In this document: one piece after another, positions 1-37,047 of the stretch
How the letters are laid out: every line of letters begins with the position of its first letter
Numbering within the stretch: position 1 is the first letter of the stretch
Source: a virus
IMG/VR virus record: IMGVR_UViG_3300006051_000003
Span: 1-37,047 of that record
Direction: 5' to 3' (one strand)
DNA length: 37,047 nucleotides
Made by a program: the position numbers and the translations under genes
The notes under the pieces: generated by a model
Database searches by the model: none
Told to the model about the DNA's origin: nothing
Seen by the model: the letters and a program-made list of their open reading frames with translations, nothing else

Positions 1-4
1 ACGC

Positions 5-32
5 TTGACCGCTGCCGACAACCGACTAGAAT
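5..32 (+). promoter_or_regulatory. Promoter of the tRNA-Asn gene
   Basis: TTGACC (5-10) and TAGAAT (27-32) are separated by 16 bp and match sigma-70 -35 and -10 boxes at 5 of 6 positions each. The predicted start of transcription near 39 lies just upstream of the mature tRNA 5' end at 43, as expected for a single-gene tRNA unit. Seen directly; activity is inferred. Confidence 0.75.
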
Positions 33-42
33 GTGCGTCCCC

Positions 43-119
43 GCCCGAATAGCTCAGCTGGTTAGAGCACTTGACTGTTAATCAGGGGGTCGTTGGTTCG
101 AGTCCAACTTCGGGCGCCA
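43..119 (+). tRNA. tRNA-Asn (anticodon GTT), phage integration site
   Basis: A full cloverleaf can be drawn. The acceptor strands GCCCGAA (43-49) and TTCGGGC (109-115) pair, the discriminator is G116, and CCA is encoded at 117-119. The anticodon loop CTGTTAA carries GTT at 77-79, and the T loop GTTCGAGTC is canonical. The 3' part from 73 onward is shared with attR, so the phage integrated into the tRNA and rebuilt its 3' end; the gene should remain functional. The promoter lies just upstream, and a phage-supplied terminator follows at 127-156. Confidence 0.97.
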
Positions 120-120
120 A
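73..120. repeat. attL core, 48-bp direct repeat
   Basis: These 48 bp are identical to 36498-36545. They run from the anticodon stem of tRNA-Asn through the encoded CCA plus one base. The flanks diverge immediately: T72 here versus A36497, and A121 versus G36546. The identity block is therefore the crossover region of the integrase. Use of a tRNA 3' half as attB is typical of tyrosine-recombinase phages. Confidence 0.95.
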
Positions 121-126
121 AATCAA

Positions 127-156
127 GAGGTCCGCAGAGATGCGGGCCTCTTTTTT
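127..156 (+). terminator. Phage-supplied terminator for tRNA-Asn
   Basis: A 9-bp stem (127-135 with 142-150, one G-T wobble) with loop AGAGAT is followed by six T (151-156). It lies on the phage side of attL, so it replaces the host terminator that now sits beyond attR at 36556-36584. It may also act on the convergent integrase transcript, for which the A-rich complement gives a weaker signal. Confidence 0.85.
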
Positions 157-191
157 GTCCAATACTTTGCGGTCTGTCCAATACTCAGCGG
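156..191. repeat. Tandem integrase arm-type sites (candidate), attL side
   Basis: TGTCCAATACT followed by two variable bases and GCGG occurs twice, at 156-172 and 175-191, with a 19-bp period. The 10-mer GTCCAATACT also occurs inverted at 36431-36440 and with one mismatch at 36371-36380, on the other side of the core. In the circular phage these would flank attP, the usual arrangement of integrase arm-binding sites. The second copy overlaps the end of the integrase gene. The function is inferred. Confidence 0.6.
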
Positions 192-1165
192 GTCGGAGTC
201 GTCCGCTGGGCCTTCCGGCGGTAGTGGCGCCGGGTGACGGACGCATCCGCGTGGCCCAGTCGGGTTTGCGCCTCATCGTCCGTGGCCGCATCGCTGCCAG
301 CCTTACCGCGGAGGTCATGCAAGCGGACGTCAGGCAGCCCAGCCTTGCCCCTGGCGACGCGCCAGAGCGCTCGCAGGCCGCTGGGCGTGTAGGGGCCAAT
401 GCCGCGGCCTGCGTGCTTGCCCTTGGGCTTGGACTCAAACAGCCACTCCCTGCCGAATCGGCGCCATAGCCGTTTCGAGTCCTCCACGACTGCGCGCAGC
501 TCGTCGGACCACAGCACGACCATCTGCTTTCCTGTCTTGCCGGCCCGGTAAGTCACGCCCTCGTCCGTCAAATCATCCAGCCTCACGCGCAGTGCGTCGC
601 TCTGCCGCATGCCGGTCAGTTCGATGAACCTGGCGATGCACGCCAGCTTGGGGCTCGCGGCCAGAACCAGCGCCGACATCTCGGCATCGGTGACGTACCG
701 GTCACGCGGCTTCTCTTCGTTGCGATGCTGCAGGCCCTTGGTCGGATCGATTCCCGAGAACGCGCCCGTGTTACGCGCATAGGTGAATGCGGCTGACAGC
801 AGCGCCTTGTCCCGGTTCGCCTGCACGGTTCCCTTGTCGCTGACGTAGCGGTAGACCATCGCCTGCGTCATGTCCTGCAACGCGATCGCGCCGAACACCG
901 CGGCGATGTTGGCTGCGCTGCGGCGGTAGTTCTCGAGCGTGGCCGGCGCCAGCTTTTTGCTCCTATACTCGATGTACGCCCACACCGCGTCTTTGACGGT
1001 GCGCACCTGGGCGGGCGTGCCCACGAGGGCTGCGTACTGCATCAGTGCCGCTCCGTACTCCTTGCCCAGCGGCTGCCACACGCCCTTGGCGACGAAGTAG
1101 TACGCGCCTCGGCGCAGGTACATCGATTGAGGCAGGTGCCGGTTGTGCTTACGCGGCCTTCCCAT
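185..1165 (-). CDS. int: Site-specific tyrosine recombinase (phage integrase)
   Basis: This 326-residue protein catalyses integration and excision between attP and the tRNA-Asn attB. The first catalytic Arg is R187 (TGMRQSDAL). The box HDLRG gives H283 and R286, LGHA gives H305, and RRHY supplies the nucleophile Y315. The N-terminal MGRPRKHNRHLP start is typical of phage integrases, so I chose ATG 1165 rather than ATG 1177 four codons upstream. The middle region (about 55-140) resembles a SAM-like core-binding domain. The stop codon lies only 65 bp from attL and overlaps an arm-type repeat. It is the last gene of the leftward operon and overlaps the DUF4224 gene by 17 bp. Confidence 0.95.
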   Translation of the reverse strand: MGRPRKHNRHLPQSMYLRRGAYYFVAKGVWQPLGKEYGAALMQYAALVGTPAQVRTVKDAVWAYIEYRSKKLAPATLENYRRSAANIAAVFGAIALQDMTQAMVYRYVSDKGTVQANRDKALLSAAFTYARNTGAFSGIDPTKGLQHRNEEKPRDRYVTDAEMSALVLAASPKLACIARFIELTGMRQSDALRVRLDDLTDEGVTYRAGKTGKQMVVLWSDELRAVVEDSKRLWRRFGREWLFESKPKGKHAGRGIGPYTPSGLRALWRVARGKAGLPDVRLHDLRGKAGSDAATDDEAQTRLGHADASVTRRHYRRKAQRTTPTR

Positions 1166-1370
1166 GGTGGATCGCATCCCAATTGGGCTCGGGCTTCTTG
1201 CGCCCAGCCTTCGCCGTGGACAGCACGGCCTCTCGCTCCACCAGCGGGCGTCCGATCGCGTTCGGTCGGAAGGGCACGCCCATCTCCGCCAGCTTCCGGC
1301 ACTGCGCCGAGTAGCGCTGACGCGCGGTCAGTTCGCACACTTCGTCCGGGGTCAGCCAGGTCTCAGCCAT
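1149..1370 (-). CDS. DUF4224 family protein next to integrase
   Basis: This 73-residue protein opens with MAETWLTPDEVCELT, a DUF4224-type start that reads like a small winged-helix or MerR-like DNA-binding module. It continues with RQRYSAQCRKLAEMGVPF and a region naming an insertion or reference residue block (GRPLVERE). Such proteins are commonly encoded immediately upstream of phage integrases. A role as recombination directionality factor is plausible but not shown by the sequence. I chose ATG 1370 because the family motif starts there; longer upstream frames overlap the neighbouring gene. Confidence 0.75.
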   Translation of the reverse strand: MAETWLTPDEVCELTARQRYSAQCRKLAEMGVPFRPNAIGRPLVEREAVLSTAKAGRKKPEPNWDAIHHGKAA

Positions 1371-1563
1371 CCTCGCCTCCCTCGGTGCTGGGCGTGGCCC
1401 TGACACGCGGCATGGGCGAGAACGGGCAATGCGGACTTGGCAGGCAGTAGACCTTGCCATCAGCCCGATTGAATCCGTAGGCGTCACCAGTCGCTAGAAC
1501 CTGCATCACGGTCCAGTCAGGGTATACCTCGGCGACGAATACTGGCTTTCGGTCGTCGGTCAT
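1363..1563 (-). CDS. Small hypothetical protein
   Basis: This 66-residue protein is not recognised. The N-terminal half (VFVAEVYPDWTVMQVLATGDAYGFNRADG) looks like a small beta-rich fold, and the C-terminal half is Pro-rich with CLPSPHCPF. It overlaps the DUF4224 gene by 8 bp and the HD-domain gene by 4 bp, so it is translated within the same leftward operon. The near-identical ends PSTEGGE here and PSTEGE in the upstream gene reflect a short duplicated stretch of DNA. Confidence 0.65.
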   Translation of the reverse strand: MTDDRKPVFVAEVYPDWTVMQVLATGDAYGFNRADGKVYCLPSPHCPFSPMPRVRATPSTEGGEDG

Positions 1564-2009
1564 GACAGTTCTCCCTCGGTGCTGGGTGGTGCCAGAGCCT
1601 TGCGGGCGTTGGCATACTTGCGGCGCAGGCGTTCCGACGTCTTTTCGTCCAGCAGCGCAAGCCGGGCTTCGTCGCTGTTGTCGGCGATGTCGGCCAGTTT
1701 CACGCGCAGCACAAGCGGGTTTGCACGGACGCCCCCGTAGTACCGGCGAGGACCTTCGCCATCCCTACGCGTCAACACCAACACCGCGCAATAGATACTG
1801 AGCGGCATGTCATGGAGCAATTCGACTCCATATGAGCGATCGCAATCCTCCAGCACGTCATGCAGCCACGCGACCGCCTCGGCCTCCGGGTCATCACTGA
1901 CCGCCGCAGCCACGCGCGCTACATGCTCGATATACGGGCGCGCGGCCTTGTCCACCTGCCCGGCGTGGGCGCGGTGGGCCAGCTCTTTGGCTCGCTCGAC
2001 AAGGTTCAC
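1560..2009 (-). CDS. HD-domain phosphohydrolase, (p)ppGpp-hydrolase (MESH1/SpoT)-like
   Basis: This 149-residue protein has the ordered signature of the RelA/SpoT hydrolase domain. AHAGQVDKAARPYIEH supplies H29, WLHDVLED supplies H50-D51 and E54-D55, and VKLADIADN (103-111) supplies the last metal/base motif. Members of this family hydrolyse (p)ppGpp or related nucleotides in the cytoplasm with Mn2+. The length fits a stand-alone hydrolase without synthetase or regulatory domains. It sits in the early leftward operon, so it would be made soon after infection or induction. Substrate specificity cannot be read from sequence; a general nucleotide phosphohydrolase is the alternative. Confidence 0.8.
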   Translation of the reverse strand: MNLVERAKELAHRAHAGQVDKAARPYIEHVARVAAAVSDDPEAEAVAWLHDVLEDCDRSYGVELLHDMPLSIYCAVLVLTRRDGEGPRRYYGGVRANPLVLRVKLADIADNSDEARLALLDEKTSERLRRKYANARKALAPPSTEGELS

Positions 2010-2200
2010 AGCTCATGCCCTCCATGCCCGGGCCACGCGGCCACTGGGGTTGCGTCTGGGTTGTGGTTTCGGGGTGCTGGCTGGCCTAGCGTGGTGCCGG
2101 CCTCCTGCTCCATGGGGACCGGAGCGTTGGGCCTAGACGTCCGGCCGATCAGCCGCGCGAAGTCTTCTTCCAGGCGGGTGCAGGGGAAGGGCTGGGTCAT
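2006..2200 (-). CDS. Small hypothetical protein
   Basis: This 64-residue protein starts at MTQPFPCTRLEEDFARLIGR and has a Pro/Gly/His-rich C-terminus. I recognise no family. ATG 2200 is chosen because its A is the last base of the TGA of the upstream gene, an arrangement seen repeatedly in this operon; the longer upstream frame runs over that gene. Its stop overlaps the start of the HD-domain gene by 4 bp. Confidence 0.6.
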   Translation of the reverse strand: MTQPFPCTRLEEDFARLIGRTSRPNAPVPMEQEAGTTLGQPAPRNHNPDATPVAAWPGHGGHEL

Positions 2201-2460
2201 CAGTCCGCTCCCGAGCAGTTGGGACACATCTTCCGATCTGCCGGCGCCAGTGGTGACCATTCGCCAGCCCACGGCCCATCGCCGCAGACAGCACACGTGA
2301 ACTCCGGCAACGGCGTGTAAGCGTAGGCCAGCCTCGGCGAGCGCCCGAACACGGAATCCTCGGCGTCGTCAAGCACGTAGGGGGCTAGGGCGGCCACGAT
2401 CAGGCCGATGGCAATGACGAGGGGCAACGCGACGACGAGGCAAACGATCAGTGCGCCCAT
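2200..2460 (-). CDS. Membrane-anchored small zinc-ribbon-like protein
   Basis: This 86-residue protein has one long hydrophobic segment (about 3-29) and two CxxC knuckles, C56-x2-C59 and C79-x2-C82, spaced as in a small zinc ribbon. The family is unknown. The predicted topology is an N-terminal membrane anchor with a metal-binding domain behind it. It is translationally coupled to the downstream gene (TGATG) and lies 3 bp from the upstream gene. Confidence 0.7.
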   Translation of the reverse strand: MGALIVCLVVALPLVIAIGLIVAALAPYVLDDAEDSVFGRSPRLAYAYTPLPEFTCAVCGDGPWAGEWSPLAPADRKMCPNCSGAD

Positions 2461-2463
2461 CGC

Positions 2464-3231
2464 TCAGCCCTCCCGCTCAGGCGCTACGGGTGCGGCGGCG
2501 AGCATCGCGCGATTGAACTCACGCAGTCGGCTTCGCGCATCTTCCGCATGTTCACTGCGATCACGATGCCAAGCGACCGGTGTATCGAACGCACCCACAA
2601 AGGCGGCGTAGGCATCAGCCCACCCCTCCGGCACCGCCACGCTCGCGGCCACCTGTTCGGATGGTGCGGACAGTGCCAGAGCATCGGCCAGTTCCGTCAG
2701 TTCGTCCCACCATGCGGCCTCATCCTCGTCGTCGGGGCGCTCTGCACCGACGTGCGTTCGTGCCGAAAGCAACGCTTTGGCTGCGCGCATGCTCAACGGC
2801 GCGGATGGTGCGGGCTGGGTGGATAGGGCGGCGTCACACTGGTCGGCGATCCGGCGCAGCATGCGCTTCACGGCGTCGTGGTCGCCGGACAGTGTGTCAG
2901 CGAATGAACCGCGCAGGGCCTCGTCCCGCAGTTCACGTAGCGCCCGCACCGCATCACCGGCGACGGGCTGCGGGCGCTCGTACAGGGCGGTCGACACGTA
3001 ATCAGACTCGGAAGCGTAGGCCGCCAGAAGCGCGGGCGTTGCGCCGCGAGTGAAGTAACCGACTCCGGCGGAATCCTGTAGCCAGTGCCCGAACGGCTGC
3101 CCCTGCTCGCCGTCTCCGCGCAGGCGGGCGGCGATTGCCATAGCCTCGTCGGCCACTTCATCACCGTGCGTCACGCGAAGCATCGCCTCTGACGCCTCGA
3201 ACCATGCAATCGCATCCGTCATCCCGCTCAT
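2464..3231 (-). CDS. Hypothetical phage protein, 255 aa
   Basis: No family is recognised. The protein is Ala-rich and largely helical by composition, with acidic stretches around DDEDEAAWWDEL (about 170) and a block RALRELRDEALRG near 100. The start at 3231 is preceded by GGAGA at a suitable distance, and its ATG overlaps the stop of the upstream gene (ATGA). Position within the leftward early operon suggests an accessory role in early phage growth, without further detail. Confidence 0.7.
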   Translation of the reverse strand: MSGMTDAIAWFEASEAMLRVTHGDEVADEAMAIAARLRGDGEQGQPFGHWLQDSAGVGYFTRGATPALLAAYASESDYVSTALYERPQPVAGDAVRALRELRDEALRGSFADTLSGDHDAVKRMLRRIADQCDAALSTQPAPSAPLSMRAAKALLSARTHVGAERPDDEDEAAWWDELTELADALALSAPSEQVAASVAVPEGWADAYAAFVGAFDTPVAWHRDRSEHAEDARSRLREFNRAMLAAAPVAPEREG

Positions 3232-3680
3232 GTGTTGTCTCCGTGTTGGGTGGCGAGGTCGGCGACCTGCCGGCTGACTGGGCGCATGTCCTGCACATCG
3301 ACGGTCCCGCGAACGAGTGCGTCAATCTCCGCGCACGGCCACGGGACGTCTGTGTCCCGACTGCGGTGCTGTTCCATCGCGTCGGCCAACGTGTAGCGGC
3401 CCGCCTGATCCAGCCGGGTGACGTAGCCGTTGCCTTGGGGCGCCCACCACAACGGGCAGTTGCCGACGTAGCTGCGCGAGTCTTGGATGTAGAACATGCC
3501 GTCATCCACCTCACCCCCAGCAGCCACCGACTGCGCGTCTGCGAGGGCATTTTCGAGATTTGTCGCCGCCTCGCGGATGTTCTCGGCAGCGCCGTTCATC
3601 CCGTAGACGTGCTCCAATCGTTCGGCTTGATACCGCAGCTTCAACAGGTCGAGTGCTGGGCCCTCCACCTTCCCGCTCAT
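3228..3680 (-). CDS. Hypothetical phage protein with a conserved aromatic block
   Basis: This 150-residue protein has a helical N-terminal half (LLKLRYQAERLEHVYG) and a C-terminal block rich in Trp, Tyr and Gly (FYIQDSRSYVGN, LWWAPQGNGYVTRLDQAG). I recall that pattern from small uncharacterised phage and prophage proteins, but it has no assigned function. The start at 3680 (MSGKVEGPA) is chosen because its ATG overlaps the stop of the upstream gene; a longer Arg-rich extension to 3722 would overlap that gene. Confidence 0.7.
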   Translation of the reverse strand: MSGKVEGPALDLLKLRYQAERLEHVYGMNGAAENIREAATNLENALADAQSVAAGGEVDDGMFYIQDSRSYVGNCPLWWAPQGNGYVTRLDQAGRYTLADAMEQHRSRDTDVPWPCAEIDALVRGTVDVQDMRPVSRQVADLATQHGDNT

Positions 3681-4003
3681 GCTGCGTCTCCTTGGGCGAG
3701 GGCGATTGCGGCGCGGGCACATTCGAGAGCGTGCGAATAAGCGCCTTCCTCAGTTGTGCGGCAGAGGACTCGCTCGCAACGGACCAACGCCTCCAACAGC
3801 GCAGCACGCTGCTCGCCCTGTTCGCGGAAGATGGCGCGGTCCTTATCGATGTTCTGCTGGTATCGCTTCATCGTGTTGATAGCGTCGAGCATCGAATCGA
3901 AGTCGCCATCGAACGCGTCGCCGAAATAGGTTTCCACCTTCGGCATCAGCCGATCGCGTGCCGACTGCAAATTGCAAATCACGTTCTCAAATTCCTTGCT
4001 CAT
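3677..4003 (-). CDS. Hypothetical helical protein, 108 aa
   Basis: The protein begins MSKEFENVICNLQSARDRL and is predicted to be almost entirely helical, with a likely coiled coil around YQQNIDKDRAIFREQGEQRAALLEAL (roughly 55-80). No family is recognised. The ATG at 4003 overlaps the TGA of the frameshifted gene upstream. Because of that frameshift, an uninterrupted frame extends to 4372 and could mislead automatic gene calling into a 231-residue fusion; the true N-terminus is most likely at 4003. Confidence 0.7.
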   Translation of the reverse strand: MSKEFENVICNLQSARDRLMPKVETYFGDAFDGDFDSMLDAINTMKRYQQNIDKDRAIFREQGEQRAALLEALVRCERVLCRTTEEGAYSHALECARAAIALAQGDAA

Positions 4004-4189
4004 CCGTTCTGCGCCTCCGCGCTGCGTTCCAGGCGCTCGGCCTGCTTCATGTCGTTGTCGTGCCGGCGCTTGCACTCGTCCGGCGGGAAGTAGGGGGTTC
4101 ACGAGCCACATAGCGGCCTGTTCGCGGTGGGCCTGCGCTAGGCGCTGCGGGCTGTGGTTGATCAGGTCGAGCTGCTGGTCGGATCGCAT
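4000..4189 (-). pseudogene. Small phage gene broken by a one-base frameshift
   Basis: From ATG 4189, preceded by GGAGAG, the frame reads MRSDQQLDLINHSPQ to AAMWLVNP. The run of five G at 4093-4097 (plus strand) then throws it out of frame. Dropping one base restores PYFPPDECKRRHDND and an ending RSAEAQNG with a TGA at 4000-4002, overlapping the next start as ATGA. The repaired product would be 62 residues. The 190-bp span (189 plus 1) fits a single-base insertion. It is either a sequencing error in a homopolymer or a real mutation. Function unknown. Confidence 0.75.
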
Positions 4190-4250
4190 GTCGATCTCTC
4201 CGATGGGATTGATGCCGGCATTGGGGAACCCGGCCGGCGCGGGCGAGAGA

Positions 4251-4562
4251 TCAGAACGGCGGGAGGTCGTCGTCCGCGAAATCATCGACGGGAGCGGGAC
4301 GCTGAGGCGCCGACTGCTGGCGAGCGGGGCGACTGGACTGTTGCCCGCGCTGGCTGTCGGGCTTCCAGTCATCGACAGCGGCGTACCACTTGCCGCCCTG
4401 CGAAACCTTGATGTCGGCGTTGATCCACTCGCCCTGTTCGGACTGGAGCCACGCGATCAGCTCCTCGCGCTTAATCGAAAGCCTTGCCTTCACGTAGTCA
4501 GGCGCGCGCTCGTTCGGCTCTTTGACGATCAGGCCGTTGATGAATTTGGTATCGGTGCTCAT
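4251..4562 (-). CDS. Small protein with SSB-like acidic C-terminal tail
   Basis: This 103-residue protein has a compact N-terminal domain (INGLIVKEPNERAPDYVKARLS, then WLQSEQGEWINADI), a Gln/Arg/Pro-rich linker (about 70-90), and ends in DDFADDDLPPF. That end closely resembles the DDDIPF tip with which single-stranded DNA-binding proteins recruit partners. It sits directly downstream of the nuclease and Sak4-like genes. I infer a role in the phage recombination/replication complex, either as a divergent SSB or as a mimic of the SSB tail. The N-terminal domain is not recognisably an OB fold by eye. Confidence 0.65.
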   Translation of the reverse strand: MSTDTKFINGLIVKEPNERAPDYVKARLSIKREELIAWLQSEQGEWINADIKVSQGGKWYAAVDDWKPDSQRGQQSSRPARQQSAPQRPAPVDDFADDDLPPF

Positions 4563-5155
4563 GCGGCTTCCAGATTGGGTGTGTGATTGGGCAAGTAGGC
4601 CCGCGCGAACTCGTGAAAGTCGCGGGCGAAGTCCATGCAGTCGTCATGCAGGCCGGGATATCGGTACTGCTCTAGGACGTGGGGCGGCTTGACGGTGTAG
4701 ACGCGATCCTCATCACGCATCGGCGCGATCTCGAACACGTTCCAGCGGAAAACGTCAGCGCCGAAAATGTCGAGATAGAACCGCCACTGGCAGCCTTCGA
4801 GGTAGCCATCGGGGCGAAACGAGGCCGTTGTCTTGTGGTCCTCGACGCGCCTGCCGTGGAGTCCATCGACCTGGCCGGTGACCGACAGTGCGCCGTATCG
4901 TCCGTAGGCGCGAAGCTCGCGAATGTCGGGCAGGGCGATCGCCGAGTCCGGCAGGATGAAGGTGTAGCCATCCGCCGACAGCTCGTCGTAGTCGCCCGGC
5001 GTCGCCAGCTCAAGTGCCTTGTGGAACGCGGTTCCGGCAAGCATCGCCTCGGTCGGCTGGAAGTCAGCAAGGCGCGCGACCAGATCGGCCGCGTCCTGTT
5101 CCTCGTCCTGACGCCAGCGCCGGAACGTCTCGATACTGGAGACGCGCGCGATCAT
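4559..5155 (-). CDS. RecB-family PD-(D/E)XK exonuclease
   Basis: This 198-residue protein carries the ordered motifs of the RecB-like nuclease family. GTAFHKALE is at 41-49, the metal ligand D97 lies in TGQVDG, E105-D-H-K108 precedes TT, and the QxxxY box is Q123-W-R-F-Y127. Such stand-alone nucleases resect double-stranded DNA ends to feed an annealing protein. Its start overlaps the stop of the Sak4-like gene by 1 bp (TAATG), and the SSB-tailed protein follows with a 4-bp overlap, so the three form a recombination module. Confidence 0.8.
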   Translation of the reverse strand: MIARVSSIETFRRWRQDEEQDAADLVARLADFQPTEAMLAGTAFHKALELATPGDYDELSADGYTFILPDSAIALPDIRELRAYGRYGALSVTGQVDGLHGRRVEDHKTTASFRPDGYLEGCQWRFYLDIFGADVFRWNVFEIAPMRDEDRVYTVKPPHVLEQYRYPGLHDDCMDFARDFHEFARAYLPNHTPNLEAA

Positions 5156-6051
5156 TACGCAGCCGCCTTGGCCGGGCCATACTCGCCCGCGCCCTTGTCG
5201 AAGGCGAGGCCGATGTCTGTTGCGCGAGCGTGCAGGAGAGCCTTGCCGCTGTTGCCTGCGTCCTTGGCCGCTTCCAGCAGCGCATTGATCCCTTGCGCAT
5301 CCTCGGCATCCGCGAGCGCCAGCCGCAGCTTGCCCAGCTTCGCTTGCGCCTCGGACTGTTCAGCGGTCAGCGTGTTGAGCTTGTCCTTGATTGACTGGAT
5401 GACGCTTGCGAGGAAGTCCGGCTCACGATCCGGGTGCGGGATGTCCAACACGTCGAGCTGTCCGGGATTCTTGCCGAACGACCCTTCGCGCGGGCTGAAA
5501 TCGAGCTGGCGCGATCCTCCCTTCACGAACACACGGCCCATCGCATCGGCGGCCTTGTAGATCTCGCCCTTGCTGCCGCCCTGCACGTCCAGGCGCTCGA
5601 TGATCTCGTCACCGTTGCGCTGCTCGTCCATGTGAGCGATCAGCACCACGTCCTTGCCGAAGCCGTTGAGCAGCTTCAAGAACGCGACGAACTCGGTCTT
5701 GAGCGTGCCGTAGCCCTGCAGGGTCAGCGCGCCGCCGCGGCCCGCCTTGGGGTTGCGTCGGATGATGTCGGACGACAAGGAGTCGAGCGCACGGCCCGCG
5801 GTGTCAAGGATGATCGTGTCGAAGCCTGCAACGTCGTCCTCGGTGATGCCGGCCACGTCCGTCCACTGGCGCACCTGCACGGTGTCCTTGCGGCCCGTGG
5901 CGCGATGGGCGCCGTTGTCAAAGTCCAGCAGCAGAGGGCGTGAGGCAGTGAACGCGAGCGAGGTCTTGCCAGCGCCAGGCTGGCCGTAGATGCAGACGTT
6001 CAGGCGCTCCACGAGGATCGGGTCGGATGCGCGGGTGATCTTCAAAGCCAT
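5155..6051 (-). CDS. Sak4-like RecA-fold ATPase (phage single-strand annealing/recombination protein)
   Basis: This 298-residue protein has a Walker A box G23-QPGAGKT-S31 and a Walker B box FDTIILDTAG with D83. It then has IAHMDEQ (a sensor-like segment) and a C-terminal helical region with KLGKLRLALADAEDAQG. This is the layout of AAA_24/Sak4 proteins, shortened RecA-core ATPases that promote strand annealing in phages. ATG 6051 has GGAGA upstream. Linkage to a PD-(D/E)XK nuclease and an SSB-tailed protein supports the recombination role. Alternative: a general phage ATP-binding protein of unknown role. Confidence 0.8.
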   Translation of the reverse strand: MALKITRASDPILVERLNVCIYGQPGAGKTSLAFTASRPLLLDFDNGAHRATGRKDTVQVRQWTDVAGITEDDVAGFDTIILDTAGRALDSLSSDIIRRNPKAGRGGALTLQGYGTLKTEFVAFLKLLNGFGKDVVLIAHMDEQRNGDEIIERLDVQGGSKGEIYKAADAMGRVFVKGGSRQLDFSPREGSFGKNPGQLDVLDIPHPDREPDFLASVIQSIKDKLNTLTAEQSEAQAKLGKLRLALADAEDAQGINALLEAAKDAGNSGKALLHARATDIGLAFDKGAGEYGPAKAAA

Positions 6052-6248
6052 GTCGTTTCTCCGGTCAATTCGGATTGGTGGAATAGGTGGCGCCGGCGAT
6101 CCCGGCGCATTGGGTGGTGGAGAGGGCCGGTGCTGAACTCCGGCATGCGGGGGCCTTTCCGCCCGACTCCGCTACTGACTACCCACCGGTAGAAGGCCCG
6201 TGGTCTGCCAGTCCGCGCATCAGCCTGCGCATTCCTCTCCGTAGTTGG
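6052..6248. other. Non-coding gap with a 9-bp inverted repeat
   Basis: I see no convincing gene on either strand in these 197 bp. GCTACTGAC (6171-6179) is repeated in inverted form as GTCAGTAGC (6248-6256), the latter overlapping the end of the small membrane-protein gene. A leftward 17-codon frame (starting near 6232, preceded by GGAGAGGA) is too short to call. In this tightly packed operon a gap of this size suggests an RNA structure, processing site or internal promoter ahead of the Sak4-like gene. Confidence 0.4.
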
Positions 6249-6422
6249 TCAGTAGCTACCGATCAGCGGCAGCGCGAATGCGGCGAGTGCGAGCGCGGTC
6301 AGGCCGATGCGAATCCACCAAGCCCTGCGGCGGCGCGTGCGGTATGAGGCGCGCGTTCCTTGGTTGACCCTGCTGAAGTAGTCGCGCCGAAGTTCGCTAG
6401 CCGTTGTCGGTGAAAAATTCAC
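6249..6422 (-). CDS. Very small membrane protein, GTG start, 57 aa
   Basis: The frame starts at GTG 6422, overlapping the TGA of the upstream gene as GTGA, the coupling motif seen throughout this operon. The product has a basic middle (YRTRRRRAWWIR) followed by one hydrophobic helix (about 39-54, rich in Ala and Leu) and ends GSY. The predicted topology is a C-terminal membrane anchor with a basic cytoplasmic side. No family is recognised. It is easily missed because of its length and GTG start. Confidence 0.6.
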   Translation of the reverse strand: MNFSPTTASELRRDYFSRVNQGTRASYRTRRRRAWWIRIGLTALALAAFALPLIGSY

Positions 6423-6607
6423 GCGACCCCCGAATGGCGTCCGGAAAGGCGGCCTCTAATGAAATCCAATGCTTCTCTCGCTTCTGCCTCAGGGCTGAAG
6501 TAAGCGGCCTCTGATCCTTCGATTACTTCCAAGATCAGCTCTAGCGCGCGCGCCTCTGTCATCCACGGCCAAGGCTCATTTGCGGCGGGGCTGCGGGATA
6601 GGCTCAT
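6419..6607 (-). CDS. Small hypothetical protein, 62 aa
   Basis: The protein starts MSLSRSPAANEPWPWMTEAR and continues with a helical, acidic segment (ALELILEVIEGSEAAYF, then EAREALDFIRGRLSG). No family is recognised. ATG 6607 overlaps the upstream stop (ATGA), and its own TGA overlaps the next GTG start. The longer frame to 6859 is rejected because it would overlap the upstream gene along most of its length. Confidence 0.6.
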   Translation of the reverse strand: MSLSRSPAANEPWPWMTEARALELILEVIEGSEAAYFSPEAEAREALDFIRGRLSGRHSGVA

Positions 6608-6891
6608 GCGGATTCCGCCTTCGCAATCTCTGCACGCTTCTTGTCGATGTTGGCCTGCACCTTGTCTGCTGACTTCTGCTTCAGATTCAGTTGGCCGCGC
6701 GCCCACTCGATTGCCTCGTGCTTGGAATCGAACAGATCCTTGGGATGAAAGGTCTTGCCTTTGCTGTCTTCGAGCTCGCGACGCTTCCATGTGCGCGGGC
6801 CGGAGTAGAAGCCGACGATTTCGACAGCCACTGGCTTGAAGCTCGGCATCAACCGCCATGCGGTGTAAGGAAATTTCGTGTTGTCAGTCAT
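6604..6891 (-). CDS. Hypothetical protein, 95 aa
   Basis: The N-terminal half looks beta-rich (FPYTAWRLMPSFKPVAVEIVGF), and the C-terminal half is a charged helix (KSADKVQANIDKKRAEIAKAE). A block FHPKDLFDSKHEAIEWARG in the middle is typical of small phage proteins of unknown function. It lies 1 bp from the 32-residue membrane protein upstream and overlaps the downstream gene by 4 bp. Confidence 0.65.
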   Translation of the reverse strand: MTDNTKFPYTAWRLMPSFKPVAVEIVGFYSGPRTWKRRELEDSKGKTFHPKDLFDSKHEAIEWARGQLNLKQKSADKVQANIDKKRAEIAKAESA

Positions 6892-6892
6892 G

Positions 6893-6991
6893 TCAGGGGT
6901 CCATTCCGTAAGAGCGCTCGAACCAGTGCAGGACGAGCAGAGAGAGGGCCAGCGCGGCGATCCAGATGCAGAGCCACGCCAGCGGATTCAT
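6893..6991 (-). CDS. Microprotein, single membrane helix, 32 aa
   Basis: The frame from ATG 6991 encodes MNPLAWLCIWIAALAL followed by SLLVLHWFERSYGMDP. It is one hydrophobic helix (about 4-23) and a short charged tail. Its ATG overlaps the TGA of the upstream gene (ATGA), and only one base separates its stop from the next start. That exact packing is the main evidence that it is translated. Function is unknown. Confidence 0.55.
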   Translation of the reverse strand: MNPLAWLCIWIAALALSLLVLHWFERSYGMDP

Positions 6992-7194
6992 GCGAGTAGG
7001 GCCAGACAGGCGCCGGCCGCAGCCAGCGCGATAAATGTCAGGTCGTACAGATCCCAGTCCGCGCCGGCTTGGTGTTCGTGCCCTGGCAGGCGCTTCACGC
7101 CCTCGGGCTTCGGGACTTCGCGGCCGCGCTCGATGTCCGCGTTTGCGGTCAGCACGTCGGTGCTGTCCACCACCGTCAGGCCGTTAGCGTCCAT
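6988..7194 (-). CDS. Small C-tail-anchored membrane protein, 68 aa
   Basis: The product starts MDANGLTVVDSTD. It has a hydrophilic N-terminal part with several His and Glu residues (PGHEHQAGADWD) and ends in a hydrophobic segment LTFIALAAAGACLALLA, a tail anchor. GAGGTG lies at a suitable distance before ATG 7194; ATG 7200 or GTG 7203 are possible alternative starts. It overlaps the neighbouring 35-residue gene by 11 bp and the 32-residue gene by 4 bp. Confidence 0.55.
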   Translation of the reverse strand: MDANGLTVVDSTDVLTANADIERGREVPKPEGVKRLPGHEHQAGADWDLYDLTFIALAAAGACLALLA

Positions 7195-7291
7195 CGCCAT
7201 CACCTCGCATGAACTCGCGGCAGACCGAGATGAAGCCCAAGATCACGAAGGCCAGGCCCATGCCTGCGACGAAGGAGAGCCAAGCGTTCAT
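7184..7291 (-). CDS. Microprotein, single membrane helix, 35 aa
   Basis: ATG 7291 opens a frame reading MNAWLSFVAGMGLAFVILGF then ISVCREFMRGDGDGR: one hydrophobic helix (about 3-24) and a short basic/acidic tail. ATGA overlaps the stop of the upstream gene. It resembles the 32-residue microprotein at 6893-6991 in plan and start (MN-x-x-W-L), so the two may be related, though the similarity is too short to prove it. Confidence 0.55.
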   Translation of the reverse strand: MNAWLSFVAGMGLAFVILGFISVCREFMRGDGDGR

Positions 7292-7521
7292 GGCTGCGCT
7301 CCGGTGACGCGGGCGAGGGCGGTCTTCTGTTCGATCAGTGCACGCTCGCAATTTCGGTACGATTCCAGCTGGTCGACGATCCTGTTGCTAACACCCAGCG
7401 ACTCGAACGCCTTGACGGTCACATCGCTGCACTTGATCAGCTCGGCCACGGCGTCGATGGTCTTGTTCGAGCTTCGGCCGTAGACCTCGCGCAACTCCGC
7501 CAGCACGTCAACGCCGCTCAC
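7288..7521 (-). CDS. Hypothetical protein, 77 aa
   Basis: The protein starts MSGVDVLAELREVYGRSSNKT and is predicted to be helical throughout, with a C-terminal amphipathic helix (RIVDQLESYRNCERALIEQKTALARV). No family is recognised. Its start overlaps the stop of the first gene of the operon by 4 bp, and its stop overlaps the start of the 35-residue microprotein. Confidence 0.65.
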   Translation of the reverse strand: MSGVDVLAELREVYGRSSNKTIDAVAELIKCSDVTVKAFESLGVSNRIVDQLESYRNCERALIEQKTALARVTGAQP

Positions 7522-7829
7522 GACATCACCCCGACCTGAGCCTCGACCATGCGGTTGAGCAACTTGGCGCGTGCCGTGATGCTGCGAAACGACTGCTGCA
7601 GATGACGCGGGACGTTCGTCTGAGCGCAGGCCCAGTCCAGCGCGGCAAGCGCGCCGCGAACGTCAGAGACCAGTTCGGCCACGTCGCCGGACTCGATCAG
7701 CTTGTTCGCAACGTCGCCTTCTGCGTCGTCTTCGCCATACATCGGCTCGCGGTAGTCCGGCGAGTTCGGGTGGCTGCTGTCGCCAGCCAGATCGCCGAAG
7801 CCAGGCATGCGGTGGTCGTTGAGAGCCAT
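7518..7829 (-). CDS. First gene of the leftward early operon, hypothetical, 103 aa
   Basis: The protein starts MALNDHRMPGFGDLAG and has an acidic middle (EPMYGEDDAEGD) and a helical C-terminus (SDVRGALAALDWACAQ, RSITARAKLLNRMVEA). ATG 7829 is chosen because it has GGAG six bases upstream. The alternative starts at 7889 and 7892 lie inside the promoter -10 and operator, upstream of the predicted transcript start near 7874. Being the first gene transcribed leftward, it occupies the position of lambda N, but it shows no Arg-rich N-terminus, so an antitermination role is unsupported. Confidence 0.7.
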   Translation of the reverse strand: MALNDHRMPGFGDLAGDSSHPNSPDYREPMYGEDDAEGDVANKLIESGDVAELVSDVRGALAALDWACAQTNVPRHLQQSFRSITARAKLLNRMVEAQVGVMS

Positions 7830-7880
7830 CTCGATCTCCAAGCCCCAACCCGGATGGGTGTGTCGTGGGGCGATGGAGTG

Positions 7881-7908
7881 ATTATGCATCAATGCATTCT
7901 TACGTCAA
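7881..7908 (-). promoter_or_regulatory. PL-like promoter of the leftward early operon
   Basis: On the minus strand TTGACG (7908-7903) and CATAAT (7886-7881) are 16 bp apart. Two operator palindromes overlap it, one over the -10 side (7884-7897) and one touching the -35 (7908-7921). The rightward promoter at 9189-9216 has the same boxes, the same spacer length and the same operator placement. This strongly supports PL and PR under one repressor. Confidence 0.8.
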
Positions 7909-7921
7909 TGCAAAAATGCAT
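7884..7921. promoter_or_regulatory. Left operator, two ATGCA-N4-TGCAT palindromes
   Basis: Perfect 5+5 dyads lie at 7884-7897 and 7908-7921. Their centres are 24 bp apart, just over two helical turns, so dimers would bind close to the same face of the helix. The spacers are TCAA and AAAA. The same arrangement recurs at 9176-9213. These are the expected binding sites of the repressor (8687-9139) and the Cro-like protein (9224-9424); the binding itself is inferred. Confidence 0.8.
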
Positions 7922-7965
7922 CGAAATTTCAGTTGGCCGACAAACGGTACTTATCCACAGGCTGT

Positions 7966-8355
7966 TTAGCCCTCGGGAACGAAGATCGCGATCCCGCTGC
8001 CGCTCTTGTGGATTGCGCCACTGATGGACGTCACGCCCGTCCCGGGGTCGGTGTAACCGACGCCTCCGGTTGTCTGGCTGCCCACGCCTTGAAGCAGTAC
8101 GCCATTCGCGCCCAGCTTGGCAGCCTCAGCTTTCAGTCGCTCAATTGCCTTGTTGGTGCGCTGCTGGGGCGTGAGCGCCATAGACCCGCGGCTGGTCGAG
8201 TCCAGCAGGGCCACTTGTTCGTAGCGCGCTGGCGGATCCAGATAGACCTGAACCTGCTCAACCGGAATAGGTGCGCGCTTCTGTCCTACCAGTACGTGCG
8301 ATGACGCACATGCGGCCAGAGAAAGGGCGAGGGCGGCTGTAATCACGGTCTTCAT
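7966..8355 (-). CDS. Small lipoprotein expressed from the repressor operon
   Basis: This 129-residue protein has a classic lipoprotein signal: MK, a hydrophobic core (ITAALALSLAAC) and lipobox L13-A-A-C16. The mature part includes ARYEQVALLDSTS and a helix KAIERLKAEAAKLGANGVLLQ, followed by Gly/Thr/Ser-rich strands and a final IAIFVPEG. This resembles small bacterial outer-membrane lipoproteins of unknown function. It lies downstream of the repressor on the same strand and before the PL block, so it is likely expressed in the lysogen. I infer lysogenic conversion or superinfection exclusion; no catalytic motif is visible. Confidence 0.8.
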   Translation of the reverse strand: MKTVITAALALSLAACASSHVLVGQKRAPIPVEQVQVYLDPPARYEQVALLDSTSRGSMALTPQQRTNKAIERLKAEAAKLGANGVLLQGVGSQTTGGVGYTDPGTGVTSISGAIHKSGSGIAIFVPEG

Positions 8356-8370
8356 GGACGTTCCTTGTGG

Positions 8371-8685
8371 TCAGCAAGCAGGAAGGCAGTCGGGCAGGCT
8401 TGCGCCCATTTCCGCAGCATCAACGTAGCCGCACATCCGGCTGTAGAGGTCGTCGAGCTGAGGTTCGGTGAGGTCTGACATGTACTCTGCGCCTCTCGAC
8501 TCCAGGAAGTGCACGATCGCGTCGTGCCAGTTATGGGAGTCGGCAATGCGCCGGATGGCGCGCATCGTTCGTGCGCGCTTCGAGACGTCGATGGGCCGTT
8601 CCTGCATATCCGCTGGGGGAGGCGGGGGCATCGCTGCCGCGAGCTCGATGGCAAGGGACTTTAGGGCAACCGGATCCAGCGGCAT
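8371..8685 (-). CDS. Hypothetical protein in repressor operon
   Basis: This 104-residue protein begins one base after the repressor stop (TGA, one base, ATG), with AGGAGG nine bases before the start. It has a Pro run (MPPPPPADMQ) near residue 20, then a helical domain (RARTMRAIRRIADSHNWHDAIVHFLESRG) and a second segment with DLTEPQLDDLYSRMCGYVD. No family is recognised. Its tight linkage suggests co-translation with the repressor and therefore expression in the lysogen. Confidence 0.7.
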   Translation of the reverse strand: MPLDPVALKSLAIELAAAMPPPPPADMQERPIDVSKRARTMRAIRRIADSHNWHDAIVHFLESRGAEYMSDLTEPQLDDLYSRMCGYVDAAEMGASLPDCLPAC

Positions 8686-8686
8686 T

Positions 8687-9139
8687 TCAAACCTCCTCGT
8701 TTAGCTCCTCCAGGATCATGCGAACAGCAATGCGCGTGGCTTCCTCGTCGGTTTCACCCAACTCTTCGACCCGGGAGATAACCTTCTCAGCCACCAATAT
8801 TGCGTTCCATGATATGCGGCGAAATCTGCGATCGTCTGGCCTGTGTGCGGCCATGATATGAAGCAGTTCTACCGCCTGAGCCATGTTGGCGTCGTCTCGT
8901 CCCACAGGCTGAGACGGCTCGACGTCCTCGGTCTGGAGGTCGCGATGAACCAGGGCGTCGATTGAGTAACCAAAGAATTTGGACACCGCGAGCAGGCTAT
9001 CCAGCCTCGGGTACTCGGTCTTGCCCGACATGATCCGCTGAACAGTGGACTGCTCGACGCCCAGCTTTTCGCCAAGAGCGGCCTGCTTGATGCCCGCCCG
9101 CGCAGCTAAGTGTCGGAGGTTCTTGCCGAGGTAAGTCAT
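8687..9139 (-). CDS. CI-like phage repressor, XRE-type HTH, no peptidase domain
   Basis: This 150-residue protein has an N-terminal HTH_3 domain. The recognition region is KQAALGEKLGVEQSTVQRIMSG, about 18-39, and is followed by LDSLLAVSKFFGYSIDALV. The C-terminal half (about 75-150) is helical and has no recognisable S24 Ser-Lys peptidase motif. It is divergent from the Cro-like gene, with two operators between them and two more at PL. It should bind ATGCA-N4-TGCAT and maintain lysogeny. Start 9139 fits the HTH domain; the longer upstream frame crosses the operator and cro. Without a peptidase, induction by RecA-stimulated self-cleavage looks unlikely. Confidence 0.85.
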   Translation of the reverse strand: MTYLGKNLRHLAARAGIKQAALGEKLGVEQSTVQRIMSGKTEYPRLDSLLAVSKFFGYSIDALVHRDLQTEDVEPSQPVGRDDANMAQAVELLHIMAAHRPDDRRFRRISWNAILVAEKVISRVEELGETDEEATRIAVRMILEELNEEV

Positions 9140-9175
9140 CCCTGAATTCTCGCCGCCTACCGTTCGTCGGCGCGA

Positions 9176-9213
9176 ATGCAAAGATGCATTGACTACATGA
9201 TGCAACGATGCAT
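9176..9213. promoter_or_regulatory. Right operator, two ATGCA-N4-TGCAT palindromes
   Basis: Perfect 5+5 dyads lie at 9176-9189 (spacer AAGA) and 9200-9213 (spacer ACGA), with centres 24 bp apart as at the left operator. The first touches the -35 and the second covers the spacer and -10 of the rightward promoter. The block also lies upstream of the divergent repressor gene, so it can control both directions, as OR does in lambda. There are two sites here, not three. Confidence 0.8.
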
Positions 9214-9216
9214 AAT
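9189..9216 (+). promoter_or_regulatory. PR-like promoter of the rightward early operon
   Basis: TTGACT (9189-9194) and CATAAT (9211-9216) are 16 bp apart, each matching the sigma-70 consensus at 5 of 6 positions. The transcript would begin at about 9223, immediately at or before the ATG at 9224 of the Cro-like gene, so this message may have no leader. The design mirrors the leftward promoter at 7881-7908. Confidence 0.8.
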
Positions 9217-9223
9217 CGACGTC

Positions 9224-9424
9224 ATGAACCCTTCCAGCGCGATCACCAAGCTCATGGACAGCGGGATGACCGAACAGGCCATCGCCGCTGCGATCAAGGT
9301 CAACCAGACGACCGTCAACAGGATCCGCCGCGGCGTGGTTACGCCGTCCTATGACGTGGGCAAGGCGCTGGTCGACATGGCCGTCGCGCTCGACCAGCCC
9401 AAGCGCCGGAAGCGGGCCGCCTGA
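9224..9424 (+). CDS. Cro-like HTH regulator
   Basis: This 66-residue protein (MNPSSAITKLMDSGMTEQAI) has a helix-turn-helix at about 15-37 (QAIAAAIKVNQTTVNRIRRG), a second helical segment (SYDVGKALVDMAVALD) and a basic tail KRRKR. It is divergent from the repressor and first in the rightward operon, the Cro position. ATG 9224 is chosen because the in-frame ATG at 9176 lies within the operator and promoter. No Shine-Dalgarno sequence is visible and the predicted transcript starts at about 9223, pointing to leaderless translation. Confidence 0.8.
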   Translation: MNPSSAITKLMDSGMTEQAIAAAIKVNQTTVNRIRRGVVTPSYDVGKALVDMAVALDQPKRRKRAA

Positions 9425-9428
9425 CATG

Positions 9429-9605
9429 TCACGCACCCGGCTTAACCCGACTGATCGCACGCCAGTGGTAGCGGCCATCCGCCCACTGCACGGCGAAGGC
9501 TTGGGCGCCCAGGCGCACCAACAGCACAACGCGGTCGCTCTCAACTTCTCGCAGTAATTCCACGTGGTCGGGCTCCGTTTGGGGTCCGGCCATTTTCAGA
9601 ACCAT
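9429..9605 (-). CDS. Possible antisense small gene between cro and cII
   Basis: The leftward frame encodes up to 58 residues ending EVESDRVVLLVRLGAQAF, then AVQWADGRYHWRAISRVKPGA. It has the alternating hydrophobic/charged pattern of a small beta-rich domain and good codon use. A competing rightward frame of 43 residues (9426-9557) looks less protein-like. If real, it would be carried on a transcript running leftward from the cII region towards the repressor, like lambda's PRE message. The start could be 9605 or 9593; neither has a strong ribosome site. Confidence 0.4.
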   Translation of the reverse strand: MVLKMAGPQTEPDHVELLREVESDRVVLLVRLGAQAFAVQWADGRYHWRAISRVKPGA

Positions 9606-9665
9606 CGAGGGGAATCCTGGGGAACACGCCGTCCCCTGCATTCCCAAGGACGCAAAGAGGCCTCT

Positions 9666-10031
9666 ATGCGACACCTCAGCATCACCTACCAAGACGGCCT
9701 GACAGAGCGGTCCCGGAGCCTCCGGGAGCATCTGTTGGTGCAGGTCCATCAGCAGGGCGTGGTCAACGTCGCCGGCAAGCTGGACCTTTCGCCGTCGAAG
9801 CTCTCCGAGAAGCTGGCCGGCTGCGACAGCGGCGGCAAGCCGCGCGGCATGACCATCGACGAGCTGGAATCGTATCTGCGGATCACGGGCGACATCAGCC
9901 CGATCCACTACCTGATTGAGCGGTTCATGACGTGCCCGCAGGCGGCGCACGGCGAGGCCATCGCGGAGATCACCAAACTCATGAGCGCGCTTCCGGCATT
10001 GCTTGAGCGTGCAGGGGTGAAGTGGCCGTGA
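9666..10031 (+). CDS. CII-like regulatory protein (Phage_CP76 family)
   Basis: The 121-residue product starts MRHLSITYQDGLTERSRSLR and carries an HTH around 33-50 (VNVAGKLDLSPSKLSEKLAG), followed by RGMTIDELESYLRITGD. This matches the CP76/CII type of phage regulator, which binds DNA and influences the lysis-lysogeny choice and replication-gene expression. It is third in the rightward operon, after Cro. ATG 9666 is chosen over the longer frame from 9564 because the conserved part starts here and the upstream extension is low in protein character. Confidence 0.8.
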   Translation: MRHLSITYQDGLTERSRSLREHLLVQVHQQGVVNVAGKLDLSPSKLSEKLAGCDSGGKPRGMTIDELESYLRITGDISPIHYLIERFMTCPQAAHGEAIAEITKLMSALPALLERAGVKWP

Positions 10032-10330
10032 CCCACCTCCCCGCGCGCGCGACGGACCCGCTGACCAGTTGGGAGGCGGCCGAGAAGATCACCGATTCCG
10101 GCAAGGCAGCTGACCAGCGCGCCGTGGCGGTGTCGATCGTCCACAAGCACCCTGGGCTCACCAGCTTCGAGCTCTCCATGCTGTGCCCGCTGGACCGCTA
10201 TCAGATGGCGCGCCGCCTGCCGGAATGTCGAGAGGTCCAGAAGGGTGAGGCGCGCGAATGCAAGGTGACCGGCCACATGGCGGTGACCTGGTGGCCTGCC
10301 GTCGCCCAGGCGGAGCCGGTGGCCGCCTGA
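10028..10330 (+). CDS. Hypothetical protein with winged-helix-like fold
   Basis: This 100-residue protein opens at GTG 10028 (GTGA overlap with the CII-like stop) as THLPARATDPLTSWEAAEKI. It is followed by a helix-rich region that reads like a winged helix (ADQRAVAVSIVHKHPGLTSFELS, then YQMARRLPECREV). Small proteins of this kind are common just before phage O-like genes. A DNA-binding role in replication control is plausible but not shown. GTG 10022 is an alternative start. Its stop overlaps the O-like start (TGATG). Confidence 0.65.
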   Translation: MTHLPARATDPLTSWEAAEKITDSGKAADQRAVAVSIVHKHPGLTSFELSMLCPLDRYQMARRLPECREVQKGEARECKVTGHMAVTWWPAVAQAEPVAA

Positions 10331-11145
10331 TGTCCACGCTCGTTATGTCCGCCTGCTGGAACCTGCAGATGCCGCCGACCCCGAAGGCGGTGCTGATCTC
10401 GCTTGCGGACAACGCGAACGACCACGGCGAGTGCTGGCCGAGCATCCCGAAGATCAGCCAGCGGACGTGCTTCAGCGAGCGCGCAGTGCATGGCGCGATC
10501 AAGTGGCTGGAAGAACACGGGCTGGTCATTGCCGATCGCTCGAACGGTCGGCACACGCTCTACGTCGTTCGCCCAGAAGGGTTCAAACCACCGCAGGAAA
10601 TGCACCCCCGCAGCAGCTGCGGTGGCGCAGCAGGTGCAGAGAAACCACCGCAGGAGATGCAGTCACCCCCGCAGATCCCGCAGTCACCCCCGCAGCTGCT
10701 GCGGTCTAACCGTAAAGAACCATCAAGAACCGTCAGTAAAGCAACCGTCAGTAAGCGCGTGACCGCGCAGACCCTGCCGTGCCCTGACGACGTAGACCCG
10801 CAGACCTGGGCCGACTGGCTGACGCTGCGAAAGGCAAAACGCGCGCCGGTGACCGAGACGGTTACCCGAGCGGCACGTCGGGAGGCCGAGAAAGCCGGAC
10901 TTCCGTTGACCCGATTCCTCGAAATCTGGTGCGCCCGAGGATCGCAGGGGCTGGAAGCCGACTGGCTCAAGCCGCACGAGCGCGCCGCAGCATTCACGAC
11001 TGGAGCCATCCATGCAGTCAATCCAAACGGCCGCCAACGCGGCGAGAGCCTCGCTGCGCACTCGGAGCGGATCAACCGACAACTCGACGAACGCGAACAG
11101 CACGGCAACGTCCTCCTGCTCGCAGCAGGCTCGCCCGATGGCTGA
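10330..11145 (+). CDS. Lambda O-like replication initiator with winged-helix domain
   Basis: The 271-residue protein has an N-terminal winged-helix domain (PPTPKAVLISLADNANDHGECWPS, then SERAVHGAIKWLEEHGLVIADRS), as in phage O/DnaT-like replication proteins. A Pro/Gln/Ser-rich linker (about 85-142) follows. The C-terminal domain reads DVDPQTWADWLTLRKAKRAPVTE and GLPLTRFLEIWCARGSQGLEADWL, typical of phage initiators. The N-terminal domain should bind the origin, whose candidate iterons lie in the linker-coding DNA. The C-terminal part should contact the downstream P-like loader. Its 3' end overlaps that gene by 8 bp. Confidence 0.8.
   Translation: MSTLVMSACWNLQMPPTPKAVLISLADNANDHGECWPSIPKISQRTCFSERAVHGAIKWLEEHGLVIADRSNGRHTLYVVRPEGFKPPQEMHPRSSCGGAAGAEKPPQEMQSPPQIPQSPPQLLRSNRKEPSRTVSKATVSKRVTAQTLPCPDDVDPQTWADWLTLRKAKRAPVTETVTRAARREAEKAGLPLTRFLEIWCARGSQGLEADWLKPHERAAAFTTGAIHAVNPNGRQRGESLAAHSERINRQLDEREQHGNVLLLAAGSPDG
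10585..10754. repeat. Candidate replication origin: iterons inside the O-like gene
   Basis: Direct repeats cluster in the linker-coding region. A 20-mer AAACCACCGCAGGARATGCA occurs at 10585-10604 and 10642-10661. GTCACCCCCGCAG occurs at 10662-10674 and 10683-10695, 21 bp apart. Further on, in a stretch richer in A and T, AACCGTCAGTAA occurs at 10728-10739 and 10743-10754. Lambdoid phages place their origin iterons, followed by an AT-rich segment, inside gene O. The layout here is the same; origin function is inferred, and a low-complexity linker is the alternative explanation. Confidence 0.5.
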
Positions 11146-11734
11146 CGCCCCGGCACCCTGGCTGCGTCGGCTGTGGGAGCGGATGACATCCGCCTACGGT
11201 CACAGTTGGACGAGCGTCCACGGTACGTCACCGCAGAACCTCGATACCGGCGTGCTGACGGTCGATGGCGACACGTGGTCCCGTGCGCTCGCCGGTCTCA
11301 CCGCGCAGCAGCTTGGCGTCGGACTTGATGCCTGCATCCGCGACGCCGCGGATTTCCCGCCATCGGTCGGTCGTTTCCGCGCCATGTGCTTGAGCATCCC
11401 GACGGTGGCGCACATCCAGCGCGAGTTCCGCGAGGGTATCCGGGACCGCCGCGCGAAGGCCGACTGGTCGCCGTTCTCCCGCCTGGTCTGGGGCAACCTC
11501 GATTCTTGGGCGTACAGCCATGCGGAGATCAAGGCTGCCGAACGCATCTTGCGCGACGCCTACGAAGCCGCGCGCGATCACGTCATGGCCGGCGGCGCGC
11601 TGCCCGAGCCGGTCCTGGCGATTGAGAGCAAGCCGAAGCCGGAGAAGTCGCCGGAGGAGAAGGCCGCGGCGCGCGAGGCTGGATTGAAGGCCATGCGCGA
11701 GTTGCGCGAAGAACTTGGGCTGGACGCCGCATGA
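11138..11734 (+). CDS. Lambda P-like replication protein (helicase loader)
   Basis: This 198-residue protein follows the O-like initiator. It shows the P-type pattern: a segment RLWERMTSAYGHSW at the N-terminus, WSRALAGLTAQQLGVGLDACI, then DFPPSVGRFRAMC, which matches the PPS-x-x-F block of phage P proteins. The C-terminal tail is charged and helical (KPEKSPEEKAAAREAGLKAMRELREELG). It should recruit the host DnaB helicase to the origin. ATG 11138 is chosen over the longer frame from 11012, which would lie almost wholly within the O-like gene. Confidence 0.75.
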   Translation: MADAPAPWLRRLWERMTSAYGHSWTSVHGTSPQNLDTGVLTVDGDTWSRALAGLTAQQLGVGLDACIRDAADFPPSVGRFRAMCLSIPTVAHIQREFREGIRDRRAKADWSPFSRLVWGNLDSWAYSHAEIKAAERILRDAYEAARDHVMAGGALPEPVLAIESKPKPEKSPEEKAAAREAGLKAMRELREELGLDAA

Positions 11735-11862
11735 CCACCGCCCAGATCGCGCACGACGCGCGCAAGCACATGCAGCTCATTGCCCAGCTGCGCACCGCCC
11801 ACGGCTTCAGCGAAACCGAAGCCCGCGACTACATCCGGTTCTGCCGCGAGGGGGAGGGGTGA
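11731..11862 (+). CDS. Small hypothetical protein, 43 aa
   Basis: The frame encodes MTTAQIAHDARKHMQLIAQL and RTAHGFSETEARDYIRFCREGEG, predicted as two helices. Its ATG overlaps the P-like stop (ATGA), and its TGA overlaps the next ATG (TGATG). Exact fit between both neighbours is the evidence for translation. No family is recognised. Confidence 0.6.
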   Translation: MTTAQIAHDARKHMQLIAQLRTAHGFSETEARDYIRFCREGEG

Positions 11863-12080
11863 TGCAGACCCGCATGCAATCCGCGATCGAGACCGTCGCC
11901 AGTACCGCGATCGGCTTCGTCATCGCCTACGCCGCCAGCTACACGGTGCTGCCGCTGTTCGGGCACCACGTGACGCACGGCCAGAACTTCTGGATCACGG
12001 TCATCTTCACCGTGATCAGCCTGATTCGCGGCTGGTGCGTACGCCGCCTGTTCAACCGCCTGCATGGAGCGCGCGCATGA
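11862..12080 (+). CDS. DUF7220-like small membrane protein
   Basis: The 72-residue protein has two hydrophobic segments: about 8-32 (ETVASTAIGFVIAYAASYTVLP) and about 43-57 (NFWITVIFTVISLIRG), the second followed by a basic end (VRRLFNRLHGARA). The pattern MQTRMQSAIETVASTAIGF matches a family of short two-helix phage membrane proteins known as DUF7220. The biological role is unknown. It is translationally coupled to both neighbours and overlaps the methyltransferase start by 4 bp. Confidence 0.75.
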   Translation: MQTRMQSAIETVASTAIGFVIAYAASYTVLPLFGHHVTHGQNFWITVIFTVISLIRGWCVRRLFNRLHGARA

Positions 12081-13174
12081 TCCGCATCGGCAACTGCCTG
12101 GAAGTGATGCCGACGCTACCAGCTGATCACTTCGACTCGATCGTCACAGACCCTCCGTATGGGCTGAGCTTCATGGGCAAGGGGTGGGATCACGCCGTGC
12201 CGGGCGCCGAGTTCTGGGCGGAAGCTCTGCGAGTCGCAAAGCCGGGCACCTTTCTCGCTGCGTTCGGCGGCACGCGCACATTCCATCGCCTTGCCTGTGC
12301 GATCGAGGATGCAGGCTGGGAGCTTCGTGACACGCTCATGTGGGTCTATGGCTCGGGCTTCCCGAAGTCTCACAACGGACCGTGGGGCGGGACCGCTCTA
12401 AAGCCGGCCTGGGAGCCGATCATCCTCGCGCGCAAGCCGCTGCTGCGCACGGTCGCGGCGACGTTCGAGGCGCACGGCACGGGTGGTCTGCGCATCGACC
12501 CGTGCGGCATCGGCGCCAACTTCTCGGATGGTGGCCGTTGGCCGGCGAACCTGATCCACGATGGCAGCGACGAAGTGCTGGCGGCGTTCCCTTCCGCACC
12601 CGGTCAGCAGGGCGACCTTCGGGCTCAGGATCACGTTGTTCCGCAGGGGAATGCTTTCGGCCAGTTTGGGCCCAAGCGAGCCCACAAGGCTCGTCGCGAT
12701 GGAGAAGCCAGCGCTGAGCGGAGATACGCGGAACAAGGCGCAACCGACTTCGCAGTGCTTCCCGGCATGCGTCGGCAGCACCCGGGCAGTGCGTCCCGCT
12801 TCTTCTACTGCGCCAAGGCTGATCGCGCGGACCGCGATGACGGTTGCGAATGGCTTCCGCGCGTGCAGGGCGGGCAGGTATCGAATACCAGCGGGCAGCA
12901 CATCACGCGCCGCGACGGTGGTGCCCCGGGGCTCGTCGGCAACAACCACCCGACGGTCAAGCCGACCGACCTGATGCGCTGGCTCTGCCGCCTCGTGACG
13001 CCGGCGGGCGGCCACGTCCTTGATCCGTTCGCCGGCAGCGGCAGCACTGGCCGCGGCGCGATCGCCGAGGGCCTGCAGTTCACCGGAATCGAGATGGACC
13101 CGGCATACGCGGCGATTGCGGAAGCACGCATCCGCGCGATGCAGCCGGGACTCGCGCTGGGAGATGCGGCATGA
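12077..13174 (+). CDS. Beta-class DNA methyltransferase (N6-adenine or N4-cytosine)
   Basis: This 365-residue enzyme has the catalytic motif IV DPPY at 25-28 near the N-terminus. The AdoMet-binding motif I, DPFAGSGSTG (316-325), is near the C-terminus, an order that defines beta-class amino-methyltransferases. NHPTVKPTDLMRWLCRLV precedes motif I, as in DNA enzymes of the N6_N4 family. The target-recognition region would be the central part, about 110-280. No restriction enzyme gene is adjacent, so it is an orphan that may protect phage DNA from host restriction or alter promoter methylation. Target sequence cannot be read from the protein. Confidence 0.9.
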   Translation: MIRIGNCLEVMPTLPADHFDSIVTDPPYGLSFMGKGWDHAVPGAEFWAEALRVAKPGTFLAAFGGTRTFHRLACAIEDAGWELRDTLMWVYGSGFPKSHNGPWGGTALKPAWEPIILARKPLLRTVAATFEAHGTGGLRIDPCGIGANFSDGGRWPANLIHDGSDEVLAAFPSAPGQQGDLRAQDHVVPQGNAFGQFGPKRAHKARRDGEASAERRYAEQGATDFAVLPGMRRQHPGSASRFFYCAKADRADRDDGCEWLPRVQGGQVSNTSGQHITRRDGGAPGLVGNNHPTVKPTDLMRWLCRLVTPAGGHVLDPFAGSGSTGRGAIAEGLQFTGIEMDPAYAAIAEARIRAMQPGLALGDAA

Positions 13175-13635
13175 CCCGCACCTTCCTAGTGGCCCACGAC
13201 AACCCGAACCGCGCCCAGGTCTGCGAGCGGGCGATCCAGCACATGCGGGATTGCTACGCGGCGCGGCAGGACTTTGAGATCGAGGTGCGGGAGCCGCGGC
13301 GGACTTCGCCGGAGAACCGGCTGTTGCACGCGCTGATCGGCGAGCTGGCGTCGAAGCTGGAGTGGGCCGGGCAGAAGCGGTCGACCGAAGTCTGGAAACG
13401 CCTGCTCGTCGCAGCGTGGTGCCGCGTCAACGGGCAGGGCGTCGAGATCCTGCCGGCGCTGGACGGTCACGGCGTGGACATCGTGCCGGCGCGCACCAGC
13501 CGCTTGAGCAAGCGCGACTGCGCTGAGCTGATCGAGTTCGTCTACGCGTGGGGCGCGGAGCAGGGCATCCAGTGGGCTGACCCGGCCATCGAAGGGCTGG
13601 CGCAGTGGGCGCCGGCTGAGCGGAGGGTCGCATGA
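13171..13635 (+). CDS. ninB: NinB (Orf) recombination protein
   Basis: This 154-residue protein matches NinB: RAQVCERAIQHM, then EVREPRRTSPENRLLHALIGELA (the RT-x-x-x-N block). Next come WAGQKRSTEVWKRLLVAAW and IVPARTSRLSKRDCAELIEFVYAWGAEQGIQW. NinB binds single-stranded DNA and mediates strand invasion in phage recombination without host RecFOR. The length and order agree with the family. It overlaps the methyltransferase and the Ref-like gene by 4 bp each. Confidence 0.9.
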   Translation: MTRTFLVAHDNPNRAQVCERAIQHMRDCYAARQDFEIEVREPRRTSPENRLLHALIGELASKLEWAGQKRSTEVWKRLLVAAWCRVNGQGVEILPALDGHGVDIVPARTSRLSKRDCAELIEFVYAWGAEQGIQWADPAIEGLAQWAPAERRVA

Positions 13636-13985
13636 CCTTCGGCGGAAAGTCCCTGACCAAAGCGGATCTCGCCCGACGCGAGGCGATCCACGCCGGCAAC
13701 TGCATGGCCTGCGCGCAGCTTGGCATCGACATGAGCGGATCGGGCTACGTGCAGTGGCACCACACCGCCGGCAAGCAGCACCACGACCAAACCTGCGGGC
13801 TCTGCCAGTGGCACCACATGGCGCGCCCGATGTTCGGCTGGACGCACGTTGAGTGCCGCGCCCGATTCGGCCCGTCCCTCGCGGAGGGCAGCAAACCATT
13901 CCACGCGCAATTCGGCAGCGATGACGAGTTGTTGCGCCAACAGAACGCCCTGCTGGGCATCGAGACTCAAGGAGAAGCGGCGTGA
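13632..13985 (+). CDS. Ref-like RecA-dependent nuclease (HNH type)
   Basis: The 117-residue protein has a Cys/His-rich HNH-like core: CMACAQLG near residue 25, WHHTAGKQHHDQTCGLCQWHHM (about 42-63) and WTHVECRARFGPSLAEGSKPFHAQFGSDDELL. That last block resembles the C-terminal part of phage P1 Ref, a RecA-dependent nuclease. The paired Cys residues probably bind Zn2+ and the His pairs the catalytic metal. Between ninB and rusA, it adds to the nin-like recombination set. Other HNH proteins are the alternative. Confidence 0.75.
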   Translation: MTFGGKSLTKADLARREAIHAGNCMACAQLGIDMSGSGYVQWHHTAGKQHHDQTCGLCQWHHMARPMFGWTHVECRARFGPSLAEGSKPFHAQFGSDDELLRQQNALLGIETQGEAA

Positions 13986-14170
13986 GCAAGCCGGATTGGA
14001 AGGACGCGCCGGAGTGGGCGCAGTTCTTGGCGATGGACATTGATGGCATGTGGTTCTGGCACGAGGAGGAGCCGGAGCCCCGCAGCCGCGACTGGGCGTC
14101 AAATGGAACGATTCGCGAGGCGCGCGCCCCGCGAACCGACTGGCTCACAACGCTGGAGCCGCGCCCATGA
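13982..14170 (+). CDS. Small hypothetical protein, 62 aa
   Basis: The frame starts at GTG 13982, overlapping the previous TGA (GTGA). The product begins SKPDWKDAPEWAQFLAMDIDG and contains WFWHEEEPEPRSRDW. This Trp-rich acidic pattern is typical of small phage proteins that come before deoxynucleotide or recombination genes, but no function is known. The stop overlaps the next ATG. Confidence 0.6.
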   Translation: MSKPDWKDAPEWAQFLAMDIDGMWFWHEEEPEPRSRDWASNGTIREARAPRTDWLTTLEPRP

Positions 14171-14628
14171 CCGGCCGACACATCGCGCGCGAGGGCGGGG
14201 CGGTTGAGCCGGTGGCTTGCGTCATTCGTGGTGCGCTGGCGAATGCGGGCTGCGGCGACGAGGTCTACCTGTACACGCCGGAAGACTTCCACCCTGAAGA
14301 CGACGAGCTGATCTACGACCAGTCCGCCATCGACACCCTGCGCGCCCAGCTCGAAGCGGCGGAGGCTGAGTGCCGGACGCGGCGCGAGGACTACGCCACG
14401 CTGACCGCGCTGTGGAAAGCCGACTCCGAGAAATTGGAGGCCCGAGCAGAAGCCGCCGAGGCTGATGCGGCTCGATGGGTATGGTTCCGGGACGCGGTGA
14501 TGCTCGACGGGATCGAGCGCCGGCAGATGGAAGGCGTCTTGAACGATGGCGTGGAGTATGACCAAGCAACGCCGGCGCAGTTTGACGCAGCCATCGACGC
14601 CGCCCGCACCAAGGAGGTCGCGCCGTGA
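14167..14628 (+). CDS. Hypothetical coiled-coil protein, 153 aa
   Basis: The N-terminal part reads EPVACVIRGALANAGCGDEVYLYTPED, and an acidic stretch follows. A predicted coiled coil spans about 55-105 (IDTLRAQLEAAEAECRTRR, LEARAEAAEADAARW). The C-terminus (WFRDAVMLDGIERRQ, YDQATPAQFDAAIDAAR) resembles the Ead/Ea22-like phage proteins, whose function is unknown. It is coupled to both neighbours by 4-bp overlaps. Confidence 0.7.
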   Translation: MTGRHIAREGGAVEPVACVIRGALANAGCGDEVYLYTPEDFHPEDDELIYDQSAIDTLRAQLEAAEAECRTRREDYATLTALWKADSEKLEARAEAAEADAARWVWFRDAVMLDGIERRQMEGVLNDGVEYDQATPAQFDAAIDAARTKEVAP

Positions 14629-15041
14629 GGATCGTCGTATACGGCAGCCCGGCACCGCAGGGCAGTAAGCGGCACGTCGGCAATGGCCGGATGATTGAGT
14701 CATCGGCCAAGGTGAAGCCGTGGCGCCAGGACGTGAAGGCCGCGGCTGAGGCGTTCCGGGCGCAGGCAGGGCTGGAGACGCTGGACGCTCCGATCCGTGT
14801 GCGGATGACCTTCACCGTACCGAAGCCCGCCAGCGCGCCTAAGACCCGGCAGACGTGGCCGATGCGCAAACCGGACGCGTCGAAGCTGGTCCGGTCGACA
14901 GAGGACGCGCTGACCGACGCCGGAATTTGGCGCGACGACGCGCGGATCGTGGAGTGCTGGTCGGCCAAGCGGTATCCGGGCGAGGGTGCCGATGCGCTCG
15001 ACGCGCCGGGCTGCGTGATCGAAATCGAGGTGATCCGATGA
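14625..15041 (+). CDS. rusA: RusA-family Holliday junction resolvase
   Basis: The 138-residue protein starts at GTG 14625 (GTGA). It has the family start VVYGSPAPQGSKR and the conserved block RKPDASKLVRSTEDALTDAGIWRDDARIVE (about 83-112). The Asp residues of that block bind the catalytic Mg2+, and Lys assists. RusA cuts four-way junctions made during recombination and replication. It complements the Sak4-like protein, the RecB-type nuclease and NinB encoded elsewhere in this genome. Confidence 0.9.
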   Translation: MRIVVYGSPAPQGSKRHVGNGRMIESSAKVKPWRQDVKAAAEAFRAQAGLETLDAPIRVRMTFTVPKPASAPKTRQTWPMRKPDASKLVRSTEDALTDAGIWRDDARIVECWSAKRYPGEGADALDAPGCVIEIEVIR

Positions 15042-15313
15042 TGGACGTACTCGAATACGACGCCGGCAGTCTGCGCGGAAAAACCATTCTGAGGATCGCC
15101 GAGTCCGCGGCCTGCTGGCTGGTCACCTGTGACCGACTGATGGCCGTGTGCTTCTCGCCCACGAGCCGGGTAACGGTGGAAGAGCCCGCCGAGGCCGTCG
15201 ACGAAGACGTAATCGGGACCTACGCGCCCGAGCTGGGGCGCTTGGAGCTGTACCGGCGCATTCGCGATGACCTGCGCGCAGCGGTCAACGAGCGCAAGGG
15301 GGTGGCGGCATGA
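15038..15313 (+). CDS. Hypothetical protein, 91 aa
   Basis: The product begins MMDVLEYDAGSLRGKTILRI and includes AACWLVTCDRLMAVCFSPTSRV and a C-terminal helix GRLELYRRIRDDLRAAVNERKG. It looks like a small beta-rich N-terminal domain plus a helix. No family is recognised. ATG 15038 overlaps the rusA stop; ATG 15041 is an alternative start one codon later. Confidence 0.65.
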   Translation: MMDVLEYDAGSLRGKTILRIAESAACWLVTCDRLMAVCFSPTSRVTVEEPAEAVDEDVIGTYAPELGRLELYRRIRDDLRAAVNERKGVAA

Positions 15314-15444
15314 AGGTGGCGATCAACGCGGCGCGCTGGACGGCGGCAATCGGGTTCGCTGGTCTTGCGCTGTGGTTCTTGCTGCGAGCGGAGCCGGTCG
15401 GCGAATTGGCCTGCGTCATCGCGGCAGCGGGGTGCGCGCCGTGA
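15310..15444 (+). CDS. Microprotein with one membrane helix, 44 aa
   Basis: ATG 15310 overlaps the previous TGA (ATGA), and the TGA at 15442-15444 overlaps the next GTG (GTGA). The product is MKVAINAARWTAAIGFAGLA, then LWFLLRAEPVGELACVIAAAG and CAP, with a hydrophobic helix at about 11-25 and a second, weaker one at 31-41. No family is recognised. Confidence 0.55.
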   Translation: MKVAINAARWTAAIGFAGLALWFLLRAEPVGELACVIAAAGCAP

Positions 15445-15719
15445 TCGTCCACCACGAAGACGCCCCCAGCCCGCCGGCCTGCTGGAACCGCGAGCCGGGC
15501 CCGGCCAGCTACACGCGCTACGGGATCGACCAGTTCAGCGGAGAGCGCATCGAGGTCGAGGTCCGCATGGACTGGGCCAAGCCCGGCTGCCAGAGCTGGG
15601 CGCCGGGAATCGGGCATCCGACGTCGGATTACCCGAGCGGAACGCCGTATCCGGAGGCGCATGGGTGGAAGCCGTGGTGTCTGCAGTGCCGGCACGCGCC
15701 GGCGGAGGTGGTTCTGTGA
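15441..15719 (+). CDS. Hypothetical protein, 92 aa
   Basis: The frame starts at GTG 15441 as IVHHEDAPSPPACWNREPGPA and is rich in Trp, Pro, Gly and His, with four Cys (two of them in CLQCRH near the C-terminus). This suggests a small metal-binding or disulphide-rich domain. No family is recognised. It is translationally coupled to both neighbours by GTGA overlaps. Confidence 0.65.
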   Translation: MIVHHEDAPSPPACWNREPGPASYTRYGIDQFSGERIEVEVRMDWAKPGCQSWAPGIGHPTSDYPSGTPYPEAHGWKPWCLQCRHAPAEVVL

Positions 15720-15925
15720 GGCGGTGGGCATTGGCGACAGTCCTTAACTGGCGCTGGTGGGTGATCCTGCCGCTGACGATCGCCTGCATTCCTTTGATCG
15801 TCCTGCAAGGCCTCGCGAAACTGGTGAGAGCTGGCGCCGAAGCGGTTGACGAGGCTGTTGGCTGGTTTGGGCGGACTTTCCACAAGCCTGCTTTCAACTG
15901 GTGGCGCCGGAGTGTGAAGCGATGA
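15716..15925 (+). CDS. Small membrane protein, 69 aa
   Basis: The frame starts at GTG 15716 (GTGA overlap). A hydrophobic segment at about 9-31 (LNWRWWVILPLTIACIPLIVLQG) is followed by an amphipathic helix and a basic, Trp-rich end (NWWRRSVKR). The topology is one membrane helix. Function is unknown. Confidence 0.65.
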   Translation: MRRWALATVLNWRWWVILPLTIACIPLIVLQGLAKLVRAGAEAVDEAVGWFGRTFHKPAFNWWRRSVKR

Positions 15926-16170
15926 CCCGCCGCCCCCGCCAGCCCGAGCCACTTATTCGGAATTCTCCGAAAAATTCCCCATTCGACGTGTACCTGCGCA
16001 AACACAGCACCTGCGCCATCTGCCGAGAGCGCGACGAGACCCGGCACCACGGCGCCGCCCACTGCCGCGGCAACTTCCGCCGCCAGCACCCGACATGCAC
16101 CCACGACGGGCGGATGCCCAAGTTCTATCCAGACACCACAGCCATCAACGCCATCGGAGTCACGCCATGA
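15922..16170 (+). CDS. Hypothetical Cys/His-rich protein, 82 aa
   Basis: The protein begins MTRRPRQPEPLIRN. It then has STCAICRERDETRHHGAAHCRG (about 29-50) and HPTCTHDGRM, a set of Cys and His residues that would fit one zinc site. ATG 15922 overlaps the previous TGA. It resembles small zinc-finger-like proteins near the end of phage nin regions. No function is assigned. Confidence 0.65.
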   Translation: MTRRPRQPEPLIRNSPKNSPFDVYLRKHSTCAICRERDETRHHGAAHCRGNFRRQHPTCTHDGRMPKFYPDTTAINAIGVTP

Positions 16171-16640
16171 GCCTCTACAGCAGCGATCGACCAGACTTTA
16201 TGGAGCGCATCGGCAAGCTGGCCGGTGGCACCGCCTATCGCGTGCCGACGGAAGGGCGGGGCACGCGCACAGAACAGCTGCCGGACGCGCACGCGATCGC
16301 AACGGCGCTGGCCTTCGCCAAGCAGGGGCCGGACGACATCGGCCCGGACGTCGCGTACTGCTGGGTGCTGCAGTCCGATGCCTACCGGCAGAAGGTGGTG
16401 CGCCAGCTGTCGGCCGCCATGCGCTGCAGAGAGTTCCAGAACCACGGACAGCACCGGCTCGCTGCCGCCGACATGGCCTGGGAGGTGATGATCCACAACC
16501 GGAAGCCGTCGACCCCGGCGCCCGCCGACTGCTCGCCGGCCATGTGGGACCGGATGCTGCTTGTCGCGCTAGGGGTGCTGCACTCGAAGGCGTGGGATGC
16601 GGTGGCCGAGGCGGAGCGGCGGTATCATAAAGCTGCTTGA
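16167..16640 (+). CDS. Last gene of the rightward early operon, hypothetical (Q position)
   Basis: This 157-residue protein begins MSLYSSDRPDFMERIGKLAG and is mainly helical. It has AIATALAFAKQG, CWVLQSDAYRQKVVRQLSAAM, and a C-terminal helix LLVALGVLHSKAWDAVAEAERRY. No antitermination family is recognised by eye. It occupies the place of lambda Q: last of the nin-like genes, directly followed by a promoter-like sequence and a terminator, before the lysis genes. A late-gene regulator is therefore a reasonable inference. Confidence 0.65.
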   Translation: MSLYSSDRPDFMERIGKLAGGTAYRVPTEGRGTRTEQLPDAHAIATALAFAKQGPDDIGPDVAYCWVLQSDAYRQKVVRQLSAAMRCREFQNHGQHRLAAADMAWEVMIHNRKPSTPAPADCSPAMWDRMLLVALGVLHSKAWDAVAEAERRYHKAA

Positions 16641-16663
16641 CAAGCGATCGGAAATCCTAGATC
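16637..16663 (+). promoter_or_regulatory. Candidate late promoter (PR'-like)
   Basis: A perfect -35 box TTGACA (16637-16642) overlaps the stop of the Q-position gene. The best -10 is only TAGATC (16658-16663) with a 15-bp spacer, so the promoter would be weak or need an activator. A strong hairpin follows within about 10 bp of the expected start. Promoter plus immediate terminator is how lambdoid PR'/tR' is laid out, although here the leader would be extremely short. Low certainty. Confidence 0.3.
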
Positions 16664-16675
16664 CTGCGTCGTAGA

Positions 16676-16706
16676 AAGGCCCCGCCGGAGAAATCCGCGG
16701 GGCCTT
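16676..16706 (+). terminator. Hairpin terminator after the rightward early operon
   Basis: AAGGCCCCGC (16676-16685) pairs perfectly with GCGGGGCCTT (16697-16706), a 10-bp GC-rich stem. It is followed by CTTCTTCGTTCC, pyrimidine-rich but without a clean T run. It separates the early genes from the late region. Confidence 0.7.
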
Positions 16707-16898
16707 CTTCGTTCCATCACGTGCGAGCCGGCTTGGTGCCGGGCCAGGCAGCTGGTGGCGGGGTCTACGACTAGGCCAGTCGCCCGTCAGCGGTTCGATT
16801 CCGCAGCGCGTGCCATTTCTACGCCCGCAATCCCCAACCGGACCAACCATCGAGCCTAGCCGGGCGCGGTGCGGGCTCCTATTGCCGAGGACTGAATC
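16707..16898. other. Non-coding gap with a tRNA T-arm-like segment
   Basis: I see no gene in these 192 bp. At 16789-16805 there is a T-arm-like sequence AGCGGTTCGATTCCGCA (four of five stem pairs, canonical T loop), followed by GCGCGTGCCA. An upstream CACGTGC (16718-16724) could pair with GCGCGTG (16806-16812), but the span of about 95 nt does not fold into a convincing D and anticodon arm. Lambdoid phages sometimes carry tRNA genes at this place, so this may be a degenerate tRNA or a structured leader. Confidence 0.35.
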
Positions 16899-17213
16899 AT
16901 GATGCAAGTTCAAAACGGGCCGATTGCTTCCTCAGGTCAGATCGCCGTGAATGCGAATATCCCGCAGCGCATCTCGCCGATCGACGAGGCGATGAGCTCG
17001 CTTCGAAGCACGCAGAACGCCACCTTCCAACTGCTTGAGGAGCTCGCCTCGCGCTTGGAACCCGTCCTGCAGGCTGAGCCCCCGTGTTCGAAAAAGGACG
17101 CGAACGGTGAGCCGAGCGCATCCCAGCTGCATGGCGAGATCTTGCAGCGAAGCTCCGCTGCGACCGACATCCACGCGCGCATCCGCGGCCTGATCGAACG
17201 CCTGACGGTCTGA
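16899..17213 (+). CDS. Hypothetical protein at start of lysis cluster
   Basis: This 104-residue protein begins MMQVQNGPIASSGQIAVNANI. It is predicted to be helical, with SPIDEAMSSLRSTQNATFQLLEELASRLEPVL in the middle and TDIHARIRGLIERL at the end. It has no membrane segment and no signal. Proteins of this type are often encoded just before phage endolysins, but I cannot assign a role. ATG 16902 is an alternative start. Confidence 0.65.
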   Translation: MMQVQNGPIASSGQIAVNANIPQRISPIDEAMSSLRSTQNATFQLLEELASRLEPVLQAEPPCSKKDANGEPSASQLHGEILQRSSAATDIHARIRGLIERLTV

Positions 17214-17222
17214 CGCCTCGCC

Positions 17223-17894
17223 ATGATCCGAGCCGACGCCATCGAGAAGATCGCGTCGGCCGCCAAGCCGTACGCCATCGAGCTGGTCAAGCAGATGGCT
17301 GAGGCCGGCATCATGGCGAACCAAAAGCGCGCGGCGATGTTCCTCGGCCAGATTCACGTCGAGTCGGGCGGGTTCCGGTCCGTGGTCGAGTCGCTGAACT
17401 ACGCCGACACGGCGCTGATCGCGATGTTTGGCCGTCACCGAATCAGTGTCGAGGACGCCCGAAAGTTCGGCCGCCGGGCTGGACAGCAAGCCAACCAGAA
17501 CGCACTGGCGAACATCCTTTACGGCGGCCAGTGGGGCGCGAAGAATCTGGGCAACACGCAGGCCGGCGACGGCTGGCGGTTCCGAGGGCGCGGTCTGAAG
17601 CAACTCACCGGCCGCGACAACTACCGGCGCTTCAGCCGGGCATGGCTGGGCGACGAGTCCGTGCTGCTGAAGCCCGAGCGAGTGGCTGAGCCGGACGGCG
17701 CGGTTGCGTCGGCGGTGTGGTTCTGGGTCGCAAACGGGCTCAACGAGCTTGCAGACCGCGGAACCGTCGAGGACGTGACCCGCAAGGTCAACGGTGGGCA
17801 GAACGGCCTGACGGAGCGCAAGGCGTGGACTGAGCGCTATCGGGCGGCCTGGAAGATGCCTGACCACAGCCGCCTGATCGGGACCGCCCTGTGA
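17223..17894 (+). CDS. Endolysin, glycoside hydrolase family 19
   Basis: This 223-residue protein is a GH19 chitinase-type phage lysin that cleaves peptidoglycan glycan strands. FLGQIHVESGGF (about 40-51) carries the likely acid E47. The family block GDGWRFRGRGLKQLTGRDNY lies at about 115-134, followed by AVASAVWFWVANGLNELAD and VTRKVNGGQNGL. It has no signal peptide, so release depends on the holin-like protein encoded next. Its stop overlaps that gene's GTG start by 4 bp. Confidence 0.9.
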   Translation: MIRADAIEKIASAAKPYAIELVKQMAEAGIMANQKRAAMFLGQIHVESGGFRSVVESLNYADTALIAMFGRHRISVEDARKFGRRAGQQANQNALANILYGGQWGAKNLGNTQAGDGWRFRGRGLKQLTGRDNYRRFSRAWLGDESVLLKPERVAEPDGAVASAVWFWVANGLNELADRGTVEDVTRKVNGGQNGLTERKAWTERYRAAWKMPDHSRLIGTAL

Positions 17895-18178
17895 AGCTTT
17901 GCCCTGAGACGTACATCAGCCGCACACAGCAGGCCGTGGGCGTGTTCTGCGTGCTGATGCTGGGCATCTCGCTGGTGATCCTGCTCTACGCGGAGATCCC
18001 GACGCAGAACCAAGGATCTGTCGGGCTCGTCATCGGCGCGGTCATCGCCAACTCAGGCCAGGTCATCAACTGGCTGTTCGGCGCGACCAAGGACAGCAAG
18101 GACAAGGATCGCGCAATGGTGCAGATGGCCGACCAGGTCGCCACGACGAAAGCAGGCGAGGCGGCGGGGAATGGTTGA
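17891..18178 (+). CDS. Holin-like membrane protein
   Basis: The 95-residue protein (GTG start, GTGA overlap with the endolysin) has two hydrophobic segments, about 15-34 (AVGVFCVLMLGISLVILLYA) and about 42-63 (GSVGLVIGAVIANSGQVINW). A charged C-terminal tail follows (KDSKDKDRAMVQ). Two helices plus a hydrophilic tail, next to a signal-less endolysin, is the pattern of a class II-like holin that permeabilises the inner membrane. The family itself was not identified. Confidence 0.75.
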   Translation: MKLCPETYISRTQQAVGVFCVLMLGISLVILLYAEIPTQNQGSVGLVIGAVIANSGQVINWLFGATKDSKDKDRAMVQMADQVATTKAGEAAGNG

Positions 18179-18668
18179 CCTGGATGACCAGCAGCTGCAG
18201 GAGATCGAGACTGTCGCCCATGCTGAGGCCATGGAACTGCTGAGGGGGATCCACTCCCTCCAGCCGTACCCCAAGGTGGATGCGCTGGGTATCCGACGTC
18301 ACGGCTTCGGCCGGCAGATCGAGAAGCGCCCGATTACCGAGTACGCCGCAAGCGTGGCGCTGTCTGAGGACGTGAAGGCCACGGTGGCTGCATTGCGAGG
18401 GCGGGTGTTCGAACTCGTCGCTGTGCATCCCGAAGCCGCGTCCCGCCTGAAGTACCTCTACGCAATCGCCGACCTGCTGGGCCCAGAGAAGCTGAACGAC
18501 TGGACGGCCTTGTGGGACTGCCTGCGGCGCCAGGATTACGACGGCGCTGCTGTTGAACTGATGACTGCGCAGTGGGATCGACTATTCGCCTGCGACACCG
18601 TGAGCAAGCGCCACGTGATGCGGCTGGTACACGAGGTCAGCAAGCCCGACTGGATGGTGACCGCATGA
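18171..18668 (+). CDS. Hypothetical lysis-cluster protein with lysozyme-like C-terminal half
   Basis: The 165-residue protein lacks a signal or membrane helix. Its C-terminal half (LKYLYAIADLLG, then LWDCLRRQDYDGAAVELMTAQWDRLF and VSKRHVMRLVHEV) resembles the C-terminal lobe of T4-type lysozymes, where a similar L-x-x-x-DY-x-x-AA-x-E-x-x-x-x-W pattern is followed by a basic helix. The catalytic N-terminal E-G-x-R and T-I-G-Y-G region of GH24 enzymes is absent. It may be a non-enzymatic derivative or only a look-alike. It lies between holin and spanin genes. Confidence 0.55.
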   Translation: MVDLDDQQLQEIETVAHAEAMELLRGIHSLQPYPKVDALGIRRHGFGRQIEKRPITEYAASVALSEDVKATVAALRGRVFELVAVHPEAASRLKYLYAIADLLGPEKLNDWTALWDCLRRQDYDGAAVELMTAQWDRLFACDTVSKRHVMRLVHEVSKPDWMVTA

Positions 18669-19132
18669 CCCGAATCCTCGCTGGCGTGATCGCCGTCCTA
18701 CTGATCGCCACTCTGTGGCTGTGGGGCAGCAAGAACACCGTCCAGGGGCAACGCGATGCAGCCCTGACTGCGACTGCGGCCATTGGGGCCGAATTGAAGG
18801 CGACCCAGGGCGCCCTCGAAGACGAGCGGCAGTCCGCACAGCGGCTGCAGGCCATCGCCACGAAGTACGAAGGAGACCGGAATGAGATCGAGCGCCAAGC
18901 CGCTTCTGATGTCGCTGCTCTGCGCGACGGCAATCTCCGGCTGCGCCAGCAGTGGCAGGGCTGTCAGTCCCGTTTGCCCGGAGCTGACCCCGCCTCCAGC
19001 CAGCCTGATGCAGACGCCGGCTTACGAGAACAGGGCGCGGTCGATCTTGTTCGATACGCCGCCCAGTGCGACGCCCAAGTCCGCGGACTCCAAGCCGTGA
19101 TCACCGCCGATCGAACTCCTGCCGAGAACTGA
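18665..19132 (+). CDS. Rz: Rz-like i-spanin
   Basis: The 155-residue protein has an N-terminal membrane helix (about 4-21, ILAGVIAVLLIATLWLWG). A long periplasmic coiled coil follows (ATQGALEDERQSAQRLQAIATKYEGDR and on to about residue 100), and the C-terminus has several Cys. This is the layout of an inner-membrane spanin subunit, which acts with Rz1 to fuse inner and outer membranes in the last step of lysis. The Rz1-like gene lies wholly inside it in another frame, a hallmark of the pair. Confidence 0.85.
   Translation: MTRILAGVIAVLLIATLWLWGSKNTVQGQRDAALTATAAIGAELKATQGALEDERQSAQRLQAIATKYEGDRNEIERQAASDVAALRDGNLRLRQQWQGCQSRLPGADPASSQPDADAGLREQGAVDLVRYAAQCDAQVRGLQAVITADRTPAEN
18882..19100 (+). 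CDS. Rz1: Rz1-like o-spanin lipoprotein nested in Rz
   Basis: The 72-residue frame has a lipoprotein signal (KPLLMSLLCATAISGC) with lipobox I18-S-G-C21. A short Pro-rich mature part follows (CPELTPPPASLMQTP), typical of outer-membrane spanin subunits. It is embedded in the coding sequence of Rz (18665-19132) in a different reading frame, as in lambda. It should attach to the outer membrane and pair with Rz through its C-terminus. Confidence 0.85.
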   Translation: MRSSAKPLLMSLLCATAISGCASSGRAVSPVCPELTPPPASLMQTPAYENRARSILFDTPPSATPKSADSKP

Positions 19133-19133
19133 C

Positions 19134-19298
19134 ATGCCGACCTGGTTGCAAGGCCCGCACATCACCATCATCCGCACCCACAACGGTTGGGCGGTCGCGC
19201 CTGCGCCCAATACGCCGATCGAACAGTGCGTCGCCTTCGAGACTTGGGATGCGATGACCTACTGGCTGGGCGCCAACTTCGCGGTTACGCCGGCCTGA
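19134..19298 (+). CDS. Small hypothetical protein before terminase, 54 aa
   Basis: The frame starts one base after the Rz stop and ends 2 bp before the terminase small-subunit ATG. The product is MPTWLQGPHITIIRTHNGWA, then VAPAPNTPIEQCVAFETWDA and MTYWLGANFAVTPA, a compact beta-rich sequence with three further Trp. It fits exactly between two genes and has good codon use. No family is recognised. Confidence 0.6.
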   Translation: MPTWLQGPHITIIRTHNGWAVAPAPNTPIEQCVAFETWDAMTYWLGANFAVTPA

Positions 19299-19300
19299 CC

Positions 19301-19726
19301 ATGACTGGGCGGCCTTCCACCTATAGCGAGGCAACCGCAGACGCCATCTGTGAGCGCCTTGCGATGGGTGAGTCTCTGCGGTCGATCTGCCGGGACGAGT
19401 CGATGCCCGCCATGTCGACGGTGTTCAAGTGGCTGACGCAGCAGGAGGCGTTCGCGGAGCAATACGCGCACGCACGCGAGGAACAGGCTGAGGCGTTGGC
19501 GGATGAGATCGTAGCGATTGCTGACGAGGCTGACGTGGCCGTGAAGCACGAGGGCGAGGAAGTCCGCCTGGCGCTCGATCCGACTGGCGTTGCCCGCAAC
19601 CGTCTGCGCGTCGATGCCCGGAAGTGGGCGGCGTCCAAGTTGAAGCCCAAGAAGTACGGCGACAAGGTGGATCTGAACCACGGCGGCAGGATCGACTCGA
19701 GCATCACGGTCAGCTTCGAAGACTGA
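19301..19726 (+). CDS. Terminase small subunit (Sf6/P22-type)
   Basis: The 141-residue protein begins MTGRPSTYSEATADAICERL. It contains a HTH (GESLRSICRDESMPAMSTVFKWL, about 21-43), then a helical oligomerisation region (FAEQYAHAREEQAEALADEI) and RLRVDARKWAASKLKPKKYGDK. That last block is a common ending in Sf6-like small terminases. It recognises the packaging site and assembles as a ring with TerL. It is coupled to the large-subunit gene by a TGATG overlap. Confidence 0.85.
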   Translation: MTGRPSTYSEATADAICERLAMGESLRSICRDESMPAMSTVFKWLTQQEAFAEQYAHAREEQAEALADEIVAIADEADVAVKHEGEEVRLALDPTGVARNRLRVDARKWAASKLKPKKYGDKVDLNHGGRIDSSITVSFED

Positions 19727-20976
19727 TGGACGCCAAGTTCCCCCGGAAGCTGCAGCCGCTGTTCAAGCCGGCGCGGTACAAGGTGGCGCATGGCGGCCGA
19801 GGCGGGGCGAAGTCGTGGGGGTTTGCCCGGGCGCTGCTGATCCTTGGCGCGCAGAAGCCGCTGCGCATCCTATGCACGCGCGAGGTGCAGCGGTCGATCA
19901 AGGACTCGGTGCACAAGCTGCTGAAGGATCAGATTCAGGCGCTGGGTCTGGGCGCGTTCTACGAGGTGCAGAACTCCGTCATCAAGGGCGCGAACGGGAC
20001 CGAGTTCCTGTTCGCCGGCCTGTCGGACCTGACGGCAGAGTCGATCAAGTCCTACGAGGGCGTCGATATCTGTTGGCCCGAAGAGGCGCAAGCGATCAGC
20101 AAGCGGTCGTGGGACATCCTGATCCCGACGATCCGAAAGCCGGGTTCGGAGATCTGGATCAGCATGAATCCGGAGTTGGACACCGACGAGTCATGGACGC
20201 GGTTCGTGCAGAACCCGCCGCCTGGCTCGGTGGTGATTGAGATCAACTATCAGGACAACCCTTGGTTCCCGGACGTGCTGGAGAAAGAGCGCCAGCACGC
20301 GCAGGCGACCATGACCAAGGTCGACTACGAGAACATTTGGGAAGGGAAGTGCAGGCCGGCGGTGACCGGCGCGATCTACGCCGAGGAAGTAGCCGATCTG
20401 CAGGCGCAAGGCCGCTTCACGGACGTCTCCTACGACCCGGCGATGAAGGTGCACGTGATCTGGGACTTGGGCTGGAACGACAGCATGTCGCTGATCCTCG
20501 TCCAGCGGCACCTGTCGACGCTGCGGGTCATCGAGTACCTGGAAGACAGCCACAAGACGCTGGATTGGTGGTCATCCGAGCTGCGCAAGCGCAATCACAA
20601 CTGGGGCTCGCTCTGGTTGCCGCATGACGGCGCGCATGGCGACTACAAGACCGGCAAGTCGGCGCAGACGCTGCTGCAGGAAATGGGTTGGAGCGTGGAG
20701 ATCACGCCCAGTCAGCCGGTGGAGACTGGTATCCGCAATGCGCGCATGGCGCTGAAGCAGACGCACATCGACAAGACGAAGGCCGCGCGGCTGCTGGAGT
20801 GCCTGAAGCGATACCGCCGCGGTGTTCCGGCTTCCACTGGCGAGCCGGGCAACCCGATCCACGACGAATGGAGCCATGGCGCCGACGCGTTCCGCTATCT
20901 GGCGATCGACGCCGAGCGACTGAGCAATGAAACGTGGGGAACGGCACGAGCCGCGCCGAACCTGCGTGTTGCGTAA
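19726..20976 (+). CDS. terL: Terminase large subunit (PBSX/Terminase_3 type)
   Basis: The 416-residue protein packages DNA. The ATPase has a Walker A-like G24-RGGAKS-30 and Walker B with acidic pair E119-E120 (DICWPEEAQ). The nuclease domain supplies Asp in VIWDLGWND (D247), HDGAHGD (D301) and EWSHGADAFRY (near 393), as in RNase H-fold terminases. Length and order match PBSX-type large subunits, usually headful-packaging enzymes. It follows terS directly and precedes the portal. Confidence 0.92.
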   Translation: MDAKFPRKLQPLFKPARYKVAHGGRGGAKSWGFARALLILGAQKPLRILCTREVQRSIKDSVHKLLKDQIQALGLGAFYEVQNSVIKGANGTEFLFAGLSDLTAESIKSYEGVDICWPEEAQAISKRSWDILIPTIRKPGSEIWISMNPELDTDESWTRFVQNPPPGSVVIEINYQDNPWFPDVLEKERQHAQATMTKVDYENIWEGKCRPAVTGAIYAEEVADLQAQGRFTDVSYDPAMKVHVIWDLGWNDSMSLILVQRHLSTLRVIEYLEDSHKTLDWWSSELRKRNHNWGSLWLPHDGAHGDYKTGKSAQTLLQEMGWSVEITPSQPVETGIRNARMALKQTHIDKTKAARLLECLKRYRRGVPASTGEPGNPIHDEWSHGADAFRYLAIDAERLSNETWGTARAAPNLRVA

Positions 20977-21000
20977 TCACATCCCTGGGAGATCCCCCGC

Positions 21001-21375
21001 ATGACCACGAAGACCCGCACCACCACATCCGCCAGCCTCACCGCTGCCGCCGACAAGGCCGAAGCGCAGGAAGAGAAGATCGAAGCGGCCCGCCAGAAGA
21101 AGGCCGAGAAGCTCGTGGGCGCGCTCGTCCACTTCTACCCGGCGCCGGCCGAGGGCTATAATGCTGAGCGCAGCGCCGAGCTGGAGCAGGAGCGCCGCGA
21201 GTCCGATCCGATCGCCGCGATCATCACCAGCGTCCAGCCGGACGGCGAGGAAGGCCAGACGATCGTCAACCTGCAGGTGTTCGCGCCCGATGGCACGTCG
21301 CCGTCGTTCGGTGTCGATCTGGTCGGCAAGGCCGGTGATGGCGCCGATGGCACCCCGTTCGCGGTCCTGATCTAA
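21001..21375 (+). CDS. Hypothetical protein between terminase and portal
   Basis: The 124-residue protein has a charged helical N-terminus (AAADKAEAQEEKIEAARQKKAEK). A beta-rich C-terminal domain follows (DPIAAIITSVQPDGE, IVNLQVFAPDGTSPSFGVDLV). No family is recognised. It is preceded by GGGAGA and sits in the packaging operon, so a minor virion or packaging accessory role is plausible. Confidence 0.7.
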   Translation: MTTKTRTTTSASLTAAADKAEAQEEKIEAARQKKAEKLVGALVHFYPAPAEGYNAERSAELEQERRESDPIAAIITSVQPDGEEGQTIVNLQVFAPDGTSPSFGVDLVGKAGDGADGTPFAVLI

Positions 21376-21385
21376 GGCTGCCCGC

Positions 21386-23410
21386 ATGGCACAGTCCGAC
21401 GCCGACCTGATCACGCTGATCGACCGAGAGCTGAAGGCCTCGATCGGCGCCGATGACCTGTCGGCGTCGGACCGTGCGCGTGCAATGGAGTTCTACCTGG
21501 GCGAGGCGAAGGGCGATCTTTTGCCGCCCGAGGTCGACGGGCGATCAAAAGTCGTCAGCAAAGACCTGATGGATACGGTGGAGTGGATGATGCCCAGCCT
21601 CATGGGTATGTTCGCTTCAGCCGACGACATCATCCGGTTCGAGCCGGAGAGCCGCGAGGACGAGAAGGGGTGCCAGGACGCGACGTCCTACGTCGGCTAC
21701 CTGATCCACCGCAAGAATGAGGGGTTCACCGTCATCCATGACGCGATCAAGTCGGCGCTGATCCAGCGCGTCGGCGTGATCAAGGTGTTCCCGAACAAGG
21801 CATTCGACATGCGACGCGAGCGGTATCGCGGCGTGACGCAGGCGCAGGTGGAAGACCTGCAGGCCGACTCAGATGCCGAGATCGTGGAGCAGGTCGAGGC
21901 TGAGCCGATTCTCGACCTGGCGACGGGCGCTGTCGTGCCGCTGTTCGACATCGTGCTGCGGCAGCGTATCGAGCGCCTGGAGTTCAAGACCGAGGGCGTC
22001 CCGCCCGAAGAGATCCGGATCGCCAAAGACACGCGACTGATCGCGGATACCCGATTCATCGCGCACCAGCGGCTCGTGTCGCTCAGTGACCTGCGCTCGA
22101 TGGGCTACGACAAGGCCAAGATCGCCGAGCTGTCCAGCGACGACAAGCTGACCAGCGCCGAGCGCGACGCGCGCCACGACTATGACGACAGCGACGGCGG
22201 CGAAGACGCGGCAGACGGCAGCCAGCGCAAGGTCACGCTGGTCGAGGCCTACGCCAAGATCGACGAAGACAAGGACGGTGTGAGCGAGTTCCGGCGCATC
22301 GTAAAGGCCGGCAGCGTCATCTTCGAGAACGAGGTGACCGACGATCACCCGTTCGCGCTGTTCTGCCCGATCCTGATGCCCTACAAGGTCATCGGCCTGT
22401 CCATGTTCGACCTGATCGAGGACATCCAGCGCATCAAGACCGCGCTCACCCGTCAGGTGCTGGACAACGTGTACCTGAGCAATAACCCGATCACGGAATA
22501 CGTTGACGGACAGGTCAACATCGATGACCTGTTGAATCCGTCGCCGGGCGGAACCCGCCGTGTGAAACAGGTCGGCATGACCCGAGAGGTGTCGATTCCA
22601 TTCGTGGCCGGCGCCGGTTTGCAGCTGATCGAGTTCGCCGACCAGGTGCGCGACACCCGTACCGGAGTCACCGAGATGAATTCCGCCCTCAACGCCGAGA
22701 GCCTGGCGAAGGGCAACGTAGGCAGCGAGGGTGTGCAGGCGTTGATGCAGGCCGGTGCGCAGCGCATCGAGCTGGTGGCGCGCGTATTCGCCGAGACCGG
22801 CTTCAAGCGCCTGTACTACCTGATGCTGAAGCTGGTCACGCAGTACCAGGACAAGCCCGCACAGGCGCGGATCAACGGCCGTTGGCTGGAGATCGACCCG
22901 CGCGAGTGGAAGAACCGCTACGACATGACCGTCAGCGTCGGCATCGGCAACGCCGGCCGTCAGCAGCAGATCGCCAATCTCGGCCTGCTGGGTCAGGCGC
23001 AGGAGAAAGTCATGCCGCTGGGCCTCGCCGGTCCGCAGCAGATCTACCAGACGGCCACGCGCCTCGCTGAGGCGATGGGCTACAAGGACAGCGACCAGTT
23101 TTTCACCGCGCCTCAGGAAGGCCAGCCTCAGCCCCAGGGCGAGCAAGACCCGATGGATGCGCAGGCGCAGGCGATCGTCAGCGCCGAGCAGATCAAGGCG
23201 CAGGCAACGCTGCAGAAAGCCCAGATGGACAACGAGGTCAGGCTCATCGTCGAGCGCGAGAAGATCGCCAGTCAGGAGCGCGTCGCCATGTTCGAGGCGC
23301 AGGAGAAGATCAAGCTGGAGCAGGAGAGGCTGCAGGCCGGGATCGTGCGTGAGTCGATGAAGCAGCCGCCTGCGTGGCCTACGCCTCCCTATAGCGGGGC
23401 AACGGCATGA
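21386..23410 (+). CDS. Portal protein (podovirus type)
   Basis: The 674-residue protein starts MAQSDADLITLIDRELK. Near the N-terminus it has EVDGRSKVVSKDLMDTVEWMMPSLMGMFASADDIIRFEP, a conserved block of portal proteins in P22-like and related podophages. The centre includes FALFCPILMPYKVIGLSMFDLIEDIQR, and the C-terminal part is Gln/Glu-rich and helical (about 570-660), as in the barrel region. It forms the dodecameric DNA-entry ring, docks TerL during packaging and later the adaptor. It overlaps the next gene by 4 bp. Confidence 0.9.
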   Translation: MAQSDADLITLIDRELKASIGADDLSASDRARAMEFYLGEAKGDLLPPEVDGRSKVVSKDLMDTVEWMMPSLMGMFASADDIIRFEPESREDEKGCQDATSYVGYLIHRKNEGFTVIHDAIKSALIQRVGVIKVFPNKAFDMRRERYRGVTQAQVEDLQADSDAEIVEQVEAEPILDLATGAVVPLFDIVLRQRIERLEFKTEGVPPEEIRIAKDTRLIADTRFIAHQRLVSLSDLRSMGYDKAKIAELSSDDKLTSAERDARHDYDDSDGGEDAADGSQRKVTLVEAYAKIDEDKDGVSEFRRIVKAGSVIFENEVTDDHPFALFCPILMPYKVIGLSMFDLIEDIQRIKTALTRQVLDNVYLSNNPITEYVDGQVNIDDLLNPSPGGTRRVKQVGMTREVSIPFVAGAGLQLIEFADQVRDTRTGVTEMNSALNAESLAKGNVGSEGVQALMQAGAQRIELVARVFAETGFKRLYYLMLKLVTQYQDKPAQARINGRWLEIDPREWKNRYDMTVSVGIGNAGRQQQIANLGLLGQAQEKVMPLGLAGPQQIYQTATRLAEAMGYKDSDQFFTAPQEGQPQPQGEQDPMDAQAQAIVSAEQIKAQATLQKAQMDNEVRLIVEREKIASQERVAMFEAQEKIKLEQERLQAGIVRESMKQPPAWPTPPYSGATA

Positions 23411-23688
23411 CCCCCGAAATGGAGCTGCGCCGCGGCGAAGAAGCCCGCCTGCTGCTGGAAAACCCGCTGTTCTCGGAAGCATTCGACCAGTTCGAAGCCG
23501 AGATCACCGAGAAGTGGCGCAGCAGCCCGGCACGGGACGAAGAAGGCCGCGAAAAGCTCTGGATGATGCTGCAGGCGGCGAAACGCGCACGCACGCACCT
23601 GGAATCGCTCGTCGAACACGGAAAGATGGCGCAGCACACGCTCGCGCAGCGCGCTAAGGCCGCATTACGGGGCGAACGCCTCGACTGA
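23407..23688 (+). CDS. Hypothetical helical protein after portal
   Basis: The 93-residue protein is predicted to be helical throughout (RRGEEARLLLENPLFSEAFDQFEAEITEKW, then LWMMLQAAKRARTHLESLVEHGKM). Such small proteins commonly lie between the portal and scaffold genes of podophages. Their function is not established. The start overlaps the portal stop (ATGA). Confidence 0.7.
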   Translation: MTPEMELRRGEEARLLLENPLFSEAFDQFEAEITEKWRSSPARDEEGREKLWMMLQAAKRARTHLESLVEHGKMAQHTLAQRAKAALRGERLD

Positions 23689-23756
23689 TCCACCAATTCA
23701 CCGCGGGCTGCCGCACCGGAGTGCTTGCACCAACCGGCAACGTAGCTCGCGCCCCT

Positions 23757-23786
23757 AAAGGCTCGCATTCGCGGGCCTTTTTCTTT
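23757..23786 (+). terminator. Terminator-like hairpin before the scaffold gene
   Basis: A 10-bp stem (23757-23766 with 23771-23780, one G-T pair) with loop ATTC is followed by TTCTTT. It lies in the only sizeable gap (108 bp) of the packaging operon, ten bases before the scaffold start. A ribosome site GGAG follows at once. A partial terminator or processing site that adjusts transcript levels of the capsid genes is likely. Confidence 0.65.
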
Positions 23787-23796
23787 GGAGAAGACC

Positions 23797-24729
23797 ATGA
23801 GCCAGCCGGAAACGGAGCTCGCCAACCAGGGCGAGGGCACCATCGACGACATCGCATCCGGTCTGGACGGCGGTGGCGAAGAGTTGATACAGGAAGGATC
23901 GCCCGACAACGAAGACGACGACATCGACGTTGGCCCGGATGCGGGTGATGACGATGCGCCGGCAGCAGACGACGAGATCGAAATCGACCTCGACGGTAAG
24001 CCCCACAAGGTCAAGCGTTCCGAGCTGCCGAACCTCGTTCGCGGCGGGATGCTGGAAGCCGATTACCGGAAGAAAACGGCCGAGGTGGCCGAGCAGCGTC
24101 GCCAGTACGAGTCGCAGGTGCAGCAGATCGCGCAGGAGCGGCAGAACGCCGCCAGCCAGCTCGACGTGTTCCTGGGGCATCTGCAGCGTGACCTGATCGG
24201 AAACCAGCCCGATCCGAAGCTGATCGACGAAGACCCGCAAGAATTCCTGCGCCAGCAGGCGCACTACCAGCAGCGCGCTCAGCAGTTTCAGCAGGCGCTC
24301 CAGCACCGCCAATCCCTGAGCTCGGCCATGTCGGCCGAAGAGCAGCGGAAGCAGATGGAGACCGTGCAGGCGGAGAACCAGCGTCTGGTCGAGAAGGTGC
24401 CGGAATGGCGCGATGCCGCAGTGCGGACGAAGGAGGTCGGTGAGATCGCCGAGTTCCTGACCGAGCTGGGCTACAGCAAGGACGAGCTCAACGGGCTCGT
24501 CGATCACCGGGCGCTGCTTGTGGCCCGTGATGCGGCTCGCTACCGCCAGTTGCAGGCCGCGAAGGCCAAGAAGACCACCGCCACGCCGCCGGCCCGCACG
24601 CTCCGTGCCGGGCAGCCGACTGGCGGCAACGACAATTCCGCCCGCGTGGCGGCAGCGAGAGAGCGTATGCAGCGCAACCCGGACGACCTGGGCGCGCTGG
24701 CGAGCTTCGCAGCCGAACGCGGCATCTGA
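23797..24729 (+). CDS. Scaffolding protein
   Basis: The 310-residue protein has a very acidic N-terminus (EDDDIDVGPDAGDDDAPAADDE, about 40-62). A conserved IDLDGKPHKVKRSELPNLVRGGM block follows, then a long Gln/Glu/Arg-rich coiled coil (about 90-210) and a basic C-terminus. This is the usual layout of podovirus scaffolds encoded directly before the capsid gene. It guides coat assembly and is lost during maturation. ATG 23797 has GGAG upstream; a TTG four codons earlier is unlikely. Confidence 0.85.
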   Translation: MSQPETELANQGEGTIDDIASGLDGGGEELIQEGSPDNEDDDIDVGPDAGDDDAPAADDEIEIDLDGKPHKVKRSELPNLVRGGMLEADYRKKTAEVAEQRRQYESQVQQIAQERQNAASQLDVFLGHLQRDLIGNQPDPKLIDEDPQEFLRQQAHYQQRAQQFQQALQHRQSLSSAMSAEEQRKQMETVQAENQRLVEKVPEWRDAAVRTKEVGEIAEFLTELGYSKDELNGLVDHRALLVARDAARYRQLQAAKAKKTTATPPARTLRAGQPTGGNDNSARVAAARERMQRNPDDLGALASFAAERGI

Positions 24730-24747
24730 TCCCACAAGGAATCCGAC

Positions 24748-25746
24748 ATGCCCGCCAATACCCTGCTTACCGGTTCGATCGTCCGCGTCGCCGAAGACGT
24801 CGAGGACAAGATCTACAACCACCGCCCCAGCGATGCACCGCTGGTGTCCATGATCGGCCGCCGCAAGGTCAGCTCGACCTACCACGAGTGGATCGCCGAC
24901 ACCTACCGCGCGCCGAATGGCGACAACGCTGCTATCGAAGGCGCTGACGCGTCCTACGCGGCGCAGACGCAGCCCCAGGTCTACGGCAACCGCACGCAGA
25001 TCTTCCAGGACACCGTGTCCGTCTCGAACACCGCCGAAGCGGTCAAGAAGTACGGCCGCGCCTCGGAAATCGCGCGCCTGAAGACCAAGAAGATGGTCGA
25101 GCTGAAGCGCGACATCGAAGCGGCCGTGATCGGCAGTGGCGCAGCGGTCACCGCAACCGGCGCCGTCGCCGGCAAGCTCCGTGGCCTCTACGGCTTCATC
25201 GCGACCAACAACAGCTTGGGTGCTACCGGTGTGGCGCCGAACCCGATCACCAACACGGCTCCGGTGGCCGGCACGCTGCGCCCCTTCACCGAGGCGCTGC
25301 TGCAGACGGTCATCGGCCAGGTCTACGGCAACGGTGGCGATGCCTCCATCCTGCTCGTCAGCCCGAACCACAAGGTGCGCGCGTCCAGCTTCACCGGCAA
25401 CGTGCAGAAGACGAACGAGGTTGGTACGCAGAAGGGCGTCAGCTCGAGCAAGGGCCCGAACGACGTCGTGCTGCAGACCGCGTTCAACTTCTACGGCCAT
25501 GACTTCGGCGTGACCAAGGTCGTGCCGGACCGCGTGATGGGTGCCGGCGGCGCTGGCCTCGTGAACACGGCCTACGTCGTGGATCCGGACAAGCTGGCGC
25601 TCGGCCAGCTGCGTCCGTTCGAGAGCGAGCAGCTGGCGACCACGGGTGATGCCAAGAACTGGCAGATCCGCACCGAAGTGACGCTGATCGTCGACCAGGA
25701 AAGCACCCTGGGCGCCGTCCGCGACCTGACGGTGACTGGCGCGTAA
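24748..25746 (+). CDS. Major capsid protein (SU10/DUF5309 type)
   Basis: The 332-residue protein begins PANTLLTGSIVRVAEDVEDK. It has DAPLVSMIGRRKVSSTYHEWIADTY, then a long central helix (SEIARLKTKKMVELKRDIEAAVIGS, about 105-130), and ends with GDAKNWQIRTEVTLIVDQE. This is the pattern of SU10-type capsid proteins of the HK97 fold. It forms the icosahedral shell. It has a good ribosome site (AGGAA), follows the scaffold gene by 18 bp and precedes a terminator-like hairpin. Confidence 0.9.
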   Translation: MPANTLLTGSIVRVAEDVEDKIYNHRPSDAPLVSMIGRRKVSSTYHEWIADTYRAPNGDNAAIEGADASYAAQTQPQVYGNRTQIFQDTVSVSNTAEAVKKYGRASEIARLKTKKMVELKRDIEAAVIGSGAAVTATGAVAGKLRGLYGFIATNNSLGATGVAPNPITNTAPVAGTLRPFTEALLQTVIGQVYGNGGDASILLVSPNHKVRASSFTGNVQKTNEVGTQKGVSSSKGPNDVVLQTAFNFYGHDFGVTKVVPDRVMGAGGAGLVNTAYVVDPDKLALGQLRPFESEQLATTGDAKNWQIRTEVTLIVDQESTLGAVRDLTVTGA

Positions 25747-25772
25747 TCCACCGCCCGTCAGTGGGCAATTCG

Positions 25773-25804
25773 AGGGGCCGGCTCATGTCGGCCCCTTTCC
25801 TTTT
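25773..25804 (+). terminator. Terminator-like hairpin after the capsid gene
   Basis: AGGGGCCG (25773-25780) pairs with CGGCCCCT (25789-25796), loop of eight bases, followed by TTCCTTTT. It lies in the 68-bp gap between the capsid gene and the next virion gene. With the hairpin at 23757-23786 it brackets the scaffold and capsid genes. Confidence 0.65.
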
Positions 25805-25814
25805 GGGAGGCAGC

Positions 25815-26105
25815 ATGGAACGACGCTGGGAAGATCACGGCGATCACCTCGTCGATATTGCAGAGGTCAGCTTGTCTGCCCTGCAAGACGTGGCCGAGGA
25901 CTGCCGCCTCCTGCGCGAGCTGGGACAGACCGGATCCAAGGACGTGCGCCACTTGGCGCAGATCCCCGCTTTCATCGTCGAGCGTTACATCAACGATGCC
26001 GGAATCGATTTCCGAGAATTCATGACCAACCCGGAACACGCCACGCGGATGCTTAACGATCCTGCGCTGGCTTCGTTCCGAGTTCACCAGGGCCGCGTCG
26101 GATGA
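25815..26105 (+). CDS. Hypothetical head-tail region protein
   Basis: The 96-residue protein starts MERRWEDHGDHLVDIAEVSL (GGGAGG upstream). It is helical, with LRELGQTGSKDVRHLAQIPAFIVERYINDAGIDFREFM and a conserved-looking end (LNDPALASFRVHQGRV). Small proteins like this are frequent between capsid and adaptor genes in podophages. The role is unknown; it could be a capsid accessory. Confidence 0.7.
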   Translation: MERRWEDHGDHLVDIAEVSLSALQDVAEDCRLLRELGQTGSKDVRHLAQIPAFIVERYINDAGIDFREFMTNPEHATRMLNDPALASFRVHQGRVG

Positions 26106-26656
26106 TCAACGACTACGCCAGTTTGCAGACGAGCGTCGCGGGCTGGCTTGCGCGCGCCGACCTGGCCGGGGCTATCCCGGATTTCATCGCGCTGGGAGAG
26201 GCGTGGATCAACCGCGAACTGCGCGTGCGGCAGATGCTGAAAACCGCGACAGGCGACGTGGATCCGGATGGCCGGTTCCTGCTGCCGGACGACTACATCG
26301 AAATGCTCGCGGTGTCCGGTTTCCGGCACGGCCAGATGGTGCCGCTCGACAATCGCTATTTCATCGTCGACGCCGATAGCGTTCGGCTCAGCAACACGAC
26401 AGGCGCCTACGAGTTCAGCTACTGGGCGCGCGTGCCGGCGCTGAATGATGCCGCACCGCAGAACTGGCTGATTGCAGACGAGCCCGGGATCTACCTGTAC
26501 TCCGCGCTGGTCGAAGCATCGCCCTACATCCAGGACGACGCCCGGACGGCCATCTGGGGCACCAAGCTCAACGAAATCTTGGTGCGGCTCAATGCCCAGG
26601 ACGTGGGTGCGCGCTACGGCACTGCGCGGATGCGGCCGGCAGGCAAGGCGCCCTGA
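26102..26656 (+). CDS. Head-tail adaptor protein (SU10 adaptor-like)
   Basis: The 184-residue protein (MINDYASLQTSVAGWLARADL) has IPDFIALGEAWINRELRVRQM and RFLLPDDYIEMLAVSGF, then a C-terminal helix with EASPYIQDDARTAIWGTKLNEIL. This order is typical of the podovirus adaptor that attaches beneath the portal after packaging (comparable to P22 gp4 in position). It overlaps its neighbours by 4 and 1 bp. Confidence 0.8.
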   Translation: MINDYASLQTSVAGWLARADLAGAIPDFIALGEAWINRELRVRQMLKTATGDVDPDGRFLLPDDYIEMLAVSGFRHGQMVPLDNRYFIVDADSVRLSNTTGAYEFSYWARVPALNDAAPQNWLIADEPGIYLYSALVEASPYIQDDARTAIWGTKLNEILVRLNAQDVGARYGTARMRPAGKAP

Positions 26657-28101
26657 TGCGTATCGAACTGAGCGGCTTTGCGCCTGACGTCGACCCAGCA
26701 ACGCCGGGTGTCATCACGGACTGCGACGCCTTGATCCCGACCGCAAAAGGCATGTCCGCGGCGAACACGCCTGCGTCTGCCATGTTCCCGCCGCTCAGCA
26801 ATGCGCCGCGCAGTGCCTTTGTGGCGGAACTTCTGGATGGGTCGAAGCGCACGCTGGTCGCGACTCAGAGCGAGATCGTCGAGGCCGTGGCTGGCGCATG
26901 GGTCGACCGGTCGCGAGGCGGCGGGTACACGGGCACCAACCGCACCCGGTTCACGGTGTTCGGCAACGCGGTCCTCAGTACCAACCGGGCAGAGTCGATC
27001 CAGCAGTCGTTGCCTGGCGGTGGCTTCACTGACATTGCCGGGTCACCTCAGGCCCTTGTGTTGGTGGCCGCCTCGGGCTTCGTGCTGGCCTTCAACATCA
27101 ACGGCATGACGCTCGGCGATCAGGCTGACGGCTGGGGCTGCTCGGCGCTGCGCAACCAGACCGACTGGACGCCCGCCGCTGCCACGCAGTGTGTCGCTGG
27201 CCGCCTGCTGGACAGCCCGGGCCCGATCCGTGCCGCAGCGGCGCTGGGCGGCGACGTGGTGGCCTACAAGCCGACCAGCATGTACCTCGGCCGCTACGTC
27301 GGGCCTCCGCTCGTGTGGCAGTGGACACGCGTCCCGGGCGACATCGGGTGCTCTGGCGCCGAGTCGGTCGTGACGGTCGGCACTCGGCACTTTTTCATCG
27401 GCCAGGACGATATTTACCTCTTCGACGGCACGGTGCCGAAGTCCATCGGGGCGCCGATTCGGGAGTGGTTCTTCGCCAACCTGTCGAACATCAACCGGGA
27501 CAAGATTCTGGGTGTCGCTGACCTCGCTCGCGATCTCGTCTACTGGTACTACCCGAGCGTGAACTCGTCCAATGGCGCGATCGACTCGTGTCTGGTCTAC
27601 AACATCAAGCGCGACCGGTGGGGGAAGTGGGCGGTGCCGGTGCAGGCGGTCGTGCAGTACTCAAGCGGCCAAATCACCTACGACACGGTCGGCACGTTGT
27701 TCGCGACCTATGACGACCTGCCAGACATCGCTTATGACTCCCCGTTCTGGATCGCGGATCAGACGATCCCCGGCGTCTTCATCGGGAACTCGCTCTACTC
27801 CCTGACTGGCGCGCCGGGCGCCTCGTTTGCGCTAACCGGCGACTACGGGGACATCACCGAGTATTCGATGCTGCGCCGCGTGACGCCGCGCTATCTGATC
27901 AACCCGACAGGCGCGACCTGCACCAATCAGTACCGCTTGACGCTCGGTAACGCACCGACCGTCGACCAGACCGCGCAGCTTTCCCGCGGTCGCTTCGACT
28001 TTCGTCGCTCCTGCCGCTGGCACCGACTGCGGATCCAGCAGCAGGGCCCATGCACGATCAACGGTCTGGACATCGACCTGCAGGCGAGTGGCCGCGAATG
28101 A
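26656..28101 (+). CDS. Tail hub/stopper protein, beta-propeller type (P22 gp10-like)
   Basis: The 481-residue protein is beta-rich with repeated blade-like segments. They include LVATQSEIVEAVAGAWVDRS, DVVAYKPTSMYLGRYVGPP, HFFIGQDDIYLFDGTVPKSIGAPIREWFF and LVYNIKRDRWGKWAVPV. This pattern, and the place after the adaptor, fit the packaged-DNA stabilisation protein or tail hub of short-tailed phages. It closes the portal channel and anchors fibres or needle. Structural class is inferred from pattern and position. Confidence 0.8.
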   Translation: MRIELSGFAPDVDPATPGVITDCDALIPTAKGMSAANTPASAMFPPLSNAPRSAFVAELLDGSKRTLVATQSEIVEAVAGAWVDRSRGGGYTGTNRTRFTVFGNAVLSTNRAESIQQSLPGGGFTDIAGSPQALVLVAASGFVLAFNINGMTLGDQADGWGCSALRNQTDWTPAAATQCVAGRLLDSPGPIRAAAALGGDVVAYKPTSMYLGRYVGPPLVWQWTRVPGDIGCSGAESVVTVGTRHFFIGQDDIYLFDGTVPKSIGAPIREWFFANLSNINRDKILGVADLARDLVYWYYPSVNSSNGAIDSCLVYNIKRDRWGKWAVPVQAVVQYSSGQITYDTVGTLFATYDDLPDIAYDSPFWIADQTIPGVFIGNSLYSLTGAPGASFALTGDYGDITEYSMLRRVTPRYLINPTGATCTNQYRLTLGNAPTVDQTAQLSRGRFDFRRSCRWHRLRIQQQGPCTINGLDIDLQASGRE

Positions 28102-28403
28102 GACTCCAGGCGAACCCCTACCTGCCGGATGACCTTCCAGGGCTGGTGCGACAGCTCGACACCCTCTATCGCCAGATCGCGACGCAGCTCAACCAATCCA
28201 GCGAAGGTCTGATCTCGGCCGTTACCAACGCCAACACTGCAGCGCCTGTGGCTGGCACATGGACGCAAGGCGATTTCGTGCGCAACAGCCAGCCGGGCGA
28301 GCTCGGCGTGATGGGCTCTAAGTACCTCGTCTTCGGCTGGTCGTGCGTCGCCTCTGGAACACCCGGCACGTGGGTGCCGCTTCGACTCTCTACGGGGAAC
28401 TGA
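28098..28403 (+). CDS. Small tail-associated protein, 101 aa
   Basis: The N-terminal helix (LPDDLPGLVRQLDTLYRQIATQLNQSSEG) is followed by a beta-rich block: PVAGTWTQGDFVRNSQPGELG, KYLVFGWSCVASGTPGTWVP. The block occurs in many phage tail or fibre attachment proteins. It should be part of the tail hub or needle region. It overlaps both neighbours by 4 and 1 bp. Confidence 0.75.
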   Translation: MRLQANPYLPDDLPGLVRQLDTLYRQIATQLNQSSEGLISAVTNANTAAPVAGTWTQGDFVRNSQPGELGVMGSKYLVFGWSCVASGTPGTWVPLRLSTGN

Positions 28404-28804
28404 TGGACTCCATCCTGATCCACCCGGACAGCCTCCGCGCTGTCTGGCCGGACGTGCGTGCCGGTCTCGAAACAATGCCGAAAGACGACTGGATCGTCGA
28501 GGACGTCTATCACGCGATCAAATCCGGTGCGGCGGCGCTGTACCTGGGCCAGAACGAATCCGGGTTTTGCGGGTTCCTCGTTCTGCAGAAGCTGCTCGGC
28601 GAGTTCAGTCGAGATCCGATCTTGCACTGCTGGCTCGCCTACAACCACGGCGAAGGCGAGATCTACGACAAGGCGCTTGAGTTCCTGAAGGCGCAGGCGC
28701 GGCAGATGGGCGCCAAGCGCCTCACGTTCGGCAGTCCGCGGCCCGGCTGGGGTAAGCGGTATACCTGCAAAACCGCCACTTACGAAATTCCTTTGGAGGA
28801 CTGA
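28403..28804 (+). CDS. GNAT-like protein in the virion cluster
   Basis: The 133-residue protein shows a GNAT-fold pattern: DDWIVEDVYHAIKSGAAALYLG, GFCGFLVLQKLLGEF, then LHCWLAYNHGEGEIYDKALEFLKAQARQMGAKRLTFGSPR and GWGKRYTCKTATYEI. Proteins of this kind are regularly encoded among the ejection proteins of podophages. Whether it acetylates anything is unknown; no clear acetyl-CoA pyrophosphate loop is obvious. Position suggests a virion or injected protein. Confidence 0.7.
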   Translation: MDSILIHPDSLRAVWPDVRAGLETMPKDDWIVEDVYHAIKSGAAALYLGQNESGFCGFLVLQKLLGEFSRDPILHCWLAYNHGEGEIYDKALEFLKAQARQMGAKRLTFGSPRPGWGKRYTCKTATYEIPLED

Positions 28805-28806
28805 TT

Positions 28807-30015
28807 ATGTCCAGCGGCGGCGGCAAGACCCAGACGCAGACTACGACCAACGATCCGCCAGCATGGGCAGTGCCGTATTTTCGGCAGGGCCTGACGATGG
28901 CGTCGAACGTGGCGAACCAGCCATTCCAGGCATACGGCGGGCCACTCGCTGCCGGACAGACCTACGACCAACAGGCGGCCGGCAACATCGTTCGACAGAA
29001 CGCGCTAGGCGGGTCGGCGGTCCTGGATGCCGGTTCGGGCTACGTGTCCAGCCTGATGGGCGGTGGGCAGCAGTTCAATCAGCAGCGCAACGCCTACGAG
29101 GGTGCGACCACTGGCACGAACGCCTACGCAGGACAGAACCCTTATCTCGACAACATGGTCAGCGCGGCGTCGCGCGACGTGACCGACGCCTACACCAAGA
29201 GCACGGTCCCGAACATGCTTGCGCAGTTCCAGTCTGGCGGTGCGTTCGGCGGCACAGCAATGGCGGACGCGATGTCGCAATCGCAGCAGGACTTGGCCGG
29301 CCGTCTGGGTGATCTGAACAACCAGTTCCGGTTCCAGGACTACACCACGCAGCAGCAGCTCGCCGAAAGCGCGCTGGGCCGGCAGCAGGCTGATCTCGCC
29401 CGCAACGCCTCGCTCAACGACTCCTATCTCGGCCGTGTCCAGACCGGATGGGACAACGACCAGGCGCGGCGTCTCAGTGCAGCCGGCCTTGCGCCGCAGC
29501 TCGACCAGGCGCGCTACTACGGCGCCAATCAGCTCGCCCAGCAGGGCATGCAGCAGCAGCTCACCAATCAGGCGGGAATCGATGCGCAGTACGACGAGTT
29601 CATGCGGCAGCAGGGCTGGTCGCAGCAGCAGCTGCAGTCGCTCGCCAACACCCTTGGAACGGTGCAGGGCGGCAGTGCATCGCAGAACGTGGCGAACCCG
29701 AACTACCGCAGCGCAGGCCAGAACGCACTGACGGCCGCGGCGATCGTGGCCTCGATCTGGTCTGACGAGGATGCCAAGACCGACAAGAAGCCGATGGATC
29801 CAGACAAGGCGCTGCAGGCGATTCGCGCGATGCCGGTCGACACCTGGCGCTATCACGGCGACACGGAACAGCACGCCGGCACGTACTCGCAGGACTTCTA
29901 CAAGGCCCTGGGCATGGAGCCCAAGGAACAGATCAATTCCATCGACATGTTCGGTGCGCTCGCTGGTGCGATGCAGGCGCTCGACAAGAAGATCAACAAA
30001 GGGGCGAAGGCATGA
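28807..30015 (+). CDS. DNA-ejection/internal virion protein with S74-like C-terminal segment
   Basis: The 402-residue protein is Gln/Ala/Asn-rich and helical (about 100-300, e.g. QSQQDLAGRLGDLNNQFRFQDY), like injected proteins. Its last 80 residues read IWSDEDAKTDKKPMDPDKALQAI, MPVDTWRYHGDTEQHAGTYSQDF and NSIDMFGALAGAMQALDK. This resembles the intramolecular chaperone (peptidase S74) domain of tail fibres. That combination is known in podophage internal proteins. It precedes two further ejection genes and overlaps the next by 4 bp. Confidence 0.75.
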   Translation: MSSGGGKTQTQTTTNDPPAWAVPYFRQGLTMASNVANQPFQAYGGPLAAGQTYDQQAAGNIVRQNALGGSAVLDAGSGYVSSLMGGGQQFNQQRNAYEGATTGTNAYAGQNPYLDNMVSAASRDVTDAYTKSTVPNMLAQFQSGGAFGGTAMADAMSQSQQDLAGRLGDLNNQFRFQDYTTQQQLAESALGRQQADLARNASLNDSYLGRVQTGWDNDQARRLSAAGLAPQLDQARYYGANQLAQQGMQQQLTNQAGIDAQYDEFMRQQGWSQQQLQSLANTLGTVQGGSASQNVANPNYRSAGQNALTAAAIVASIWSDEDAKTDKKPMDPDKALQAIRAMPVDTWRYHGDTEQHAGTYSQDFYKALGMEPKEQINSIDMFGALAGAMQALDKKINKGAKA

Positions 30016-30431
30016 ACGGAATGGGCGCAATGGGCGGCATGGACCCGCAGATGATGCAGATGATGGCGATGCTGCAGCAGCGTGGGGGCCAGAGTGGCGG
30101 CATGCCGGGCATGGGAATGCCAGGGGCGCCGAGTGGTCAGCAGGGCATGCAAGGTGGGTTCGGCAGCATGCAGTCCATGAGCCAGCAGATGCCACAGATT
30201 CCGGAGCCGGCGCCGCCCCCGGTCGCGAACCTGGGGCTCTCGCCGGGCGCCAGCACGCAGCAGTTCGGTCAAGGCATGCCGCAGTACACCCCCGAGCCCT
30301 CGCCGCTGCAGCAGCAGTTCGCGGCGCAGCAGCAGATGACCCAGCCCCCGCAGAGTGGCATGCGCAACTGGTGGGACAAGAACCAGGGCAACGTGTCGCA
30401 GGGTCTGTTCGCCCTCTCCAACATCCTCTGA
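30012..30431 (+). CDS. Met/Gln/Gly/Pro-rich low-complexity virion protein
   Basis: The 139-residue protein is dominated by Met, Gly, Gln and Pro (MNGMGAMGGMDPQMMQMMAM, then QQMPQIPEPAPPPV). It ends with a more ordered helix (GMRNWWDKNQGNVSQGLFALSNIL). It lies between two ejection proteins. Low-complexity proteins of this type occur among injected proteins and may be flexible linkers. No family can be named. Confidence 0.7.
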   Translation: MNGMGAMGGMDPQMMQMMAMLQQRGGQSGGMPGMGMPGAPSGQQGMQGGFGSMQSMSQQMPQIPEPAPPPVANLGLSPGASTQQFGQGMPQYTPEPSPLQQQFAAQQQMTQPPQSGMRNWWDKNQGNVSQGLFALSNIL

Positions 30432-30440
30432 GGACGCCTG

Positions 30441-32099
30441 ATGGCAACCTTTCTCGGGTTCCCCGTAGCGGGTACTGCGGCGACAGCGTCGGCAATGGGT
30501 GGGCTGATCCCGAAGGAATCATGGCGCGCGCGCGCGGCGAGCCGCTTCCTCCCCGGCGCCTCCGGCATGTCTGCGGAAGATCGCGACGCGATGATGCGGC
30601 AGGGCCTTCTGGGCTTGGCTGCTGGCATGGCATCGACTGGCGGCCAGGGCATTGGCGCAGCGATTGGCAACGGCCTGCAGTCGGGCCTGATGTCGCTCAA
30701 CAGCGGCGCGCAGAACCTGCAGGAGCAGCGCTATAGGCAGCAGATGATCGATCGCCAGCTTGGTGACCCTGCAGGTTTGCGCGAGTTCAACGCGATGACG
30801 GACGGCCTCAGCGATGAGGAAAAAGCCGATGCCCGACGCGTCCGGCTTGGCCTGAAAGGTCGGGCAACTTCGGCCGGCGTCGGGTTCGAGACGTGGACGG
30901 ATGCGAACGGCATCCCGCGGCCGGCGCGCAAGGACCCGCGTGGTGACGGCGCCTACGAGGTCTACTACGAGGAAGAGGGGCGATGGATCCCGCTCGGTGC
31001 TGCTCAGGGGGGTGCGCGTACACCTGCACAGCAGCCTGCTTTCGCGACACCGCCCTTCAGCGGCATTGGTTCCGACGTCGTGCCGATCTTCGAGGCACTG
31101 CGCCCGGCAGTCGAGCGCGCGGAGAGCGGTGGCAATCCGAATGCAGTGTCTCCAGCGGGCGCAATGGGCCGCATGCAGGTCATGCCCGGCACCGCTCGCG
31201 ATCCCGGTTTCGGTGTCCAGCCGGCCCGGGACAGCTCGGACGCTGAACTGACCCGCACGGGTGAGCAGTACCTGCAGGCCATGCTGAGTCGGTACGCCGA
31301 CCCTCGCGCAGCACTGGCCGCTTACAACTGGGGTCCGGGCAACGTCGACAAGGCGTTGCAGGCCTCTGGCGGCAACGTGGAGGCGATGCTGCAGTCGGCC
31401 CCAGCGGAAACGCAGGCCTACGTGCCGCGCGTGCTGGGTTACGCACAGGCGTCTGTGCCGGCAGGGCTGGGACGTGGCCGCACGAAGGAGCAGGAGGCCG
31501 CTGCGGTCGCGAACGCCAGCACGAACGCGACACGCGCCGCAGAACTGCAGTACCTGCCCACCGAACTGGGCATGCGCGCGGATGCGGCTGTCGATCAGGC
31601 CGGCCGCAGTACGCTGGCAACTGAAACGGCCAAGTCCGCTGCTGCAGCCCAATCGAGCCTGCCGAAGGCGATTCAGCAGGCAGACGAGGCGCTGGACACG
31701 ATCGACAAGCTTGCGAATCACCCCGGCCTCGGGATCATCACCGGCATGTCGGGCCTCGCTGACCCGCGCAACTATCTCCGCGGCACGGATGCGCAGGGGG
31801 CGCAGGCGCTCAACCAGCAGATTCAGGGGCAAGTGTTCCTGCAGGCGTTCGAAAGCCTGAAGGGTGGCGGTCAGATCACCGAAGTGGAAGGCGCCAAGGC
31901 AGAAGCCGCGAAGGCACGACTCAACACACGCCAGAGCGAGGCCGACTACAAGCAGGCGCTGCAGGACTTGCGCGAGGTCATAGAAACCGGTCGTCAGCGT
32001 GCACTGCGCGAGGCAGGCCGGTCGCAACAGGCACCTGCGGCTCAGCCGGGGCCGGCGCGCCGCCTCCGCTACAACCCCGCCACCGGGAGCCTGGAATGA
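30441..32099 (+). CDS. DNA-ejection protein with lytic transglycosylase (SLT) domain
   Basis: The 552-residue protein has a Gly/Ala-rich N-terminus, then an SLT domain at about 215-330. The catalytic Glu is E228 in VERAESGGNPNAVSPAGAMG, followed by MQVMPGTARDPG and LAAYNWGPG (292-300). A long helical C-terminus follows (about 350-540). In short-tailed phages such proteins are injected and open the peptidoglycan layer so DNA can enter the cell. It overlaps the next gene by 4 bp. Confidence 0.88.
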   Translation: MATFLGFPVAGTAATASAMGGLIPKESWRARAASRFLPGASGMSAEDRDAMMRQGLLGLAAGMASTGGQGIGAAIGNGLQSGLMSLNSGAQNLQEQRYRQQMIDRQLGDPAGLREFNAMTDGLSDEEKADARRVRLGLKGRATSAGVGFETWTDANGIPRPARKDPRGDGAYEVYYEEEGRWIPLGAAQGGARTPAQQPAFATPPFSGIGSDVVPIFEALRPAVERAESGGNPNAVSPAGAMGRMQVMPGTARDPGFGVQPARDSSDAELTRTGEQYLQAMLSRYADPRAALAAYNWGPGNVDKALQASGGNVEAMLQSAPAETQAYVPRVLGYAQASVPAGLGRGRTKEQEAAAVANASTNATRAAELQYLPTELGMRADAAVDQAGRSTLATETAKSAAAAQSSLPKAIQQADEALDTIDKLANHPGLGIITGMSGLADPRNYLRGTDAQGAQALNQQIQGQVFLQAFESLKGGGQITEVEGAKAEAAKARLNTRQSEADYKQALQDLREVIETGRQRALREAGRSQQAPAAQPGPARRLRYNPATGSLE

Positions 32100-34213
32100 T
32101 CGAGGTCGAGCTCCCGGACGGCACCGTCGCCGAGTTCCCGGACGGCACGCCCAATGACGTGATCCAGCGCGTACTGGCGCAGCAGTTCGGCGGACCTCAG
32201 CAGCCTGTCGCGCCCGAAGTCCCGATCACCGACCTCCCTGCCGTGCGCGCATCGCTGGCGCCGGAGGACAAATCGGACTGGAGCTGGCCGGAGCGCCCGA
32301 ATAGCGGCCTGATCGACTACGCACGCGTGATCCGCCCCGAGCTCGCCGACGTGCCGGACCAGCAACTGGCATCCGCCATCCGACAGGCCGGATACCCCGA
32401 CATGCCTGCTGACGAGTTCTACCGTCAGACGGGCTACGGCGACCGGTTCGGGTATGACACGAGCGTGCCGAGCGCGGCCGATGGGATGAGCGGGCTGCAG
32501 CGTTTGCTTGCAGGCGCTGGCAAGTCGTTCGTGGACACCGCGCAAGGACTGAGGCAAGCGGGCACCGACGCGGCTTTCGGGCTCGCGCGCGGCATGGCGG
32601 GCAGAAACGAATTCCGCCAGGCGCTGCGCCAGCAGCAGGCTCCCATCCAGCAGCGTCAAACGGACGAAGCGACCGACCGACGCGTCGTGGATGCGGCGCT
32701 CATGGACACCGGGGCAGGGATCACCGGAAACGTGGCTGGCACGCTTGCGCAGCTGTTGGGGCCGGGGTATCTCGCGCGTGGCACAGGTGCAGCGGCAGCG
32801 TTGCTTCCGCGAACGGCTGTCGGGAACATTGCGCAGGGCGCGGCGCTTGGCGCGGCACAGCCTGTCGCGGAGGGTGATAGCCGGGCTATGAACGCCGGTC
32901 TGGGCGGCCTTCTTGGCGGTGCAGGCTACGCGGCAACGGCTGTTCCGGGCGCCATCGCGCGGCAGGTCGGGCAGCTGTCGCCGGCCATCTCGCATGGCAT
33001 GCAGGAGCGCGCCGCGGCGCAGGTGATCGAGCAGTTCGCCACTGACCCGGCAGCTGTGCGTGTCGCCGCCGCTAATCCCGTGACGCTCGTTCCGGGATCG
33101 ATGCCGACCTTGGCCGAAGCGAGCGGCGACGTCGGGCTGGCCGGGCTGCAACGCACCTTGGCGAATACCCCGGAGTTCGGTGCCGACCTGTTCCAGCGGC
33201 AGCAAGCGAACAACGCGGCGCGCGTGCGGTCGATCGAGTCTGGGTTCGGTGGCGCAGACGATGCTGCAGCGACCGGTATCCGACAGTCGGCCAACGCTCG
33301 CGCCGGCCGTATGCTGCGCCCCGTGGAGGGCGTCCCACTGGAGAACAAGCAACCGATCGCCGACACCATCGACAAACTGCTCGAGCGTCACAGGGCCAAG
33401 CCCGCGGTCCGCGCCGCGCTGGAAGAGGTGAAATCCGAGCTCGGCAACGTTGCCACGGTGGGAGACGCGCACGGCCTGCGCCAGTACATCGGGCAGCTGA
33501 TGGGCGGCAACATCGAGGGCAAGGCGAGCGGCAAACTGGCACAGTTCGAACTGGGCACGGTGCGCGGCGTCCTGGACCGTCAGATGCGGCAGGCGTTTCC
33601 GGAATGGGGCGACTTTCTGCGCGGCCACCGGGAAGCCATGAAGCAGGCTGACCAGGCGACCATTGGTGCCGACCTGCTGGCGACCGGGCGCGCGGTCCGT
33701 GAGTCGACGGGCGATCCGGTACTGCAGCCCGCGAGCTTTGCGCGTGCAGCCAACCGTGTGGACCGCCCTCTCAATCGATCGCAGCGGATGAAGTTCGCCT
33801 CGCTGACAGATGCGCAGCGAGAGACGATCGACACGGTACGACGGGATCTGGAGCGCCAGGCGCGCGCGCAGACGGACGGCAAGGCGATCGGGTCAAACAC
33901 CGTGCAAAACGCGATCGGCGGGAACACGCTGCAGAGCGCGGCCGGCCCGGTGGGCGCGGCGATGGTCGAGCCGGTCAGCGGCGTGGCGATGCTGGCGATC
34001 AACCAGCTGCGCAAGACTTACGGCGAACGGACGATGGCCGTCGTGCAGGAGGTGATGCTGGATCCCGCACGCGCGAACGAAGTGCTGGGGCGTCTGCCAT
34101 CTCGTCAGCGCCGCGCTGCGATGTCAGCGATACGGCAGCTTCCGAAGGCGAGCGGGCTCGCCGTCCGCGCAGCTACGCCTAGTGTCCTCCAGGGCGGCGA
34201 GCTCGATCGCTGA
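32096..34213 (+). CDS. Large DNA-ejection (internal virion) protein
   Basis: The 705-residue protein begins with IEVELPDGTVAEFPDGTPND and IQRVLAQQFGG, a short domain also seen at the start of other podophage ejection proteins. Long Ala/Gly/Arg-rich helical regions follow (about 140-250 and 320-690), with a hydrophobic Gly/Ala-rich stretch near 255-290 that could insert into membranes. Size, composition and place after the SLT protein fit a large injected protein. The 3' end overlaps the antisense gene at 34124-34417 by 90 bp. Confidence 0.8.
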   Translation: MIEVELPDGTVAEFPDGTPNDVIQRVLAQQFGGPQQPVAPEVPITDLPAVRASLAPEDKSDWSWPERPNSGLIDYARVIRPELADVPDQQLASAIRQAGYPDMPADEFYRQTGYGDRFGYDTSVPSAADGMSGLQRLLAGAGKSFVDTAQGLRQAGTDAAFGLARGMAGRNEFRQALRQQQAPIQQRQTDEATDRRVVDAALMDTGAGITGNVAGTLAQLLGPGYLARGTGAAAALLPRTAVGNIAQGAALGAAQPVAEGDSRAMNAGLGGLLGGAGYAATAVPGAIARQVGQLSPAISHGMQERAAAQVIEQFATDPAAVRVAAANPVTLVPGSMPTLAEASGDVGLAGLQRTLANTPEFGADLFQRQQANNAARVRSIESGFGGADDAAATGIRQSANARAGRMLRPVEGVPLENKQPIADTIDKLLERHRAKPAVRAALEEVKSELGNVATVGDAHGLRQYIGQLMGGNIEGKASGKLAQFELGTVRGVLDRQMRQAFPEWGDFLRGHREAMKQADQATIGADLLATGRAVRESTGDPVLQPASFARAANRVDRPLNRSQRMKFASLTDAQRETIDTVRRDLERQARAQTDGKAIGSNTVQNAIGGNTLQSAAGPVGAAMVEPVSGVAMLAINQLRKTYGERTMAVVQEVMLDPARANEVLGRLPSRQRRAAMSAIRQLPKASGLAVRAATPSVLQGGELDR

Positions 34214-34417
34214 ATTTGTGCCGCCCGCGCCGTCGAACCCAGGACCGTAGTCAGGCCTGCGGTTGACGCGCTCCTTGAAAAGAAAGTCGACGACTCGGTT
34301 TTTCGGAAGCTTCTTGTACGCCCAGCGCAGGCCCTTGATCACGACGTAGAAGTAGGCGACCGCGCCGATTATCGCGAGCACCGGCTTCAGCAACACCGCC
34401 CACTGCCACGATTCCAT
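34124..34417 (-). CDS. Antisense small membrane protein between ejection and fibre genes
   Basis: The 97-residue leftward protein starts MESWQWAVLLKPVLAIIGAV, with one hydrophobic helix (about 7-31). A basic, juxtamembrane segment follows (RWAYKKLPKNRVVDFLFKERVNRRPD), then a Gly-rich tail. ATG 34417 is preceded by GGGGTGGTG; GTG 34423 is an alternative. It is the only gene in the late region on this strand. It overlaps the end of the ejection gene tail to tail, and a hairpin lies directly upstream. I infer an added (moron-type) gene expressed independently of the late operon. Confidence 0.65.
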   Translation of the reverse strand: MESWQWAVLLKPVLAIIGAVAYFYVVIKGLRWAYKKLPKNRVVDFLFKERVNRRPDYGPGFDGAGGTNSAIELAALEDTRRSCADGEPARLRKLPYR

Positions 34418-34426
34418 CACCACCCC

Positions 34427-34448
34427 AAGCCCCGCCCAGTGCGGGGTT
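34427..34448. terminator. Hairpin between ejection and tail-fibre genes
   Basis: AGCCCCGC (34428-34435) pairs with GCGGGGTT (34441-34448) over 8 bp (one G-T), loop CCAGT, followed by CGTCATTTTC. It could be a weak terminator for the rightward late transcript or part of the control region of the antisense gene. The T run is poor, so termination is uncertain. Confidence 0.45.
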
Positions 34449-34471
34449 CGTCATTTTCTGGAGCATAGCGA

Positions 34472-35566
34472 ATGCCCGTCCCTAACGCGATGTCCGACCT
34501 GTCCCAGCTGCCGGGCTCCAATTACCCGGTCGGCAGCGAGGCGATCGGCAACAACCTGGACAACTACCTGCGCGCGCACGGAGCGCTGATCAAGCAATCC
34601 AGCTCGCTCGCATCCGCGACGATGCCCTCTGGCTCAACAGTCAACGTATCGCTTGCTGACGGAGAATGCGTGACTGTGACGGGAAGCGCCACTATCAGCA
34701 GCCTCGGGGTGGGCTTTAATGGGTGCAAACGTGAGCTTCGATTCACGGGCAACGCTGTGCTTCTGCACTCTAGCGCGCTTAGTTTGCCTGAGTCTCGAGA
34801 CATCACCACATTCCCAGGGCAAACCCACACATTCCGATGCATTGGCCCGAATTCTTGGGCGCTGGTAAGCACTTCGTTGCCATCCGGTTTCCTCAATTCC
34901 TGGTCCGGCATCGACCCCAGCAGCAAGGAGAATGCCCTCGGTTACACGCCTGTCCGGCAGACAGGGGCCAGCCGAATCGATATCGGTTATGACGGGGTCG
35001 GACTTGTCTGGCTCCTAAATACAGATAACCAGGGGCGTATCGCCATGAAGGATGCGGTTGACCTGCTTCTTTCAGGAAAGGCAAATTTGAGCGGGGCCAA
35101 TTTCAGTGGGAATGTGTCTGCAACCGCCCCGATTACCACCACAGGTTCCGCAGCTGGGCTTGTTTTTGGATCACGAAACTCGGCCGCAATCTGGGAGTGG
35201 TCCGCGACGTCCGCAGGCGTTGATCTGTTCCTAGGCGGCTCAGGATCCAAGCTCTACGTCGACCCTTCAGGCAACTTCTTCGCCTCTGGCGATGTCACCG
35301 GATATTCCGACGCCAAGCTGAAAAAGAACGTGCGTCCGATTACCGGCGCACTGGACATGGTGATGCAACTGCAGGGTGTCCGCTACGAGAAGGACGGCAA
35401 GGAGTCGATGGGCTGGATTGCGCAGCAGTTCGGCGAGGTTGTGCCGGAACTGCGTCACATCGACGGGAACGGGACGCAGGCGATTGCATACGGCAATAGC
35501 GCCGCGCTGCTGGGCGAGGCGATCAAGGAGCTGGCGAAGATCGTCCGTTCACAGAGGGCTGCGTAA
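34472..35566 (+). CDS. Tail fibre with S74 self-cleaving chaperone domain
   Basis: The 364-residue protein has an N-terminal attachment part (MSDLSQLPGSNYPVGSEAIG), Ser/Thr/Gly-rich strands in the middle and an S74 domain from about residue 275. There GYSDAKLKKNVRPITGALDMVM holds the Ser-Lys catalytic pair, followed by YEKDGKESMGWIAQQFGEVVPEL and EAIKELAKIV. S74 domains drive trimer folding and then cut themselves off. Base use from about 34600 to 35200 is visibly richer in A/T than in neighbouring genes, a sign of exchange of the receptor-binding part. Confidence 0.88.
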   Translation: MPVPNAMSDLSQLPGSNYPVGSEAIGNNLDNYLRAHGALIKQSSSLASATMPSGSTVNVSLADGECVTVTGSATISSLGVGFNGCKRELRFTGNAVLLHSSALSLPESRDITTFPGQTHTFRCIGPNSWALVSTSLPSGFLNSWSGIDPSSKENALGYTPVRQTGASRIDIGYDGVGLVWLLNTDNQGRIAMKDAVDLLLSGKANLSGANFSGNVSATAPITTTGSAAGLVFGSRNSAAIWEWSATSAGVDLFLGGSGSKLYVDPSGNFFASGDVTGYSDAKLKKNVRPITGALDMVMQLQGVRYEKDGKESMGWIAQQFGEVVPELRHIDGNGTQAIAYGNSAALLGEAIKELAKIVRSQRAA

Positions 35567-36057
35567 TGACACTCCCGGCATCTGGACCAATCTCGCTCAT
35601 GATGATCCGCAATGAGTTCGGTGGGCCCACTCCTGTGCATCTCAACCAGTACTACAGGGGGGGCGGAAGAGTTCCAAACACCCCAGCAAATGCAGCCATT
35701 CCGACTTCAGGGGCAATTTCCCTGTCAGATTTCTATGGAGCCACTGCGTACACGCCACCCACGATCGTCACTGGTCAAGAAGGTGGTTACTTGTTCCTGA
35801 GCGAGCCTGCGCCGACCTCGCAGACGGTCAACGCTGTCTTGACGGCCTCTGGAACAGCGGGGTCTGGAACCTTTTCATGGGAGTGGAGATCGGCGCCAGG
35901 AGGCCCCGTTCTATCCACAGCCAGCAGCCTGGCGGTCAGTGCCAACGTCGTCAAAAACGGGCAAGTCACAGTTAACAGGCACCTTTCGTGGTCGGACGGC
36001 GTGACCAGCGGTTCCCAATCGGTCGGGGCACTGTTGCGATACGAAACGAATATCTGA
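35566..36057 (+). CDS. Second tail-fibre/receptor-binding protein
   Basis: The 163-residue protein starts MTLPASGPISLMMIRNEFGG and continues VHLNQYYRGGGRVPNTPANA and IPTSGAISLSDFYGA. This is a module found in many phage tail-tip and fibre proteins. The C-terminal 110 residues look like an Ig-like beta domain (YLFLSEPAPTSQTVNAVLTASG, GTFSWEW). It overlaps the fibre gene stop by 1 bp (TAATG). It probably binds a cell-surface receptor. Its lower GC matches the fibre gene and supports horizontal exchange. Confidence 0.8.
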   Translation: MTLPASGPISLMMIRNEFGGPTPVHLNQYYRGGGRVPNTPANAAIPTSGAISLSDFYGATAYTPPTIVTGQEGGYLFLSEPAPTSQTVNAVLTASGTAGSGTFSWEWRSAPGGPVLSTASSLAVSANVVKNGQVTVNRHLSWSDGVTSGSQSVGALLRYETNI

Positions 36058-36096
36058 AATCTCCGCACCTGAGACGCCGATCTCTACGATGCCCGG

Positions 36097-36330
36097 ATGC
36101 TCAATAGCAACTACCGATGGCTCCCCGGCGATGACAGGTCGCACCTTCACTTCCGGTTCGCCTGCGTGGCCTGGGCGCAGCTGGACGGCTCGTTCTGGGT
36201 CATTGGCTGGCACGGGAGCGAGGTTCGGGGCTCGGCGGCGTCCAAGGCGCAGGCGATGCGCTTCATCGAGCGGATGATCGAGGTGCGGGGCCTGCCGTTC
36301 AAACCGCGGAGGGTGAAGCGGGGCGGGTGA
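36097..36330 (+). CDS. Last phage gene, hypothetical, 77 aa
   Basis: The 77-residue protein (MLNSNYRWLPGDDRSHLHFR) has a beta-rich start (FACVAWAQLDGSFWVIGWHG) and a C-terminal helix (SKAQAMRFIERMIEVRG) with a basic tail. No family is recognised. It lies alone between the fibre genes and the right attachment arm, a place where temperate phages often hold accessory genes. No clear promoter is seen. Confidence 0.6.
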   Translation: MLNSNYRWLPGDDRSHLHFRFACVAWAQLDGSFWVIGWHGSEVRGSAASKAQAMRFIERMIEVRGLPFKPRRVKRGG

Positions 36331-36497
36331 TCAGCCCTCATTGGAGCGCGCGCACCGCGTGGCAGTTAGTGTCCAAAACTAGCCCATAGCTTTTCGCGAG
36401 ATCAATGGCTTACGCGCTGTTTTACGGTCAAGTATTGGACTCTAGAGGTGGCCTCTGATCCGCATGGTTGTGGCGTTTTTTGCCGCCTCGACTCGGA
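36331..36497. other. Non-coding right attachment arm with candidate integrase and IHF sites
   Basis: There is no gene here. GTCCAAAACT (36371-36380) and the inverted AGTATTGGAC (36431-36440) match the repeat found twice on the attL side. Between them ATCAATGGCTTA (36401-36412) fits the core of the IHF consensus ATCAA-N4-TTR. A short palindrome AGAGG-TGG-CCTCT lies at 36444-36456. Together they look like the P arm of attP; binding is inferred. Confidence 0.5.
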
Positions 36498-36545
36498 GAC
36501 TGTTAATCAGGGGGTCGTTGGTTCGAGTCCAACTTCGGGCGCCAA
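36498..36545. repeat. attR core, 48-bp direct repeat
   Basis: The segment is identical to 73-120 and represents the displaced 3' part of the original tRNA-Asn. The 5' half of the tRNA is missing upstream, so this is not a functional tRNA gene. Host sequence begins at 36546. Confidence 0.95.
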
Positions 36546-36555
36546 GATTCGAAAA

Positions 36556-36584
36556 AGCCTGTGCAGAAATGTGCAGGCTTTTTT
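36556..36584 (+). terminator. Original host terminator of tRNA-Asn
   Basis: A 10-bp stem (36556-36565 with 36570-36579, two G-T pairs) closed by a GAAA tetraloop is followed by T36580-T36584. Before integration it lay 10 bp behind the tRNA. It is now separated from the tRNA by the prophage, and the phage hairpin at 127-156 takes its place. Confidence 0.8.
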
Positions 36585-36643
36585 CGTTGCCTTCTTCGGC
36601 AAGAGCCAGATCGTCCTGTTCGGTGCATACGGCCTCGTTGCGA

Positions 36644-36662
36644 TGCCGGGGCAGCCCCGGCA
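36644..36662. terminator. Hairpin downstream of the host pseudopilin gene
   Basis: TGCCGGGG (36644-36651) pairs perfectly with CCCCGGCA (36655-36662) across a 3-base loop. It lies about 70 bp past the stop of the leftward host gene and has no T run. It may be a terminator element or a dispersed palindrome; the evidence is weak. Confidence 0.35.
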
Positions 36663-36734
36663 CCGCGGCGCCGGCATGCCGGCAGAGTCGGTCGTCTCAC
36701 CAGGGTTTCCTAAGCGGCCGCACGACGAGGCTCG

Positions 36735-37047
36735 CTACAGCGGGCAGGCCGGCGGGCGTGCAGGCCGTACGGTCCGCACGCGCCCGAGATTGTTGACGAT
36801 CACCTGCCCGTTCAGGGTGTCGGCGCTGCAGACGCGCACCGTGAGGTTGGTGCCGGCGCTGCGGCCGTCGCGTTGATAGCGGACGAACTGGCGGGTCGCG
36901 CCGATCCTGAGGCCGCGGCCTGCGCCGGAGGGCGCGTTGGCGACGCGGAGCAGGTCACCGGGGGCGTCGGGCTGGCGGTTTCCGTCCGGGTCGGCGAAGA
37001 CGATCCAGCCGTGGCCCCAGTCGGCGTCGGTGCGACAACGCAGCGCA
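36735..37047 (-). CDS. GspH/FimT-like type IV pilus pseudopilin, C-terminal part only
   Basis: The leftward frame enters from the right edge and ends at TAG 36735-36737, giving 104 visible residues. They read ALRCRTDADWGHGWIVFADP, DGNRQPDAPGDLLRVANAPS, then RIGATRQFVRYQRDGRSAGT and LTVRVCSADTLNGQVIVNNLGRVRT. WI-x-F-x-D-x-DGNR and the closing I-V-N-x-x-GR-V-R-T are characteristic of the GspH/FimT C-terminal domain of minor pseudopilins. The N-terminal prepilin peptide lies outside the window. This is the host chromosome side. Confidence 0.8.
   Translation of the reverse strand, partial: ALRCRTDADWGHGWIVFADPDGNRQPDAPGDLLRVANAPSGAGRGLRIGATRQFVRYQRDGRSAGTNLTVRVCSADTLNGQVIVNNLGRVRTVRPARPPACPL

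Follow-up and report, generated by a model that had tools for sequence, protein, structure and literature searches.

The 37,047-bp virus record analysed here (hereafter the window) contains an apparently whole prophage, whose immunity region is, with a probability of roughly 85%, best read as a bistable lambda-type switch with two operators each at the early promoters PL and PR and with a 12-bp upstream element that would serve as a host regulator site. Two features, the number of operators and the S24 domain missing from its repressor, set this structure apart as a variant from the lambda-type switch proper. The operators, the twin promoters and a repressor/Cro pair had been noticed in a first-pass annotation of this DNA, to which a heteroimmune series of phages and the host-type element are now added. 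Sites, spacings, conservation, covariation and host occurrences are taken from the sequence, and we infer from them binding, repression, PRM activation, leaderless translation and the role of the element.

Operators and early promoters

Exact matches to ATGCA-N4-TGCAT number four in the 37,047 bp as against 0.06 expected by shuffling, with 0 of 100 shuffles reaching four, and they form precisely the two pairs reported in the first-pass annotation. In the left block, the inner OL operator ATGCATCAATGCAT (7884-7897) lies in the gap between the -35 and -10 boxes of the leftward early promoter PL (TTGACG-16-CATAAT, 7881-7908, minus strand), whose plan is kept in relatives, and the edge of the outer OL operator ATGCAAAAATGCAT (7908-7921) overlaps the PL -35 box. 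In the right block, the outer OR operator ATGCAAAGATGCAT (9176-9189) is centred 43.5 bp from the cI start, and the inner OR operator ATGCAACGATGCAT (9200-9213) occupies the -35 to -10 gap of PR (TTGACT-16-CATAAT, 9189-9216, plus strand), with 7 nt between the -10 box and the cro ATG. The start-to-start pitch is 24 bp in the OL pair as well as in the OR pair, in agreement with the spacing proposed earlier. A consensus scan of positions 6500-11000 revealed exactly two sigma-70-like promoters, one under each operator pair, which bears out the previous description of a TTGAC-type -35, a 16-bp spacer and a CATAAT -10 overlapped by each pair, as well as the leftward orientation of the left block and the rightward orientation of the right block.

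Matches to the palindrome with up to two mismatches are at chance level in the window (13 as compared to 15.3 expected) and hence give no sign of a third operator in either block; in the same window scan, none was found in register with either pair or beside the cI promoter within two mismatches. Many further copies of the palindrome had been named earlier as an argument against its operator role. The virus record has none besides the four, and the genome of Stenotrophomonas rhizophila that carries a relative of this prophage has seven in 4.4 Mb, four of which are the prophage operators, so that such copies are not many.

Predicted transcript starts of cro and cI

The cro mRNA is predicted to be leaderless or nearly so, starting at or next to the AUG, because only 7 nt separate the -10 box from the ATG and no Shine-Dalgarno sequence fits in between. 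This 7-nt gap is found in 6/6 class I loci (those sharing the window's operators), with varying letters, and outside class I it amounts to roughly ten nt. For cI, a weak putative PRM -10 box, GAGAAT (9146-9151, minus strand), lies 7-12 nt before the ATG, and a -35 box could not be recognised. Upstream of cI, -11A, -8A and -7T are invariant across six class I loci, which together with the centre of the outer OR operator at 43.5 bp suggests a CI-activated, leaderless PRM. In lambda, an operator is centred 42 bp before the cI start. In most relatives an in-frame ATG directly follows the 12-bp element, which makes their cI start uncertain; the window is without such an ATG.

Class I relatives, heteroimmune series and operator code

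Using the pair pattern in viral contigs or CI homology, five further class I loci were found (L007, L008/L124, L085, L127/L188 and L049), one of which belongs to Stenotrophomonas rhizophila. Both blocks are kept in every relative that covers both, L049 being cut at a contig end, and the 24-bp pitch and every operator are exact in all of them. Nucleotide searches with the immunity region of the window and of two relatives gave no match among GenBank phages, no more than one of 397 family genomes carries a relative, and tblastn with CI gave matches limited to the HTH of unrelated repressors. A single-sequence CI scan of the viral contigs likewise returned no relative, and it was the operator pattern and alignments that did recover them. 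Among class I phages, the 5' leader of the PL transcript CACTCCATCGCCCCACGACAC (window 7850-7880) is also strongly conserved, with adjacent DNA diverged.

Phages with the same cro start but with other operator letters were reached via the 12-bp element, and a Cro alignment scan that used no DNA motif gave 27 loci. Approximately 25 Cro-related loci share the chassis and are spread over several operator classes, with half-sites ATGCA, ATGCR, ATGCC, ATCCC and ATTCS. Half-site positions 1, 2 and 4 are A, T and C in 132/132 half-sites from 33 blocks, where A1 and T2 were partly imposed when siting the operators and C4 was not, and positions 3 and 5 vary by class. Outside class I, some operators have one degenerate half, as for example ATGCATTTGGGGAT. 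Two loci, L235 and L240, have an OR pitch of 32 instead of 23 in the right block, the additional nine bp corresponding to about one helical turn. The only proteins common to nearly all loci are Cro and, in part, CI.

In the aligned sets, Q30 and R35 of CI and Q28 and R33 of Cro are invariant, with the CI of L239 having lysine where others have R35. Residues beside this invariant Q/R pair vary with the operator class, in CI and in Cro in step: a proline follows the glutamine in both proteins (QP) in class V only, and class I proteins have QST or QTT. Class I conservation, this covariation with both helices and the rarity of the palindrome in the S. rhizophila genome all support the earlier prediction that the palindromes are the repressor's target. 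It could be argued that CI alone binds the four palindromes and that Cro acts at another site or on CI itself, since without a third operator next to the cI promoter the lambda-style Cro-preferred site is missing. This is improbable, however, because the Cro helix VNQTTVNRI is equivalent to VEQSTVQRI of CI and changes in step with the operator class. With binding of the palindromes by both proteins as the preferred reading, these loci would represent about 25 natural immunity switches on one chassis with several specificities, in which CI and Cro must both follow the operator; how this class of HTH recognises DNA, and which rules govern heteroimmunity, thus become directly testable.

A conserved 12-bp element at both early promoters

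Absent from the first-pass annotation is a 12-mer, ACCGTTYGTCGG, which is present just outside each operator pair and nowhere else in the window. Its left copy ACCGTTTGTCGG (7937-7948, minus strand) lies 15 bp outside the outer OL operator. On the right, the copy ACCGTTCGTCGG (9159-9170, plus strand) is separated by 5 bp from the outer OR operator and ends 18 nt ahead of TTGACT, and the orientation toward PL and PR is identical. Allowing one mismatch, the OR element is present in 25 of the 27 Cro-defined loci and in the window, always 5 bp from the outer operator, and the OL element is found in all loci covering the left region except L237, always 14-15 bp out, with diverged intervening sequence. 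The OL distance thus exceeds the OR distance by about one helical turn. Measured to the TTGAC of PL, the gap is 28 nt in the window and 27 nt in other class I relatives, again about one helical turn above the 18 nt of PR. In both promoters the element occupies the same face of the helix, ~59 bp upstream of the start at PR and ~69 bp upstream of it at PL. A literature search found no paper describing the 12-mer in this setting.

Several binders were considered and rejected. A universally conserved phage neighbour does not qualify, as only Cro and partly CI are common to nearly all loci. A site for CI alone is at odds with CI tails that differ between classes while the 12-mer is unchanged. BlaI was set aside in view of the separate palindrome, TGACTACA/TGTAGTCA, that the BlaI-like gene possesses. 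The motif given in a paper on the XRE regulator LfsT differs from the 12-mer.

The same 12-mer occurs at promoters of the host family. Its frequency in Stenotrophomonas genomes does not clearly exceed that of the reversed control, and an over-represented general host repeat was dismissed on this count, though position and promoter context of the two differ. Of host sites, 42/64 are non-coding for the 12-mer as compared to 7/40 for the reversed 12-mer (Fisher p ~2e-6, with sites that are not independent, as many of them are orthologues of one promoter). The 12-mer forms a conserved island in intergenic regions that are orthologous and precede purT, aqpZ and the genes of a BlaI-like regulator and of a secreted protein. 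In ~65 of 91 Stenotrophomonas genomes, a conserved promoter carries it ahead of a TTGAC -35 box. Although 5-35 nt were allowed, all host gaps between 12-mer and TTGAC are 17 or 18 nt, with a spacer of varying sequence. In other family members the 17-18 nt spacing recurs before ArsR-type and GntR-type regulators and at an apparent prophage promoter. PR of the window shares this arrangement, with the element in the same orientation 18 nt before TTGAC, and in the S. rhizophila prophage the gaps are 18 (PR) and 27 (PL) nt.

Since the same 12-mer is found at the same 18-nt distance in host promoters, a host regulator that would act on PL and PR most likely binds it. This factor most likely helps both promoters, as a position near -59 and -69 suits an upstream activator, although its role may also be repressive. 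The competing explanation is that the 12-mer is an RNA or recombination element, whose copies, inverted around the cI operon, would pair in the leftward cI transcript or aid module exchange. The copies are indeed inverted near-perfect complements, and three interior changes (in the left copy of the window and in the right copies of L223 and L238) still permit G-U pairs in the leftward RNA. However, neither RNA pairing nor recombination needs distances to the operators that are fixed (5 and 14-15 bp) across diverged sequence, exchange at the 12-mer would separate cI from its operators, and host promoters have single copies whose orientation and TTGAC distance match those of the phage. We consequently regard such an element as a doubtful alternative to the host regulator site.

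Whether a family of temperate phages captured the host element ACCGTTCGTCGG at both early promoters, retaining it with hardly any change as repressor specificities are exchanged between phages, is about an even bet. If such a capture is true, a regulator of the Xanthomonadaceae hosts would directly control the lysis-lysogeny decision, and the phages together would supply a natural code relating operators to the paired helices of CI and Cro. Through the 12-bp element, a signal of host promoters would be linked to the decision of the phage, which provides a handle for finding the host regulator.

Two further loci carry the element. Near position 1500 of L348, an apparent further prophage has the 12-mer 18 nt before TTGAC, with a TAGC/GCTA-type palindrome and an adjoining lipoprotein gene, and is possibly another immunity class. 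At a host ArsR-type promoter (L349, near position 1500), the 12-mer is followed by a pair of palindromes, TTCAACC-N4-GGTTGA(A), lying across and behind the -35 box, as in the layout of the phage blocks.

CI and Cro proteins

Both regulators named in the first-pass annotation are HTH proteins, namely the CI repressor of 150 aa (8687-9139, minus strand), with a 434/P22-type HTH and a three-helix tail, and the 66-aa Cro (9224-9424, plus strand), the most conserved protein of the module. In Pfam, CI matches HTH_3, with no match of the window CI to peptidase S24, and its structure model (mean pLDDT 75) consists of the HTH and three helices, the C-terminal part being all-helical. The solved structures that match the CI HTH best include those of the 434 and P22 C2 repressors, on which it superposes at ~1.2-1.3 angstrom (for 434: 1per_L, phmmer E=4.4e-4; 2or1_L, Foldseek rmsd 1.2 over 60 columns). 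The recognition helices of Cro and CI are equivalent, and Q30 of CI aligns with Q28 of the 434 repressor, a residue that recognises the first A in the 434 operator.

As CI is without an S24 domain, RecA-stimulated self-cleavage of the usual kind should not drive induction, and lambda-type self-cleavage of CI is unlikely judging by the domain search and the model. An SOS-inducible lysogen with RecA-driven CI cleavage, as known from lambda, is very improbable here given the missing S24 match and the all-helical C-terminal model, with representatives of four other operator classes also having CI proteins without S24.

The same palindrome beside S24 repressors

The pair pattern is present in at least 119 stretches of viral contigs, and in 97 of the 119 pattern loci listed, a CI-type HTH relative lies no more than 1.5 kb away. 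Pairs with a 23-bp pitch are found at prophage loci whose 256-aa S24 repressor has the recognition helix GVPQSTLSRILSG, and the peptidase S24 domain is present in the proteins of L083, L110 and L024. S24 repressors with a single 23-bp-pitch pair (L005, L083, L110) are a very common prophage family among the matches listed. These PrtR-like loci resemble the window in the ATGCA-N4-TGCAT pair on a TTGAC promoter and in the QST[VL]xRI helix, but differ in the pitch, in having one block in the loci recovered and in a repressor of ~256 aa with peptidase S24. The ATGCA palindrome is therefore a predicted target that is not private to the repressor of the window, as S24 repressors of unrelated prophages adjoin the same pair, and the same helix pattern beside ATGCA at these loci means that the QST[VL]xRI/ATGCA pairing exists in two separate repressor families. 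A chance or dispersed repeat unrelated to the repressor, for which the sheer number of such stretches might speak, is refuted by the comparative data, since most of the stretches listed adjoin a gene for a CI-type HTH protein whose recognition helix is the same, the window expectation is far below the count and just three non-operator copies exist in 4.4 Mb of S. rhizophila.

Proposed working of the switch and comparison with known systems

In the proposed mechanism, CI dimers would bind the 14-bp palindromes with 434-like geometry, that is five specific, four neutral and five specific base pairs. In the lysogen, CI would occupy both pairs and shut PL and PR, as the inner site inside each promoter and the outer site touching its -35 box imply. 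The outer OR site is placed such that it could activate a leaderless PRM, from which cI would be maintained. Upon the lytic turn, Cro with its equivalent recognition helix would read the same half-sites and probably displace CI from the outer OR site, cro being presumably translated from a leaderless or near-leaderless mRNA, and a host regulator at the 12-mer most likely acts on PL and PR.

Phage lambda has a 24-bp centre spacing between OR1 and OR2, an operator ~42-43 bp before cI and a leaderless cI. The window resembles it in the divergent cI and cro, in operator blocks that flank cI over PL and PR, in the 24-bp centre spacing, in an operator ~42-43 bp before the cI start and in the predicted leaderless cI. 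Its blocks differ from those of lambda in containing two operators each, in the form of 14-bp palindromes and without an OR3, and further differences are a CI without S24, a near-leaderless cro (predicted) and the 12-bp upstream element at both promoters. The earlier description as a two-site variant of lambda consequently holds for the working of the switch and fails for CI, which is not lambda-type, with neither an S24 domain nor a third operator. With 434 and P22 C2 the window shares the HTH_3 fold, a 14-bp palindromic operator and, judging from conservation, an apparent outer-base specificity, and with 434 the glutamine that opens the recognition helix. Unlike 434, it has the half-site ATGCA instead of ACAA, R35 instead of Q33 and another C-terminal domain. 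For the telomere phages N15, PY54 and phiKO2, a primary immunity region is described that encodes a prophage repressor and a Cro-like lytic repressor, and the Cro of PY54 is reported to be specific to one operator site (PMC4488713, PMC4997575). By these descriptions, the three phages are similar to the window in their repressor/Cro-like pair, and PY54 is set apart by the one operator site of its Cro.

Prophage setting and gene content

The prophage lies in a tRNA-Asn gene (43-119), with attL at 73-123 (plus strand) repeated at 36498-36548 (98%), and the host flank gives weak matches to Xanthomonadaceae genomes, at 66-75% in the longer ones. Between the two blocks, the leftward gene order is cI, a 104-aa protein (8371-8685, minus strand) that is kept in class I relatives, and a 129-aa predicted lipoprotein (7966-8355, minus strand) between cI and OL, which matches phrog_27267 of unknown function. 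This lipoprotein was not found among the class I relatives examined and is a candidate lysogenic-conversion or exclusion gene. The first gene of the PL transcript encodes a protein of unknown function (7518-7829, minus strand), and the transcript runs toward a Sak4-like annealing protein, an excisionase and the integrase. The leftward early region also contains an HD-type metal-dependent phosphohydrolase (1560-2009, phrog_990). Rightward, cro is followed by a weak CII-like regulator (9666-10031, plus strand; phrog_101 at E=0.0013, PF06892 below cut-off) and by O- and P-like replication genes. The O-like gene contains, at 10585-10705, ACCACCGCAGGARATGCA twice and inverted pairs of CCGCAGCWGCTGCGG, resembling replication-origin iterons inside an initiator gene. 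A perfect DnaA-box-like 9-mer, TTATCCACA (7951-7959), adjoins the left copy of the 12-mer, and the equivalent place in L157 is occupied by TGTGCATAA.
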